From Apostichopus japonicus (lineage: Eukaryota > Echinodermata > Holothuroidea > Aspidochirotida > Stichopodidae), in the NCBI RefSeq assembly GCF_037975245.1, contig NC_092567.1:18358876-18422875 (forward strand): 64,000 nt of DNA. Reading direction: 5' to 3'. Under the pieces are notes generated by a model. The model saw nothing but the letters and a program-made list of their open reading frames with translations, made no database searches and was not told the DNA's origin. A program made the position numbers and the translations under genes. Below are positions 1-64,000 of the stretch, piece after piece. Numbering within the stretch: the first letter of the stretch is position 1; every line of letters begins with the position of its first letter.

Positions 1-23
1 TCCGTGTCATTCTGCCATCGGTA

Positions 24-91
24 CTTTCCGCCATAGAAAATGTGCTTCTTCCGCCATAGAAAATGAGCTTCTTCCGCCATAGAAAAAGTGC
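24..91. repeat. Short tandem repeat, about 23 bp x 3
   Basis: Three consecutive units share the core CTTCCGCCATAGAAAATG. A single related CTTTCCGCCATAG occurs again near 2455, on the far side of the repeat block at 373-2301. No gene is visible in 1-372. Confidence 0.7.
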
Positions 92-372
92 CATGGCAAT
101 AGAGCACCTTTTGTATGGCGAAAGGAGCACATTATTGTGGGTGTATTGAATATGCACTGCATATTGCATCGCTTCACGTTACCTAGGCCTAGGGCCACAA
201 AATCATCAAAATCGGTCATTTAATTTGACAATCAGAATCGGTCTTTTAAGTTTTAAATAAACATCAGCCTAATTTAATTTGATTTATTCAATCAATTTTT
301 ATATATTTGAAGACAGTGTATCAACTCTTGCGAACTTACCGTACAATTTACACTATTCAATAAACCAGTAGT

Positions 373-2301
373 AGTATAGTCATACTTGCGAAGTTCGGAA
401 CACTGCTAAGTTCGGACACCCCTAAGAAATACACGATTTCACCATGACAACCTATAGCAACAGCCAATTTCACGAAAAACTACGAAGCTACAGTACAGAT
501 AGTTTCTCTCCAAAATGACCCATGTGCAAGTAAGTACTTACAAATTTGTCAATAAAAGGACGGAGATCTATGAAGTCTGTTATAATTACTGAAACTTTGA
601 AAGAGCAACTGCGCCACCAATTTTATCACCAGCGCCACACTGTGGGCTGGGTGTCCGAGCTTCGCAATACTCTAGCAAAGAAATACCAGTTCCACAATCA
701 CGCATAATCTTCTTGGAATACAACGTGAAAACAGATTAGGGATGCACCGGATATCCGGTCCGGCCGGACTATCCGGCCGGATAGTGAGAAATTATCCGGT
801 TCCGGCCGGATATTTTTCAAAATCCAGCCGGATCTTTTTCAAAATCTGGCCTGAATTATTCCTTAAATAGTGTTGGTATTAACTTAAATCAATGTAAACT
901 ATTTCCAAAAATTAATAAAAACATTCAAAGTAAGGAAAAATTAGGTTTAACATGTTTAATTTAATTTTCTCAATGGTCTGACCCACTGTTTCTAAAGATC
1001 AACCAAAATAATACGACTGCTGTTATAATACAACATGAAGCTATATACAAAAAATATATACAGTTTGCAGTGAAATCATTTCTTGCAGCCTTCATCAGTT
1101 TAATATTGTGCAGTTAAAATAGACCATTCATATACTTATCAGTCAAAATACTGTTCCATTGAATCTTTACTTTCCATTATTGTTGGCATTCATGTTTTCT
1201 CTGAATTTGTGAAACAATCTCTTATATGGTCAGAGAGAAACACTTGCATGAAATGAAATGTCCAAAATCCAAACATGTGCTTTAGGACCTTAAGAAGTCA
1301 AAACAATGGATCTTTTTGTGGACCACTACAGTCCATTTCCTGTCTAGAAAGCTGTCAATTGTTACTCATTGTTTGTGGTCATGGCAATATGCAAATTGTA
1401 ATCTTGGCACTTTTATAAATAGATGAAGCAATGGACTAGAAGAGTTTCCACCAAATGGGGTGCCAGTCACAGAAAAAACAGTATCTAGTTTTCTCACAGA
1501 AAAAGATATCTCTTGTCACCATGAAAGTTCCTAAAAGTTCATGAAAAACCTAAATCATTAAGTGTTCTAATGAACATTCAATTCCATTTTAAAGGATAGA
1601 TAAAAGATAGATAAGAAGTTTCTTCCACTTCTGGAAAGATGCAATGCTTTTCTTCTTTTTTCTTTACAGATAACATTGCAGTGTAAAAATTTGTTAACAA
1701 TTCTAAATCCTGATAGTAGTGTTAAGTACTACAACAATTAAATATTCTTTTTATTCAGTATAAAGTATGAGATTTGTGAAATGTAGCTTCCCGTTTTAAA
1801 ACAAACTTCATAGGTAGTTACAGTATTTTTCCAGCAAACAAATTTACATACTGTATCAAGCTTGTCAACAATTATATTGTAGTTATTTTATTAAAGAATG
1901 TAGATTACACCACTTCAAGTCATATTTAATCTCATTTATGGGGTCTTAATTTCACCTTTTTTATAATATGCGTATACCTCACCTTAGATTTGCTCCTTGT
2001 TTCATACTTCTACTTCTTATTAATGATTTTCTTTTGTGTAATGAAAAAATCCGGTTCCGGCCGGATAAAATCCGGCCGGATTTCATGTACTATCCGGCAA
2101 AATCCGGTTCCGGCCGGATCCAAAAATTTGGATCCGGTGCATCCCTAAAACAGATTGCAGGAAAGAAAGTTTGGTTGTGTATTGTAATATAACACACTTC
2201 TCCCACACATATCAAGTATATTTTCTGGTGATTTATACCAGAAGATATAGTTTTGGGGTGTTTTAAGGCTTAGGTGTCCAAAACTTCAAAGTGTCCATGC
2301 T
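373..2301 (+). mobile_element. Interspersed repeat family 'GAAGTTCGG', copy A (split by a later insertion)
   Basis: A non-coding repeat of about 450-500 bp occurs three times in the window: here, at 27555-28008 in the same orientation, and at 29411-29912 reversed. Its ends carry the inverted motif CGAAGTTCGG, and the same motif also occurs inverted in the middle, so the unit may be composite. This copy is cut at 729-736 by the hAT-like element that follows; removing that element restores the sequence of the other copies. No coding capacity is visible. Confidence 0.75.
737..2147. mobile_element. Non-autonomous hAT-like DNA transposon, 1411 bp, with 8-bp target duplication
   Basis: Terminal inverted repeats TAGGGATGCACCGGAT lie at both ends, flanked by the direct repeat AAACAGAT at 729-736 and 2148-2155. 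Subterminal regions are packed with CCGGCCGG-type motifs (745-850 and 2045-2135), a common layout in hAT elements. No transposase reading frame is visible inside, so it is a deletion derivative or MITE-like. Paralogous empty sites exist at 27856-27863 and 29556-29563, where the host repeat runs uninterrupted. Confidence 0.85.
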
Positions 2302-2826
2302 ACATTAAGGACTGTGTATCAATTCCCCAATCTTGTCTTAACCACTATTCAGTCTCACATTTGAAGACAGTGTAACCGTCCTTCCACGCGACTCAAAGAA
2401 AGTTTCCCCAATACATTCCTGTACACCACGGTAAAATCCATTCCTAAAATGTACCTTTCCGCCATAGGTTTCGAGCCTAGTAGTAAGTACTATAACGTAC
2501 AAGGTTACACTACAGACTAGGCCCCTATAATTACTGTAGTATAAAGCTCAAGCCTGGCTACTTTGTGTTCACCGGTATTGCGGTATTGGTGTCGTGAAAT
2601 AATATTCACAAGAAAATTTTAGATCTTACTTGGTGACAAATGCCTAGTGGTCTTGTGATTGATGTGAGTATGTCTTGTGTTTTCGTATCTTTAAACCCCT
2701 TCACTACCAAGACACATTGGCAAGTCGGCACCAAAGTTCTGTACTTCAGCCAGAATGAAAGCGCCTTCACATGGAGGTGGCCATTTTGTTCTTAAAGATT
2801 GCTTCAAGTTACTAAAAGCTGTTCTG

Positions 2827-2986
2827 ATTGGCTAATTGTGTAACCGTTACCGTTCGTGTGTGCTTAACTTTCACCAATCACAATTGTTGTCTGATTGCCA
2901 TAATTGCAGCGGCGAGGGGTCCTTGTCACGTGATACATCTCATAAGTTTGATTGGTTTAACAAATTGTTCTCCCAGGAAATTTAAA
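2827..2986 (+). promoter_or_regulatory. Putative FOXM1 promoter cluster: three CCAAT boxes, an E-box and a CHR-like site
   Basis: CCAAT pentamers lie at 2827-2831 (reverse), 2874-2878 (forward) and 2951-2955 (reverse). A CACGTG E-box is at 2927-2932. TTTAAA, a variant of the cell-cycle homology region (CHR), is at 2981-2986, 30 bp from the last CCAAT. CCAAT plus CHR at about this spacing is the known arrangement in G2/M gene promoters, the class to which vertebrate FOXM1 belongs. The cluster lies about 500 bp upstream of a good noncoding-exon donor at 3451. Motifs are seen; function is inferred, and each motif is short enough to occur by chance. Confidence 0.4.
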
Positions 2987-3444
2987 TTTCCTATCGCATA
3001 TGTATAGACTGCAAGGAAGCCTACGTTAACTGAGTAAAATTTCACACAGGGACAGTGATATGTCTTTCACTCTTTGTAACATTCGGCAAAGCGCTGTTGG
3101 AATTTGTGTGAAAACCAAAATTGTCACAACCGGGAGTTAACATTCAACATTATTGTGAGAAGGATAGACTTTTTTTGCAGCTCGCTAGGCCTATAAGTTA
3201 ACCGTAACGGTAGACTTACACATTACAAGTGTAGCACAGTTGGCCTAGGCTAACTGTTTAGCCTTGGCCTAATGCATAGGTTAACATTATTAAGACTTTG
3301 ATTTTTGAAGTGTTACTATAGTGTTAGGTAGGCAAAACTGTGTGCAGTGTAACTAGCGTAGCATAGGCATCGCAATATGTATAAACATAGACTAGGCTAC
3401 ATCCAACTGACATGTTCACTTTGCATTACTGCAATTGGGCTAGC

Positions 3445-4410
3445 CTACAGGTAAGCGCTATTATAACTAGTCTTAGCCTTAAGTTAAGGCTAGCTGTAGG
3501 CCTAGTGGCCTAACTTTAAAATCCGCACTGGTCATATGATTGGGAAAGCTAACTTCGAATCGGCAGAATAAGGTTAGGAGTTAGGAAGTAGGGTTAGAAT
3601 TAGGGTAAGGAAGTAGGGAGTAGGGTTGGGAAGTAGGGAATATGGTTAGGAAGTAGGGACGAATGGTACGGATTCTAAATAGGTACCGCTATAGTATGTG
3701 CAGGTTATAAATAAGAACGTTAGCAAGCCTTCGCTCCTTAGGTTTGTCACACGGTAAATATTAATTTTTTTTAGCTAGAACAGGACTAGGCTATAGTACG
3801 TAAAAGGCATGACAATGGGGATCCATTATCATAGATTTATAATGTCATACTCATAAGTGAAGGCTCCTAGAATTATTGAACTTTGGTTTGTTGATTTTAA
3901 CACCAATCTGCAGATGGTATCAATCTCACCGATCGTCAACTATATTCAAGTAAGTCTTGTTCACCCGATTTACGAAAGTGATAACTGATAGTGATAAAAA
4001 CAGCTGTACTAATTGGCCAGCCAAATAAATCATGGCTATGCCCATAAGTTTTAACATTTTCTCTTTAGCCAATTAGTACATGGCAGAATTGGCATAATAG
4101 TAAATCTGGTCACCAAACATTGCTGATGACACATTATAGTTTACAGGGACTGACAAAGTGTCCTACCTTAGTCAACTACAGTATGTTGGAAGCGGCCTGT
4201 AAGTAAAAGTTGCCTTGGCTGCTTTTGTTTTGTAGAAAGATCAAGTTTTCATCAGGAAGTAAAGTATATCTTAAAAGCTTCATGAATGCAAGTTTCACCT
4301 GAATTTTTATTCTCCTGCAGGGCCTCAGAGTTCTGGAAGGTTTCAGCCCCACAGTCAAGCAAGAATAAATTATTTTAAGAAGTTGTCAAATCTTAACTTG
4401 AGCTACAAAG
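3445..4410 (+). other. Probable 5' UTR splice structure of the FOXM1-like gene
   Basis: A strong donor (ACAG then GTAAGC) at 3451 and a strong acceptor (pyrimidine tract then CTGCAG) ending at 4318 would join a noncoding first exon to exon 2, where the start codon is at 4411. A second possible donor lies at about 3949. The segment 3568-3660 holds a degenerate GGAAGTAGGGTTA-like tandem repeat. The transcription start is not visible from sequence alone. Confidence 0.4.
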
Positions 4411-7400
4411 ATGGCACTCGACTTGCAGTGTTCACAGGATCTCTACGGAGAAGTAGGAAGAATAGATTTGTCCCATGCCATAGAAACACTCTTAGGAAAT
4501 GATGATAAGGAAAATGACCTGAGCATGCATCTCTTGACCAGCTCAACAGTTTCATCACGTCACAGTCTGGAGTCTTCAAGCTTTAATGAAACTCCTCACC
4601 TTCTCGACAAAACGGCAGCGAGACAGCATTGCAGGCGACTGGAGAACATTGATACAACACCAACAAAGAAACAGGAACCGCGGAGGCATCTGAATTCCGT
4701 TAACATCTTGTGTCGTTCAAAGAAGAGGAAGCTAGAGGACAAAGTGAGGTTTTCTGAATCGGGCAAAAAGTTAACCTCAAATGGAAGTAAAAGCGGACGG
4801 CTCACAGCGTCGGTCGCAAGTCGTTTCGGACCTCTCCAGACTTTGCACGATAGCAACGTTCAAATCATTGATTCTGATGGATCTACTAATGCAGCCATCA
4901 TGGTGAAAGATTCGTCAGGGAAACTTCATCCTGCTGAGTTTGTACCGGTGATGGTTGAAGAGAGGAACGGTGGCTTCTTCATGTCGCAGAACAACAGCAG
5001 TTTGAACAACGATAAAGATGTATTAAACTACCAAGAAAACAGAGGTAGGTAGTTATTATGATAAGTTATTCCTTTTGTTAAACTTTCCAATACCCCTGGT
5101 AAATTCTAAATTCCAGCATCTACTAAATTAGGCATGATCTTCTTCCGTAAAATACCAGCCCATGATATATTTTGGCCTCTACATATCAGGGCTGGCCGTG
5201 TTTTTGCTTGAAACAATATTATCGAATCCACAAGTATATACTGTACATGTACTCATTGCACTTCAAGACGTAACAGTAGGAAGATGACCTGTATTTTGTT
5301 GGTTACACATGCAGAAGAACATTGCCAGTATGTGCCATGCTCGAACAGGAATTTCTTTGGGGTAAAATTTGTTAATAATACGACCTAAAGTTTTTAATCC
5401 AGTGTATAATATTCATATTGAGAAATTAGATAGTCCTGAGCATTCTCTACATGATACACAGAGGACAGACCATTGATAAACTGACAATTTTGGGTTATGA
5501 ACAAGTGAACAATGAATATCAAGATTTAGTAAACAAAATCTGTTTGAAGGAAAATGTTGAGTGGACATGAAACCAAAATTCAAAGAGATGAAGGAGTAAT
5601 TACTTCTTGGAGAACATTCATGGCTTTCATGACTTATCAACGTTTGACTAGATCCATCCAAGTTTAGACTGGCTAAGTTGGCGTAAATACTTGACCATGT
5701 GCAGAAAGTATGTACTGTACACTACAGTGGGCTCAATAGCCTACTGTACATTCGATTGATTGAATGTTTTCACATTCATGGTTATTGGTTACCATGACTT
5801 GCATGTCTCTGTTTCAATCTTGAGTCATGTAAACTAGATGATGAAGCCTGCTTTTCTAGATTAGTTACTATTGTATTTTACTGTCCATGATGTAAATATG
5901 GGATTCTGAAGTCATATTCGTTGTGTTAAATACACAGGTACTGGACAAGATGACAGTTTGACCAATATTACCTGGCTCAAGAGGATGTCTGCTCCTGGCG
6001 TAGACTCTGTGGAACCCTGTCAACTTCAAGTAAAGTTACTGAATTCAATAGCCAACACCTACTAAATCTAGATAACTAATATTTTGAAAATTCTGATTGG
6101 GCTAAGAATGCTATGTGACAATCCGTACAGTAGCACTCATTGTTGGAGTAATTAGAGCATAGGAATGCTAAAATAAAGAAAAAAACGTTGCAGAGGTATG
6201 TAATCGTTGTTTTGATACACATCAGCACACAAGTGTACCATGTATAACAAGCTATGTACTGATCTGTTACGCACAAAACTAATTGCGGTAAATGCAGTGA
6301 TTCCTCTAACATTTCCCGTCCTCAGGATTTTGTGTCTCATCTGTTTCTGATCACCTATTAACAGAATTCTGGTTTTAGCATAAATTTAAGTTTATAACCA
6401 AAAGTTTGCAAAATACATTTTAGGCCTAAGGTAAACCTACATGGTGATTGTCATGACCTAGAACATTCAACATGATCATGCACCATTTAACTCAGTCATA
6501 TTCCCGTCTCTTGTAAACACATTCTCAATGCATCAGCACTGATCTATCGTACTGTATGCCTACAGTAGATACATACAGGGATGTGCTCACACTGGACGGC
6601 ACCGGGCGGCTGCACCCAGCAGTTCTGAATGCCGTCCAGCACAAACAGTATTTTAAACAGTTCCGCCCGGCACTTTTTTTGATGATAATTTAACAAACTT
6701 TACCATGACCAAAATCTGGGAGAATACATGGCACAGAATAGGAAAAATAGCACCACCTGTGCAAAATTTGTCCGTTGGGGAAGGGGTACCCCACCCATGA
6801 GATCCCTCTCCCAGGGTGTGGATCGCACTACCATACAATCTGCCCGGCACTCAAATATTCCTGAGCACATCCCTGTACATATATTTCCTTGAGCAGAGAA
6901 TCTGGTGTTTGTAATTTTATTAACTGAGCTATTACCTTAAACGGTATTAACTTTTTGAATAACGTGTGTATTTGCATCAACAGTTCCCTGATCCTGAGTG
7001 TGAGCGCCCTCCGTATTCATACAGCGCCTTGATACAGTTTGCTCTCATCAGTACACCAATCGGTAAAATGACCCTGAAGGAGATTTACGAATGGATTCAG
7101 AGCAAATTTCCATTCTTCAAGACGGCAAAACTGGGCTGGAAAGTAAGTGACTACAATCAATTGTACAAAAGGAAAAAAAATCAAAGCTTACCTGTTTCCT
7201 CACAACCTCTGCACTCTTGTTATACAGTAAAAGTTGAACATTTTGCAACCATTGGCTATTTGTTTGAGTGTTGATTGCCTTGCCCTTTTAACTTGGCCTC
7301 ATTCAATTATTGTCTTTCCTTTTAGTTCATTGAAATAACAGTGAAATTTGAATAATCAATCAAGTATGGCATCCCTAAATGGTGCAAATATGTATATAGC

Positions 7401-10217
7401 ATTATATTTACACATGAACCATGTAGTCATTTATAAGAGATAATCTTCAAAGACTTCATAATAGAGCTCTATGTACACAAAACTTCAAACACTTCATTAT
7501 TCCTGGTATTAAGTTTTTTACTGACATGTTAGCAGTTCTGCTATGTACAGGTATAGTATTTCGGAAGTGTGTCAGTGACAATCAATTTTAACAGTCGGAA
7601 TCTGGCAGGCTGTGGTACAATTGGTCGACGTATCAGTAGTTGGTTTACTTGGTTAACAATTTTATACTGTATTGAGCTCTTAAAACCTTTCCTTTTTTTT
7701 CTTTTTTGGTTTAGTATGTAAACTTTCTCAACCTATTTTTGGTCATTAAAAGAATGACTCAGCAACTCTAATGCTAATGGTACTTGTAATGTTGCGATAT
7801 CAGGTCATCTTGTACCTTCACTGAGAGAGACAGATCTGGCTGGACAGGAGTCAGGTGATCCATCCGGTGACTGCCCTCTAAAATCAGACATATCCTGTAT
7901 GAAAACAAATCATTTATAAAAATAATTCAATTAACTTCAAGACTTTCCGCAAGTGAGTGGCTCTTACTGAATCACTCTGTCCTTCCTCTTTCTCAGAATT
8001 CAATCCGTCACAACTTGTCGCTCCACAAGATATTCATCCGGGAGCCGCCGGACGGACCGGGGAAGCCGGCGTTCTGGACGCTACGGCCCGGGACAGTGGT
8101 TCGACTGCCAGAAAACAGATTATTCGTGATGGAAAATAAACACGGGAGCAAGAACGGTGGAAGCGCAGCGGAGAACTTTCCGTTGCAGCATTCTATGGAT
8201 GCAAAGGCTTGCATCAAACAGGCAGACGGAACTACACAAGTGGTATCTGAAAAGATTCTTCAAGGTAGGCAGTTTCTCTTCACAGCACACTATATTTTAG
8301 GTAATCCAGTGTTTGTTAATTTAGGGGTCAATCAATGGTCCAGCCGTGCGTTTATGGCAAGATATTGCACGAACAGGGGTATCAATCAAGAGATGTTTGT
8401 GTCCGTAGGCCGGGTGCATCCAGCGATAAAATCATACCCCATTCATTTATTCAAGGCACTAAATAAATTTTAATGTAAGTACGTCGCAATTTGATAGATG
8501 ACGCAAGGGCATACTGCGTCCAGTTGGCATAGCAACACATGTTCACCTCAAGACGTACAGCGACGCAGTGAATTGACATAACAGTCGTAAACACATGTGA
8601 ACAATTCGATGGACAAGTTCTTAAAAAGTTAACCTTTGTGTAGTACAATGGCTTTAACATTTGATCAGACGGAAATTGGTGTGAACCAGGACATGAAGCA
8701 ATACTTCTAAGTTCTATTAAAGAATGGTGTTTGCTGAAACGTGCATTTGTTGAATACATTTGCTGCTGTATTCCCGATCAGTAATGGTAAGCCCAGGCCT
8801 ATAATAGCCATTACATAACTATAAATCTCGGTGTTGTGACATTGTCTAGTCAACTGTTGGTTCAATTCCTTGGATCGCTGCTCTCAGGACATTGAACACT
8901 GCCTGTTTTGTTTATAATTCAAAGGCTCCGATAACTTCTGATGTTATTTCTAACGTTAGGCCTATTTTTGTCTCAATGGCCGCTTAGCCATAGTATTAAC
9001 ATTAATGCTAGCATTGCTAAATGAGGTTATCATTGTTGCTTGCACCTTACGGTTAGTATACTGCAGGCTGTAAGCTAGCTTTCTCGGAAAATATGGTCAT
9101 CATTTGCCGAGGGATTGTTTACATCGAGGGGCTTGTTGCCATGTACAGTACCATACTTGATTTACATACTCTGATTCATATGCTTTGAATTAGCTTCCTA
9201 GACAGCTAGCTGGGAGCTGGATTAAGCTTGCCAAAATACTTCTATTTTTTGCAACTTATATTAATCGGCCGTTAAGTTTATTGTGCGTTATCCATGGTTA
9301 TCCAGGTTAATGCACTGACGAGCCAATCGGATTCAAGAATTTTATGAATGATGTTTTAATAATTCTCTGCAATAAGTGTCCTTTATACAGCATCTTAAAA
9401 GGAGTATTCGCAGGACAGAAACTGTATTAAACACTCAAGCTGTTGGCAAAATTTTTCCTCATCGCTAGGTGAGAGCCACATCTCAATACCTGATTCCTTA
9501 CCTCATGGTTTTTTTTTTTTTTTTTTTTAATTCTTCGGTTCTTATTTAGCTCCTGAAAAGCCCAAACCTATTTTGCCTCGAGGACCGGGCGGTTACACCT
9601 TACTCACCATGGTCCCGGGCGGAAAACTCGAACGCTCCTCTACGAAATGCAGATATCCCAAAATAGCCCCCAAGCAGACACCTCGTCAAGTTTATCAACT
9701 GAGTATACCGTCCACTTCCGTAGTCTCAGAATCGAAGCCTTCAGTGGAAGCAGCTCATTCCCAGACCCCTAGAAGAAATAGCGGTGGAGGAGTTAAGACG
9801 GAAGAAGGGCAAGAAGAGGCTGTCACGAGTAAACCGGTGATGTCAACTCCTCTGAAACCCTCAAGGTCAGAAATAATGGAAGCCATGGGCTCGCTGACCC
9901 CCTTCAACGACGACGATTACACGCTCCTGAGATCGCAACAGGACATTCTCGACATAACTCCCATCAAAGGGACGGGGATGACACCTATCATCAAGGGAAT
10001 ATTGTCACAAACGAACGACTTGGAGGTCACGCCGGCACGACCTTCAAAGCCCAGACAATGTCTGCTCGCCACGCCCGTGGTCGACAGGAACGACGTGAGC
10101 TTCAATTTGGACGATTTGTTCGAAGCGACGGAGAATAACGAGGACTTACAGAACGACTTTTCCTACTGCAGCTTTAGCCATTTATTTTCTCCGGTGTCCA
10201 AAAAGTGTGAAAATTAG
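4411..10217 (+). CDS. FOXM1: Forkhead box transcription factor, FOXM1-like (5 coding exons, 606 aa)
   Basis: Coding exons are 4411-5044, 5938-6029, 6984-7142, 7997-8264 and 9550-10217; all junctions are GT-AG and phases agree (1821 nt). The product is a nuclear transcription factor that in vertebrates drives S/G2/M gene expression. Residues 216-222 read DDSLTNI, a segment shared with vertebrate FOXM1 just before the DNA-binding domain. The forkhead domain spans about 250-340: ERPPYSYSALIQFA, MTLKEIYEWI, then GWK split by an intron before NSIRHNLSLHKIFIRE (recognition helix), and FWTLRP. The C-terminal exon is Ser/Thr-Pro rich with an acidic, hydrophobic end (about residues 560-606), as expected of a phospho-regulated activation domain. 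Human FOXM1 is longer (about 750-800 aa). The start codon is the first ATG after the 4318 acceptor. FOXM1 is preferred over other FOX classes because of the DSLTNI segment and forkhead details. Confidence 0.9.
6576..6875. mobile_element. 300-bp TIR element (CAGGGATGTGCTCA family) with 6-bp target duplication, copy 1
   Basis: It lies in intron 3 of the FOXM1-like gene. The ends are perfect inverted repeats CAGGGATGTGCTCA / TGAGCACATCCCTG, flanked by TACATA at 6570-6575 and 6876-6881. No coding sequence. A second copy at 22517-22825 also has a 6-bp duplication of different sequence. The CAGGG start resembles hAT elements, which usually make 8-bp duplications. Confidence 0.85.
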
Positions 10218-10322
10218 TTTCTCGGTTGAAGAAACAAACAAATTTGAAGATGTTATTGAAAAAATGATATTTCTGGGATACGTCTGGGATGGAATCTGAG
10301 GACAGTAAAATTGTAAGGAAAT

Positions 10323-10328
10323 ATTAAA
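10323..10328 (+). terminator. Candidate poly(A) signal of the FOXM1-like gene (ATTAAA)
   Basis: ATTAAA lies 106 bp after the stop codon and is followed within 40 bp by a GT-rich stretch, as for a downstream element. AATAAA does not occur closer. Confidence 0.4.
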
Positions 10329-10936
10329 GATTTCAGTTTAGTTAGTGTGCTTCTGGTGAGATTTGGGTATTTTAGTTGTTTAAATATTAAGTGATCAAGG
10401 AAGCACTTTACAAGAATCAAAAGTGCACTTCAAGTATTTTTTTTTGTTTTTTTTGGGGGGGGGTGGGGGGTTTTCCACCTTTTCTTTGAAATACCCACCA
10501 ATGTACAGAGAAAGATAATGTACCATGTTTTGTCTTTCAGTGTTAGGAGTTCAAATATATATTTTTCTAGAGTAGAAGTAAAAAGAATGAAAAAATGACA
10601 TGAAGTCCCAGTTTGAAAAGATTTGTACTCTCTGCTGACGAAGTGCACACTCACGAGTCCTGTCTTTAGTTGTTCTACCCTCTCAATGGGGTACAGCACA
10701 GTGGTGAAAACAAAAAATTTGCAAAATCTGGCATCCATTCCACCAAGCCATCTTATGGTTATCCATTGAAGGCTACCATCTAACAGTAAACATTTAGGTT
10801 GATGACAACATATGATGGTCTAGGACAGTCTTGTCAGATGGCTAAAAATTTGAAAAAAGTTGTTCCTTCCCTTTATACCCTCTCTCAAAAGTCAAGCAAC
10901 AGAAGGCCACTTTTAAATGCAGCTGAAATAATATTG

Positions 10937-11043
10937 TAAACTTAATTTACTTACTTGTAAACTTACTTGTAAACTTACTTGTAAACTTAATTTACTTACC
11001 TGTAAACTAATCTACTACTTGTAAACTTAATTGTAAACTTAAT
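10937..11043. repeat. Tandem repeat based on TTACTTGTAAAC
   Basis: Seven to eight imperfect copies of a 12-bp unit, with some units expanded by an extra TTAATTTAC. The neighbouring stretches 10329-10936 and 11044-13187 hold no gene or repeat that I recognise, apart from a 13-base G run at 12517-12529. Confidence 0.7.
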
Positions 11044-13187
11044 AACAAACAAAGACCAGACTATTTAATGTTAAGGACTATCATATAAAGTAGACCCATC
11101 TGCGGTCAAGAAATTATGTAGGATACAAAGAATATTGAAATTTCTGCTCCTCTCTGGTGTAGTTTTAGCTAATTTGCATCCATGAAAATGGTCACAATTT
11201 GAAAAGCTACAATTACACTGGTGGTCGAAAATTTTTGATATTTAGTGTACCCAAAATATGGCCCCTTCACTTTCGGATACTGTTGTGCGGTTGTCAGGCT
11301 CTTAAAATTTGAACCTCTCCTGAAGATATGGCCTTACTTTGCACCAGACCAGTTGTTGATAAATAACAGTCACCAAAATATGATCTCACTTGGTAGACTT
11401 AAAGTTACAGTACGTTACCCTGGTCCAATAATTGATAAAGTTCTGCCATCAATCTCTTGTCATCTCACATCCGAATTAAAGTTCTCCAATCTGCTTTACG
11501 GTTTATAAAGTTAAAGAATAGCATACAGCTGGGCAATGTAAACTACGTTTTAAACTTATTCATGAAAGAATGTATTAATTTATTGTTTTAAGATGTAAAA
11601 TATGATAACTACAACACAAAACGGATGAACAATGACACAATGTGGTATGTTATTTTCTTTCTTTCTTTGTAGTAAATATAAAACTGATCAAAAATATGAA
11701 CAACATAGACATTTAATGGGATCAAACTCTTGTCCTGGTTGAAGAGAAAAACTATATACTTTGAAATGTCATTTTGTGAGAGCAAAAACGAGTTGAATTC
11801 ACATGGACAGAAGTTTTAAGAAGGAATCAAGGATGAAATTTTCTATGACATTTTTTGTTTGTTAAGATATTCCAATTGGTGACATTATTCCACCATCTAA
11901 GACTTTGAGGAAACTAGAAGTAATTAGACTACTTTTAAAAAGAATACTATTATCTTGAAATGCTTATTTGCATGTAATGCCTGGTCATCGTTTTTGTCTC
12001 ATTCTTTAGAAGCCAAGGTTCTGATGTGGATATTTTTAACCTGGTTCGGTGGTGCACAGTTAACTTATTTGATAATTAAGTTTCAAGTTATACACGTATA
12101 TTAGTACATACTAGAATGTAAACAGATACTCTTACTTGTCCTGGATCTCCTATATTGCCAAGATTTGTTCCATTGCTGAGATAAAGAATACATATAGTGA
12201 GAATGCGGAGCTACTCGTTGTGATATGTTACACACCATCGAATTGTCGATGTACATTTCATTTGCTAAATGTTTACATTTCTCTGTTTCAAAGTTTAATT
12301 TGGAAACTTGGACATATTGGGAATTTATTTTTTCGATCTTGTGTGCATCGTTATTTATAGCTTTGCGTATACCAAACTGTTCTAGTCAAACACGGTTGCA
12401 TCACTTTTTAGACCCTTAAATATTGGAGTGGCTCAAATTCTTGTAGTGTCTGGGGGCTACCTTATTAAGCACTCAATGGCACCTCTCAATAAGTCCACAA
12501 AAATCAGTAGAAAAGAGGGGGGGGGGGGGTGTTTTGTTCTTAAAAAAGGATTACAATATATTTAAAAAAAGTTGTGTCGAGATGAGAAGGCCAAATCGGT
12601 TTTGGATCTTATCCTTCAGTGATACAAAACTGAAAAAACAGAGAACGCAACATTATTATTGACTTTTGACTATAGAAGAGCATTCCAAAGATCTTGATGG
12701 GGAAAAATATGTAGATAAGGTAACAAAACATTTTCCAAAGGAAAAAATAAAATTTTGTTTTGTCACATTGACTAGGAACTACCTGTAATATTCTATTTCT
12801 TTAATTTAATGCATATATGTAAATTTTGAATGCAAAGGTAGATGCCTCTTTCTGCATCTGCTCTGTTGTTTAGCAACTGTAATATAAATATTACCCAAGA
12901 CACACAAAAAATGTATTCTGTGAAATATTAACATCTGTCGATTATTTTTCCGGTGGTGAAATTGTACTTGTACACTTGTTCCTCTTCTTCTTCGTTTACT
13001 GCGACCTGTACGATAATTATTCCCAGATTTATTTATGTGCTTATAAGATATGTTGTTATGACCAAACATGTAATATATATATGAAAAGGATGAATATACA
13101 CAGATTGTGGAAACGATCAAGAAATTTTTGAAAATTTTGACTTTGTAAATTTAGTTTATTTGATGCATGTCAATATGGTGGGTCCAG

Positions 13188-13392
13188 CCAGTTGGGACAG
13201 TATTCTAATGCTAATTACCTCTCTAAACTGTCCTCCTCATATCATACTTCAGAGCACTCGTATTGACAGTATGAACAGTTCCTGCACTTTATCTGATTAG
13301 AAAACATGAAATTCATACTGCTCATACTGACAATACAAGTGCTTTTGAAGTGGGACATGAAAGTACAGTATAGAAAAAATTGTCCCAACTGG
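13188..13392. mobile_element. Small TIR element (CCAGTTGGGACA family), intact copy
   Basis: The ends are CCAGTTGGGACA and its complement TGTCCCAACTGG, about 205 bp apart. A second copy at 22349-22866 has the same ends and body but is split by another element. In this copy the corresponding site, GGGACATGAAAGTACAG near 13360, is uninterrupted, so it serves as an empty-site reference. No coding sequence. No clear target duplication. Confidence 0.7.
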
Positions 13393-16315
13393 GTGAGTGG
13401 TCACATTTGATGAGACCTGTTGGAGATTAGGTAGGGAAGGGGGAGGTAATGGCTCGTGGAGGTACTACTGTAAATGGGGGCTTTGGGGACTACTTGATTT
13501 GGTGCCTTCGGTGGTCCTGGCAGTGGAATTTTCTATTGTTCTCATCCTCGGGGAGTGGGGGGGTCAGGGGGTAGGTTAATTCTTTCAGCATTGTGGAACT
13601 CTTTTATGATTAAGCTTACCAGTGACTATAGTAATTGAGAAGTAAAATATCCCTTAAAATTAAATTAAAAACCCAAAAAAACTGACAAACATTTACAGGT
13701 AAAGTGTGGTATAATATAATATATTTCAAGTGATCTCTGAGCAATGATCCATTAAACAAAGTTTACAATAATGAAAATTAGAAAAAAGTGGCAAAATATT
13801 TTGGCCACTTTTAAAATTAAAAAAAAGACATAAAGAATGTTATTTGTGGCAAAACACTGCCCAATTTAATGAACACTGACGAAGACACGGCCATGAGCGA
13901 TTAGACTTGCCAGCCGTTATTGATAATTATTTCTAAAGACCCGTACAAATGGCTTGGGCATGCACACTGCATGTCTATGACGGCATGCGAAAAAAAGTCT
14001 CTACGACCACCAAAATGTATTCGTATAGGTTTCGTTCTTTCTATCCCCAATATGGCTACCATTGTTGAAATGGAAGCAGTTGTTACCAGCCATTTGGCTG
14101 ACACTGCTGAGTTTTTTTAGTCTAGTCCACTTTAAGCTGATGCAAATTAAGACTGCTTCAAATCTTGATAATTCATTGTCATAAACACAATGACACTGTG
14201 GTGTTACCGATGGTTAATATAGGTGTTACAACGTTCAAATTGAGTCCGGTCACGTTTATTCCGGAGGTTTTTTTGGCCGGATTACAACGACGACCATTTT
14301 CGACGTTCAGTCTACATCCAATGCCTCGACTTACAGTTTTGTTTCGATAAATAAAATTTGTCACCAAACACAAATAGTCGATACAAATATTACAGTCAAA
14401 TATATATATCGTTTATGATTATCGTACCAGCCAAAATGGAACAAACAGATATACATAAGTCCTAGGTAGGATGAAAAGTATCATTTCTTATATTTCATAT
14501 GGAAATTGTACTAAAAAGCACCAAAGATAATTCAAATTATGTACATGTAAGCCTATGGTCAGCTTACCAGTCATTGCCACAACATATATACCATCCTCAG
14601 TAGTAGTAGCATTGCTCCCTTAAAATAGTAAAATGAACTGAGTCGAGAACAGCAAGACCTAGAAAATTGTTGCCACTTCTGAAACAGGCATTTCTTGTGG
14701 GGGGGGGGGGGGAGGGGCCGCATTTTAACAACCGTTAAAAATCATTTCACTACAAACGGTCAGTCAACCAAATTATCCAAATTTGAAATATTTAAAGCAT
14801 CAATATAAATGGTTTTCTTTACTAACCCTCAGTACCTAAAATTATGTTTGAATTTAGTGCAGCATTAACAAATATGTAACAAATTGCTTGTGACAAGAGT
14901 TTTCTCATGTATATACTGTACATCAATTGTATATGATACTCCCAGGCTTAAGAAGAGTTTTAAATTACTCTTGGCAAATAAATCTATAGGTTTCCCCAAA
15001 AATAATTCTTAGACTGTTTCATGTTAAACTATCAATTTTTTTGCAGATCATACTTTCCTAAGCTACCAGATATATTTTCAGGGAAGACAGAATTTTGTTC
15101 TTCTACCCCAGTAACCCCTCTAGCGGAATAACACACCCTCTTGTTGAGACCAGAATGCAGAGATACAGTTCAAGGGTGACTAGGCACTGATCTCCATAAA
15201 CCAGAGTTGATCTCCACAGGTAACACTAAGTTACTTGTGTATCACTCGACTGTGTGCGTAGTTTACCACTGTGTGTTTGAAGCTCAATATTGCACTATCA
15301 GTAAACATAGATTGGCCATACAAGCCAGAGAAATTTCTTGACAAACACAGAGGTGTAAAGATATGTATTTGACACAGAATTGAACATGGTCAAGCATTCT
15401 AATAAACAGGTAAGAAATCATAGTATCTGTCCGAATAGATTAATTATAGTTTAGATCGTTGTGAATATTGGTTTTATTTCTATAAATGGCCAAAAAGAAT
15501 CCTTCAAATAGCATATTGACCCATATATGGAGCCATAGGAAACTTTGGCACCAAGCATACTGCATCAATCCAACCCCTTCCCCTTTTCCCCATTCTTACC
15601 CATATTCCCAACAATTTCCCCCTCCCCCCCCAACCCCTTTCTCACTCTCCTCTAGAAGGCTCTTGTTATTACTACTTTACTGTTGCAATTAAATCACACA
15701 TGGACATGAAAAGGATATCACCAAATTTATCTTATTAACACTGGTTTGGAATGTAACAATAAACTTCAGGTCATAGGTCAATCTGATTCCCAGCTCCAAG
15801 TCATATGACTGCTTTATCACTAAATGATAAACAATTTAAATATTGCAAAAAATTTGAAAAGAAATATGTACTTGATAATTTTTGGGGGCTCCTTCTACCA
15901 TATTTGAGACCCAATTTATAGTTAAAAGGGAAGATATTTCACATCAATAGTGTCAGTATCTGTATGATCGGACTCGAGGGAGTATATTACTTGCATAAAT
16001 TTTGTCCTCCGTTTTTGTGGCTATTTTTTCAAGTATATAATGAAATCTCTCTATTTATTCTAAGCTCTATTCAGTAAACTGTACAGCTTTTGAATGAATC
16101 CTTCTTGCTGCCAATAATAACTACTTGGTTAAAATAAATGAATATGCATGAGACCAATCAGGGTCGCAAGAGAGCAATTCATTGTGTGCTATGAATGGAT
16201 CTAAAAGCAACCGCTTTATACTAGGGACTCTATTATAACGGGATGCAAAAATCATACCATAGTTCGGTGAAGAGTACATTGTTCATTTTGCAGCCACCAT
16301 GGAAACTTGTGAACA
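13393..16315. other. Gene-poor intergenic stretch
   Basis: I see no gene here. Reading frames around 13900-14370 run open on both strands for about 60 codons but show no recognisable protein features and no splice-compatible extension. A run of 14 G lies at 14699-14712 and pyrimidine-rich sequence at 15570-15650. Confidence 0.4.
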
Positions 16316-16815
16316 CAAAGGTTGTCACAAACTTAGCAAGTGCCATGACAGGCCAACCCATCAAATGGCGTTTGGACGGTAGAAACAAGCTTGGAAGGTG
16401 ATGAACTTAGTATGTGATGATAGGCCAACACATTACCTACCCTAACATGTGTAGGACATGTCAGTTGAAAATTTCCATCTTAGTTCTTCCAACCTTGGAA
16501 GGTGATGAACTTAGTGTGTGATGATAGGCCAATCCATCATCTATCCTATGGTGGGTAGAACATGTCGTTTGAAAACTTCTATGCCCTAGCAACCTTGTAA
16601 GGTGATGAACTTAGTGTGTGATGATAGGCCAAGCCATCATCTACCCTATGGTGGGTAGAACATGTCAGTTAAAAACTTCTATGCCCTAGCAACCTTGGAA
16701 GGTGATGAACTTAGTGTGTGATGATAGGCCAAGCCATCATCTACCCTATGGTGGGTAGGACATGTCAGTTAAAAACTTCTATTTTTGCCCTCGATGATGA
16801 ACTTAGTGTGCGAGT
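16316..16815. repeat. Tandem repeat of about 98-103 bp, 4-5 units
   Basis: Each unit contains the phrase GGTGATGAACTTAGTGTGTG followed by ATGATAGGCCAA and a GGTGGGTAGAACATGTC segment. The three central units are nearly identical; the first is degenerate and the last is truncated. It looks like a short local satellite array. Confidence 0.85.
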
Positions 16816-17583
16816 CACAGGAGCAATAAATTGTAGTACTTACAAGAGCACTCTATGGTGGTCCTGAATGGACAGATGAGTATGTAGACTTACTGTGTTA
16901 GTATAGCAGTAACAAGTCAAACACACAATCTTTGTCTTGTTGTCAAAATGAGTGCAACGCAGCAACTCGACAGGCTGATAATTTTCGTCAAAATGTAACA
17001 TGAGAGTATACCTGTCAACTTGACAAAAACATAAAAATTTGTCAAGATGTGGCATTATATTAACGCCCTAGTCTATAAATCGCCTGTCCCTTCAGAGCCA
17101 CCGTAGTAGGCTTTCTGTACAAAGAAAATAATACCACTAGGCCATAGTGTATCCACTGATATTTGGTCACATCAATGATGCAAATTAACTCAAAAGTAGA
17201 ACTTCCTAAAGTAAGGATTTTGCCAGGGTTATAAGGGCCTCTCGAAAAAGTCTTACTATAGATGACATTGATAATTCCAACATGGATTAAAATATCAGCA
17301 AAATGCTATTCAATGTAAAAAAAATACAAAAGTACAAACAATCATCAAGGTTTTCATCTCCATTTTTCAAACTTAACGATAAATCACTGATAGCACACCA
17401 TAGGATCTCAAAGCAGGATTCAGGGTTCATTTCCAGAAATGGGCTTTGTTTTTGGAGACTACCTTTTAAACAGTCTTTTGATTGTCCGAGACAACAAAAA
17501 CGTCTGTTCAGACGACCACAATCGAGTCGCCCGCTGGAGGACTAGTTGCTAACATCCAGTTTAGATGGCATTGTAACTAAAAT

Positions 17584-17599
17584 CCCCCCCCCCCCCCCC
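17584..17599. repeat. Homopolymer tract of 16 C
   Basis: One of many long G/C homopolymers in the window; others of 13-15 bases are at 12517, 14699, 21674, 44315, 45558 and 62221. Confidence 0.9.
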
Positions 17600-17680
17600 G
17601 GAAGAGATCAAGTGATGGATTGGTATCGCCTTTGATTCACTTTGGAAAAACTGTAAACAAGCTTATGAGCCACACGAATG

Positions 17681-17888
17681 GTTCGAGTCACTCCAAGATT
17701 AATGTAAGTCGTCCAGTTACAGAGTTGTTGACAATTGACAATTCATAATCATGGACGTTAAATATGAATGTAAGAGACTGACTTCGTTCAGCTTGCGGCT
17801 TTGATAAGCCAATGAGGCTTGTTCCTGCTTGCAGGAGGATTTAAAATACATACATACATACATACACGCATACATACATACATACATG
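17681..17888 (+). mobile_element. tRNA-derived SINE with (CATA)n tail, copy 1 (head truncated)
   Basis: Begins at the B-box-like GGTTCGAGTCACTCC, continues through the family body (GTCCAGTTACAGAG, TCATAATCATGGACGTTAAA, CTTGCGGCTTTGATAAGCCA) and ends in a CATA-type microsatellite. Other copies are at 25217, 52237, 52525 and 53840. Confidence 0.75.
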
Positions 17889-18376
17889 CAAACCTCCACG
17901 TCTCTTCCTGCAGTGTAGATACTGGTCGTTCTTCATTCACTGTTTTGCTCAATCTTTTTGGTCTACGAAATTTACTGTTTAGACGACCAAAAAGTGTGAC
18001 AAACCACTTTGACATGTTTAAATGTGACTCGAGAGAAAGACAATCCCAATTACTGAATTTAATGGTGACGGGGCAAAAAGTCACCGGTAAAAATAACATA
18101 CTAACTGTGATGTCTCCAGCCACCTTCCGCACACTGGAATATCTGCAAGAATGGACCGTTTTCCTGTTTGATGATATTGTCAATATTCTGTAAGCTTCTT
18201 TCAGTAATAAGATTCTTGAAGTTGACTCAAACCCCTAATTTCCTGCTTTGAAGTTTTCTGTGCACATTTTTGTTCAAATCGACTACTCATTCGTCATAAT
18301 AGTGTCCTGACAGCTGGACCGGTGGTTGACTACTTTCACCTTTGACCTCCATCGCCATTGGTCATATTTCACCCTT

Positions 18377-21300
18377 TTAACCTTGATCACCGTTGGTCGT
18401 TATGGACGGTATGGTTTCGGCTTGAGCCTGGGCGAGTAGCGCCGTGCCTTGACTTACGGCTGCGCTGTTTAGTAAAGGCTGGTGGTGGTATAAAGTGAGT
18501 ACTTGAGTTGATCCAGCCTGCGAGGATAAAAATAAAAATCTGCATTGCAATTTTTTTTTCCACTTAATCCTCTTTTGACACCTCAACCAATTTCCAGCGA
18601 AAGAGGCAGGGAGAGGGGGAGGCTGGGTCTTTGGTGCTTGTCTAAATTAACTTTAATTGTCAGCGAAAGATATTACAACATGAGGAAGCTTTTATGTATA
18701 TCTTTGATTTATATATATATATATATATTTATATATAAATATATGCAATGGAGGTAAACGACAAAGGCAAATGAATATATATAAATGAAAATCATAATGA
18801 GTTGGAAAATCAAGAACAGTGAAAAAACTTTCAGCCTCCACCGGGATTCGAACCACGGGCCTCCCGCTCTGTACGCGGACACCCTAACCACTAGGCTATG
18901 GACGCTGATTGTATGTCCAGAGGTTCGAAACCGGTAAGGAAGATCGTAATTCCACTGTAGGCGTTTGTCACCTGTATCGAACAATACTAGTTCTGTTTTT
19001 GGTGACATATTTTGCCTTACTCTAGAGATCAAACATGATGCTAACCAACTCGAAAATCTGTGTTCAAAGTATCTCTTTCGAGATCCGGCTTTAGGAATCA
19101 CAATTGATTTTCGAGTTGGTTAGCATCATGTTTGATCTCTAGAGTAAGGCAAAATATGTCACCAAAAACAGAACTAGTATTGTTCGATACAGGTGACAAA
19201 CGCCTACAGTGGAATTACGATCTTCCTTACCGGTTTCGAACCTCTGGACATACAATCAGCGTCCATAGCCTAGTGGTTAGGGTGTCCGCGTACAGAGCGT
19301 TCGAATCCCGGTGGAGGCTTAAAGTTTTTTCACTGTTCTTTATATATAAATATATATATATATATAATGAAATTTGCATCTCTATGATAAAAGCTACTGT
19401 GCAGGTTTTACCTATTGACACGCAAAATTTACAGTAATATTCTGAAGCGGCCAACTCCTGCGGTCTGGATATGCCAATAACGGGATTTTATTCGGTGGCA
19501 GACAATCGAACACTTATCATGCAGATGGAATTATTCCTCACTGTTATTTGAAAACGTCCATCTGGAATACCTTGTTCCTAACTTGAGATATGGTTGATCG
19601 AATGTAACCAGCTAGTCTAATTAGATGAAACCCTCCCAAACTCCAGGCAGTGGATCACAGCGGGTGGTCTGTGATGTCATTATGGCAGATGTTCTTCGAA
19701 AGCTTTACTTTCCAATCCATGCAATCTTCCCTATTAATAATCATTATTGAAATGTGACACATTTGGGAATGTCTTCTTAGCTGTCCATGTTCTCTGTATT
19801 TAGAAATTTCTTAAAACTATTTTCTTTGTCAATAAATGATCTCAAAATTATCCAGAAAAACAGAGAGGCGATTCAAGATCAATTGTCACGAGGACATCTG
19901 GCTTTGCTGCTGCCAATAGCATTAAATGCATTGAAGACTCGCCCCAAACCGTGTGCGGCCATCTGAAAAAGTTAACTCTCCGTTGCTTGCAAGTGAAGCT
20001 TTGTTCGTGTCGCTACAAAATGCAGACAGTACAGTAATGAAACGTGATACCTTGTTATCTTTAGCTGGACCTGAGATGTCCATCGCTGTATTGTTTGTAC
20101 ACTGTGCTGTGGGTATTGACCTCAGCTGTATGTACTGACTGTACACTAGTGTCTAATTACCGATGGTAGCAAGCTGTGTGTGTGTGTATTTTCTGGGGTT
20201 GATGGTGGTGTCTAACACTTCTGTTACACCTCATTCGAAACTAAGTCAGATTACCGGCATTAGACGTTTATTTTTGCGCGAGTCTTCACACCCTTTAAAA
20301 AAAACATCACAAAAGTAGACGTTAGACCATACCTGCGAATGAGACGGATCGTCCATCTCCCGTTGTGAACCCTGGTTAAAGCGCCCTCCATCACCACGAA
20401 TACGATTCATAGCGTGGTTGTGTCTAGATTCATGAAGATATTTCTGTGAAATGATTTCCAAAAAATTGAATGGGATACTGTTTGTCAAGGCAATACAAAT
20501 AAGATTCTTAGCATGGTTGTCTAGATTCATGAAGATATTTCTGTGAAATGGTTTAAGAAATATTTGAATGGGATAATATTTGCCATGGCAATATGAATAC
20601 AATTCATCGTGGTTGTGTCTAGATTCATGAAGATATTTCTGTGAAATGATTTAAGAAAAATTTGATAGAAAACGATTTGCCGAGGCAATTAAAGTGGTCT
20701 CTTTCTTTCATGAAGCATCTACCTTAACATTATTTCTTCCTTAACGATACCAATTTGCATTGAAATAGCTTTAGGAACTATATCACAATTAGAGCAATGT
20801 ACACATTCATTTGAAAGGTCGACCCTCATTGATAAAATAGTCCGAAATGGGCCCACTGAGGCGACATTTTTAGGTAAGTGTTCAGTCATTAGTTTTGGTG
20901 CTTAGCTATGAAAGAGTATGAAATAAATTAATGATACTCCAAAGATCAGGAGGATCAAAAGTGATGTAAGGCATCTTAGAAATTCAACAGAAACAGAAAT
21001 ATTCTGTAGCGAGGGCTGGCAGATGGGGGTTGTGGAATCTGTGATGTAAAGGCGTCTTAGAGATTCCCTCAGTGAAATAGAAAGATTCTGGAGCGAGGGC
21101 TAAAAAATGGGGGTGGGGAATCCTTTGCAAAAACTTCCAACTCTTCTAGCTAAAAATCTTAACCTGTGTGCGTACACTTTCTAAAAGTACCTCGCATAGC
21201 CAACTTAATTGTGACATTGTTTCTCTCTGGGAGACGAAAGTACTGCCTAAAGGCAGTAAACGGCAACACAACTTGGAATTTCATTACCTACAGTTCGGGC

Positions 21301-24300
21301 ATTTTGACGATGATTATCCCAGATTTCTGGGGCTACGAAAGTCGCTGAGCTCTCGACTTACCCTTCTCTCTTTTGGTATTCTGCCCTCAGCCTCTAAGCG
21401 TGCTCTCGCTTGTCTTCTCTTCAGTATCCTGTGGTATTGTTTAGCATTGACGTAGAGCGGCTCCTCTTCCAGCAATTCTGCGGCACCGGCTAACGGAATC
21501 TTTTGCATCGTATGTACACCACCTGCTCCGGGTACCATCTGAATTTACAAATGGACGGGGAAAGAATGAAAATGAAGAAAATTTTAGACTGCTGAACTAT
21601 CTATAGTATGAAATGATCTATGATTTCAACTGAAGGAGGACGGAAGTCAGTGGATATCGCTGACATGCAAGATGGGGGGGGGGGGGGGTTGGCTTGTTCA
21701 TGATTTATCAGGATATCGCTTGTAGGGTCACCAATAGTTAATATGATATATTGGTACAGAAAATATCACATCGCAACTAACCTAATGGATATACACATCA
21801 TTATGCTGTAAACAATAAGGACATCATGAAGGGAGTAGGGGGGGTGGAACAGGGGTGATGGTATGGTTAGCCATCATAGGCGTAGGAGGCTGGGGGGGGC
21901 TGCAGCCCCCCAACCCAAAATTTTTGTGAAAATTTGGGCAATATCATGAGACCTTTTTGGGCACCTACTGAAAGAAAAATAATTTGCAATGTGTTTCCAA
22001 TGGTTAAACTGATATTATCATTATCATTATTATTGTAACAACTTCCCCAATAATTATAACTGATATGGAAGGGTAATGAGACGGCAAATGATTGGCATTG
22101 TTATTGGCATCCGATGTAATAACCGATGCATACCTATATGATATGCACATTAACAAACATTTTCCGCGCGAAAAATTGTGGTTGTATTTTTCGGGCAAGT
22201 CGTTACAGCCCCCCAAATCAAACTGGGCTCCTACTCCTATGTTAGCCATTATATAATAACTTCCACAGTGGGGTTTAAGGGGAATACAATACTCTTCTTA
22301 GCCAACACCGATATATGAATATTCAAGACTACACTGACTGTAGCAGCCAGTTGGGAGAGTTTCCTAATGCTGATACCTCTCTAAACTGTCCTCCCATGAC
22401 ATGCTCTCAAAGCACTGGCATTGACAGTACAAACAGTTCCTGACCTTCATCTGATAGAAACATGATATTGATACTGCTGGCACCGACAATACGAGTGCTC
22501 TGAAGCGGGACATGACCAGAGATGTGCTCACACTGGGCGGCAAGCTGCGCCCAGCAGTTCTGAATGCCGCCCAGCACAAACAGTATTTTAAACATTTCCA
22601 CCCAGCACTTTTTTGATGATAATTTAACAAATTTTACCATTTAACCAAAATCTGGGAGAATACATGGCACAAGAGAAGGAAAAATAGCACCACCTAAGCA
22701 TACTTCATGTGCAAAATTTGTCAAGTGGGTAGAGGGTACCCCACCCATGTGATCCCTCTCCCAGGGTGTGGATCACACTACCGCAAAATCTGCCCGGCAC
22801 TCAAATATTCCTGAGCACATCCCTGCATGACAGTACAGTATCGAATAACCAAGTTGTCCCAACTGGGTGAGAGTAGAGAAACTCAACAGTTCTAAGTGTT
22901 TGGTAAAGTGAATGTACTAGTTCATTATCTTTATATAACAGAACAAAATTAGACATTTGACTTTGGAAATTGTCCCATTACCATGATGACGGTCCCTGGA
23001 TCACTGTTTGGCATGGTGAGAATCTGAGAAGCACTGGAATTATCTATGAATAAATATAACACAATAAAAGATTAAAGTAATTGAGATTAACCACAGCTGT
23101 GTGTGACAGTTATATAACACAGCATAGCATAGGGGACAAACATATCACAAACTTGCCAACATTTTATTCTATCTCAGACAAAGTGACACTTGGGCTTTTA
23201 AAGGCTTAATATAAATCCGACAGTTTCATAATTTGTGGAATTAAAACTTCAATTGTCAACCATCATTTATAGGTTGCATTGTTATGATAATTTTATGAAC
23301 AATTTCACTACCGAAATTTGCATTCATTTTTTTGGGGGCAATTTAGAGGAAAATCACAAACTGGTGAGAACAATATCTAGTACTTACTTTGTGATAGTTG
23401 TGTCTGTGGGAGGCTAACCGTGCCTTCATTGTTACTGTTTACTGGCTGAATAAAGATGGTCTGACCGTCTGCTGTTATGAGCTGTTGTAACTGTAACGAA
23501 TAACGAAGACAATGTTACAGCACATGAATATGCATGAAGACTGAAATGAAAGGGACGAAGATAATTTCACATGTTGAACATATGTTTGTTTCACACAGCT
23601 TATTGAATTGCAAATTTCTGATATTTGCTTTCAGGTTTTCATGGAATATTGTCATGGAAGACTTTGTCAATACTTAACAGGTTACAAGGCAAATTTATTT
23701 CAGTCCCATAGAAGACAAAACCCCATCTTAAGATCTTCTTCCTTCATCTCTGTGCTTATTGTAAGAAACAAAATCTTCCTTTTTATTTGCGAGATCGGGT
23801 GGGCTGGAAGAAAGGGGTAGACTACTACCGAGGTGGGGAGGTGGATAACATTCAAAATTTAACTGTTAATTTTATCTCTGTCTTCTATCAGATAGAAGAT
23901 TCTGTAGTTGATCAATTTTGAATCTTGTGAATAGACATTACATGGATACAATTCAAACATAACACATGTATACTGACCAAACTGAGCTCCAACAATTTAC
24001 AGCATATTCCCTAGCAACCTGTACATACCGGTAACTGGTTACTCTGTTGTCCCTGCAGGATAATTTGTTGTACTTGATTTTGATTGCTCTGTGTCGTAAG
24101 TGTGTCATTTTGTGACTGGAGCTGCTGTGGTTGAACCACTTGAATGGTCTGCTTGAATGGATGAAACAAAGGAGAAACATGAACATATCATGATGTCACA
24201 GTTGCCACTACTACATTATCCAATGACAGGTACGCAGTACGATTGTCAAAGTAGATCTCGTTGTGATCTCAATCCGTGGCATCGCCAAGAAGGGGAGGGA

Positions 24301-25962
24301 GGGGAGGAAGCATGAAGGAACGGGGGAAGAACGCACCCCCGGAAATATCCGGCACCCCTTTGCACTACCCACTCACCCTCCAATGCTGCACCCCATCCCG
24401 CTTCCAAATATATGGCAATACTGATGTCCTCACCATGATGAATGTAATGATGAAGAAGCTACCTAACTTGAAGTGACTCCTGAAAATATAGTTGATTATG
24501 TATGCCAGATTACGGCTGCACCTTATGGATGTCCTCAGGAGATGTCTTAGATATGGATCACGGCAGTGCCCCAGGAAGGACTGTTTGAATTGTGCACAAC
24601 TGGGTGAGTGTGTATGACAAGTTACTAATTACCAGGGTTTATGTTGTTAAGTCATTTGAGAATGCCTTGGTCTTCATACAACGATGTAATCATCTAAAAA
24701 TAACTTTATAACATTTATATAGTAATGATTTAAATTAACAAATTGTTTTATATTTCGTCAGCTAAATGTCGTTCATTGTACCTGTAGCTGCTGATTACTT
24801 GATCCGCTGGGCATCTGCAGCTGGATCTGCCCTGATTGGTTCCCTGCCACCTGAACTGTGATTGGTTGAGAGCCTGATATGATCTGACCTCCACTGACCT
24901 GGACTACCTGATAAAAGTACAAAATTTACAATAATATCAATCGTTCTATTCCATTTTCTCTTATTAATGATATAAGAGTGCGGTGGTTCAGTGGGTACAA
25001 CAGTGCTACAGTGTACACATCTTTACATTTGTACAGAAATTCAACCCATCTTGCATAGTACAGTAGTTTACTTTTGCTACCTATTCCCTGCATAGCCAAT
25101 CTGTGAAACATAGCATTAACAAGAAGGAAACAGATACATCTACTGTATGTATAAAGAGTGAAATGAAAGGAAACCAGGGGGAACGCTTCAAATCCTAGCT
25201 GAGTTAAGCCTCACAATGTATGTACAGTATGTATTTTAGATCCTCCTGCAAGCAGGAACTCGCGAAGAAGCCACCATTGGCTTATCAAAGCCGCAAACTG
25301 ACCAAAGTCAATCTCTTAGAGTCATATTTAACGTCCATGATTATGAATTGTCAACAACTCTGTAACTGGACGAAATACATTAATCTTGGAGTGACTTGAA
25401 CTGGGCACCTTATGATTGGAAGGCACCGGCGTTAACCACTGAGCTAACACTCCTAGCTCCACACATGCATTCTATTAATCACACAATCATCATGATGTAA
25501 TAATTTTGCAACAATTTTGGCCCATTCAAAGAGACTTGGTGAGTAATAAACTTAAGATGCAAATCACAAGGCTGTGTTCATTGTTTTGGTAAATTAAAAA
25601 TTATTAATTGAGGACATCATAATATATATAGTAATACAGAAACAAAGATGTGCATTGAAAACTTATACTGCAGCTGGACTCATGAGTCACAGATTTGACT
25701 GCCAGTGAAGAACTAATGACTGGAGGTTATTTGTTCAATGTGTCTGTGAATCGTCATTCGAGAGAGGGAGGGAGCCAGACATTATGTAAGGTGGTGAGAT
25801 AGGAAAGTGCCGGCGAGAGATTAGGAACCTTACCTGGTTTTGTCCCTGTGCCAACTGAATCTGCTGGAGCCCCGTCGTTTGGCTTTGCGAGTTCTGTATA
25901 CCCTGAATAGCTGATAACTGGTCGGAACTCAGTGCTAGCGACACACCAGAGTTGGACTCCAT
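18377..25962 (-). CDS. NFYA: Nuclear transcription factor Y subunit alpha (8 coding exons, about 323 aa)
   Basis: NF-YA is the sequence-specific subunit of the trimeric CCAAT-box factor. Exons, in transcript order: 25962-25834, 24907-24782, 24151-24029, 23490-23388, 23043-22982, 21538-21362, 20443-20333 and 18517-18377; phases agree throughout. Residues 1-181 are Gln-rich with hydrophobic residues (activation domain: e.g. QQIQLAQGQNQ, VVQVSGGQIISGSQ). Exon 6 carries MVPGAG and subdomain A1 (EEPLYVNAKQYHRILKRR, about 206-225), which binds NF-YB/NF-YC, and ends at KERR. Exon 7 begins with A2, the CCAAT contact segment (KYLHESRHNHAMNRIRGDGG). The 5' UTR acceptor (CTTGTAG) lies 8 bp upstream of the start codon. 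The last exon (46 aa, AGSTQVLTLYHHQPLLNS at its start) is the least certain: it has a good acceptor and correct phase but does not resemble the vertebrate C-terminus. Human NF-YA is 347 aa. Confidence 0.92.
18709..18745. repeat. (TA)n microsatellite
   Basis: An alternating TA tract just left of the large inverted repeat; a similar tract at 19341-19367 borders its right arm. It lies in the last intron of NF-YA. Confidence 0.85.
18812..19340. repeat. Large inverted repeat (arms 247 and 235 bp, 47-bp spacer)
   Basis: The left arm 18812-19058 and right arm 19106-19340 are almost perfect reverse complements; the main difference is 12 bp missing from the right arm near 19301. Each arm contains a tRNA-like segment with A-box TAGCCTAGTGG and B-box TTCGAATCC. 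It lies in the last NF-YA intron, so the pre-mRNA could fold into a long hairpin. TA microsatellites flank both ends. Confidence 0.9.
18830..18910 (-). mobile_element. tRNA-like sequence (SINE head) in the inverted repeat
   Basis: On the minus strand the segment reads as a tRNA-like module: A-box TAGCCTAGTGGTTAGG and B-box GGTTCGAATCC at the right spacing, with a partly paired acceptor (AGCGTCC / GGAGGCT) and anticodon stem (CCGC/GCGG). The T-stem has mismatches, so it is probably a tRNA-derived SINE head, not a working tRNA gene. The second arm (19259-19320) has lost 12 bp before the B-box. Confidence 0.5.
19926..20294. mobile_element. TTAA-flanked MITE, copy 1
   Basis: Flanked by TTAA at 19922-19925 and 20295-20298. 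The ends are related inverted repeats containing TTGAAGACTCG on the left and GAGTCTTCACACCCT on the right. Internal marks are ACCTGAGATGTCCATCGCTG and a short GT run. Four copies occur in the window. TTAA duplication is typical of piggyBac and Kolobok elements. This copy ends 38 bp downstream of NF-YA exon 7. Confidence 0.85.
20333..20443 (-). other. NFYA: NF-YA exon 7: CCAAT-contact subdomain A2
   Basis: The exon encodes 37 residues starting KYLHESRHNHAMNRIRGDGG and RF. The His and Arg residues of this segment contact the CCAAT box in known NF-Y structures. It follows a CACAG acceptor in phase 0 and ends at SHSQ before a GTATGG donor. The first 45 or so bases and the acceptor are present twice more upstream (see 20395-20690). 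Confidence 0.9.
20395..20690 (-). repeat. Triplicated acceptor and 5' part of the NF-YA A2 exon
   Basis: A unit of about 100 bp occurs three times. Each copy has the intron end TTTCACAG followed by codons for KYLHESR. Exon-start positions are 20443 (joined to the complete exon), 20540 (2-bp deletion after AGACA, quick stop) and 20638. The outermost start is 195 bp (65 codons) from the real one, in the same frame, and the path between them is open. Confidence 0.9.
21674..21688. repeat. Homopolymer tract of 15 G
   Basis: A G-run in the NF-YA intron between exons 6 and 5. Confidence 0.9.
21875..22241. mobile_element. TIR element of 367 bp with 8-bp target duplication (hAT-like MITE)
   Basis: The ends are CATAGGCGTAGGAG and CTCCTACTCCTATG, inverted with one mismatch, and the perfect direct repeat TTAGCCAT flanks them at 21867-21874 and 22242-22249. 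A G-rich then C-rich segment (GGGGGGGCTGCAGCCCCCC) lies just inside the left end. No coding capacity. It sits in an NF-YA intron. Confidence 0.8.
22349..22866. mobile_element. CCAGTTGGGA family element, copy 2, carrying a nested insertion
   Basis: Same ends and body as 13188-13392 but expanded to about 518 bp because the 309-bp element at 22517-22825 inserted into it. It lies in the NF-YA intron between exons 5 and 6. Confidence 0.75.
22517..22825. mobile_element. CAGGGATGTGCTCA family element, copy 2, with 6-bp target duplication
   Basis: The ends CAGAGATGTGCTCA / TGAGCACATCCCTG are flanked by CATGAC at 22511-22516 and 22826-22831. The uninterrupted host element at about 13360 has the site once (CATGAA). 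The body matches copy 1 at 6576-6875 over most of its length. Confidence 0.88.
25217..25453 (-). mobile_element. tRNA-derived SINE, CATA-tailed family, copy 2 (full head)
   Basis: Read on the minus strand it starts GGAGTGTTAGCTCAGTGG (A-box), continues to GTTCAAGTCACTCC (B-box; the ends GGAGTG and CACTCC pair as an acceptor stem), then the family body and a degenerate CATA tail. This copy shows best that the family derives from a tRNA. It lies in the first coding-side intron of NF-YA. Confidence 0.8.
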
Positions 25963-26576
25963 CCCTACAACTACAAGAAAATAGGAAAATATGCAGAATC
26001 GCTACATAAGAATTGAAACTACTATTTGTGTGTATAGATTGTCAAAATGGGAAAAGCATTGGTGGCATACAGGGCTAGGTTCATTTACACAAGTATTTGT
26101 TTGTCTTGCCTTAATTACTAAACAATGGATCGAATTCTGGTAAGCAGTTTCTCAAATTGCTGATTCATATTATGCACAATGAATCAGTGGTACCATGACG
26201 AATCGATTTCCACAAACTTTGGTTTTCATTCATTATATAGTTTGGTTGTTTCCTTCTTTTTTGGGGGGGGGCAGGGAGGTGGGGGATGAGTTGCTACCCC
26301 CAGCCTCCACACCTCCCCAACTGTACTCGCCTAGCATGCTCGTATTTTTGAATATCTGCTGCTGCATTATAAATCTGAAAAGTTTGTCAGAAACTTGGCA
26401 AGAGATGCAAACATGTCAGCATTTGTGAGACGGATGATTTGTGTACATGTATCTATGTATATACTACTGTACTTTCAATTACACTTGAGTAAATTATTTT
26501 GGTTTTATGTAGGCCTACCTGTAATCACTCTAACTTAAGATTAGTATGTAGGTTTATTCTATCATACATTATATAC

Positions 26577-26899
26577 CAGTGCTGATAGTCGAATCTTTCT
26601 TTTGTAGTCGATTAATCGCATAGCTCTTCTCGAGATTACTTGGTTACAGTTATGACGTCGTCGCTGTCAGCACAGTGCTAGTGTAGCATTGTTAGAGCCT
26701 GTACTTTTGCGAAATTTGCTGACAAACTATAGTGTTGTTTTTGATAAGTTAGGTTATTTTTCAAAAGCAGATTACGTGTAGTGCTAGCTTGTACTAGTCA
26801 TGTAATCGCAACTAAGGTTTTGAGCATGATTAATCAAACTACCAAGTGTAATCACAACTACTACCACTTGTGATTAATCCATTACAACGACCAGCACTA
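26577..26899. mobile_element. TIR element of 323 bp, hAT-like MITE
   Basis: The ends are CAGTGCTGATAGTCG and CGACCAGCACTA (inverted, imperfect). Flanks TTATATAC (26569-26576) and GTATATAC (26900-26907) match 7 of 8 bases. CAGTGCTG starts are common in hAT elements. No coding capacity. Confidence 0.6.
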
Positions 26900-26996
26900 G
26901 TATATACAGTGCACAACTTTTCCTGATGCAAATGCTGGTTATGTGATTCACCCTTCATGCAAAAAGGTAGCATGCACATGGTATATATTTCCTTAA

Positions 26997-27366
26997 AGGT
27001 ATTGAAGACTCACACCAAAGTACCGCATGTGGCCATCTGAAAAAGTTACTTTCCCATTGCTTGCAAGTGGCGTTTTGTTGGTGTTGCTACAAAATGCAGA
27101 CAGTACAGTAATGAAACGTGATACCTTGTTATCTTTAGCTGGACCTGAGATGTCCATCGCTGTATTATTTGTACAGCTGTGCTGTGGGTATTGACCCCAG
27201 AGCTATGTACTGACTGTACACTAGTGTCTAATTGCCGATGGTAGCAACCTGTGTGTGTGTGTTTCTGGGATCGATAGTGGTGTCTAACACTTCTGTTACA
27301 CCTCATTCGAAACTAGGTCAGATTACCAGCATTAGACGTTTCTTTTTGCGTGAGTCTTCACACCCT
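26997..27366. mobile_element. TTAA-flanked MITE, copy 2
   Basis: Flanked by TTAA at 26993-26996 and 27367-27370, with ends AGGTATTGAAGACTC and GAGTCTTCACACCCT. The body is very similar to copy 1 and in the same orientation. Confidence 0.85.
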
Positions 27367-27554
27367 TTAATAATGTTTAGTTTTGAGGGAACTTCGTAAG
27401 TAGCATACAGGGCCCAGGCCATGTCTCTGCATCTCTCCTCGGGACATAAAACCATAAACCAATCATAGACTGTACTGTACTATTTGTGTATAGCTGTTCT
27501 TCCTAGTGAATTGTCCTCCTGATCGATTTGTAACACTAGTTGTAGTACTACTAC

Positions 27555-28008
27555 TAGTATAGTCAGTATTGCGAAGTTTGGAACACTGCGAAGTTCGGAC
27601 ACCCTAAAAATACACGAAAAACTACAAAGCTACAGTTATTTTCTCTCCAAAATGACCCGTGTGTAAGTAAGTACTTACATATTTAACAATAAAATGACGG
27701 AGATCTATGAAGCCTGTTATAATTACTGAAAAAGCAACTGCGCCACCAATTTTATCACCAGCGCCACTGTGGGTTGGGTGTCCGAACTTCGCAATACTCT
27801 AGCAAAGAAATACCAGTTCCACAATCACGAAGAATCTTCTTGAAATACAACGTGAAAACAGTTTGCAGGAAAGAAAGTTTGGCCGTGTATAGTAATATAA
27901 AACAATTTTCCCACTATATCAAGTATATTTTCAGGTGATTTAGACCAGAAGATATAGTTTTGGGGTGTTTTAAGGCTTAGGTGTCCGAACTTCGAAGTGT
28001 CCATGCTA
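27555..28008 (+). mobile_element. 'GAAGTTCGG' interspersed repeat, copy B (uninterrupted)
   Basis: Same unit as at 373-2301, without the hAT-like insertion: AAACAGTT at 27856-27863 is the empty target site. Confidence 0.8.
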
Positions 28009-28448
28009 GTACTAGGGACGTACTGATTAATTATTAAAGCAGTACCAAAATGCAGCAGCAGTCCTGGAAGTTTGAACCTCGCCTAAGTTGGACATATTGC
28101 AGCCTGGCCAAACTGGTATGATTGGAGTATGCACCACAGGTTGTACGCGGGTATTTTGTAATATTAATTAGTAATAGGCTAGAAACACACTGTATACGAA
28201 GTGCAGCACAAATAAACGTTGTGCACCATGTCACTTGAGCATGTGTACTGTGTTACATACTAGTCAACGACTAACGTTAGGCCTAATTCCTCACGCTTGC
28301 AACGTTCACACAATTTTACCGCCTATGCGAGATAAGTGCATTCAGTCTATATTTTTTGTATCAGTAAAAATTGTTTTCTTCACTTCAAATTATTACAGTA
28401 CTGAAAGATTCGAAACTTTCTTTGACCACTAGGAAAATATGACTTACT

Positions 28449-28804
28449 CTGGAAAATTCACGATTTGATTGGCTCAAAATTTGTCACAGAAAATTCCGGG
28501 AGCGAATGGACACAGCGCTGTTGGTTCTCAGCCTGAGTACAATGACCAATGGCTGACGCGTGATAGTTAACTGAATAATTGCATATTTATAATGTCAAGA
28601 GTCAAGAATATTTCAAAAGTACGGTTTAAATGATGTACCAGAATTCATCATTTTCAAAAATATATTTAGTAGTTGATTTGGACTTAAGACTTTTTATAGG
28701 CCAAACGGTGCTTAAGTGTCGCCAAAAATTACCGATGTTTTATGAACTAAATTTTAACATACATATTCATTTATAATTTGTTGAAATGCATGATGGGAAG
28801 GAAA
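28449..28804. promoter_or_regulatory. Putative divergent promoter region between NF-YA (left) and SERGEF (right)
   Basis: A minus-strand donor (AGA then GTAAGTC) at 28441-28448 could end the noncoding first exon of NF-YA, and SERGEF exon 1 starts at 28805. Two CCAAT pentamers lie at 28468-28472 (reverse) and 28546-28550 (forward). About 350 bp between head-to-head genes would be compatible with a shared promoter and, because CCAAT is the NF-Y site, with autoregulation of NF-YA. Start sites are not visible. Confidence 0.35.
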
Positions 28805-31800
28805 ATGTCAGCTTCCAGGGGAACAGAATGGCCTGTCATATTTTCATGGGTATGTATATCATGTTTGCAAGTAACTAATTCTCTGGTAAATGATTTCACG
28901 TTTCTATTTGGTGTCAAAAAAATCAGAATTACACTTAACATTGCTCCTTTGTATGAATGTTTTTTTCGTTAGCGTTACACCTAGTCCTACAACTTACAAT
29001 ACCTCTCCTACTCGTCCTAGTCCTAGTCCTAACCGTAATGTGTTATCAATTGAATATTGTTACTGAATGTGAGGATGTAGGCCTACTGACAGTGACAGGC
29101 ATTGTGCTTTGTTACGCGACCAAACGCTACTAGAAGGGTGTTACTTAAACGAATGACAACTGCGTTTCACATAACGAATGACAATATGTTGTACACACTA
29201 AAAAATTGCGTTGACTAAAACGAATGACTAATGACAGCACAGACATTTGCTTCAACCGGATATCACAGTTCATCAGACTTCGTGGGTATCTAGATCTAGT
29301 AAAGTACGGACAAGATAAAAAAGCACCTTATAGTAAGCGAAATTGTAAATCTGATTTTAAAAAGTAAATTTAACGTCATTTTTCCGGTATTAATTGTTAG
29401 AAACTAGCAATAGGATGGTGACTTCGAAGTTCGGCCACTTAACACTTAAAACACCCCAAAACTAAATCTTCTGGTATAAATCATTTGAAAATATACTTCA
29501 TATGGTGGGAGAATTTTGTTATAGTACGATACACGGCCAAACTTTCTTTCCTGCAAACTGTTTTCCCGTTGTTTTCCAAGAAGATTCTTCGTGATTGTGG
29601 AACTGGTATTTCTTGCTAGAGTATTGCGAAGTTCGGACACGCAACCCACAGTGTGGCGCTGGTGATAAAATTGGTGGCGCAGTTGCTTTTTCAGTAATTA
29701 TAACAGACTGCATAGATCTTCGTCATTTTATTGACAAATATGTAAGTAATTTCTTGCACACGGGTCATTTTGGAGAGAAAATAACTGTAGCTTCGTACTT
29801 TTTGGTGAAATTTGACTCTTCCTGTAGATTTTCATGGTGAAATCGTGTATATATTTCTTAGGGTGTCCGAACTTTCGCAGTATGCCGAACTTCGCAATAC
29901 TGACTATACTATAATCTTGAAACGGCTTCAGTTATCTTTCTACATAAATCTACAGAGGTAAAAAGCACCGTGACAGCACTCAAGCTCATTCTCACACAAA
30001 ACCTTTCCCTGTGGTTTCTATCCGTAAATAACACCAAAACCCTGCAACCACGTAACATGCGATTTCCCTCAAATCATTTTTGCGCAGAAAACCAATAACC
30101 GCTTTTACTCCACTCCGTTAATCATTCTATCTCTTCTCAACACCGTCCTTCGTTGTCATTCGTTGTCATTCGTTGTCATTCGCTGTCATTCGCTGTCATT
30201 CGCAAATGATAATTAACCCTGTACAAAGTCAATTGTCATTCGTTCATTTGCTGTCATTCGTTTTAGTTTGTCCCTACTAGAAGGCTAAAGTGACCATACT
30301 TTTCTTCACCAAATTTGGGGACATGTTACTTAATTATTTACGTTCACACCACCTATCTAGTCCATATGTTGACAACAATTGTTTGTGTGTAATTTTGTAA
30401 AAGTACTAAGTACTAAGAGGGCCTGAGGTTACGATCCTAGCAGGATCTCCTTCAGAGGCAAAGGCAGTCCTCTTCAGAAGAACCTGCTCGGATCAAAACA
30501 TCAGACCCTCATACTTTTACACACGTATTCTCTTACACAGGCTCTTAAGTGGATAAGCAGTTTGCCAACAGTTTTGTTCTACTGTAGGCCTTTGTTGATT
30601 TAACAATTGCTTGTGTCATGTGACCCAAAATTTGTTCACGGAAATGTTGGTGTTTTGCAGGATCTCTGTCTGCAGATATTTGAAAATTTAGCTACAATTA
30701 TTATTGGCCAAAAGATGGTGTTCTGTTCACCAAACCTACATCCTACAGTATACTTATTGGTCATCGTGTGTTACTTTGCACGATTTTTTTTTTTCATACC
30801 ACCCAAACTTGCTTTGTGGAAAACCTAAAGGTGAGAAAGAGAAATAAAAGATCCTCAAAAAAAATTGCCCTTGTTTACTGTTTCAACCTTTTTTGACAAC
30901 AATATTTTCTTTTCCATCTCATGTTTTAGGGTGCCAATAGCTATGGCCAATTATCTTTGGGTGATACAGAGGACAGGACTCTTCCTGTAAGGTCAACCAG
31001 TCATGTGTCAGAGGTCAAGCAGATATCTGGTGGAGGTGGTCACACAGTTGTGCTTACTTGTAAGTGACACCTACCATAGTTTCCTTCTGTTTTCTAACAG
31101 CTCGGATGCTGGATGTGTTCCATTAGTTGAGGCCTTGTAAAGATATTTCTTAGCAATCAAGTCTTGTTTGGACCTAAACATTTTTAGTCAAGAAAGTATT
31201 TATATAGTGATTTAAGGACCTAGATAAGTACTTTCAACTATCATAATATGTTATAGTACTGCCCTTGCCCCTAAAAGCCATCAAAGAATATGCAGGCTGG
31301 TCTGAACCTAAACACTTTACTGCAGCAAATTATTCCATAGTCCTGTCAAATATTGACAAGTTTTTCCAGCAAAGAACATGTAGTTGTTGTTGCATACTTT
31401 GAGCCATCACAGTGTGTAAAGTCCTGAATTTGTGGACCTAGACAATTTTAACCATGGATGTTTGTACTTTGTATAGTCCTGATTGAATGCAGATGCCCTA
31501 TAAATCGGATGCTGGATGGTTCCATTAGTTGAGGCGTTGTAAAGATATTTCTTGGCAATCAAAGTATGAATAGTCTTGTTTGGACCTAAACATTTTTAGT
31601 CATGAAAGTATAAATCATTTAGGGACCTAGATACTTTCATGCATACTTTAAGCCATCACAGTGTGTAAGGTCCTGAATTTGTGGCCCTAGACACCATGGA
31701 TGTTTGTATAGTCCTGTTTGAATGCAGATGCCCTATAAATCCATCAAAATATTAGGCCTCAAAATTTGGGATATTTACTGGCTTATTGCCAGTGGAATTT

Positions 31801-34800
31801 GCTGTTTGCGAATAGAAAACTAAGTCACTGGAATTTTTCTGCAAGAGGACATTATAAGAACAGCATGATTACAGGCGTTTACTAATCTTAAGTCCATTCA
31901 TTGGCATGATTTCCATACCTAATGTAAGCCCTGTATTGCTACTTATTATTGTAAATATTCTCAGGCTGCTCCCATAAGACTGTACAGTAACTTACGTGTG
32001 CTGTAATCAAGGAAAATGCCAGTGAGTGAGCCAATCGGTAATAATTCCTAACATGCGAAAGCTATGAAATTCTAGGCCTATACAACATATATATGATGAT
32101 GGATTCTTATGACTATCCTAAGTATTACCAACTGAATAAACCATTCTTACACAATTTTTTTAACAATTACTTTTGCTTATGAAACTTATTGATCTACTTT
32201 CAATTATGTCTTTGATTACAGGTAACGGTGAGTGTTTTCTCTGCGGAAATAACAACAAAGGACAGCTCGGTATGATTCTGGATGAGAGCCTCTGCCTTAA
32301 ACAGCTCTCTCTACCCACCACTGTTATGAAAGTGTCCTGTGGGTGGGAACACACCCTGGCTTTAACAAACAATGGGGATGTTTTTGCCTGGGGTTCAAAC
32401 AGTCATGGACAAGCTGGCCTTGAGGTAGACTCCAGTAGCCCAGTGAAAGTTGAAGGATTTAACGGTCACCCTGTGAGGGATGTTGCTGCTGGTATACGAC
32501 ACAGTCTAGCTGTCACTGATGACGGCAACGTCTGGACCTGGGGTTGCGGAAAGAGAGGTCAGCTGGGATGGCTGGAAAATTTGCAGAGCGGACAGAGGTG
32601 GTCTCATAAGCCGAGGACTGGTGAGTATTTGCTTTCATTTCTAAATTCATGCCATGAACTTGTCCATTAGCTTTAGGTTGCATCCGAAAACCAGCTGTTT
32701 TACTGAATGTCAGGTTTTTTCCAGTTTTCCAATTGGTTAACTGAGTGATCAGTTAACTGAGTGATCAGTCCCATCTTTTCGCACTATAGTTGAGCTGCCT
32801 ATTCGTCTATTATGCTACTCTTCACACAGCTAGTAGCCAAATCACTATCAGATCAAGGCAGACATGGCAAGTTGTGAACAAATCAACTCTTCCAAACTAA
32901 CCAGTCTATTTGCAGAAGAGGTAAAGTTTCAGTAGTTGAGGTCAAGACAGCTGAAATATGCAACCCATGGTTAATGGACTAATTCTTGTCATGGTAATCA
33001 TTTTTCTCTTTAAAAGATAAGTGTTCACAGTTGGTCCAACAGATATCAACTCTGTAAATAACTAAGAATAGCTTTTACCACTTCATGTATTTCTGGATCA
33101 AAATTATATGTTAAACAACTGATCTTGAATTTTACACCATAATTGTAGAAACTTCATATCATAAATATTTTCATCACATTGATCAACAAAGATCCTTTAG
33201 TCTGCATGTAGACATTGCTCTCTGTAACATGACAGTCTTAACACAATATACAGTGACTTCAAAATGTTTGCAAATTGCAATACATAAGATAGCAACATAG
33301 GCTTTGCAACGTGCTCACAATGTGAAACTGGGTACCACAACCACTTTAATAGAAAAAAATGTGGTTGTCTACACTATAAATCAGCTTGTAATCAAAATCT
33401 TTAAATTTTCTTACAGTTTCTGAAGAAATGAAGTGCAGATCTGTAGCAGCTGGAGCTTATCACAGTTTAGCGATTACTGGTAAGTACTGGAGTCAACAGA
33501 AACCAGAGCTAGTAATGAGACAGTCGGTATTATTCCACTTTGATCTTGCATGCACCATCGAGTTTGCCGGTTCACGTACTGATCCCACATCATGCTACAG
33601 TCTTTGTTCAAAGTTCCAGTTCACCTTGTGTAACAAATGTATGTGGCCAGTCACAGGGGGTAATATCTGTCGCTATACGTCAGAGTTTATAAGAAGCAGA
33701 ATAATTCGACCAACAAGCAAGATTTTATTGAAAACAAATTGAACCAACACACGCAAGACACACCATTTAAACAAATTACGCACAATACACATCCCAGGCA
33801 ACACGCACTAACGAGGCACGCATAAAATAATAACAATATTGTTACATTTTAGTCAATCAAGAACAAAGCTGTCCCTTTTTCTAAAACTGAATAGTAATCT
33901 TACTAATTAAAAATTCAAATCAAAATAAAGTCAATCACAACATTGTTACATTTTAATCTGTCAAGAACAAAGCTGTGCCTTTGTTTTAAACTGAATAGTA
34001 ATCTAACTAATTAACAATAATTCAAATCAAACCTAAGTCTATCACAGCATCGTTACATTTTAATCCATCATGAAGAAAGCTGTGAACAATAATTCAAATG
34101 AAAATTAACTTAATCATAACATCTTTACGTTACACCTTGGTGGTAACCAAGGAGATCAGGAGGTCAACGAAAACATGCAGTCTCAGATTGTATATTAAAA
34201 TATGCACATAATTCGTTCAGAGTATTAATATATATGTATTTATACAGCACTTTATATTAGAGAATATCGCAGAGCAATTTACATGGACTATAGTGAAATC
34301 TTAAGAAGTAAAATGTAAGATACATACTGAGTAATAAAAGGAATAGATGAAGTCAAGCAAGATTAGAAAATAATCATTCAATCAATCAATAAATTACTGA
34401 AACTAATTAAAAGAAGGTTAAGATAAAAACAAGATCAGTCTTTAAAGTACATGATATGGAAACAGTGGATTAAAAGTGCCGTTTGCCCAACGGTTAATCT
34501 TGCTGGTGCTCAAGATTTACCATATGGAATGCTGCTTAAAGCCCCCACTTTGTCAAACAGCTCCTTCAGAAACATAAAGAAAAATAGTCCATAAGCTGTG
34601 GTTTAATAATTGGTAGCACCCAATTTTTCAGAATATTGACCATTGAAGCCATCGTATTGCTTCCACTCAAGAAACTTGTTGAGAAATAATTTTCTCTATC
34701 ATGTTCAAATCAAGCTGTGATCTGAATGTCAACAGACTGATAAATTCATAAATCAAAGCTATATAATATTTGGTGAGGTTTCTGAGATAGTTCTGGCACT

Positions 34801-37800
34801 GCCCAGCAAAGAGAAAGGCTGCATGGTGATTGCCATCATGTAAGGACTGGATAGCTCAGTAGGTAGAGAACAGGTTTAGTCTTAAAGCCCATGGTCGCAG
34901 CCTACGTTGAAATCCCGTTCTAGCCCAAACTTTCCTTACTCTTTCCTAGTTTGATTATAACATTCCAGTCAGTGTCTGGTTGTTCATTTACCTATATAAT
35001 GGAGCACAGGGAATCCCACTGAATGTTCCTGCTGACAGTAAATAGATATATTATTTAGCAAGTATCTTAAATACACAATTCTGCTCTCGATTTGTAGTTC
35101 ATAACCGTCTGTTTGGATGGGGAGACAACAAAAGAGGGCAGCTGGCCATCGAACCCGATAAGACTGCTGGGACTTTGATGTTTTCAAAGCCAAGGGAGAT
35201 CAGTTGGAACTCTGGGAAATCAACTGAAGTCATCTCATGTGTGGCTTCAGGATGGACACATGTTTTGATTTTATTGGGTGAGTTTGCTTTCATATTAACT
35301 AAATTCAGGACTGACTGGTAAAGAAAGTGTACAAGTTGTCTCTGGGACAAATAGATTATGCTATTTCAAATTGTTGAAAACAACACAGTGGGTGATTCTA
35401 TATGTTCTGACATAATAGAAGAAGGTACATCTGAGAACTGTTTAATATTTACAAACTGATGTTTCATCAGAAAGTTCAGAGATAGTTCTGGTTCTCCATG
35501 AAGAATTTTATCCATTGTGGACCTCCAGACAACTGTGAAAAGTCTACTCCAACTACTGTTTACCACGGACTTGTTTCAATGCTTATTTTTGCACGTCTAA
35601 AGGCAAAACTAAAGGAAAAGTATAAAAAAAATTCTCTTAAGAATGAAACTCATTTTGTAGATTAAGTTGTCAACAAGTCATCTGATGAAAAATTCATAAA
35701 AATTATTAGAAACAGAAGAAGTTATTAGAAACAATCAATAAACATTAACAGTACTGAATTGAGAAACTGACAAAGTCATTACATTTTGCCACAAGGGAAT
35801 ATTTCAAACATTCAGATAGATATTACTAAAGTAAACTATAAAACAAGAAAAGTGAAAATCTCAGAAACTAAATTTGAAATAAAAAATACCTGTATTTAAT
35901 ATCTTTCCTACCTTCCTGGACTGAGGCTATCAAAATTTTGCCTAGAGTAATGTCTCTTTGTATAGTCTATACATACAATCATTGACCCACACAAAACTTG
36001 AAAATATCTCCGATTATTGTTAAGATGCATCTTTTGACTATGCCAATCTTTTGTCATCATTGGTTGGATTTAGATGGTGGTGATGTTTATTCATGGGGTC
36101 GCAATGTTTACTGCCAGCTTGGAAGGCCATCGGAATGTGACCAAACTGACGGCTCGAGGAGGAGGGATATGTGCTGGAAACCTGCCAAAGTACCACACTT
36201 ACCAAAAATAGACCACGTAAGGAGTCCATTTTATATGTTTACTTGTTGACAGTCGTGAATGCTTGCATATTATTATGATTATTAAAGGAATTGATGACGT
36301 ATTTGTATGAAAGCTTTGTGTTTGGAAAGACAACTTGTAAAAAAAAACAATGGTTTTTGTCTTGTCAATTTTTTTTTTTTCGTGTTTGTCCTTGTTTCTA
36401 AGGCAGTATTTGACAAGGTAAAATAGACCACGTAAGCAGTCCATTTCATATGTTTACTTGTTGACACTCGTTATGGTAATTAAGATTTGCCATGTCTAGG
36501 ATTTTCAGCAATCACTCAAAATCGGCCAATGCTCGCATATTATTATGATTATTAAGGGAATTGATTACATATTTGTATGAAAGCTGTGTGTTTGGAAAAA
36601 CCAACTTGTAAAAAGAGAAAACAATGGTTTTTGTCTTGTCAATTTTTTTATTTTTTTTTCGTGTTTGTCCTTGTTTCTAAGGCAGTATTTGACAAGGTGA
36701 CAATTTTTGTAAAGTAGACCTGAACCGTCTTGGTAAGTGCAAGAAATTATTACGATTAACTATTTCCATTCGTTGGTAATAGCGATAGGTAGTTCAACAT
36801 GATTCAACAAATTGCAATTAAAGAAGCCAAGGTTTGGTAATTTGGAAGTATGTCATTGCCTGGAATAGTCCTTTAAAAGATAGGCCAGATGATTTTAGAA
36901 ATGCTATGCTTGCTCGAGTTAAAGCTGTGTTTAATAAGTGTCTTCTTTCTTTATTTTTTGTTGAAGATTGCATGTGGATCTGAACATAACATTGTCTTAA
37001 CCGGTAAGTCCTCATTTTGGTTTTTATTACTCAAACCAAAAACTTATTTTGGGTTGGTTCCCACTATCAAGTTGTGTATCACTGTTCTTGTGTCTTTTAT
37101 ATAAATATCACAATGTAACACATCACTGGTATTCTTCAGATGCAATTTATGGAAAGAAATGAGGACAGAAATTCAAAGTTTTGATTCCTACATTTTTTGC
37201 TACATGAATTACAAATGTCTGAATAACACACTCATTTGAATGTCTTCAGTCCTGCCTCCAAATAGAAGTGGTTGATTATTACAGGAAGTTTGCAAAAGTA
37301 CTTTCACTATGATTCAAAGTTTCAAAATTAATTCCAAGCAGTAAAAATTGTCAAATTTGATCATTGAATGGCTCAGTGAGCAAAAATGCTTTGTGAGGGA
37401 CAACAATCTTTTTGTTAAAGTTTGAGGATGGAGTGACCATTTATTTGAATTTCTTGCATATTTGGGGGCAAGTCTAGGATGGCCTGCAGTACAGTTACAG
37501 TACAGTTAGCTATGTTCAATACTCTTAGGTATTGCTAAACTTGAAGATTCACCAAAGGCACTACATACAAACAAACAAAGAATCAATTATTTTTATGGGG
37601 GAAATAACCTAGGTTGGACTGAATTTGGCAGCAACTTTGTGAAAGGCTCTATGGTAAATTTTTGATCATGGTCTATGGATCGTTATGGTGCCTGAGGGAC
37701 AGAGAGATGGGCTAGGCAACAAATTTGAAAGGATGTTTAGTAGTAGTAATCAGCAGGACCCTCATTTAAGACCCTGCCGAGGTTAAAAAACTTAACTTTT

Positions 37801-38021
37801 ACCGTCGTTGGTAATTACGTGTTTGTTTTGTTTTCTTCCTCTCCAAACAAACCCGTTTAGCAAACGGTGAAGTTTACTGCTGGGGCTGGAACGAACATGG
37901 AATGTGTGCTGACGGTACAGAAGAGGACGTTCAAGTTCCAAAACAGGTAGCAACTCTAGACAAATTCAAAACTCACGTTATAGGAAGTGGTGCAGGACAT
38001 TGTATGGTAGCTTGTAGTTGA
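28805..38021 (+). CDS. SERGEF: Secretion-regulating guanine nucleotide exchange factor homologue, RCC1-repeat protein (8 exons, 385 aa)
   Basis: Exons are 28805-28849, 30930-31059, 32222-32620, 33417-33479, 35098-35277, 36074-36216, 36967-37003 and 37861-38021; every junction is GT-AG and phases agree (1158 nt). SERGEF/DelGEF is a cytosolic RCC1-like protein reported to bind the exocyst subunit Sec5 and affect secretion. The chain is a series of RCC1 blades: WGANSYGQL, CGNNNKGQLG, WGSNSHGQAGL, WGCGKRGQLGW, WGDNKRGQL, WGRNVYCQLGR and WGWNEHGMCADG, each with the A-G/S-G-x-x-H partner segment (SGGGGHTVVLT, SCGWEHTLALT, AAGIRHSLAVT, AAGAYHSLAIT, ACGSEHNIVLT, GSGAGHCMV). Exon 1 ends FSW and joins GANSYGQ, matching the human start region. 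In-frame ATGs at 28790 and 28793 could add a few residues. Human SERGEF is about 458 aa and has a longer tail. Confidence 0.92.
29136..30274. mobile_element. TIR DNA element with direct flanking repeat, carrying a nested repeat
   Basis: Inverted ends share ACTWAAACGAATGACA, with further ACGAATGACA / TGTCATTCGT subterminal copies (29160-29240 and a 10-bp tandem run at 30145-30205). An 11-bp direct repeat CTACTAGAAGG flanks it at 29127-29137 and 30274-30284; it overlaps the ends, so the true duplication is 8-10 bp. It lies in SERGEF intron 1 and contains the repeat copy at 29411-29912. Confidence 0.7.
29411..29912 (-). mobile_element. 'GAAGTTCGG' interspersed repeat, copy C (reverse)
   Basis: Reverse-complement copy of 27555-28008, with the empty hAT target at 29556-29563. 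Nested inside the element at 29136-30274. Confidence 0.75.
30385..30545. repeat. Imperfect palindrome, arms about 60 bp
   Basis: GTAAAAGTACT, GAGGGCCTGAGGTT and GATCCTAGCAGG on the left pair with CCTGCTCGGATC, CAGACCCTC and ATACTTTTACAC on the right around a short CAAAGGCAGT loop. It is probably a foldback MITE-like repeat in SERGEF intron 1. Confidence 0.65.
31104..31745 (+). repeat. Tandem duplication of about 390 bp in SERGEF intron 2
   Basis: Two successive copies carry CGGATGCTGGATG, TTCCATTAGTTGAGGC, TTTGGACCTAAACATTTTTA and AATGCAGATGCCCTATAAAT in the same order. The second copy is shortened internally. Confidence 0.75.
32667..32984 (+). mobile_element. Inverted-end repeat (GTCCATTA family), copy 1
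   Basis: Starts GTCCATTAGCTTTAGGTTGC and ends GCAACCCATGGTTAATGGAC, which pair imperfectly as terminal inverted repeats. A second copy is at 54868-55172 in sNHE intron 14. No coding capacity. Confidence 0.65.
33833..34120. repeat. Tandem repeat of about 118 bp, 2.5 units, in SERGEF intron 4
   Basis: Units begin TTGTTACATTTTA and contain CAAGAACAAAGCTGT and AACTGAATAGTAATCT. Confidence 0.75.
34849..34925 (+). mobile_element. tRNA-like SINE head
   Basis: A-box-like GATAGCTCAGTAGGTAGAG and, about 45 bp later, B-box-like GTTGAAATCCC. The spacing fits a tRNA-derived module, but the stems are not convincing, so this is not called a tRNA gene. Confidence 0.45.
36205..36700 (+). repeat. Tandem duplication containing the SERGEF exon 6 donor
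   Basis: Unit 1 (36205-36419) starts in the last bases of exon 6 (AAAATAGACCAC then GTAAGG); unit 2 (36420-36700) repeats that exon end and donor (AAAATAGACCAC then GTAAGC at 36432), then the following intron sequence. Unit 2 has about 60 extra bases. Exon-end positions are 215 bp apart, not a multiple of three. Confidence 0.9.
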
Positions 38022-38480
38022 TGACGAACCCGTCACTAAGAAGCTTATTCTCTTTAGTTCAGTTTGTGCGAATACTGAAGATGAGGCAAGTTGGCTCTCA
38101 TCTTTAATAAGATCTTTATGGAATAGCTTTTTGGGGGAGAGAGAAGCAAGAATCATTGGAGAAAGAACCATCTTGATGATCACACTCGATAGCGGATAGT
38201 GTTCGTTGGATATGCCACAGAAAGATGGACAACCGTTTTGGAGTCTTTGATGCAACTAAACGTTAAGCAACAGCAAAATGATAATAAGGCAATGCTCATT
38301 TGGACAAAATTATCAACAAGTTCCTTGTTTCGATCAAAGATTAATGTGATCGCGATCTATCCGAAAGGTTTGACCTAGATAGACTCTGTTCATCTACAGA
38401 TGAAATCAAATTTTCGTATGGAAATTATTTTGTACTTTACGTTGGTGCATTGGACCTGTAGGCAAATATATGTGCTGATG

Positions 38481-38486
38481 AATAAA
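38481..38486 (+). terminator. Poly(A) signal of SERGEF (AATAAA)
   Basis: AATAAA lies 460 bp after the SERGEF stop, followed by a TG-rich stretch at about 38515-38525. Confidence 0.55.
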
Positions 38487-38499
38487 CATGAATGTGTGA

Positions 38500-41024
38500 A
38501 TACACATGATTTGTGGTGATAGGTCAGTATGAACGACTTCTGCACAGCATCAGTTCATATCAATGCATGGATGCGAAGGGCCAAATAGTAGCATGCACAT
38601 TCAGCCAGTTTCTGACAAAATGTTGATATGAAGGGTTGTTGTTTTGTGTGATTGGAGTTCAATACTCATACTGGTAATATCTATCAAAGTGTCAAGAGAC
38701 ATGTTGCAACAGTCAACATGGTCAGTTGGCATACGTACACAGTTACATGCAACATGATGAGTAAAATGATGTCATAATGCAACAGCTTGTGATTGGATAA
38801 AAGGGATTATAAACGACCTTTCGACTGTAACAGCCGATGTGCTTAAATGACATGAATATTCAAAAGTTACTTGATATCTGGCATTCAGTCACTATCAATG
38901 TACATTATGTGCTAAAACAATAACAGGAGTTGAGGCCCTCTTTGAGATACTTAAAGACCCATCTGAGATGGGATTACCTCTGACGACGCTACTACCGTTT
39001 CTCGGGAAGGGCAGCGAGAGGGAATTGATATACTTTTGTTGGAGGACCTCAAAAAGCATTGCTTTTGCCTCCTCAAAGTTAAGTTTAAGCAAGCTATGCC
39101 CTGCAGGGTTTCTAGTGCAGGATGCACCATTGCGATAGGAGAATCATGATCGCAGGATGAATTTTGGTGCTCATGCAACTAGATGTGGTAATTTTCAGTA
39201 CAGGAGAAAAGACAAAGGAAACCCGAAGGGTAGCACATGGAGAGGCGTTCGTGCAATCATCTGTATATCAGTCACTGGAGACATGATGGAATATTGAACA
39301 CTATGAGTATGTGTCTTGCTGGATATGTGTGAAGAGAGAGTCAATAACTTTAATAACTACGGAATGGGAAAACAAATACCAAAATCATTTCTCTTCTGTT
39401 AAGGAAGGTAGAGGATGTGTATATTACTCTTTCATAAGTTTAAGACTAATTTCTTTCCGTTTTCAGTGGTACATCTGCTCTTTCATTATTTTGTGTGATT
39501 TTTAGTTTGCTATAGTTTGATTTTTTTTAAATATTTAATTGTCAAAGACTAAAAGAAAACACCGGGCAGGGATTGTTTGGGGCTCAATATTGGTGCAATG
39601 TTTAAAACCAACTTTTGATGCGGTAAAGTTGCCTTAGTGGTTCTCAAAATACAATATCTCCGAAAAAGAATGGAAATTTACTGACCTAGGTGGGTTTCCT
39701 CGGCGTTTCTAACAGGATTATTTTTGGGAAATGACTTTATTACTTCTAATGTAATGAATCATTTGGAATCATTATCTGATTAGCAAAAATATATTCAATT
39801 TAACAGAATGGAATTTAATTGATGTAATTTTGCACTGGTAATGAATTATGAGGAATACAAAAAATAAAAATTTGTACTTTAGAGTTGACTGATTAATTTA
39901 TTTGCTCATTTGTCTTTAGGAACTCACACCCTTGTCTGAAAATTTCTGAAAAATGCAAGGAGGCTCGTTAAGCTCTTATGGTTCACTCTATAAAATTGTG
40001 GTATAAAATTGAGATGACGAAAAAAGCAAATATTTTTAATGTGTGGACTAATTTGTCAGAAGTATGTGGAGACTGACAGAGGTATTCAATAATGTTAAGG
40101 CTCCCACTAAAGTAATTATCAACTTGACCTAAATAGTTAACAGAACAAACTCCATAAATGCCATCTGTGCACTTTTTAGGGGGTTGGGGTGGGGTGTTCA
40201 TTAATCATCTTAGGTGGATAAATCATTGTGTCTTTTCTTTTCATAGGAATCCAAAATTTATTCCAAGATGCTATTTATTGGTTTGCTTTATTGAGAGCTT
40301 TCATACTTTTACCAATGGCTCCTTCCCTCATATCCATAGCCTAAACTTCCTGTCTAACAACACCTCCACCCCACCCATCCGTGCTCCTGTAACCTTACCC
40401 TCAAACCTGATATCCATCCAGGACCCAACCTCCTCCTCTTGACTTTTCCCCAGACCTGTCCAATCTCCACATCACTAAATGCGCGCAGTAAAAGCGCAAA
40501 CCAACCACTCGGATGCTGTCATCTGAACACTGTGCATCGAGGGTTGATTAGCCGTTCTATTTTTTAATCTTATGCACCACTTTTGAAGTAGCAAAAGATA
40601 TATGACATGAAAGCGTATAACGTCCGTGTCAAGCTTGGTTGGATTTGGTAACCTTGGTTACCACACATGAGCGTTAACGATCACGCACAATCGTAGTGCC
40701 CGTGTAACAGGGTTTGCCTTTTCGGTTCACTATAGAAAAGTGTTGTCCATGGCAACAAACTTGCCGTCGATGACATGCACGCAAACTGCAGTATATATTT
40801 ACGTAACGTGTATTAGTACGGTTTGCACATACTGTACAAACACACACACTACTGCTGACCAAGTTGCCGCACGAGCTACGGTGACTGCTCGTTCATCTTT
40901 AATAAGCTCTTCCACAATTCAAAAAACCACAGTAAATGTAACGACATATACAGTTAAGTAGGCAGTCATCAAAAGGTGCACGTGGAGGAGAAACTTTCCA
41001 GTTGTTCTCGCCCTTGGTAGAAAT
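38500..41024. other. Intergenic region between SERGEF and sNHE
   Basis: No gene recognised. Open frames on the minus strand at 38895-39178 encode up to 75 residues with no domain that I know. The last few hundred bases should include the sNHE promoter and 5' UTR, but no TATA box or other clear start signal stands out. Confidence 0.4.
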
Positions 41025-44000
41025 ATGGCCCGTAGTACTTTGACCGTCGCAGCTGTGCTTTTGATTTTCTTGGCTGTGTGCGAGGTCGCCAACTCAACAA
41101 CGATGGAGTCAACCGTCCGGTCAGCTTTTCAGTCAGTGACAACAAATGTATCGTTAACAGATCACACAACCCTTTCATCACATGAGAGTGAACACCACGA
41201 CGATGTCCATGCACCAAACAGCAGAGTCATTGCTTTCATTTTCGGATGTTGTGTTTGCGGTGGTAAGTGAACGATGCTGATGGGCCAAACATTTTGATAA
41301 GTGTTGGTTAGCATTAGTTAGTACCTACCTAGGCTATATAAGCCTCCGTTATGCTACAGTAGCCTAACGTTTTGTGTTTAGTTGAAAATATTGTAACTTG
41401 TACAACTGGAGTATCACTACTTGGTTACTAGTAGTATCATGTTGCAATAAGTTTGAAAATGAAATGATTTTACCATATTGTAAAGTAGACCTAGCCTAGG
41501 CCTAGATCTAAACTTTAGTTAGTCCTAATGCGTTAAGCTGACTCTCAAATCATATGAAGTTTTGACTTTTGGTGTGAAACTGAAGTGAAAAGGCTAAATT
41601 AGTACCTCATTAGGCCCAGGTCTCTCAACATAATTTTCACAAAACATAATGTTGATTAGCATATGCCTAGCCAATGGCATTTGTAAAATCTTCAACAAAG
41701 AATCACTGAAATATCAAGTTTTCTGTGTAAGGCCTAGTCAAGTGAGGGGTGCACTGTGTTGCTTAAGTTAAGTAGGCCTCAGCTAAGCTCAATTGTAATT
41801 TGTGTACAACATAAAGAATTAAATATGTAGACACAGCCTCTCCCAAAATTAATCTGTCTGGACCGGCCTTTTCATATTTTTGTAGGCTTTTTGGCCTACA
41901 AAGGGCCATATTTGTAACTCTCTACTCTAAATGTGTTACATGTGGAATTTCATATGCATTCCACTCACTGACATGGACATTTGTACTAAGATTGCCAAAA
42001 GTTTCTTTACAAAGATGGAAAATATATAGCTTTGCATTTGGGGAATGCATTCAAGAAGTGATATAATTCAGTAGGCAATGACTAAACGTTGCCAGCTCTA
42101 AATCTTTCAGAGTGCGATATAGAGAATTTAAGTCACATATTTACTGTCACACTGGTGAAAAGGTTATATTCAAAAATGAAGAAAAAAAATGTTGCCTTTC
42201 CATTGACAGTTGTCCTGAAACTTCAATAGTAGTCCAAATGGTACATTAAAAAACAACTATTGGAAGGCATAGGATATTTGTGCTCACTTTCCAATAGCAA
42301 GCTCTAGTCTAAAGTAATATATCACTTAGGCACTCACGTTTTTCACTACTTTTCAATCTCCTACAGCTTTGGCGAGGACATTGTTGATGAAATTGCCAAT
42401 CCCATACACAGTTCTCCTGATGGTTCTGGGTGGAATCCTAGGCGCTGTTGCCAGTCTTGAGTCGGGAGTTGCTGATTACACTGTTGCTGTTGTCAATATG
42501 GATCCTCACCTCATGTTGCATATCTTTCTACCAGTCCTGATCTTTGAATCTGCTTTTGCTATGGATGTTCATACTTTCATGAAGTCGTTTGCTCAGGTAA
42601 GAATTTAGTGTGGTTAAGGTTTAAGTATGGTAATTCTGAAAAAACTGAATAAGTAAGAATTATTTTACTTGAAGCATTCAATAAAAGACTTAGGAGACAA
42701 CGTAAGTCTCACATATAATCTCACTAAAATGATGTGCTCAGATCACCAGCCTAACTTTCCCTTTCTTTTTCTTTTTATTTATTGATTTATTTATTGATTG
42801 ATTGATTGATTAATTTATTTATTGATTTATTTATTGATTGATTGATTGATTTATTTATTTATATATTTATTTATTTTATTTTTTTTTTTTTTTTTTTTTT
42901 TTTTTATTTCGTTTTTTTCCCCTCTCATTAGCAATTTTATGTTAAACTTTCTTCTTTATAGGTTTGCATATTGGCTGTGTGTGGGCTGATTGTGGCAGCA
43001 GTTATGACGGCAGTGGTTGCAAAGTTTGTCTTCCAGACATATAACTGGGAATTCCCTGAGTCTATGATGTTTGGTGCGGTTGTGAGCGCTACAGATCCAG
43101 TGGCGGTAGTGGCCCTTCTGAAAGACCTCGGTAAGCCAACATTGTGAAATGAGATTATAACCAATTTATTCAAGTCACCTTATATATATAATAATAATAA
43201 TAAATAAGTTCTTAATATAGCGCCAAATAGCAAAAGGCCTCTAGGCGCTTTACAAAACCTAAAAAAGTAATAATAATAAAAAGACAGAGAAATCAAAGGA
43301 ATAAAAAGTCTAGAAAACACATAAACGAGAATTAAACAGTAGGTAAAATACAAACACAAAAAGCTAAAAACAAGAGAAGACTATGAAACAAAACAAAGGA
43401 TAAGCACATAAAATAGAGTTGTACAAAAGTAAAAGTCTAGATAAAAACACAAGTATATAAAAGTGACAAAATCACGTTGAGAAACTAAAAGGATGTGTTT
43501 TTAAAATTTTCTTAAATATGGCGAGAGATTTGGCAGTCTTTATGTCGTGTGGTAGGTCGTTCCAAAGCTTCGGTGCAGTGACCGAGAAAGCGCGATCTCC
43601 GTAGTTCTTGGTTGAGACGGTTTTCGGGACCACAACGAGTGCCGTCCGAAATATAGTCTCACAAAATTGTTATTATGATCTCGATGGCCCATACATTTTG
43701 ATGGATCATTTTCAGTTGTATTAATTTACTTTTATTAGCTGTTTAGCAGTATAAACCAGTATTCATTTCCACACAGACATATTAATTGTATAATTTAACA
43801 ATGTTTGCAGTTTTCCATGCAAATGTTACATAAACTATTTCTATTCTGCTACAAAAAAAACCTTCCAGTTATGAAACTGTTTACTAGTATATCACTGAAA
43901 TCTATAATTGTGTACTACACCAAATTTAATTGTGTGACCTAGTAATGATCCATGGTGATCCATGTCAGTACTGTATCATATCAAAGATACAGTAGTTACA

Positions 44001-47000
44001 ATTAATAGCTGCTTATTCACATTTATAATTGCCTAATTTTAACTTAATGTGTAGGATTAGCTCAGAGATTGAGAACCCAAAAGTAAATTATCAAATGAAG
44101 TTTCTCAATTTCCTTTTCAAATTATTTTTTGCCTCTTTACAACAACGACAGCATATGTAATTGAAAATCCTGCCGGAAGTGCACAAGTTCTTATAACTGA
44201 AGTAATCATTCGATCCATTATTATTGAACATAAGAAAAAACACATATGTGGCATATAGACACTCATCATTTCTCAAAAACACTATGCAAAGGTGAGTCAC
44301 AGTCAGGCGCATAGCCCCCCCCCCCCCCCTTTAGCATATTTTGTTTATGATATCGCTAGTAATTTAAAATAGAAACTGCTTAGATGCAACTTACAAGGCC
44401 TGGGAAGTGTCATTTCCAGCAATCTGGGAGGCAAATTTTTCTTGTGCTCTTTACACCAACCCATGGTGGCGCTATGGTTAGATAGTTTGCCTACAGGCTT
44501 CGCCACTCCCTTGGCAAATTCCTCTCTATGCACCTGGTCACAGTTAATCTGCATTGATTCCTGTCTACAACCTTTGGTACCTAGATGTACTGTCGTTGTG
44601 TTGATGAATCCAACGTTGTCTTAAAACAAAGTCTTACAAATTATGTGTCTTTGTTGAACAGGAGCCTCCAAGCAACTGGGAACTCTCATCGAAGGCGAAT
44701 CTCTTCTGAATGACGGATGCTCAATCGTGGTCTTTGAAATCTTCAAGAACATCGCCATTCTCGACGACGGCGAAGCCACAAGTGAGACTAAAACAATTTA
44801 AAGCCTTTTCAGTTTATTAAATTTCTACAAAGTTACGTTTTGTAATAATTTATTTAATAACCTTTTAAATTATTCTTTTTTAGGAAAATCTCATTCATGT
44901 AGATGATAAAATCTTGCTGTTGTAAAAACTTAGCTTTTGCAAAAACTAGATTTTGCAAAAGTTGAGACAAAGAAGAGCAAGTTTCTGTACATAACTTACC
45001 ACTTTTTTTTTTTTTAAATAAAAATCAAGACAAAAAGTTCCAAGTTTCAGTCTGTGAAAGCAAATAATGAACAAAAAGTGAAACGAAAAGCTTCATTTCT
45101 ACTAAGGTCACTTGTTAAAATTTCTGCTTTTTGTTTTTAAATTATTTCTTTGTTCAAACTTTTTAAAGTCAGGTGGAAGAGTCAAAAGACACATTATAAT
45201 TAAGCACTCCTTGTTTTAAATCCAAACATAATGCTTTTAACTTTTTGGCTTTAAAGCTGAGAAAAGTAAAACTGCCAGCAACAAGAATTTCAATCTTGTC
45301 TGTCGTCGACTCAAAGACATCTTGTTTCATTGTCAGTCTCCATTCTCGATGTCTTCATCAATTTTGTGAAAGCTGCCTTGGGAGGACCGCTCCTTGGTCT
45401 TCTGTTCGGTAAGATCACCATCTGGTGGCTCTCCTACATCTTCAACGACGCCCTGGTGGAGATCACCATCACACTGGCATCAACCTACCTGACCTTTTAC
45501 TGCGGTGAAGCATTTCGGTGAGTATCACAAAGCAGTGGCGGAGAGTCCATACAGTCAGGGGGGGGGGGGGCCAGATGCCCCCTGGCGGACTCTGATGGAC
45601 TGCTGGCGCCCTTTTCAGCTCTTTACCACTTTTTACTTATTCGCAATTATTGACTTTTTTATTGCGCTCTCATCTACCTATTGACATTTGTCACATTATC
45701 TGCAAGGCCCAGAAAGGGTCATTTCCGGCGATCTAGTGAGTATCTTTACTCAAAAAATTTCGGCACACTCCGCGCCAACCTGTGGTGGCGCTCATGGGCG
45801 GCGATCCTGGGGGGCGATCCTGGGGGGGAAGGGGGGATATATCCCCCCCATGAAAATGGGTGGAGGGGATGTAATACACCATATCCCCCCACCAAATGCC
45901 AAGGATAAGAATATTTTCATGCCTAAATTTATGCATCATGATCGTGAATTTACAGCTCTTTTTTAGCTTCATTTCTCGCCTACCATAAACGCAGTGCGAT
46001 CTTTTCAAATAAACCGTCTTTATAAAGCAAGAATAGTTGACTGTTGGCTTCATTGGCCCTATAACAACAAAATGTATTATTGCGCCCACGGTATTGATAT
46101 AGTACATATATGCACCCTCATAGTATTCATATAGGCCCTATAGTAGGCCTACACACGTACATGTTCCCTCGAACAGCTGAGAATCTCATGTTACCAGGGT
46201 AATGCTTAATACACGTTTCACCTGGATGCCCTAGCAATCGGTACCTAAGAATGTAACTATGTGTAATTGTGTATTGTATGTGTATAGGCCTATAATAGCC
46301 TGCATGAGGCCATTTTCTTCATGGAATAAAATAAAGAGCTCTCGAACATTCTAACGTAGTGCCTGAAACAAGATTGACAGGGGCAATTTTCCCAAAATAA
46401 CACCCGAAATTAAACAAAAAAGGATTTTGGATCCTGATTATGAGATATTTCGGACATGATATCCTTATTTTAAAGTTGGGTATATGCCGCTTGGAAACCT
46501 CGGGAAGTGCCGTTTCCGGCCATCTAGAGGGTTTGTAAATCCCAAAATTTTCTTGTACGCTTCGCGCCAACGCATGGTGGCACTACGCTTAGATAGTCAA
46601 CAAGGTCATATCCCCCCCACTCGGAAGTACAGATCGCCGCCCATGGTGGCGCTCCGCTTAGATAGTGTGGAAAGCACCCCTACATACCATTCCTGCCCCC
46701 CCTGACCGATACCCCTAGCTCCACCACTGTCACAAAGGCTAGCCTCGGGAATGCAGGGAAGGGGATTTTTTCACTGCGTAACCAACAGTGATCGGTAATA
46801 ATTGTTTTTGTATATTTACAGTAGATTGTAATGCAAAAAACAGCTGAATGTAAAGGTTTGTTCACCTTTTACAACCCTACTGATAAAACTTTAATTTTTT
46901 ACTTAATTAAGTTCAGTGCTATGGTGGAGTGTTATGAAGTTTTGTCATTAGTGAGAACTAAATCTTAAGATCTGGAAGGTCATGGAGTCAAGCCCCAGCT

Positions 47001-50000
47001 AGCTAAAAGTAAAGAATGCTTTTCCATCCAGGAACAATTCTCTGTTTTCTCTTAAGATATAGCCAATTTCAAAAAAATTCTAATGACAGAAGAGTTTTCC
47101 TTTATCATGTTAAATGTTTAAAGGGTGTGAACTCGTGCAAAAAGAAACTTCTAATGCCAGTAATCTGACCTAGTTTCGAATGAGGTGTAACAGAGGTGTT
47201 AAACACCACCATCGATCCCAGAAAATACGCACACAGCTTGCTACCTTCGGTATTTAGACACTAGTGTACAGTCAGTACATACAGCTGCGGTCACACCCAA
47301 CAGCACAGTGTATTAACGATACAGCGATGGACATCTCAGGTCCAGCTGAAGATAACAAAGTATCACGTTTCATTACTGTCTGCATTTTGTTGCGACAAGC
47401 AGAAAACTGCACTTTCAAGCAACGGAAAGTTAACAAGTTTTCATAGCGAGGCACGCGGTTTTGGGGCGAGTCTTCAATGCCTTTTAACCTATTCCTCTTC
47501 TTCCAGTTGTTCTGGAGTCATCGCTGTGGTGGTTCTTGGCCTCATCGTTAATTCTGAAAAGACAGCCATCAGTCCAGAGGTAGAGGTCTTCTTACACCGG
47601 TAAGTTCGTCTGTGAAGTAGGCCTACTCTTTATTGTCTAGATACCCTTGGAAGCAATTCATGTGTGGAAATGTAGCCATCCATTACTTGACAATATTCAC
47701 TTTCTGCCACATGGGATCAGTGAAAATTTATCGCTATATGTTGGACCAGCCATAGATATTTCTGCATATCCAATTAGCAGATGAGGCAATTGCCTAGGGA
47801 GCACCCAAGGTCAAGGGCCTTCCTGGAACCATTCCATGCAAGACATATGACATGATATGAAAAGTTGCCGAAGATGTTTAAGGTTATTAACTTCCGACCG
47901 TAGAGCTAACACAAATTTGTTTTTTTTATTGATATCTGAATTTTTCTTTCAATGGATTTCATCTTAGGTTCTGGGAGATGCTGGCCTATCTTGCAAACAC
48001 TCTCATCTTCATGCTAGTTGGAGTTCTCATCGTTGACAAGGCGCTGGCCAATGTGGACGCCATCGATTGGTTTTATGTCATAGCTCTCTATGTGGGAATC
48101 AACACCATCAGGTCGGTCATGTAGAGGTTGCGTTACTTATTCAGTTTAAATCATGAATCTGGCTAATTTGAATCAACTTCAAGACTACACATTTGCATGG
48201 GGTTTTGCATTGAAGGGGCTTGGGGTGGGGGGTGGGGGAGCTCTCCTGATGAAAGAGGAGTGTATAATTTTAAAATCACTCATCACAGACCACAGTGCTG
48301 GCAGTAGTGGTTGTAGTTACACTGCAGTGGGAAGGTTATGTTCTCAAGTATGACATGATATGCATCAACCACTTGGGTTCAAGGAAGATGGCTATTCACT
48401 CTGGACCATAGTAGTAGTAAGTTGAGTCTCGTCTATCCGACATGCTCAGTGATTAACCTCCGCCACGTACCACGATCTTGCGCAAGGTGTATTGCTTCCT
48501 CGAAATTGTTAATGTTAACGTCGTTAAATTGCGACTTTATTTTTCCAAGCAAGGTAGTCACAGGCCTTCCTACTGGTTTAGTAGTATGTCTCAATGCTTC
48601 TCTTAAAGCAACCTTTGCTCCACTCTGGACCATGTACATTATATTATCATGTAACACAGCTTTAATTCTTCCCAATACAGATTCTTTGTCATAGCAATGT
48701 TCAGTCCAATTCTGAGAAAGCTCGGCTACGGTCTATCCTGGAGAAATGCAGTCGTCCTGACATGGGGTGGCCTGAGAGGAGCTGTGGGACTGGCCATGGC
48801 CCTGATCGTCGTGCAGACCAAAGAGATCAACTTTGCAACCATCGGCAGTAAGGTGCTCTTCCACACCAGCGGCATTGTGGTGCTAACCCTCTTGGTGAAT
48901 GCTACTACCATCAAAAGCCTCCTTTCCATCCTAGGTAAGAATTTCATCTCAAGAAAGGGACCGACCATGACCGATGACCACAAGCACGTAAAAGAAAATA
49001 CAGTTTAAAGTTATTAAGAACTAGAATATTACATCTTGCAATATTGCTTCTGAATTCCTTACTATCGCAATCAATAAGGAATACAGGAACAATATTTAGT
49101 TAGGAACCAGTTGTCGTTGTTAGAGAGGGGATTATACCAGTTACCAGGTGAATGCACCATTTTTGAGTCCAGAAGGGGTTCTCTCTAGCCCCAATACGAG
49201 ACAAAGAACTCATCTTTTTAATGGGTGGAGTCTTCTGTTGAAATTATGATTGGAATTGTATCAACGTCTAACTGACTCTTTTGATTTTGTGGAGTAAACC
49301 CGAGAACCTTTGTGTAAAGGTGACAACCCAGAAGTTTTGGAAAGGAAATGTTAAATATCTATTTCCAAGAATCTACTATATGGGGAAAAGGGTGTAAATT
49401 TAACAGTAGATATAGATTTTAGTATTATTATGATAGATAGAATTTAAAATGAAATCTAAGCATCTTTGCAGTGAACTTTGCATTTAATTCCTATAAATAG
49501 AACTTCGAGACACTCTATGTTCCTCGTCATTTGTCAGAAATAAAGTTTCTCCTGGACTTCCCTTTTAAGAAGCTTTTACGAGTGAAAACAAAATGCCAGG
49601 TAGCTTATCGATTGTTAAAAAAGTCAGGCGTTCTTCTTGAAAGCTTTATCCAACATTACAGTAGCTGTAAATTTTCCCTGCCTCATTTTATTCATACATA
49701 AAACGTGACAATAGAAAGTCCTTTTCCTTAATGAGTCTACCCCCCCCCCTCCCCCCGACTCCAGTTGTACTTCTATATGAAGAACAAAAAATCAAAAACA
49801 TTCTGACAAAGTAGCAACCACTTCCTACCCAGACAATAGAAACCGCTCTGTCTCCAAAATCCTCAATACTTAGAAATTCCTCCCCTTTAGAAATCCCTAA
49901 TTGGCTCTTTAGTTCTGACCTTGGGTATGTTTATGGCTTCTTTACAATGTGATTACGTAAGACTTCACTTACCATCAACTCCTTGACTGAACAATAGACA

Positions 50001-53000
50001 ACTTTCCCAAGAAAGAAAAAAAAGTGTCTATTCTATAAAAACAATCTTATTATCCCCCGTAGGACCTGTCGCGAGGTCGACCAGCGTTTAAAATCCTTTT
50101 GATTTGACAATTAATAAATGTTATGTTTTGTTTTTCTCGTTATTATTAATCTGTACAGGCATGAGTGATATCTCCATCCCCAAGAGGTTAGCCATGGCCA
50201 GCGCTGTAAGACGAGTAGAACAAGGGCAGACTAGGAACTTTGCCATGCTGAAAGCGGATAGGTTCTTGGCGGATGCCGATTGGTCGATCGCCGAGCGTGC
50301 TTGCATGATTCACGATCCATACCAGACTAGTAGTGACAACGTAAGTGTCGGGAAAAAAATGTTATTGAAGAGAGAAGATTTTTGACAAAAGACGGAAACC
50401 GTTTTTTTTTATCGCAAAATTACAGGTTTATTTCGTAAAAATTCATTTCAGCTGCCGATCAACGTACGTTTGGTCCATAAATGCATTTTAAATAAGCCAT
50501 AGTTTGGTCTGGAAAGGGTTTGGTTTAGAAAACATATGGTTCTGATGTGCCTACACGGAAAATGGAATTTGAGGCAGCGTTGTCCTTTTTTTTCTTTAAA
50601 TCACTTTGAAATTCCTATGTTTGTATTTGAATGACCAGTATGGATGGTAAAAAACTTATATCTCTCATGACACATCCCCCCTACTTTTGCTAGTTGGGTT
50701 TGTACTGGTGAACAACCTCTCTGATGTAAGCTTTCATTGCCATGTAGGTAAATTTTCAGCAGTATTCATTGTAAAAGAAACTATATTTATTTTTTTAAAT
50801 TTTTTTGGTTTCATCATCAGATGGGAGAAGATGACTTAGGGATCATAGAACAACCAGTCAGTAAATGCCCAAACTGCTCCTTGTTAGTGCCAAACGAACC
50901 GACTCAAAAGGAATATGCCGATATGCTTGAAGAATCCAGACACAGAATGCTAAAAGCTATCAAGGTTTGTTATCTTTCGTGGTGTGAATGTGTTCTAGGA
51001 ATATTTAAGTATGTTCGGATATATTTCGGTACAAAAGTCCGATACAGTCGTCGTACAGCTCTTAAATTGCCAGCCTGGATGGTTCCCTCCAACGTTGCCA
51101 AATTTCTGGCTCTTCTTTATACTATTTATGCAAACAAACCGATTTATTCTCCTGGTGGCATTGCGCTTACACTAATTGGAAATTAGAAGCCAAACGGCAC
51201 TATTTCACAGCCTCTGCCACGGCATATTAATTTTTGATATCACTCAAAATGTCTTAGTTCAGTTTTTTAAGGAGAGTAGAGTTTTATTGACTAGCATCTC
51301 TATGGCCTTCATATAAGGTCAAGGAGATATTGGAAGGAGTAATTTAAGTTGACATTAATGTTTACAATGGTTCCTGTTTTGTTCCTCGGTCACAGGTCAG
51401 TTACTGGAAACAATTTGAACATGGCATGTTGACCCGAGAGGCTGTCCGGATCTTGGTAGGACATGCCGAGAGTGCCGCCGACCTCCCCTTCACCTTCATG
51501 AACGTCTCAGAACTTAAGAAGAGCTGGCAGGTTAAAGGATTATACCCGTACATAGTGAGTTATCGTCTCAATCTTTGGGTGACCCGTGGATTTTTATATT
51601 TGAGTTTCCGTAAAGACATAAATATCAATATTTTTATGCTCCACAAATTGTATGTTGGGAACAACCACCTCCATTGTGAGCTTGGCAAATTCCAGTCACA
51701 ATGAGTGGTCTCTTCGGAACACATGGGTACTGCAACTTTGGTCAAATATCAGAGTCAGCAGGAGACGTACCTGCCTCCTACTCAGTTCTGACAATCCATT
51801 TTCAAACCAACCTATGAAGGAAAAACAGCCGCACTTCACTTTAAAAACATCACATCACTAACAGTATATATGAACAAAATTAGCATGCCATTTAACGTTA
51901 CCAGCAAAAATAGTATTCATAATTCGTAGCGTGATTCATTTTAGAGTACCATGAGTTTATTTATAATAAGTCCATTTGTGTTTGTGACTGTCAGTTAAAT
52001 TTTGAAAGATTTGCAATATTCTTTTAGTATGGTTGACAACGAGTGTCATATTGCAAATCTACAGGTCTGCAAGTTGGTGTTAATTCCAACTAACCGGCAA
52101 AAAGAAAAGAATGTTATACCGGTCACGATAGTAGTATCAAAGTTCAACCAATCAACATAAAGCTTTCTAGAATGTGTCTGACGTTGTCAATTTTCGTAGA
52201 TATTTTCTATCAGGTATTTTTTTTTAACAGTTTTTTGGAGTGTTAACTTGGTGGTTAACGCCAGTCTTTCAATCATAAGGTCCCCGAGTTTGAGTCACCC
52301 CAAGATTAATGTATGTCCTCCAGTTACAGAGTTGTTGACAATTCATAATCATGGACGTTAAATATGAATCTAAGAGACTGACTTCGGTCAGCTTGCGGCT
52401 TTGATAAGCCAATGATGGCTTCTTCGCGAGTTCCTGCTTGCAGGAGGATCTAAAATACATACATACATACAGGCATACATACATGAATGAATCCATGTCA
52501 CACATGACATTCTCATCCACCACTGGGAGTGTTAAAGCTCAGTGGTAAACGCTGGTGCCTTCCAATCATAAGGTCCCCAGTTCGAGTCACTCCAAGATTA
52601 ATGTATGTCGTCCAGTTACAGAGTCTTTGACAATTGACAATTCATAATCATGGACTTTAAATATAAATCTAAGAGACTGACTTCGGTCAGCTTGCGGCTT
52701 TGATAAGCCAATGATGGCTTCTTCGCGAGTTCCTGCTTGCAGGAGGATCTAAAATACATACATACATACAGGCATACATACATGTTAGTAACATCAGGCT
52801 GTCCATTGTATCTTGTCTGTTTAAGTGCAGCATTGTCGTCACCAATATGAGGAAGGCAATAACTGAATTGTCATATTTCAAATAAAAATCTCAGACCCTA
52901 AGGCCATCAAAGTTGATTTGAGTCCTGATTGAACACTTATCCTCCATGCAGCTGAATTGTGTTTAGATTTCTGCGCAATAATGTGTATTACCCCATTTGC

Positions 53001-56000
53001 ATATATAGCTTCGGTATAAGTATATTTTTTTTTATTAAGAGTCCACTTTTACAATCTGCTGCTTTTCATCCTCTTCCTCAAGAAATACAAGCTGAAGGAG
53101 ATGGTGAAAGAGACCGACCCAGACGACCTCCCGGAACCCTCGGGCCTCCGCTTCTTGAAGTTGATGCACAGGGTAGCGAATCACGTGATCCTCGAGATCG
53201 TCATGTTTGCTATCATCATCCTGAATCTCGTTCCGATCATCATGGGATTCGTCTACTACGAGGGACACGAAAAATACGACCAATACGAGCCCTTCATCCG
53301 CATGTCCAACTTTGGATTCACCGTCGCTTACTTCTTAGAAGCCGTCATTAAGGTGAAAAGAATAAAAGGAATGGGTTTCCAAACGAGAGAGAAATTTGCT
53401 AACGAATACATGGCCCATTTTTCATTCAGTTTTTTTATGGACATCTCACTATTCATATCTCAAACTAAGCCAATCAATTTACATTAAGACTACATGTAGA
53501 TATAAATATTCATAGCTCTTTAATTATTCATAGCCGTACGTTGTTCCGTTCTCAGATCCTCGGTCTAGGGAAGCACTACTTCTTTGATCGCTGGTGTCAG
53601 TTTGACCTGATCATCCTGGTCCTATCGGTCATTGACATCATCCTAGATGAGACGGTACATAGCATCGCTTTCTCTCCATCCATCCTCAGGATCACCAGAT
53701 TGGTCTTCAGGGTCCTCCGAGGTCTCAGAATGTTACGTCTTGTCAAGGTATATATTTTTGGTTTCCCATTTGTAGATCATGTTTGTAAAATTCTTCATTT
53801 TTATTGTTTAACATTCCTTTCTTTCTTTTACAACCATATTGACAATTCATAATCATGGACGTTAAATATGAATCTAAGAGACTGACTTCGGTCAGCTAGC
53901 GGCTTTGATGAGCCAATGATGGCTTCTTCGCGAGTTCCAGCTTGCAGGAGGATCTAAAATACATACATACATACATATGTATGTCCATAATATTTTATTT
54001 TTACATAACTTAGGGTTTTTTCTTTAAGACTCATTCCTTTATCGACCAAATATACAGGTAACACCAGAATGTGACATTTTTTAAGGCAATGTCTAATATT
54101 TTTAACCACTGAAATATTTTTCTACCTCCCTATAGGTCATCATCCCGAAACTGATCCAGCTAGTGAATGGACTAATCAACAAGAAGCTGAGTCTCGGATA
54201 CGACGTTGGTAAGGGGTTCATCATCGGTGCCGAGGAAGTCGGCAAGCTATTGGACAGTATGACCGACAACGCCAACATCAGGAGCGAACTGAAGAAGCAG
54301 ATAGACTTACTCAGACTGGAAGTGGTCAGGGAACTTGGTAAGAAAGCCTTTCTTAATAGCGTTACCCCCGGGTCCCATGGGTTAGTGCTGCTACTGGGGT
54401 GGTTGTCTTAAGGGCTGCAGAAAGGAGACCAAGAACATATGAGAGGAACAGCTCAATTGGCAGATATAGCAAGCGCCTGTGAACGTACGTTCCTACATAG
54501 GCACGCATGTACACATTTAGTGTGCGTTAAGGTGCTTGTAATTCGATAAATTTGTTGTTTAGTACTATACCATTTTTAGTATAGTATCAATTTTTGCTCA
54601 TATGAAGACGTAATTCATCTTTGGTAGGAATCGCAAGAACTGATTTTATTATTCAAAATTTTGTGGAGCAGTTTTGAATGCCCGGGATTCTGTCTCTTTA
54701 TAAATTCTTACGGTTCCTGTGTGCAAGAAACTGCTATACATCTCTGCACTTGTATATTTTTAATTTGGTCCATTTTTGTATAGCATTTTGCATTTGCGGA
54801 TAAATTATGCTCCGAACTGGTCTAAAGCTGATCATGATTGTTTCAGCTGTGAGAATTAGAAAGTTCATTCCGCAAAAGTGTCCATTACCTCTAGGTTGCA
54901 TCCAAAAACCTGCTGTTTGGTCTGAACGGCAGGTTTTTTTCCAGTTGGTTAGCTTAGTGATCAGTACCATCTTTTTGCACCTTAGTTGAGCTCTGTTATG
55001 CAACTCATCACACAGCTAGTAGCCAAATCACTATCAGATCAAGGTAGACATGGCAAGGTGTGAACAAATCAACTCTTCCAAACTCATCAATCTTAATTAG
55101 TCTGTTTGCAGGAGAGATAAAGTTTAAGTAACTTGAGGTCGAGAGCTGAAAAATGCAACCTATGGTTAATGGACTAATTCTCGTCATGCAGGGTTTTTTT
55201 TTTCTGATCTTTCATTTTGGATGTTAACATTATACTTTGGTTAACTATACAGCTGATAGGATGTGTCTTTTGAATAGGTGTGTGTGACCTCCTCATATCC
55301 AGTATGTGAGATATGGTCAAGATTGTAACCAGACACTTCATTCTGAAGGATGAGTTGAGATCTTACCAGTAATATTCTGACTTTGCAGCATATCATTGCC
55401 CAACTTTTGACACAAAGCGTTAACTCTGTGACGTAGCCCTACCCTTACCCAGAGAGCCCTTCTACCCATCAATTATTGGTTCATATGATGACATCATCAT
55501 ATGACGTCGTCATTAAGTTTGTCATTAAGGCTTGAAATTGATTGCACTACAGGTATGCTGCAGAGAGAACACCCTGGTATTGCAGTATCAGTGAAGACCA
55601 GGCAATCCATTCGCAGTGTACTGAACCATTCTCGTGATACCATCAGGGAGCTCCAAGGAGCTGGACTACTGGATGAGATGGAGGCCCACAAACTTGAAAA
55701 GGTAAACATATTGGGTGGGGTATCCATCCTGTAGGGAGAGTGAGGGGGTATCCATCCTGTAGGGAGAGTGAGGGGGTATCCATCCTGTAGGGAGAGTGAG
55801 GGGGTATCCATCCTGTAGGGAGAGTGAGGGAGGTATCCATTCTGTAGGGAGAGTGAGGGGGTATCCATCCTGTAGGGAGAGTGAGGGGGTATCCATCCTG
55901 TAGGGAGAGTGAGGGGGGGTATCCATCCTGTAGGGAGAGTGAGGGGGTATCCATCATGTAGGGAGAGTGAGGGGGGTATCCATCCTGTAAGGAGAGTGAG

Positions 56001-59000
56001 GGGGGTATCAATCCTGTAGGGAGAGTGAGGGGGGTATCCATCCTGTAGGGAGAGTGAGGGGGGGTATCCATCCTGTAGGGAGAGTGAGGGGGTATCCATC
56101 CTGTAGGGAGAGTGAGGGGGGTATCCATCCTGTAGGGAGAGTGAGGGGGGTATCCATCCTGTAGGGAGAGTGAGGGGGTATCCATCCTGTAGGGAGAGTG
56201 AGGGGGGTATCCATCCTGTAGGGAGAGTGAGGGGGGTATCCATCCTGTAGGGAGAGTGAGGGGGGTATCCATCCTGTAAGGAGAGTGAGGGGGGTATCAA
56301 TCCTGTAGGGAGAGTGAGGGGGGTATCCATCCTGTAGGGAGAGTGAGGGGGGGTATCCATCCTGTAGGGAGAGTGAGGGGGTATCCATCCTGTAGGGAGA
56401 GTGAGGGGGGGTATCCATCCTGTAGGGAGAGTGAGGGGGTATCCATCCTGTAGGGAGAGTGAGGGGGGTATGTAGGGAGGGGGAGGCCAATTGGCTAAGG
56501 CGTCGGACTCGTGATCCAAGGATTCCTGGTTCGGTTCCTGCCTAGTTCATTACGTTGTGGCTTTGGGCAAGATGCTTTACCTCACTTGCCTCTCTCCACC
56601 CAGGGGTTAAATTCTACCTGTGAGTTAACTTGTCATTGGGTGCAGTATATAACTGCTGCCGACTGGAGGGATTGTCTCTGGGACAGGTTATCATTGACCA
56701 GGGGTAATATAACGTCTGTAATGCGCTTTGAGACCTATCGCTAGTATAAATTCGCTTAAGCGCTATATAAAAAGCAAATATTATTATGATTATTGGGGTC
56801 AACAAAAGATTGAGCCATCATGTAGTTGAAGTGACGGATAATCTTCTGCTGTTCATCGACACGAAGAGCTAAAGTCTCGAGTTCCTTTCAGACTATTTAG
56901 CTGTTTTGGTATATCTTTCAAAACTTCCCTTGTCTCCTGTAATAGTTTAGAAACTTTTAAATCTCTCGCACAGATGGTCGAGATTAAAATGAAGCGACTG
57001 CAGAACGCCCCGGCCAGCATCCCTCCACCGAGACCCGAAGAACTTCTCAAGAACGTAGCGTGGCTATCTGGAGACCAAAGACTCATCAACTTCATTAAGG
57101 TGAGATTCTCAATAGAGAGATTCCTGAAGTGACAGTGTACAATGTAAATCTGACTGTGTCCATTTTAAAAGTGGTGTTTGTTTAATATGTCAGTAGATAC
57201 ATAATGCTTCATACTTTGTCGTCACGAATGAAACTTAAAAAAAAATCACCTTTGTTTTTGTTTGTTGGTTTAAGTCAGTAGTCCCACCCTGTGGGTATAA
57301 TTACCCTGGGAGGGGACGGTGAGAGGTGGGCGTAATGAGCCTTTTTTTGGGGGGGGGAGAGAGGGGGGGCAATGACACTGCTAGTAACAGACATAAAACT
57401 GATTGTAGAATCTGAAGGTAGATTCAATGGTTTTCAGGCCGGTTTGTATTTTGTTTATGTGAATTAAGGGATATAATTCAATTGGGAGACTTTAACTGGT
57501 AAATGAAACATTTTAGAAATATATCCGAAGATCCGATGCGCTTCCATGATTCAGGTAGGTTTCTCGTGATGATCAATGTTTGTATAGTTAGCTGAACATA
57601 GTGGGCAACCGGAAGAGAGTGCATCTGTGGAAGCCGTTCCAAGAAGGTTAGGAACCACTGGTTCTATTGATATTATTCTATATTAATTTTCATTCAAAGC
57701 TTCTTCGTCTCAACTGTTCTCTTTCATAAACATTGTTGTCTTCATAATTGGTTATCATGTAATCCAATTACTACTTGAAATGGAACTAATTGATAAATGT
57801 CATATGCAAATTCCAAAACAGTAAATGTTGAGCTCTTCCTATGCCCGAAAATTCTGGTCCCTGGATTCATTGATACGTATTATTCATTTACTGATCATAA
57901 TTATTTACATGTAATTAAATTGTTGTTAATTTAATGGAATATGTTGAGTCCAAACAGAAGTGTGAACATTCTTCCTTATAAATGCATAAATATCTCTTCC
58001 TCTGGAACTGTTTTTAGATGTTTAATTGGGAAGTAGATATTAATTAATTGTAGTTAATTACCAAGAGAAAGGGTTATTTCAAAGCAAATATTGTTAATCT
58101 TTCTTTTTTTTTCTTTAAACGTTTCTTTTCCAGGCCAGAGCAGAGTTATTACACTATGATTATAACGAGATCATCATCCAGGAAGGCGACCAACCTAACG
58201 GTATCTATCTCATCGTATCCGGAATGGTCAGGGTAAGTATCATGCTCATTGTTCTAAGTGACTCTCTTAAAATCTTCGTTCTCACTCGCTCGTTAACTAT
58301 TTTCATGCTAACGACTTAAATATTTCCCTTCTCTTTCGTTGCTACTATATTCATCATAGTGAAGAAACGGTGTAGCGGTTTAGAATTTACCTTCACAATC
58401 ACGAGGGTCCCGGTCTGTAAACCACCCCCAGGGACCAGATTTTCTGGACCTTTTCAAAAATTTCTGCTTTGCGGTGTTGTGTCAAAGTAGAGTCTGCCAT
58501 GAATTTTGGTATTACTTGTTTGAGAATTGGGGTTTTGTCCTGTAGCAAAACAACTTTGTCCACCATATACATAGCTGCACTGCAGGGATATGATGTGAGA
58601 ATATGGTGGTCAGATGACGAAGTACACTCTCGTCCACGGGACGTGGCCTTTAAAGGGTGTGAAGACTCGCACATAAAGAAACGTCCCATGCCGGTAATCT
58701 GACCTAGTTTCAAATGAGGTGTAACAGAAATGTTAGACACCACCATCGATCCAAGAAAATACACACACAGCTTGCTACCTTCGGTAATTAGACACTAGTG
58801 TACAGTCAATACATACAGCTAAGGTCAATACCCACAACACAGTGTATATAGCAGCGTGGACATCTCAGGTCTAGATAAAAGATAACAAGGTATCACGTTT
58901 CATTACTGCCTGCATTTTGTAGCGACACGAAAAAAACGTCATTTGCAAGCAACGGAAAGTTAACTTTTTCAGAGCGCGACACGCGGTTTGGGGCGAGTCT

Positions 59001-62000
59001 TCAATGCCTTTAACTGGCAGTCCTGGGAGCAGTACACCATTTACACACCTTGCCTTGAAATACTCTTAAACACTCATTGAGAAAGATAAGACTTGATAAA
59101 AGTCAATGTCGATCTATGATCCCACATGCTGTCTTGAGATCAAAATGAGAAACTTTTTCTAAACCTATTTTCTCTTTTCTTCATTCCCAGCTGAAGGGAA
59201 CTGGCGAACACCTGGACCACGAGATCAACAGATGCTCCATCTCCACCAACACCGAAGACGTCTTTGAGGATTATCTCTCTGTGGGCAATGTCATTGGGGA
59301 GATGGGAGTCCTGACAGGGCGCCCTCGTAACGCGACAGTCTCTTGTGAAACGACAGTCATGGTAAGAATCCGGCTAAGGTCGCTGTATCATCAAAGATGA
59401 CTGGCGTTAATTTGTTCTGGCATTTTAAACGGATCTAAGTTAATCCTTTTGTAAAACTGATGAGGGTAAACTTTTAATTTATTTCCTTCTTTTGAACAAA
59501 CACAGCCTCATAAAATGATCTTCTGTAATATGGCCTCCTTCCATATAGATTGCTTTGGTGGTTAAGGCAATGGACTTGGGATCTAATGTTTGCAGGTTGA
59601 AGTCCTAACCAGATCATTACGTTGTGTCAGTTAAGTTAGGCAAGGCCCTTTATCTCCATTGCCTCTCCTCACCCAGGTGTATAAATGGGGACTTGTGAGG
59701 TCACTTGTAAATACAGTCCTGTGCACCAGTCTGTGGTTGCACCCTATGGGAATTCCCCCAGGGGACACGTAGATTTGGTGCACCGTGGTACCTACCCTAA
59801 TGTCATATTTTGGCATTGCTGCACAAGATTCATCCACAATTAAGTTAGTTAAAGATTGCCCCGAAATTGTCAATATTTCCCAATGGCTTAAAAATTATCA
59901 GAGTGACTCTCCAGGAGTATGTGACCTTCCAAATAGTTCCCACAGGATTGCTACAGTTTTGTTAGTGCTGTTAAATGCTGTGACTGAGATTGGCAATAAA
60001 GTGTTTGTTGAAGGTTTCAACGTACGTGACATTTTGTCTTTTTGCAGATTTAATTTCCCCAGAATGTTTTTGGTCAGTTCTTGTATATTTTTATTAATAT
60101 TGTTTGTATCTTTGATCATTTTCATTGTATGTTTAATTCATACCAGGTCTACTACATCAACCTGGACGACATGCAGATTGCACTTGATACCTTCACACTG
60201 GAACCGTCTCTCGAATCCAGGTTGTGGCATGTCGTCGCCATCAGGGTGGCGACTCCTCTGCTGTTGCAACAGATATCATACCAGGTAACTCAACCATTAA
60301 TAGAACCATGGATGCTATAAAGTCCAGGTGGGATCTCCTGCCTATGGTTCCATATCATAGGTATAATACATTGGTACCAATATGTATCCAACAGATATCA
60401 TACCAGGTAACTGGATCGTTAATAGAACCATGGTCATGCTATAAAGTCCAGGTGGGATCTCCTGCCTAGGTTCCATATCATAGTACAATACATTGGTACC
60501 AATATGTATCCAACAGATATCATACCAGGTAACCCGATCATTAATAGAACCATGGTCATGCTGTAAGGTCCAGGTGGGATCTCCTGCCTAGGTTCCATAT
60601 CATAGGTACAATACATTGGTACCAATATGTATCCAACAGATATCATACCAGGTAACTCGACCATTAATAGAACCATGGTCATGCTCTAAAGTCCAGGTGG
60701 GATCTCCTGCCTAGGTTCCATATCATAGGTACAATACATTGGTACCAATATGTATCCAACAGATATCATACCAGGTAACTGGATCGTTAATAGAACCATG
60801 GTCATGCTCTAAAGTCCAGGTGGGATCTCCTGCCTAGGTTCCATATCATAGGTACAATACATTGGTACCAATATGTATCCAACAGATATCATACCAGGTA
60901 ACTGGATCGTTAATAGAACCATGGTCATGCTCTAAAGTCCAGGTGGGATCTCCTGCCTAGGTTCCATATCATAGGTACAATACATTGGTACCAATATGTA
61001 TCCAACAGATATCATACCAGGTAACTGGATCGTTAATAGAACCATGGTCATGCTCTAAAGTCCAGGTGGGATCTCCTGCCTAGGTTCCATACCATAGGTA
61101 CAGTACATAGGTACCAACATGTGACGAACAAATATCATACCAGGTAACTTGACCATTAATAGAACCATGGTCATGCTATAAGGTCCAGGTGGGATCTCCT
61201 GCCTAGGTTCCATATCATAGGTATAATACATTGGTACCAATATGTATCCAACAGATATCATACCAGGTAACTGGATCATTAATAGAACCATGGTCATGCT
61301 ATAAAGTCCAGGTGGGATCTCCTGCCTATGGTTCCATATCATAGGTACAATACATTGGTACCAATATGTATCCAACAGATATCATACCAGGTAACCCAAT
61401 CATTAATAGAACCATGGTCATGCTATAAAGTCCAGGTGGGATCTCCTGCCTATGGTTCCATATACATTACATTGGTACCAATATGTATCCATCAGATATC
61501 ATACCAGGTAACCCAATCATTAATAGAACCATGGTCATGCTATAAAGTCCAGGTGGGATCTCCTGCCTATGGTTCCATATCATAGGTACAATACATTGGT
61601 ACCAATATGTATCCAATATACCAGGTAACCCACTCATACATAGAACCATGATCATTCCAACTATTTGAGTTTTATTTTTCCATCTCGTTAGGGTTGGACT
61701 CAAGAGAAAGTGAAGCTCCACCTGGAGAAGGGATATCTACCAAGCCTCTCTGGGAAGGACAAGAGCTTTGATATCGATTATACCATGGAAGATGTGATAC
61801 TCATCCAGGTGAGGTGATGATAGTTTGGAAGATAGTGATGATATTATTTAGCTATGATACTGATCCATCTTTATCAATGATACTGTAAATTTGGGATATT
61901 GATGATAGCATGCAAGGTTTTTTGATTGATTTATTGTGGTTATTTGATAATATACTGTAGAGGAATATTGAAGAAGACAGCATTAAGGTTGTGATACTTC

Positions 62001-63692
62001 GTCTAGACTATCTGTTCAGAGCCACGGTCACTGTTTGGGCAGCAAAGGATTTTCAATAGGTTGCGAAAGTGTTCAGAAATAGTGGAAAAACTTGTTAAAA
62101 CATACCTGAAGTTGGTGATATTAGTCACATTGGCCCAGGCTGTATACCAGTCTAATGGATGGAGTGTAGCAAGGAAGCAGAGGCATATTCTAGCAGCATT
62201 GTAAATTACTTTTCTTGGGTGGGGGGGGGGGGGGTTGGTTGAAGGGTCATGGCCGAAATTTAGGCTGGGTGTTGGCCTAAAAATGTTGGGAACCACTGAT
62301 TTAGATCAGTGGAGAACATAGTGCTAACAAGTGGTAAAATTTACGTAATACTATAAATGAGGTAGTGTGTACCAAAGGTGAAACTTCATACTGTGGCTGA
62401 GGTGATATTCAAACCAGGCGAACTTGATGATACAAATCAGGCGCTTATTCAGTGTTCGATCCAATTTTTGTTTGTATATAAGGGGGATAGAATGCAAAGT
62501 AGTTCTATCATTTTGACACTTCTTTGTCATTTGTGTAGTAGGGTTCTTCTATTTAGTACAATCTCTCCATTAATTGGGGGGGGGGGAAGGACAGATTAAG
62601 GGACCACATTTCCCCCTTCTCCCCAAATGGTTATGGCCCTGGATAATAAAATTGATAATTTCATCATCATCATCTGTGTTTTATCTAGGGCATGGCCATC
62701 AATGCTCATACCAGAGACGAGATTCACAGTCCCTGTGTTATCCCGAGGACGGTGCATCGACTTCTCTTCCCCGGAGATCATCCCCTGGAGCCTCGTCTGT
62801 TGGTCGTGTCATCACTTGAAGCCAAAGCAAACACTCTCGACGATAACCTCTCCAGCGCGTCTCTGTCAGTATTGAGCAGGATGTCATTGACTGCTCGCAA
62901 GAGGTATGTTTTGTGGTACGTCCATGACCGGAAGTACGTGTGCATGGAAGAGTTATCTTGGACTATTTGCAGAATTAAACCCATTCATCATTTTTCTTAA
63001 CCCTTGTTAGCATGGTTTAACTCATTTCAGACGTTATAATATATTGTTATCCTCTCATGATGAGTTAACGCCAACATGAAAATATATTTAATATCTTTTA
63101 CAATTGTTGTATCTTTCTTTATGGTAGAGAAGGCTTTCAACACATGCTAAAATGGTTTAGTCCTAGCCATGTAGATATTATTTGACTGATTTTTAAATAG
63201 CATGTTCTGAGCCATGTACGAAAGTCTATTTTTGTGACATAGTTTTCATGCCTTTGTTTGACCAATGTATTCTTAACTGGGGTATTATATCTTTACAGTG
63301 GGTTTTACTATTCTCAAATGGGGTAAATAATCTTTCGTAAGTGATACCGTTGAGTTGGGTAAAATATCTTTTAGGTGGGTGCTACCATTCTCACAATATC
63401 TTTAGTGTGTTTTATCCCCATCATTTGGTATGGTTTAACCCACTTTTCTTATTTGTCTAATTTAAGCCATTTCTCTAGCATGAGTATAGAGATCAAAAAG
63501 CCATCTCACAACTTGCTGGATAATCTGAAGGGCGTGAAGAACCGTATTGCTCCCATGGACGACCTTGGTCATCGACAGATCCGTAGCCCCGCTCCCATGC
63601 ACACCCTACCACCAAGGAACTTGGAACCGCTGGTCCGTCCAAATAAAGGGACTACAAATGAAAAGCGAAGTGATAGTGAAGAAGAAACTTGA
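41025..63692 (+). CDS. SLC9C1: Sperm-type Na+/H+ exchanger with voltage sensor and cyclic-nucleotide domain (22 exons, about 1280 aa)
   Basis: Exons: 41025-41262, 42367-42596, 42962-43130, 44662-44781, 45337-45517, 47507-47599, 47968-48111, 48681-48934, 50159-50340, 50821-50964, 51396-51547 (or 51554), 53040-53352, 53556-53747, 54136-54337, 55553-55701, 56974-57099, 58134-58232, 59191-59361, 60147-60284, 61692-61808, 62689-62903, 63479-63692. Phases agree except at exons 11/12. sNHE exports protons from the sperm flagellum in exchange for Na+, and in sea urchin is opened by hyperpolarisation and tuned by cyclic nucleotides. Order: probable signal peptide (1-24); CPA1 exchanger (about 70-476) with FLPVLIFESAF, ATDPVAVV, GESLLNDG (N229, D230) and GGLRGAVGL (R424); linker; four-helix voltage sensor (about 650-804); coiled linker; CNBD (about 960-1100); short polar tail. 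Sea urchin sNHE is 1325 aa, so this is near full length. An SLC9C2-type assignment is less likely. Confidence 0.94.
42763..42925. repeat. (ATTG/ATTT)n microsatellite and long T tract before sNHE exon 3
   Basis: About 110 bp of TGAT/TTAT tetranucleotides followed by about 28 T. It ends about 35 bp upstream of the exon 3 acceptor, so its length sits where the branch point and pyrimidine tract act. Confidence 0.9.
43185..43660. repeat. Old dispersed repeat with a TAGGCGCTTTACA segment
   Basis: A sequence containing ATATAGCGCC and TAGGCGCTTTACA, then A-rich sequence and a GC-richer part (43520-43650) that reads like a decayed protein-coding remnant. The TAGCGC..GCGCTTTACA phrase is common in marine invertebrate SINE/LINE tails. 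A weaker relative lies near 34240. Assignment is tentative. Confidence 0.35.
44380..44500. repeat. 'ATGGTGGCGCT' dispersed repeat, copy 1
   Basis: Contains GGGAAGTGTCATTTCC and CCATGGTGGCGCTATGGTTAG. Related copies lie at 45705-45830 and 46490-46680 (where the end part is doubled). All are in sNHE introns 3 and 5. The family is not recognised. Confidence 0.55.
45705..46680. repeat. 'ATGGTGGCGCT' dispersed repeat copies 2 and 3 in sNHE intron 5
   Basis: Copies at 45705-45830 and 46490-46680 share GAAAGGGTCATTTCC / GGAAGTGCCGTTTCC, GCCAACxxxTGGTGGC and CGCTTAGATAGT. C- and G-runs accompany them (45558-45570, 45836-45850). Confidence 0.5.
47122..47483. mobile_element. TTAA-flanked MITE, copy 3 (reverse), next to sNHE exon 6
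   Basis: Flanked by TTAA at 47118-47121 and 47484-47487, with ends AGGGTGTGAACTC and GAGTCTTCAATGCC. Its right end leaves only 19 bp (a pyrimidine tract and TTCCAG) before exon 6, so the branch point probably lies inside the element. Confidence 0.85.
48433..48675 (-). pseudogene. LINE reverse-transcriptase C-terminal remnant
   Basis: The minus-strand frame includes GRPVTTLLGKIKSQF and NNFEEAIHLAQDRGTWRRLI, the typical end of non-LTR retrotransposon ORF2 (GRP...W..I..DL....EEA..LAQDR..WR). It is an isolated 80-residue piece in sNHE intron 7, ending 5 bp before exon 8. The splice acceptor of exon 8 therefore lies at the edge of LINE-derived DNA. Confidence 0.65.
52237..52487 (+). mobile_element. 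tRNA-derived SINE, CATA-tailed family, copy 3
   Basis: Starts GGAGTGTTAACTTGGTGG, includes GAGTTTGAGTCACCCCAAG and the family body, and ends in CATACATACATACAGGCATA. It lies in sNHE intron 11. Confidence 0.8.
52525..52784 (+). mobile_element. tRNA-derived SINE, CATA-tailed family, copy 4
   Basis: Nearly identical to copy 3 and 290 bp downstream in the same orientation, with the same CATACAGGCATACATACATG tail. The shared tail suggests a segmental tandem duplication, not two separate insertions. Confidence 0.8.
53040..54337 (+). other. SLC9C1: sNHE exons 12-14: voltage-sensing domain
   Basis: Exon 12 holds S1 (ILEIVMFAIIILNLVPIIMG) and S2 with acidic residues; exon 13 holds S3 (FDLIILVLSVIDIIL) and S4. 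S4 (residues 780-804) has Arg at 785, 788, 792, 795, 798 and 801 and Lys at 804, mostly every third position, as in voltage-gated channels. Exon 14 encodes the helical, charged linker. Six regularly placed arginines imply a working voltage sensor coupled to the exchanger. Confidence 0.9.
53840..53984 (+). mobile_element. tRNA-derived SINE, CATA-tailed family, copy 5 (5'-truncated)
   Basis: Only the 3' part (GACAATTCATAATCATGGAC to a CATACATACATACATATG tail) is present, in sNHE intron 13. 5' truncation is common for retroposed copies. Confidence 0.75.
54868..55172 (+). mobile_element. GTCCATTA family repeat, copy 2
   Basis: Matches 32667-32984 in order and orientation, including CACACAGCTAGTAGCCAAAT and TGAACAAATCAACTCTTCCA, with ends GTCCATTACCTCTAGGTTGC and GCAACCTATGGTTAATGGAC. 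Confidence 0.65.
55719..56475. repeat. G-rich minisatellite, 28-30 bp x about 25, in sNHE intron 15
   Basis: The unit is GGTATCCATCCTGTAGGGAG followed by AGTGAGGGGG, varying mostly in the number of G. It starts 17 bp after the exon 15 donor. The long minus-strand frames through it (PTGWIPPSLSLQDGYP-like) are translations of the repeat, not a gene. Confidence 0.95.
56487..56790 (+). mobile_element. tRNA-derived SINE in sNHE intron 15
   Basis: Head with A-box-like TTGGCTAAGGCGTCGGACTC and B-box-like GGTTCGGTTCC, a body with CATTACGTTGTGGCTTTGGG and CCTCTCTCCACCCAGGGG, and a tail AGCGCTATATAAAAAGCAAA ending in ATT repeats. A diverged relative is at 59553-59790. Confidence 0.7.
58654..59009. mobile_element. 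TTAA-flanked MITE, copy 4 (reverse), in sNHE intron 17
   Basis: Flanked by TTAA at 58650-58653 and 59010-59013, with ends AGGGTGTGAAGACTCG and CGAGTCTTCAATGCCT, close to perfect inverted repeats. Confidence 0.88.
59553..59790 (+). mobile_element. Diverged tRNA-derived SINE in sNHE intron 18
   Basis: Shares GATCATTACGTTGTG, ATTGCCTCTCCTCACCCAGG and the overall order with the SINE at 56487. The head has a GGTGGTTAAGGCAATGGACT A-box region. Confidence 0.55.
60268..61655 (+). repeat. 122-bp minisatellite seeded by the sNHE exon 19 donor, about 12 copies
   Basis: The first unit begins inside exon 19: CAACAGATATCATACCAG is the exon end (QQISYQ) and GTAACT the donor. The same exon-end plus donor phrase recurs about every 122 bp near 60391, 60511, 60633, 60755, 60877, 60999, 61123, 61247, 61370 and 61490, with a degenerate one near 61612. 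The rest of the unit (AATAGAACCATGGTCATGCT, AAGTCCAGGTGGGATCTCC, CATTGGTACCAATATGTATC) is intron sequence. Exon 20 follows at 61692. Confidence 0.95.
62180..62310. mobile_element. Right-end fragment of a hAT-like element
   Basis: The segment ends TGTTGGGAACCACTG, the complement of the common hAT terminus CAGTGGTTCCCAAC. No matching left end or target duplication was found. A run of 14 G is at 62221-62234. Confidence 0.3.
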
Positions 63693-63841
63693 ATTTGAAT
63701 CTTGAATTTTGTGAAATGTTTGAAATTGTCAATGAAAAACTTTTGAAATTTGAAATCAAGAATGTAAATTAGAATTTATACAATATGAATTGGTGCAATT
63801 TAAAACAAATCTGGAATATTTAGTGCAATTATGAATTGAGA

Positions 63842-63847
63842 ATTAAA
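63842..63847 (+). terminator. Candidate poly(A) signal of sNHE (ATTAAA)
   Basis: ATTAAA 150 bp after the stop codon, in very AT-rich sequence, followed by T-rich DNA. No AATAAA is seen nearby. Confidence 0.35.
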
Positions 63848-64000
63848 TGGTTAAACTTTATCTTTATTTTTGTAGTTTTATATTTTATTTTATTATTTAT
63901 CTGACAGTACTAATTATTAAGACAGAGAACTCTTCCACATTTATGTCCAATTTATCTCTAATTACATTTGGAAAAGACCAAAGAATTGTTATACTAAGTC

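Follow-up and report, generated by a model that had tools for sequence, protein, structure and literature searches.

Threefold tandem array of an acceptor and exon start at the A2 exon of NF-YA in Apostichopus japonicus

The NF-YA gene of Apostichopus japonicus was found to carry the end of intron 6 and the start of exon 7, the exon encoding the A2 helix, in three head-to-tail copies. Three acceptors, here called A (outermost), B (middle) and C (innermost), precede a single complete A2 exon, and an identical core spans the splice border in all of them. We regard it as probable that a three-copy duplication of approximately 98 bp has left competing acceptors at this site, C being the normal one and A and B finding low to moderate use. 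The window analysed is a stretch of 64,000 nucleotides of contig NC_092567.1 (assembly GCF_037975245.1), and all positions refer to it.

The NF-YA gene

The gene is intact. It lies on the minus strand with eight coding exons, running from 25962 to 18377, which are joined through GT/AG borders into an uninterrupted frame of 322 codons (322 aa). The slash in donor sequences marks the exon border.

18377..25962, minus strand: NF-YA whole coding region, joined frame of 322 codons
25962-25834, 24907-24782, 24148-24029, 23490-23388 and 23043-22982, minus strand: coding exons 1-5, from reading frame and GT/AG signals only
21538-21362, minus strand: coding exon 6, A1 helix and start of the A1-A2 linker, from translation, splice signals, PF02045 and PDB 4awl
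20443-20333, minus strand: coding exon 7, identical to copy C, encoding the A2 helix KYLHESRHNHAMNRIRGDGGRF and the residues after it, donor CAG/gtatgg, from PF02045 and the intact 322-aa frame
18517-18377, minus strand: coding exon 8, from reading frame and GT/AG signals only

Exon 6 ends in ...IPKERR at the donor AGG/gtaagt, and exon 7, 111 nt long, starts with KYLHESR. The A1 helix is the part of NF-YA that binds NF-YB/NF-YC. The profile PF02045 (CBF-B/HAP2) matched exon 6 over model positions 1-34 (E 3.4e-11) and exon 7 over model positions 33-56. A search with the same profile of the 671.6-Mb genome in 35 contigs gave matches in exons 6 and 7 only (2/4 candidates scored); the gene is the only one that PF02045 finds in the genome, and a second NF-YA gene or pseudogene was rejected on this ground. 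Relatives were also sought in viral contigs, and none was confirmed there.

Among the human, Aspergillus and Arabidopsis chains, the joined exons 6 and 7 matched human NF-YA (4awl) best (E 6.2e-30). The other structure matches were Aspergillus HapB (4g91) and Arabidopsis NF-YA6 (6r2v), and the fourth and last, 6qmp, is a 31-residue piece. A preliminary description of this DNA had stated that the spacing between A1 and A2 is conserved in NF-Y, and this was borne out by the three solved chains that span both helices: the canonical splice of exon 6 to exon 7 leaves no gap relative to 4awl and 6r2v and a difference of one residue relative to 4g91. The gene belongs to the NF-YA family by its A1 and A2 helices, which match PF02045 at the conserved spacing when canonically spliced, by the KERR/KYLHESR joint and by the GxGGRF motif. 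It departs from the family in having two additional acceptors upstream of its A2 exon, each followed by a partial copy of A2.

The array at the intron 6/exon 7 border

The three acceptors that had been described before one complete A2 exon are present in the sequence, with first exon bases at 20638 (A), 20540 (B) and 20443 (C). A string of 33 nt, CATTTCACAG followed across the splice border by AAATATCTTCATGAATCTAGACA, is identical in all three places on the minus strand. Each unit consists of approximately 50 bases of the end of intron 6, the acceptor CATTTCACAG and approximately 45 bases of the start of exon 7. Copy C alone runs on into the full A2 exon, and the GGRF codons and the exon donor occur after this copy only.

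20396..20689, minus strand: tandem array of three units, spaced 97 and 98 apart, extending to 20665 by TRF and to 20689 by repeat search
20639..20691, minus strand: intron part of unit A, including the acceptor ...tttttcttaaatcatttcacag, from the alignment of the units
20541..20638, minus strand: copy A, outermost, beginning of the exon only (KYLHESRHNH...), continuing to the acceptor of B, 98 nt, in frame with C over 65 codons
20444..20540, minus strand: copy B, middle, beginning of the exon only, continuing to the acceptor of C, 97 nt, out of frame
20694..20772, minus strand: possible fourth unit, decayed, in register directly upstream, keeping CTTCATGAA and ACCAC, from local alignment

TRF reported a single array at 20396-20665 with a period of 98, 2.7 copies and 81% matches, so that in this one assembly the units have the head-to-tail order of a minisatellite. 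The repetition is far too clear to be due to chance. When up to 8 mismatches were allowed, the 33-nt core occurred at the three array sites only, both in the window and in 20 more genome stretches of 10 kb each; within these sequences there is thus no sign of a dispersed repeat that carries the acceptor.

The alignment of 20694-20772 to unit A scored 45.5, a value reached by 11 of 2000 shuffles. Unit C aligned to the same place (158/2000 shuffles), the best alignment of unit B fell elsewhere within the upstream stretch (50/2000 shuffles), and the stretch of intron 6 from 20910 scored 39.5, against the 45.5 of the putative fourth unit. The case for a fourth, decayed unit is marginal. If real, it would be an example of a unit whose core was not kept.

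Tandem arrays elsewhere in the genome

Arrays with a period of 60-150 were counted in 264 kb, made up of the window and the 20 stretches of 10 kb. In total 16 were found, occupying 2.6% of the bases, and two adjoining arrays in one sampled stretch may in fact be a single array. Five are in the 64-kb window, seven in 80 kb beside the window on the same contig and four in 120 kb on two other contigs; the neighbourhood of the window may be richer in arrays than the rest of the genome. As arrays of such size are common here, the origin of the one at exon 7 is ordinary, and its overlap with an exon border is no great surprise.

A second tandem duplication is located in the same intron 6 of NF-YA, at 20961-21122, with a period of 84 and 2 copies. 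Larger arrays in the window are those at 60267-61616 (123 bp x 11.0) and 55717-56471 (29 bp x 26.2), both by TRF.

Conservation of the acceptor core

In the three-way alignment of the units, 73 of 104 columns were invariant. The longest invariant run covers 30 columns, which lie over the acceptor and about 20 bases at the start of the exon (-10..+20), and becomes 33 columns with another gap placement. By permutation of columns, a run of 30 was reached in 23 of 200000 cases, and with the 33-column gap placement the observed run was reached in 0 of 20000 and 0 of 10000; the locus was chosen before this test, and the figures take no account of that choice. Pairwise, the longest identical runs were 30 for A and B (212/50000 permutations, in a comparison that omits the constrained true exon), 45 for A and C (1/50000) and 30 for B and C (453/50000).

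The distribution of substitutions follows the same pattern. Odd-one-out substitutions were absent from the 30 core columns, while the 44 intron columns held 7 for A, 4 for B and 5 for C in addition to two gap columns; for the 25 exon columns beyond +20 the counts were 1, 3 and 0, respectively, with four gap columns besides. The acceptor-capable part of A and B has been kept, whereas the remainder of the units has not. If A or B is used, the diverged remainder of each unit would serve as a yardstick for neutral change.

When the same permutation test was applied to the 15 other arrays, the strongest result was 360 of 10000. The array at 60267-61616 gave 347/20000 when cut into 10 units and 704/10000 with 11. 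These control arrays are few and mixed, with two to eleven copies and differing divergence, and 8 of the 20 sampled stretches adjoin the window; they form a rough null, because several have two copies only and their divergence differs. The decoy cores are preserved beyond this expectation, which keeps a functional reading alive. Such a core would be expected from selection on splicing and equally from copying of short tracts between units.

Splice signals and predicted products

Pyrimidines occupy 12 of the 17 positions from -20 to -4 in A, 12 of 17 in B and 10 of 17 in C, and 11-14 in the six other acceptors of the gene. Matches to yTnAy, the branch-point motif, were found at -42 and -57 for C and only at -51 and -54 for A and B, a placement that may be weaker for the latter two and thus favour C. 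Elements deeper in exon 7 could also favour C, because neither A nor B has the remainder of the exon behind its own border. More than one consensus acceptor precedes one exon, which by its sequence signals is the arrangement of an alternative 3′ splice site, and these signals are compatible with the use of A and B.

The outermost copy had been described as lying in frame, and the interval from A to C (20638-20444) indeed measures 195 nt. Read in frame 0 it is open over all of its 65 codons; 3 and 5 stops occur in the two remaining frames. Splicing to A is predicted to give an NF-YA of 387 aa with an insert of 65 residues at the A1-A2 joint. The middle copy, given as out of frame, runs into a stop after ten codons (KYLHESRQPC). 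Splicing to B is predicted to give 249 aa, with the stop 178 nt upstream of the last junction. An early stop well upstream of the last junction leads to decay of the transcript, and the B transcript is a candidate substrate of nonsense-mediated decay. Of the isoform with the 65-residue insert that the preliminary description put forward, the gene, exon, acceptors, frames and product all stand as predicted; the isoform itself is retained as a candidate, with putative poor binding to CCAAT and a putative regulatory role.

A 101-residue protein that holds the A-to-C insert and exon 7 (P0001) matched PF02045 in one stretch only (E <=0.001), at the innermost A2 copy (residues 64-87). Its AlphaFold2 model, made without an alignment, had a mean pLDDT of 53.6 and a pTM of 0.37, too low to be informative on the structure.

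The open frame between A and C is only mildly unusual, at 1.5-9% in controls before phase is considered. It arose in 153 of 10000 cases when all 195 nt were shuffled and in 932 of 10000 when the repeated cores were kept fixed. Among overlapping stretches of 195 nt in the seven introns of the gene, with exons and array excluded, 250 of 5011 were open, and in intron 6 upstream of the array the count was 1 of 476. The correct phase of A relative to C is a further 1-in-3 chance. By shuffles and intron controls the open frame is too weak to be taken as a sign of coding, and it was rejected as such.

Relation to described isoforms and duplications

According to PMC3061855, NF-Y reportedly regulates 30% of mammalian promoters. 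Like the candidate forms predicted here, the NF-YA isoforms of PMC11802806 and PMC6896337 diversify the protein through splicing. Some isoforms are distinguished by exon 3, in the activation domain (PMC11802806), and NF-YAx, in which exons B, D and part of F are skipped, still enters CCAAT-binding complexes (PMC6896337). All of these changes lie in other parts of the protein, whereas here the joint that reads DNA would change. Among the open-access papers listed, judged by titles and abstract starts, none reports an NF-YA isoform changed at the A1-A2 joint, which is weak evidence that such isoforms are undescribed. In plants and fungi a linker proline helps to place A2 and has been lost in mammals, according to PMC6652802.

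The closest counterpart to the expected behaviour of the A and B proteins is YAm29, a laboratory A2 mutant of NF-YA. It is dominant negative, joining NF-YB/NF-YC without binding CCAAT, as described in PMC2312324; the A and B proteins are likewise predicted to be trimer partners without CCAAT binding. The mutation in YAm29 was engineered, whereas the form considered here is a natural candidate isoform predicted from the sequence.

Tandem duplication within a gene is also the basis of tandem duplicated exon substitution events, which give alternative coding sequence from whole exons (PMC9741552, as far as its accessible text goes). The array shares with such mutually exclusive exons the route from intragenic tandem duplication to alternative coding sequence, but only the exon start and its acceptor are copied, and inclusion would extend the exon, not swap it. 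Mutually exclusive exons were rejected as an explanation, as there is no complete second exon and A and B enter the intron part of the next unit before reaching an exon end. Among the matches listed for duplicated acceptors, none was on NF-YA by title. Partial duplication of an exon as the source of an acceptor is a variation on established routes by which splicing evolves.

Origin and possible use of the upstream acceptors

The history that we favour may be depicted as follows. A segment of approximately 98 bp, containing the last ~50 bases of intron 6 and the first ~45 bases of exon 7, was tandemly duplicated to three copies, as the array itself shows. The innermost copy alone reaches the complete A2 exon, and homology shows that splicing to 20443 therefore yields the normal NF-YA. 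Since A and B share positions -10..+20 with C and have pyrimidine tracts no poorer, competition with the true acceptor is to be expected; C should be the main site because NF-Y, to judge from the solved structures, needs the conserved joint. A and B would then find low to moderate use. Use of A would place the 65 residues at the A1-A2 joint of a 387-aa protein, and use of B would give an early-stop transcript, probably subject to degradation, or else a protein that retains A1 and lacks A2. By analogy with YAm29, the A and B proteins may be expected to join NF-YB/NF-YC and not to read CCAAT. The decoy cores could have stayed identical through selection on splicing or through transfer of short tracts between copies, while the flanks diverged. 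If A or B is used, the gene would hold a built-in route, made by simple tandem duplication, that turns part of NF-YA into a probably non-binding form, and it would be a clear natural case in which duplication of an exon border, and not of a whole exon, founded an alternative splice site.

Two other histories were considered. A and B might be poorly or never recognised, their core identity being due to short-tract conversion or template switching, a possibility that we consider doubtful. The abundance of tandem arrays in this genome agrees with it, as does the identical run of 45 columns in the non-neighbours A and C, which a transfer tract might give. However, the conserved stretch falls on the acceptor and the opening bases of the exon and not on an arbitrary part of the unit, and 0/15 other arrays have an equally strong island. 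Still less probable, and in our view unlikely, is a duplicated acceptor cassette selected at the DNA-reading joint, in which C gives the active form, A an in-frame natural dominant negative with 65 additional residues and B a poison splice. Equally unlikely is the purpose that it would serve, that of an alternative 3′ splice site cassette maintained to set the level of CCAAT-binding NF-YA. The unchanged decoy cores between diverged flanks, the open and in-frame path from A to C and the pyrimidine tracts of the decoys, at least as rich as that of C, speak for such a cassette. Against it, an open frame by itself turns up in 1.5-9% of control sequences, and the isoforms of PMC11802806 and PMC6896337 change parts of NF-YA other than the A1-A2 joint. 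If true, it would constitute a type of NF-Y isoform that acts on CCAAT binding itself.

Short tandem repeats are in general prone to mis-assembly, and the array might be a false expansion of one exon start. This is highly improbable: the copy pairs differ in 20-22 of 104 columns (gaps counted) and carry separate indels, which makes a false duplication of one locus unlikely. Duplication followed by competition between the acceptors is retained as the preferred reading.

Other features in the window

A dispersed repeat of approximately 330 bp is located just downstream of the A2 exon, at 19915-20250. It has four copies in the window, the others being at 26993-27322, 47164-47493 and 58698-59013, and matches of 83-94% identity were detected in 6 of the 20 sampled 10-kb stretches, one of them only 113 bp long. 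On the plus strand, an open frame at 32164-32670 contains RCC1 repeats (PF00415, E 4.1e-28) and probably belongs to an RCC1-domain gene.
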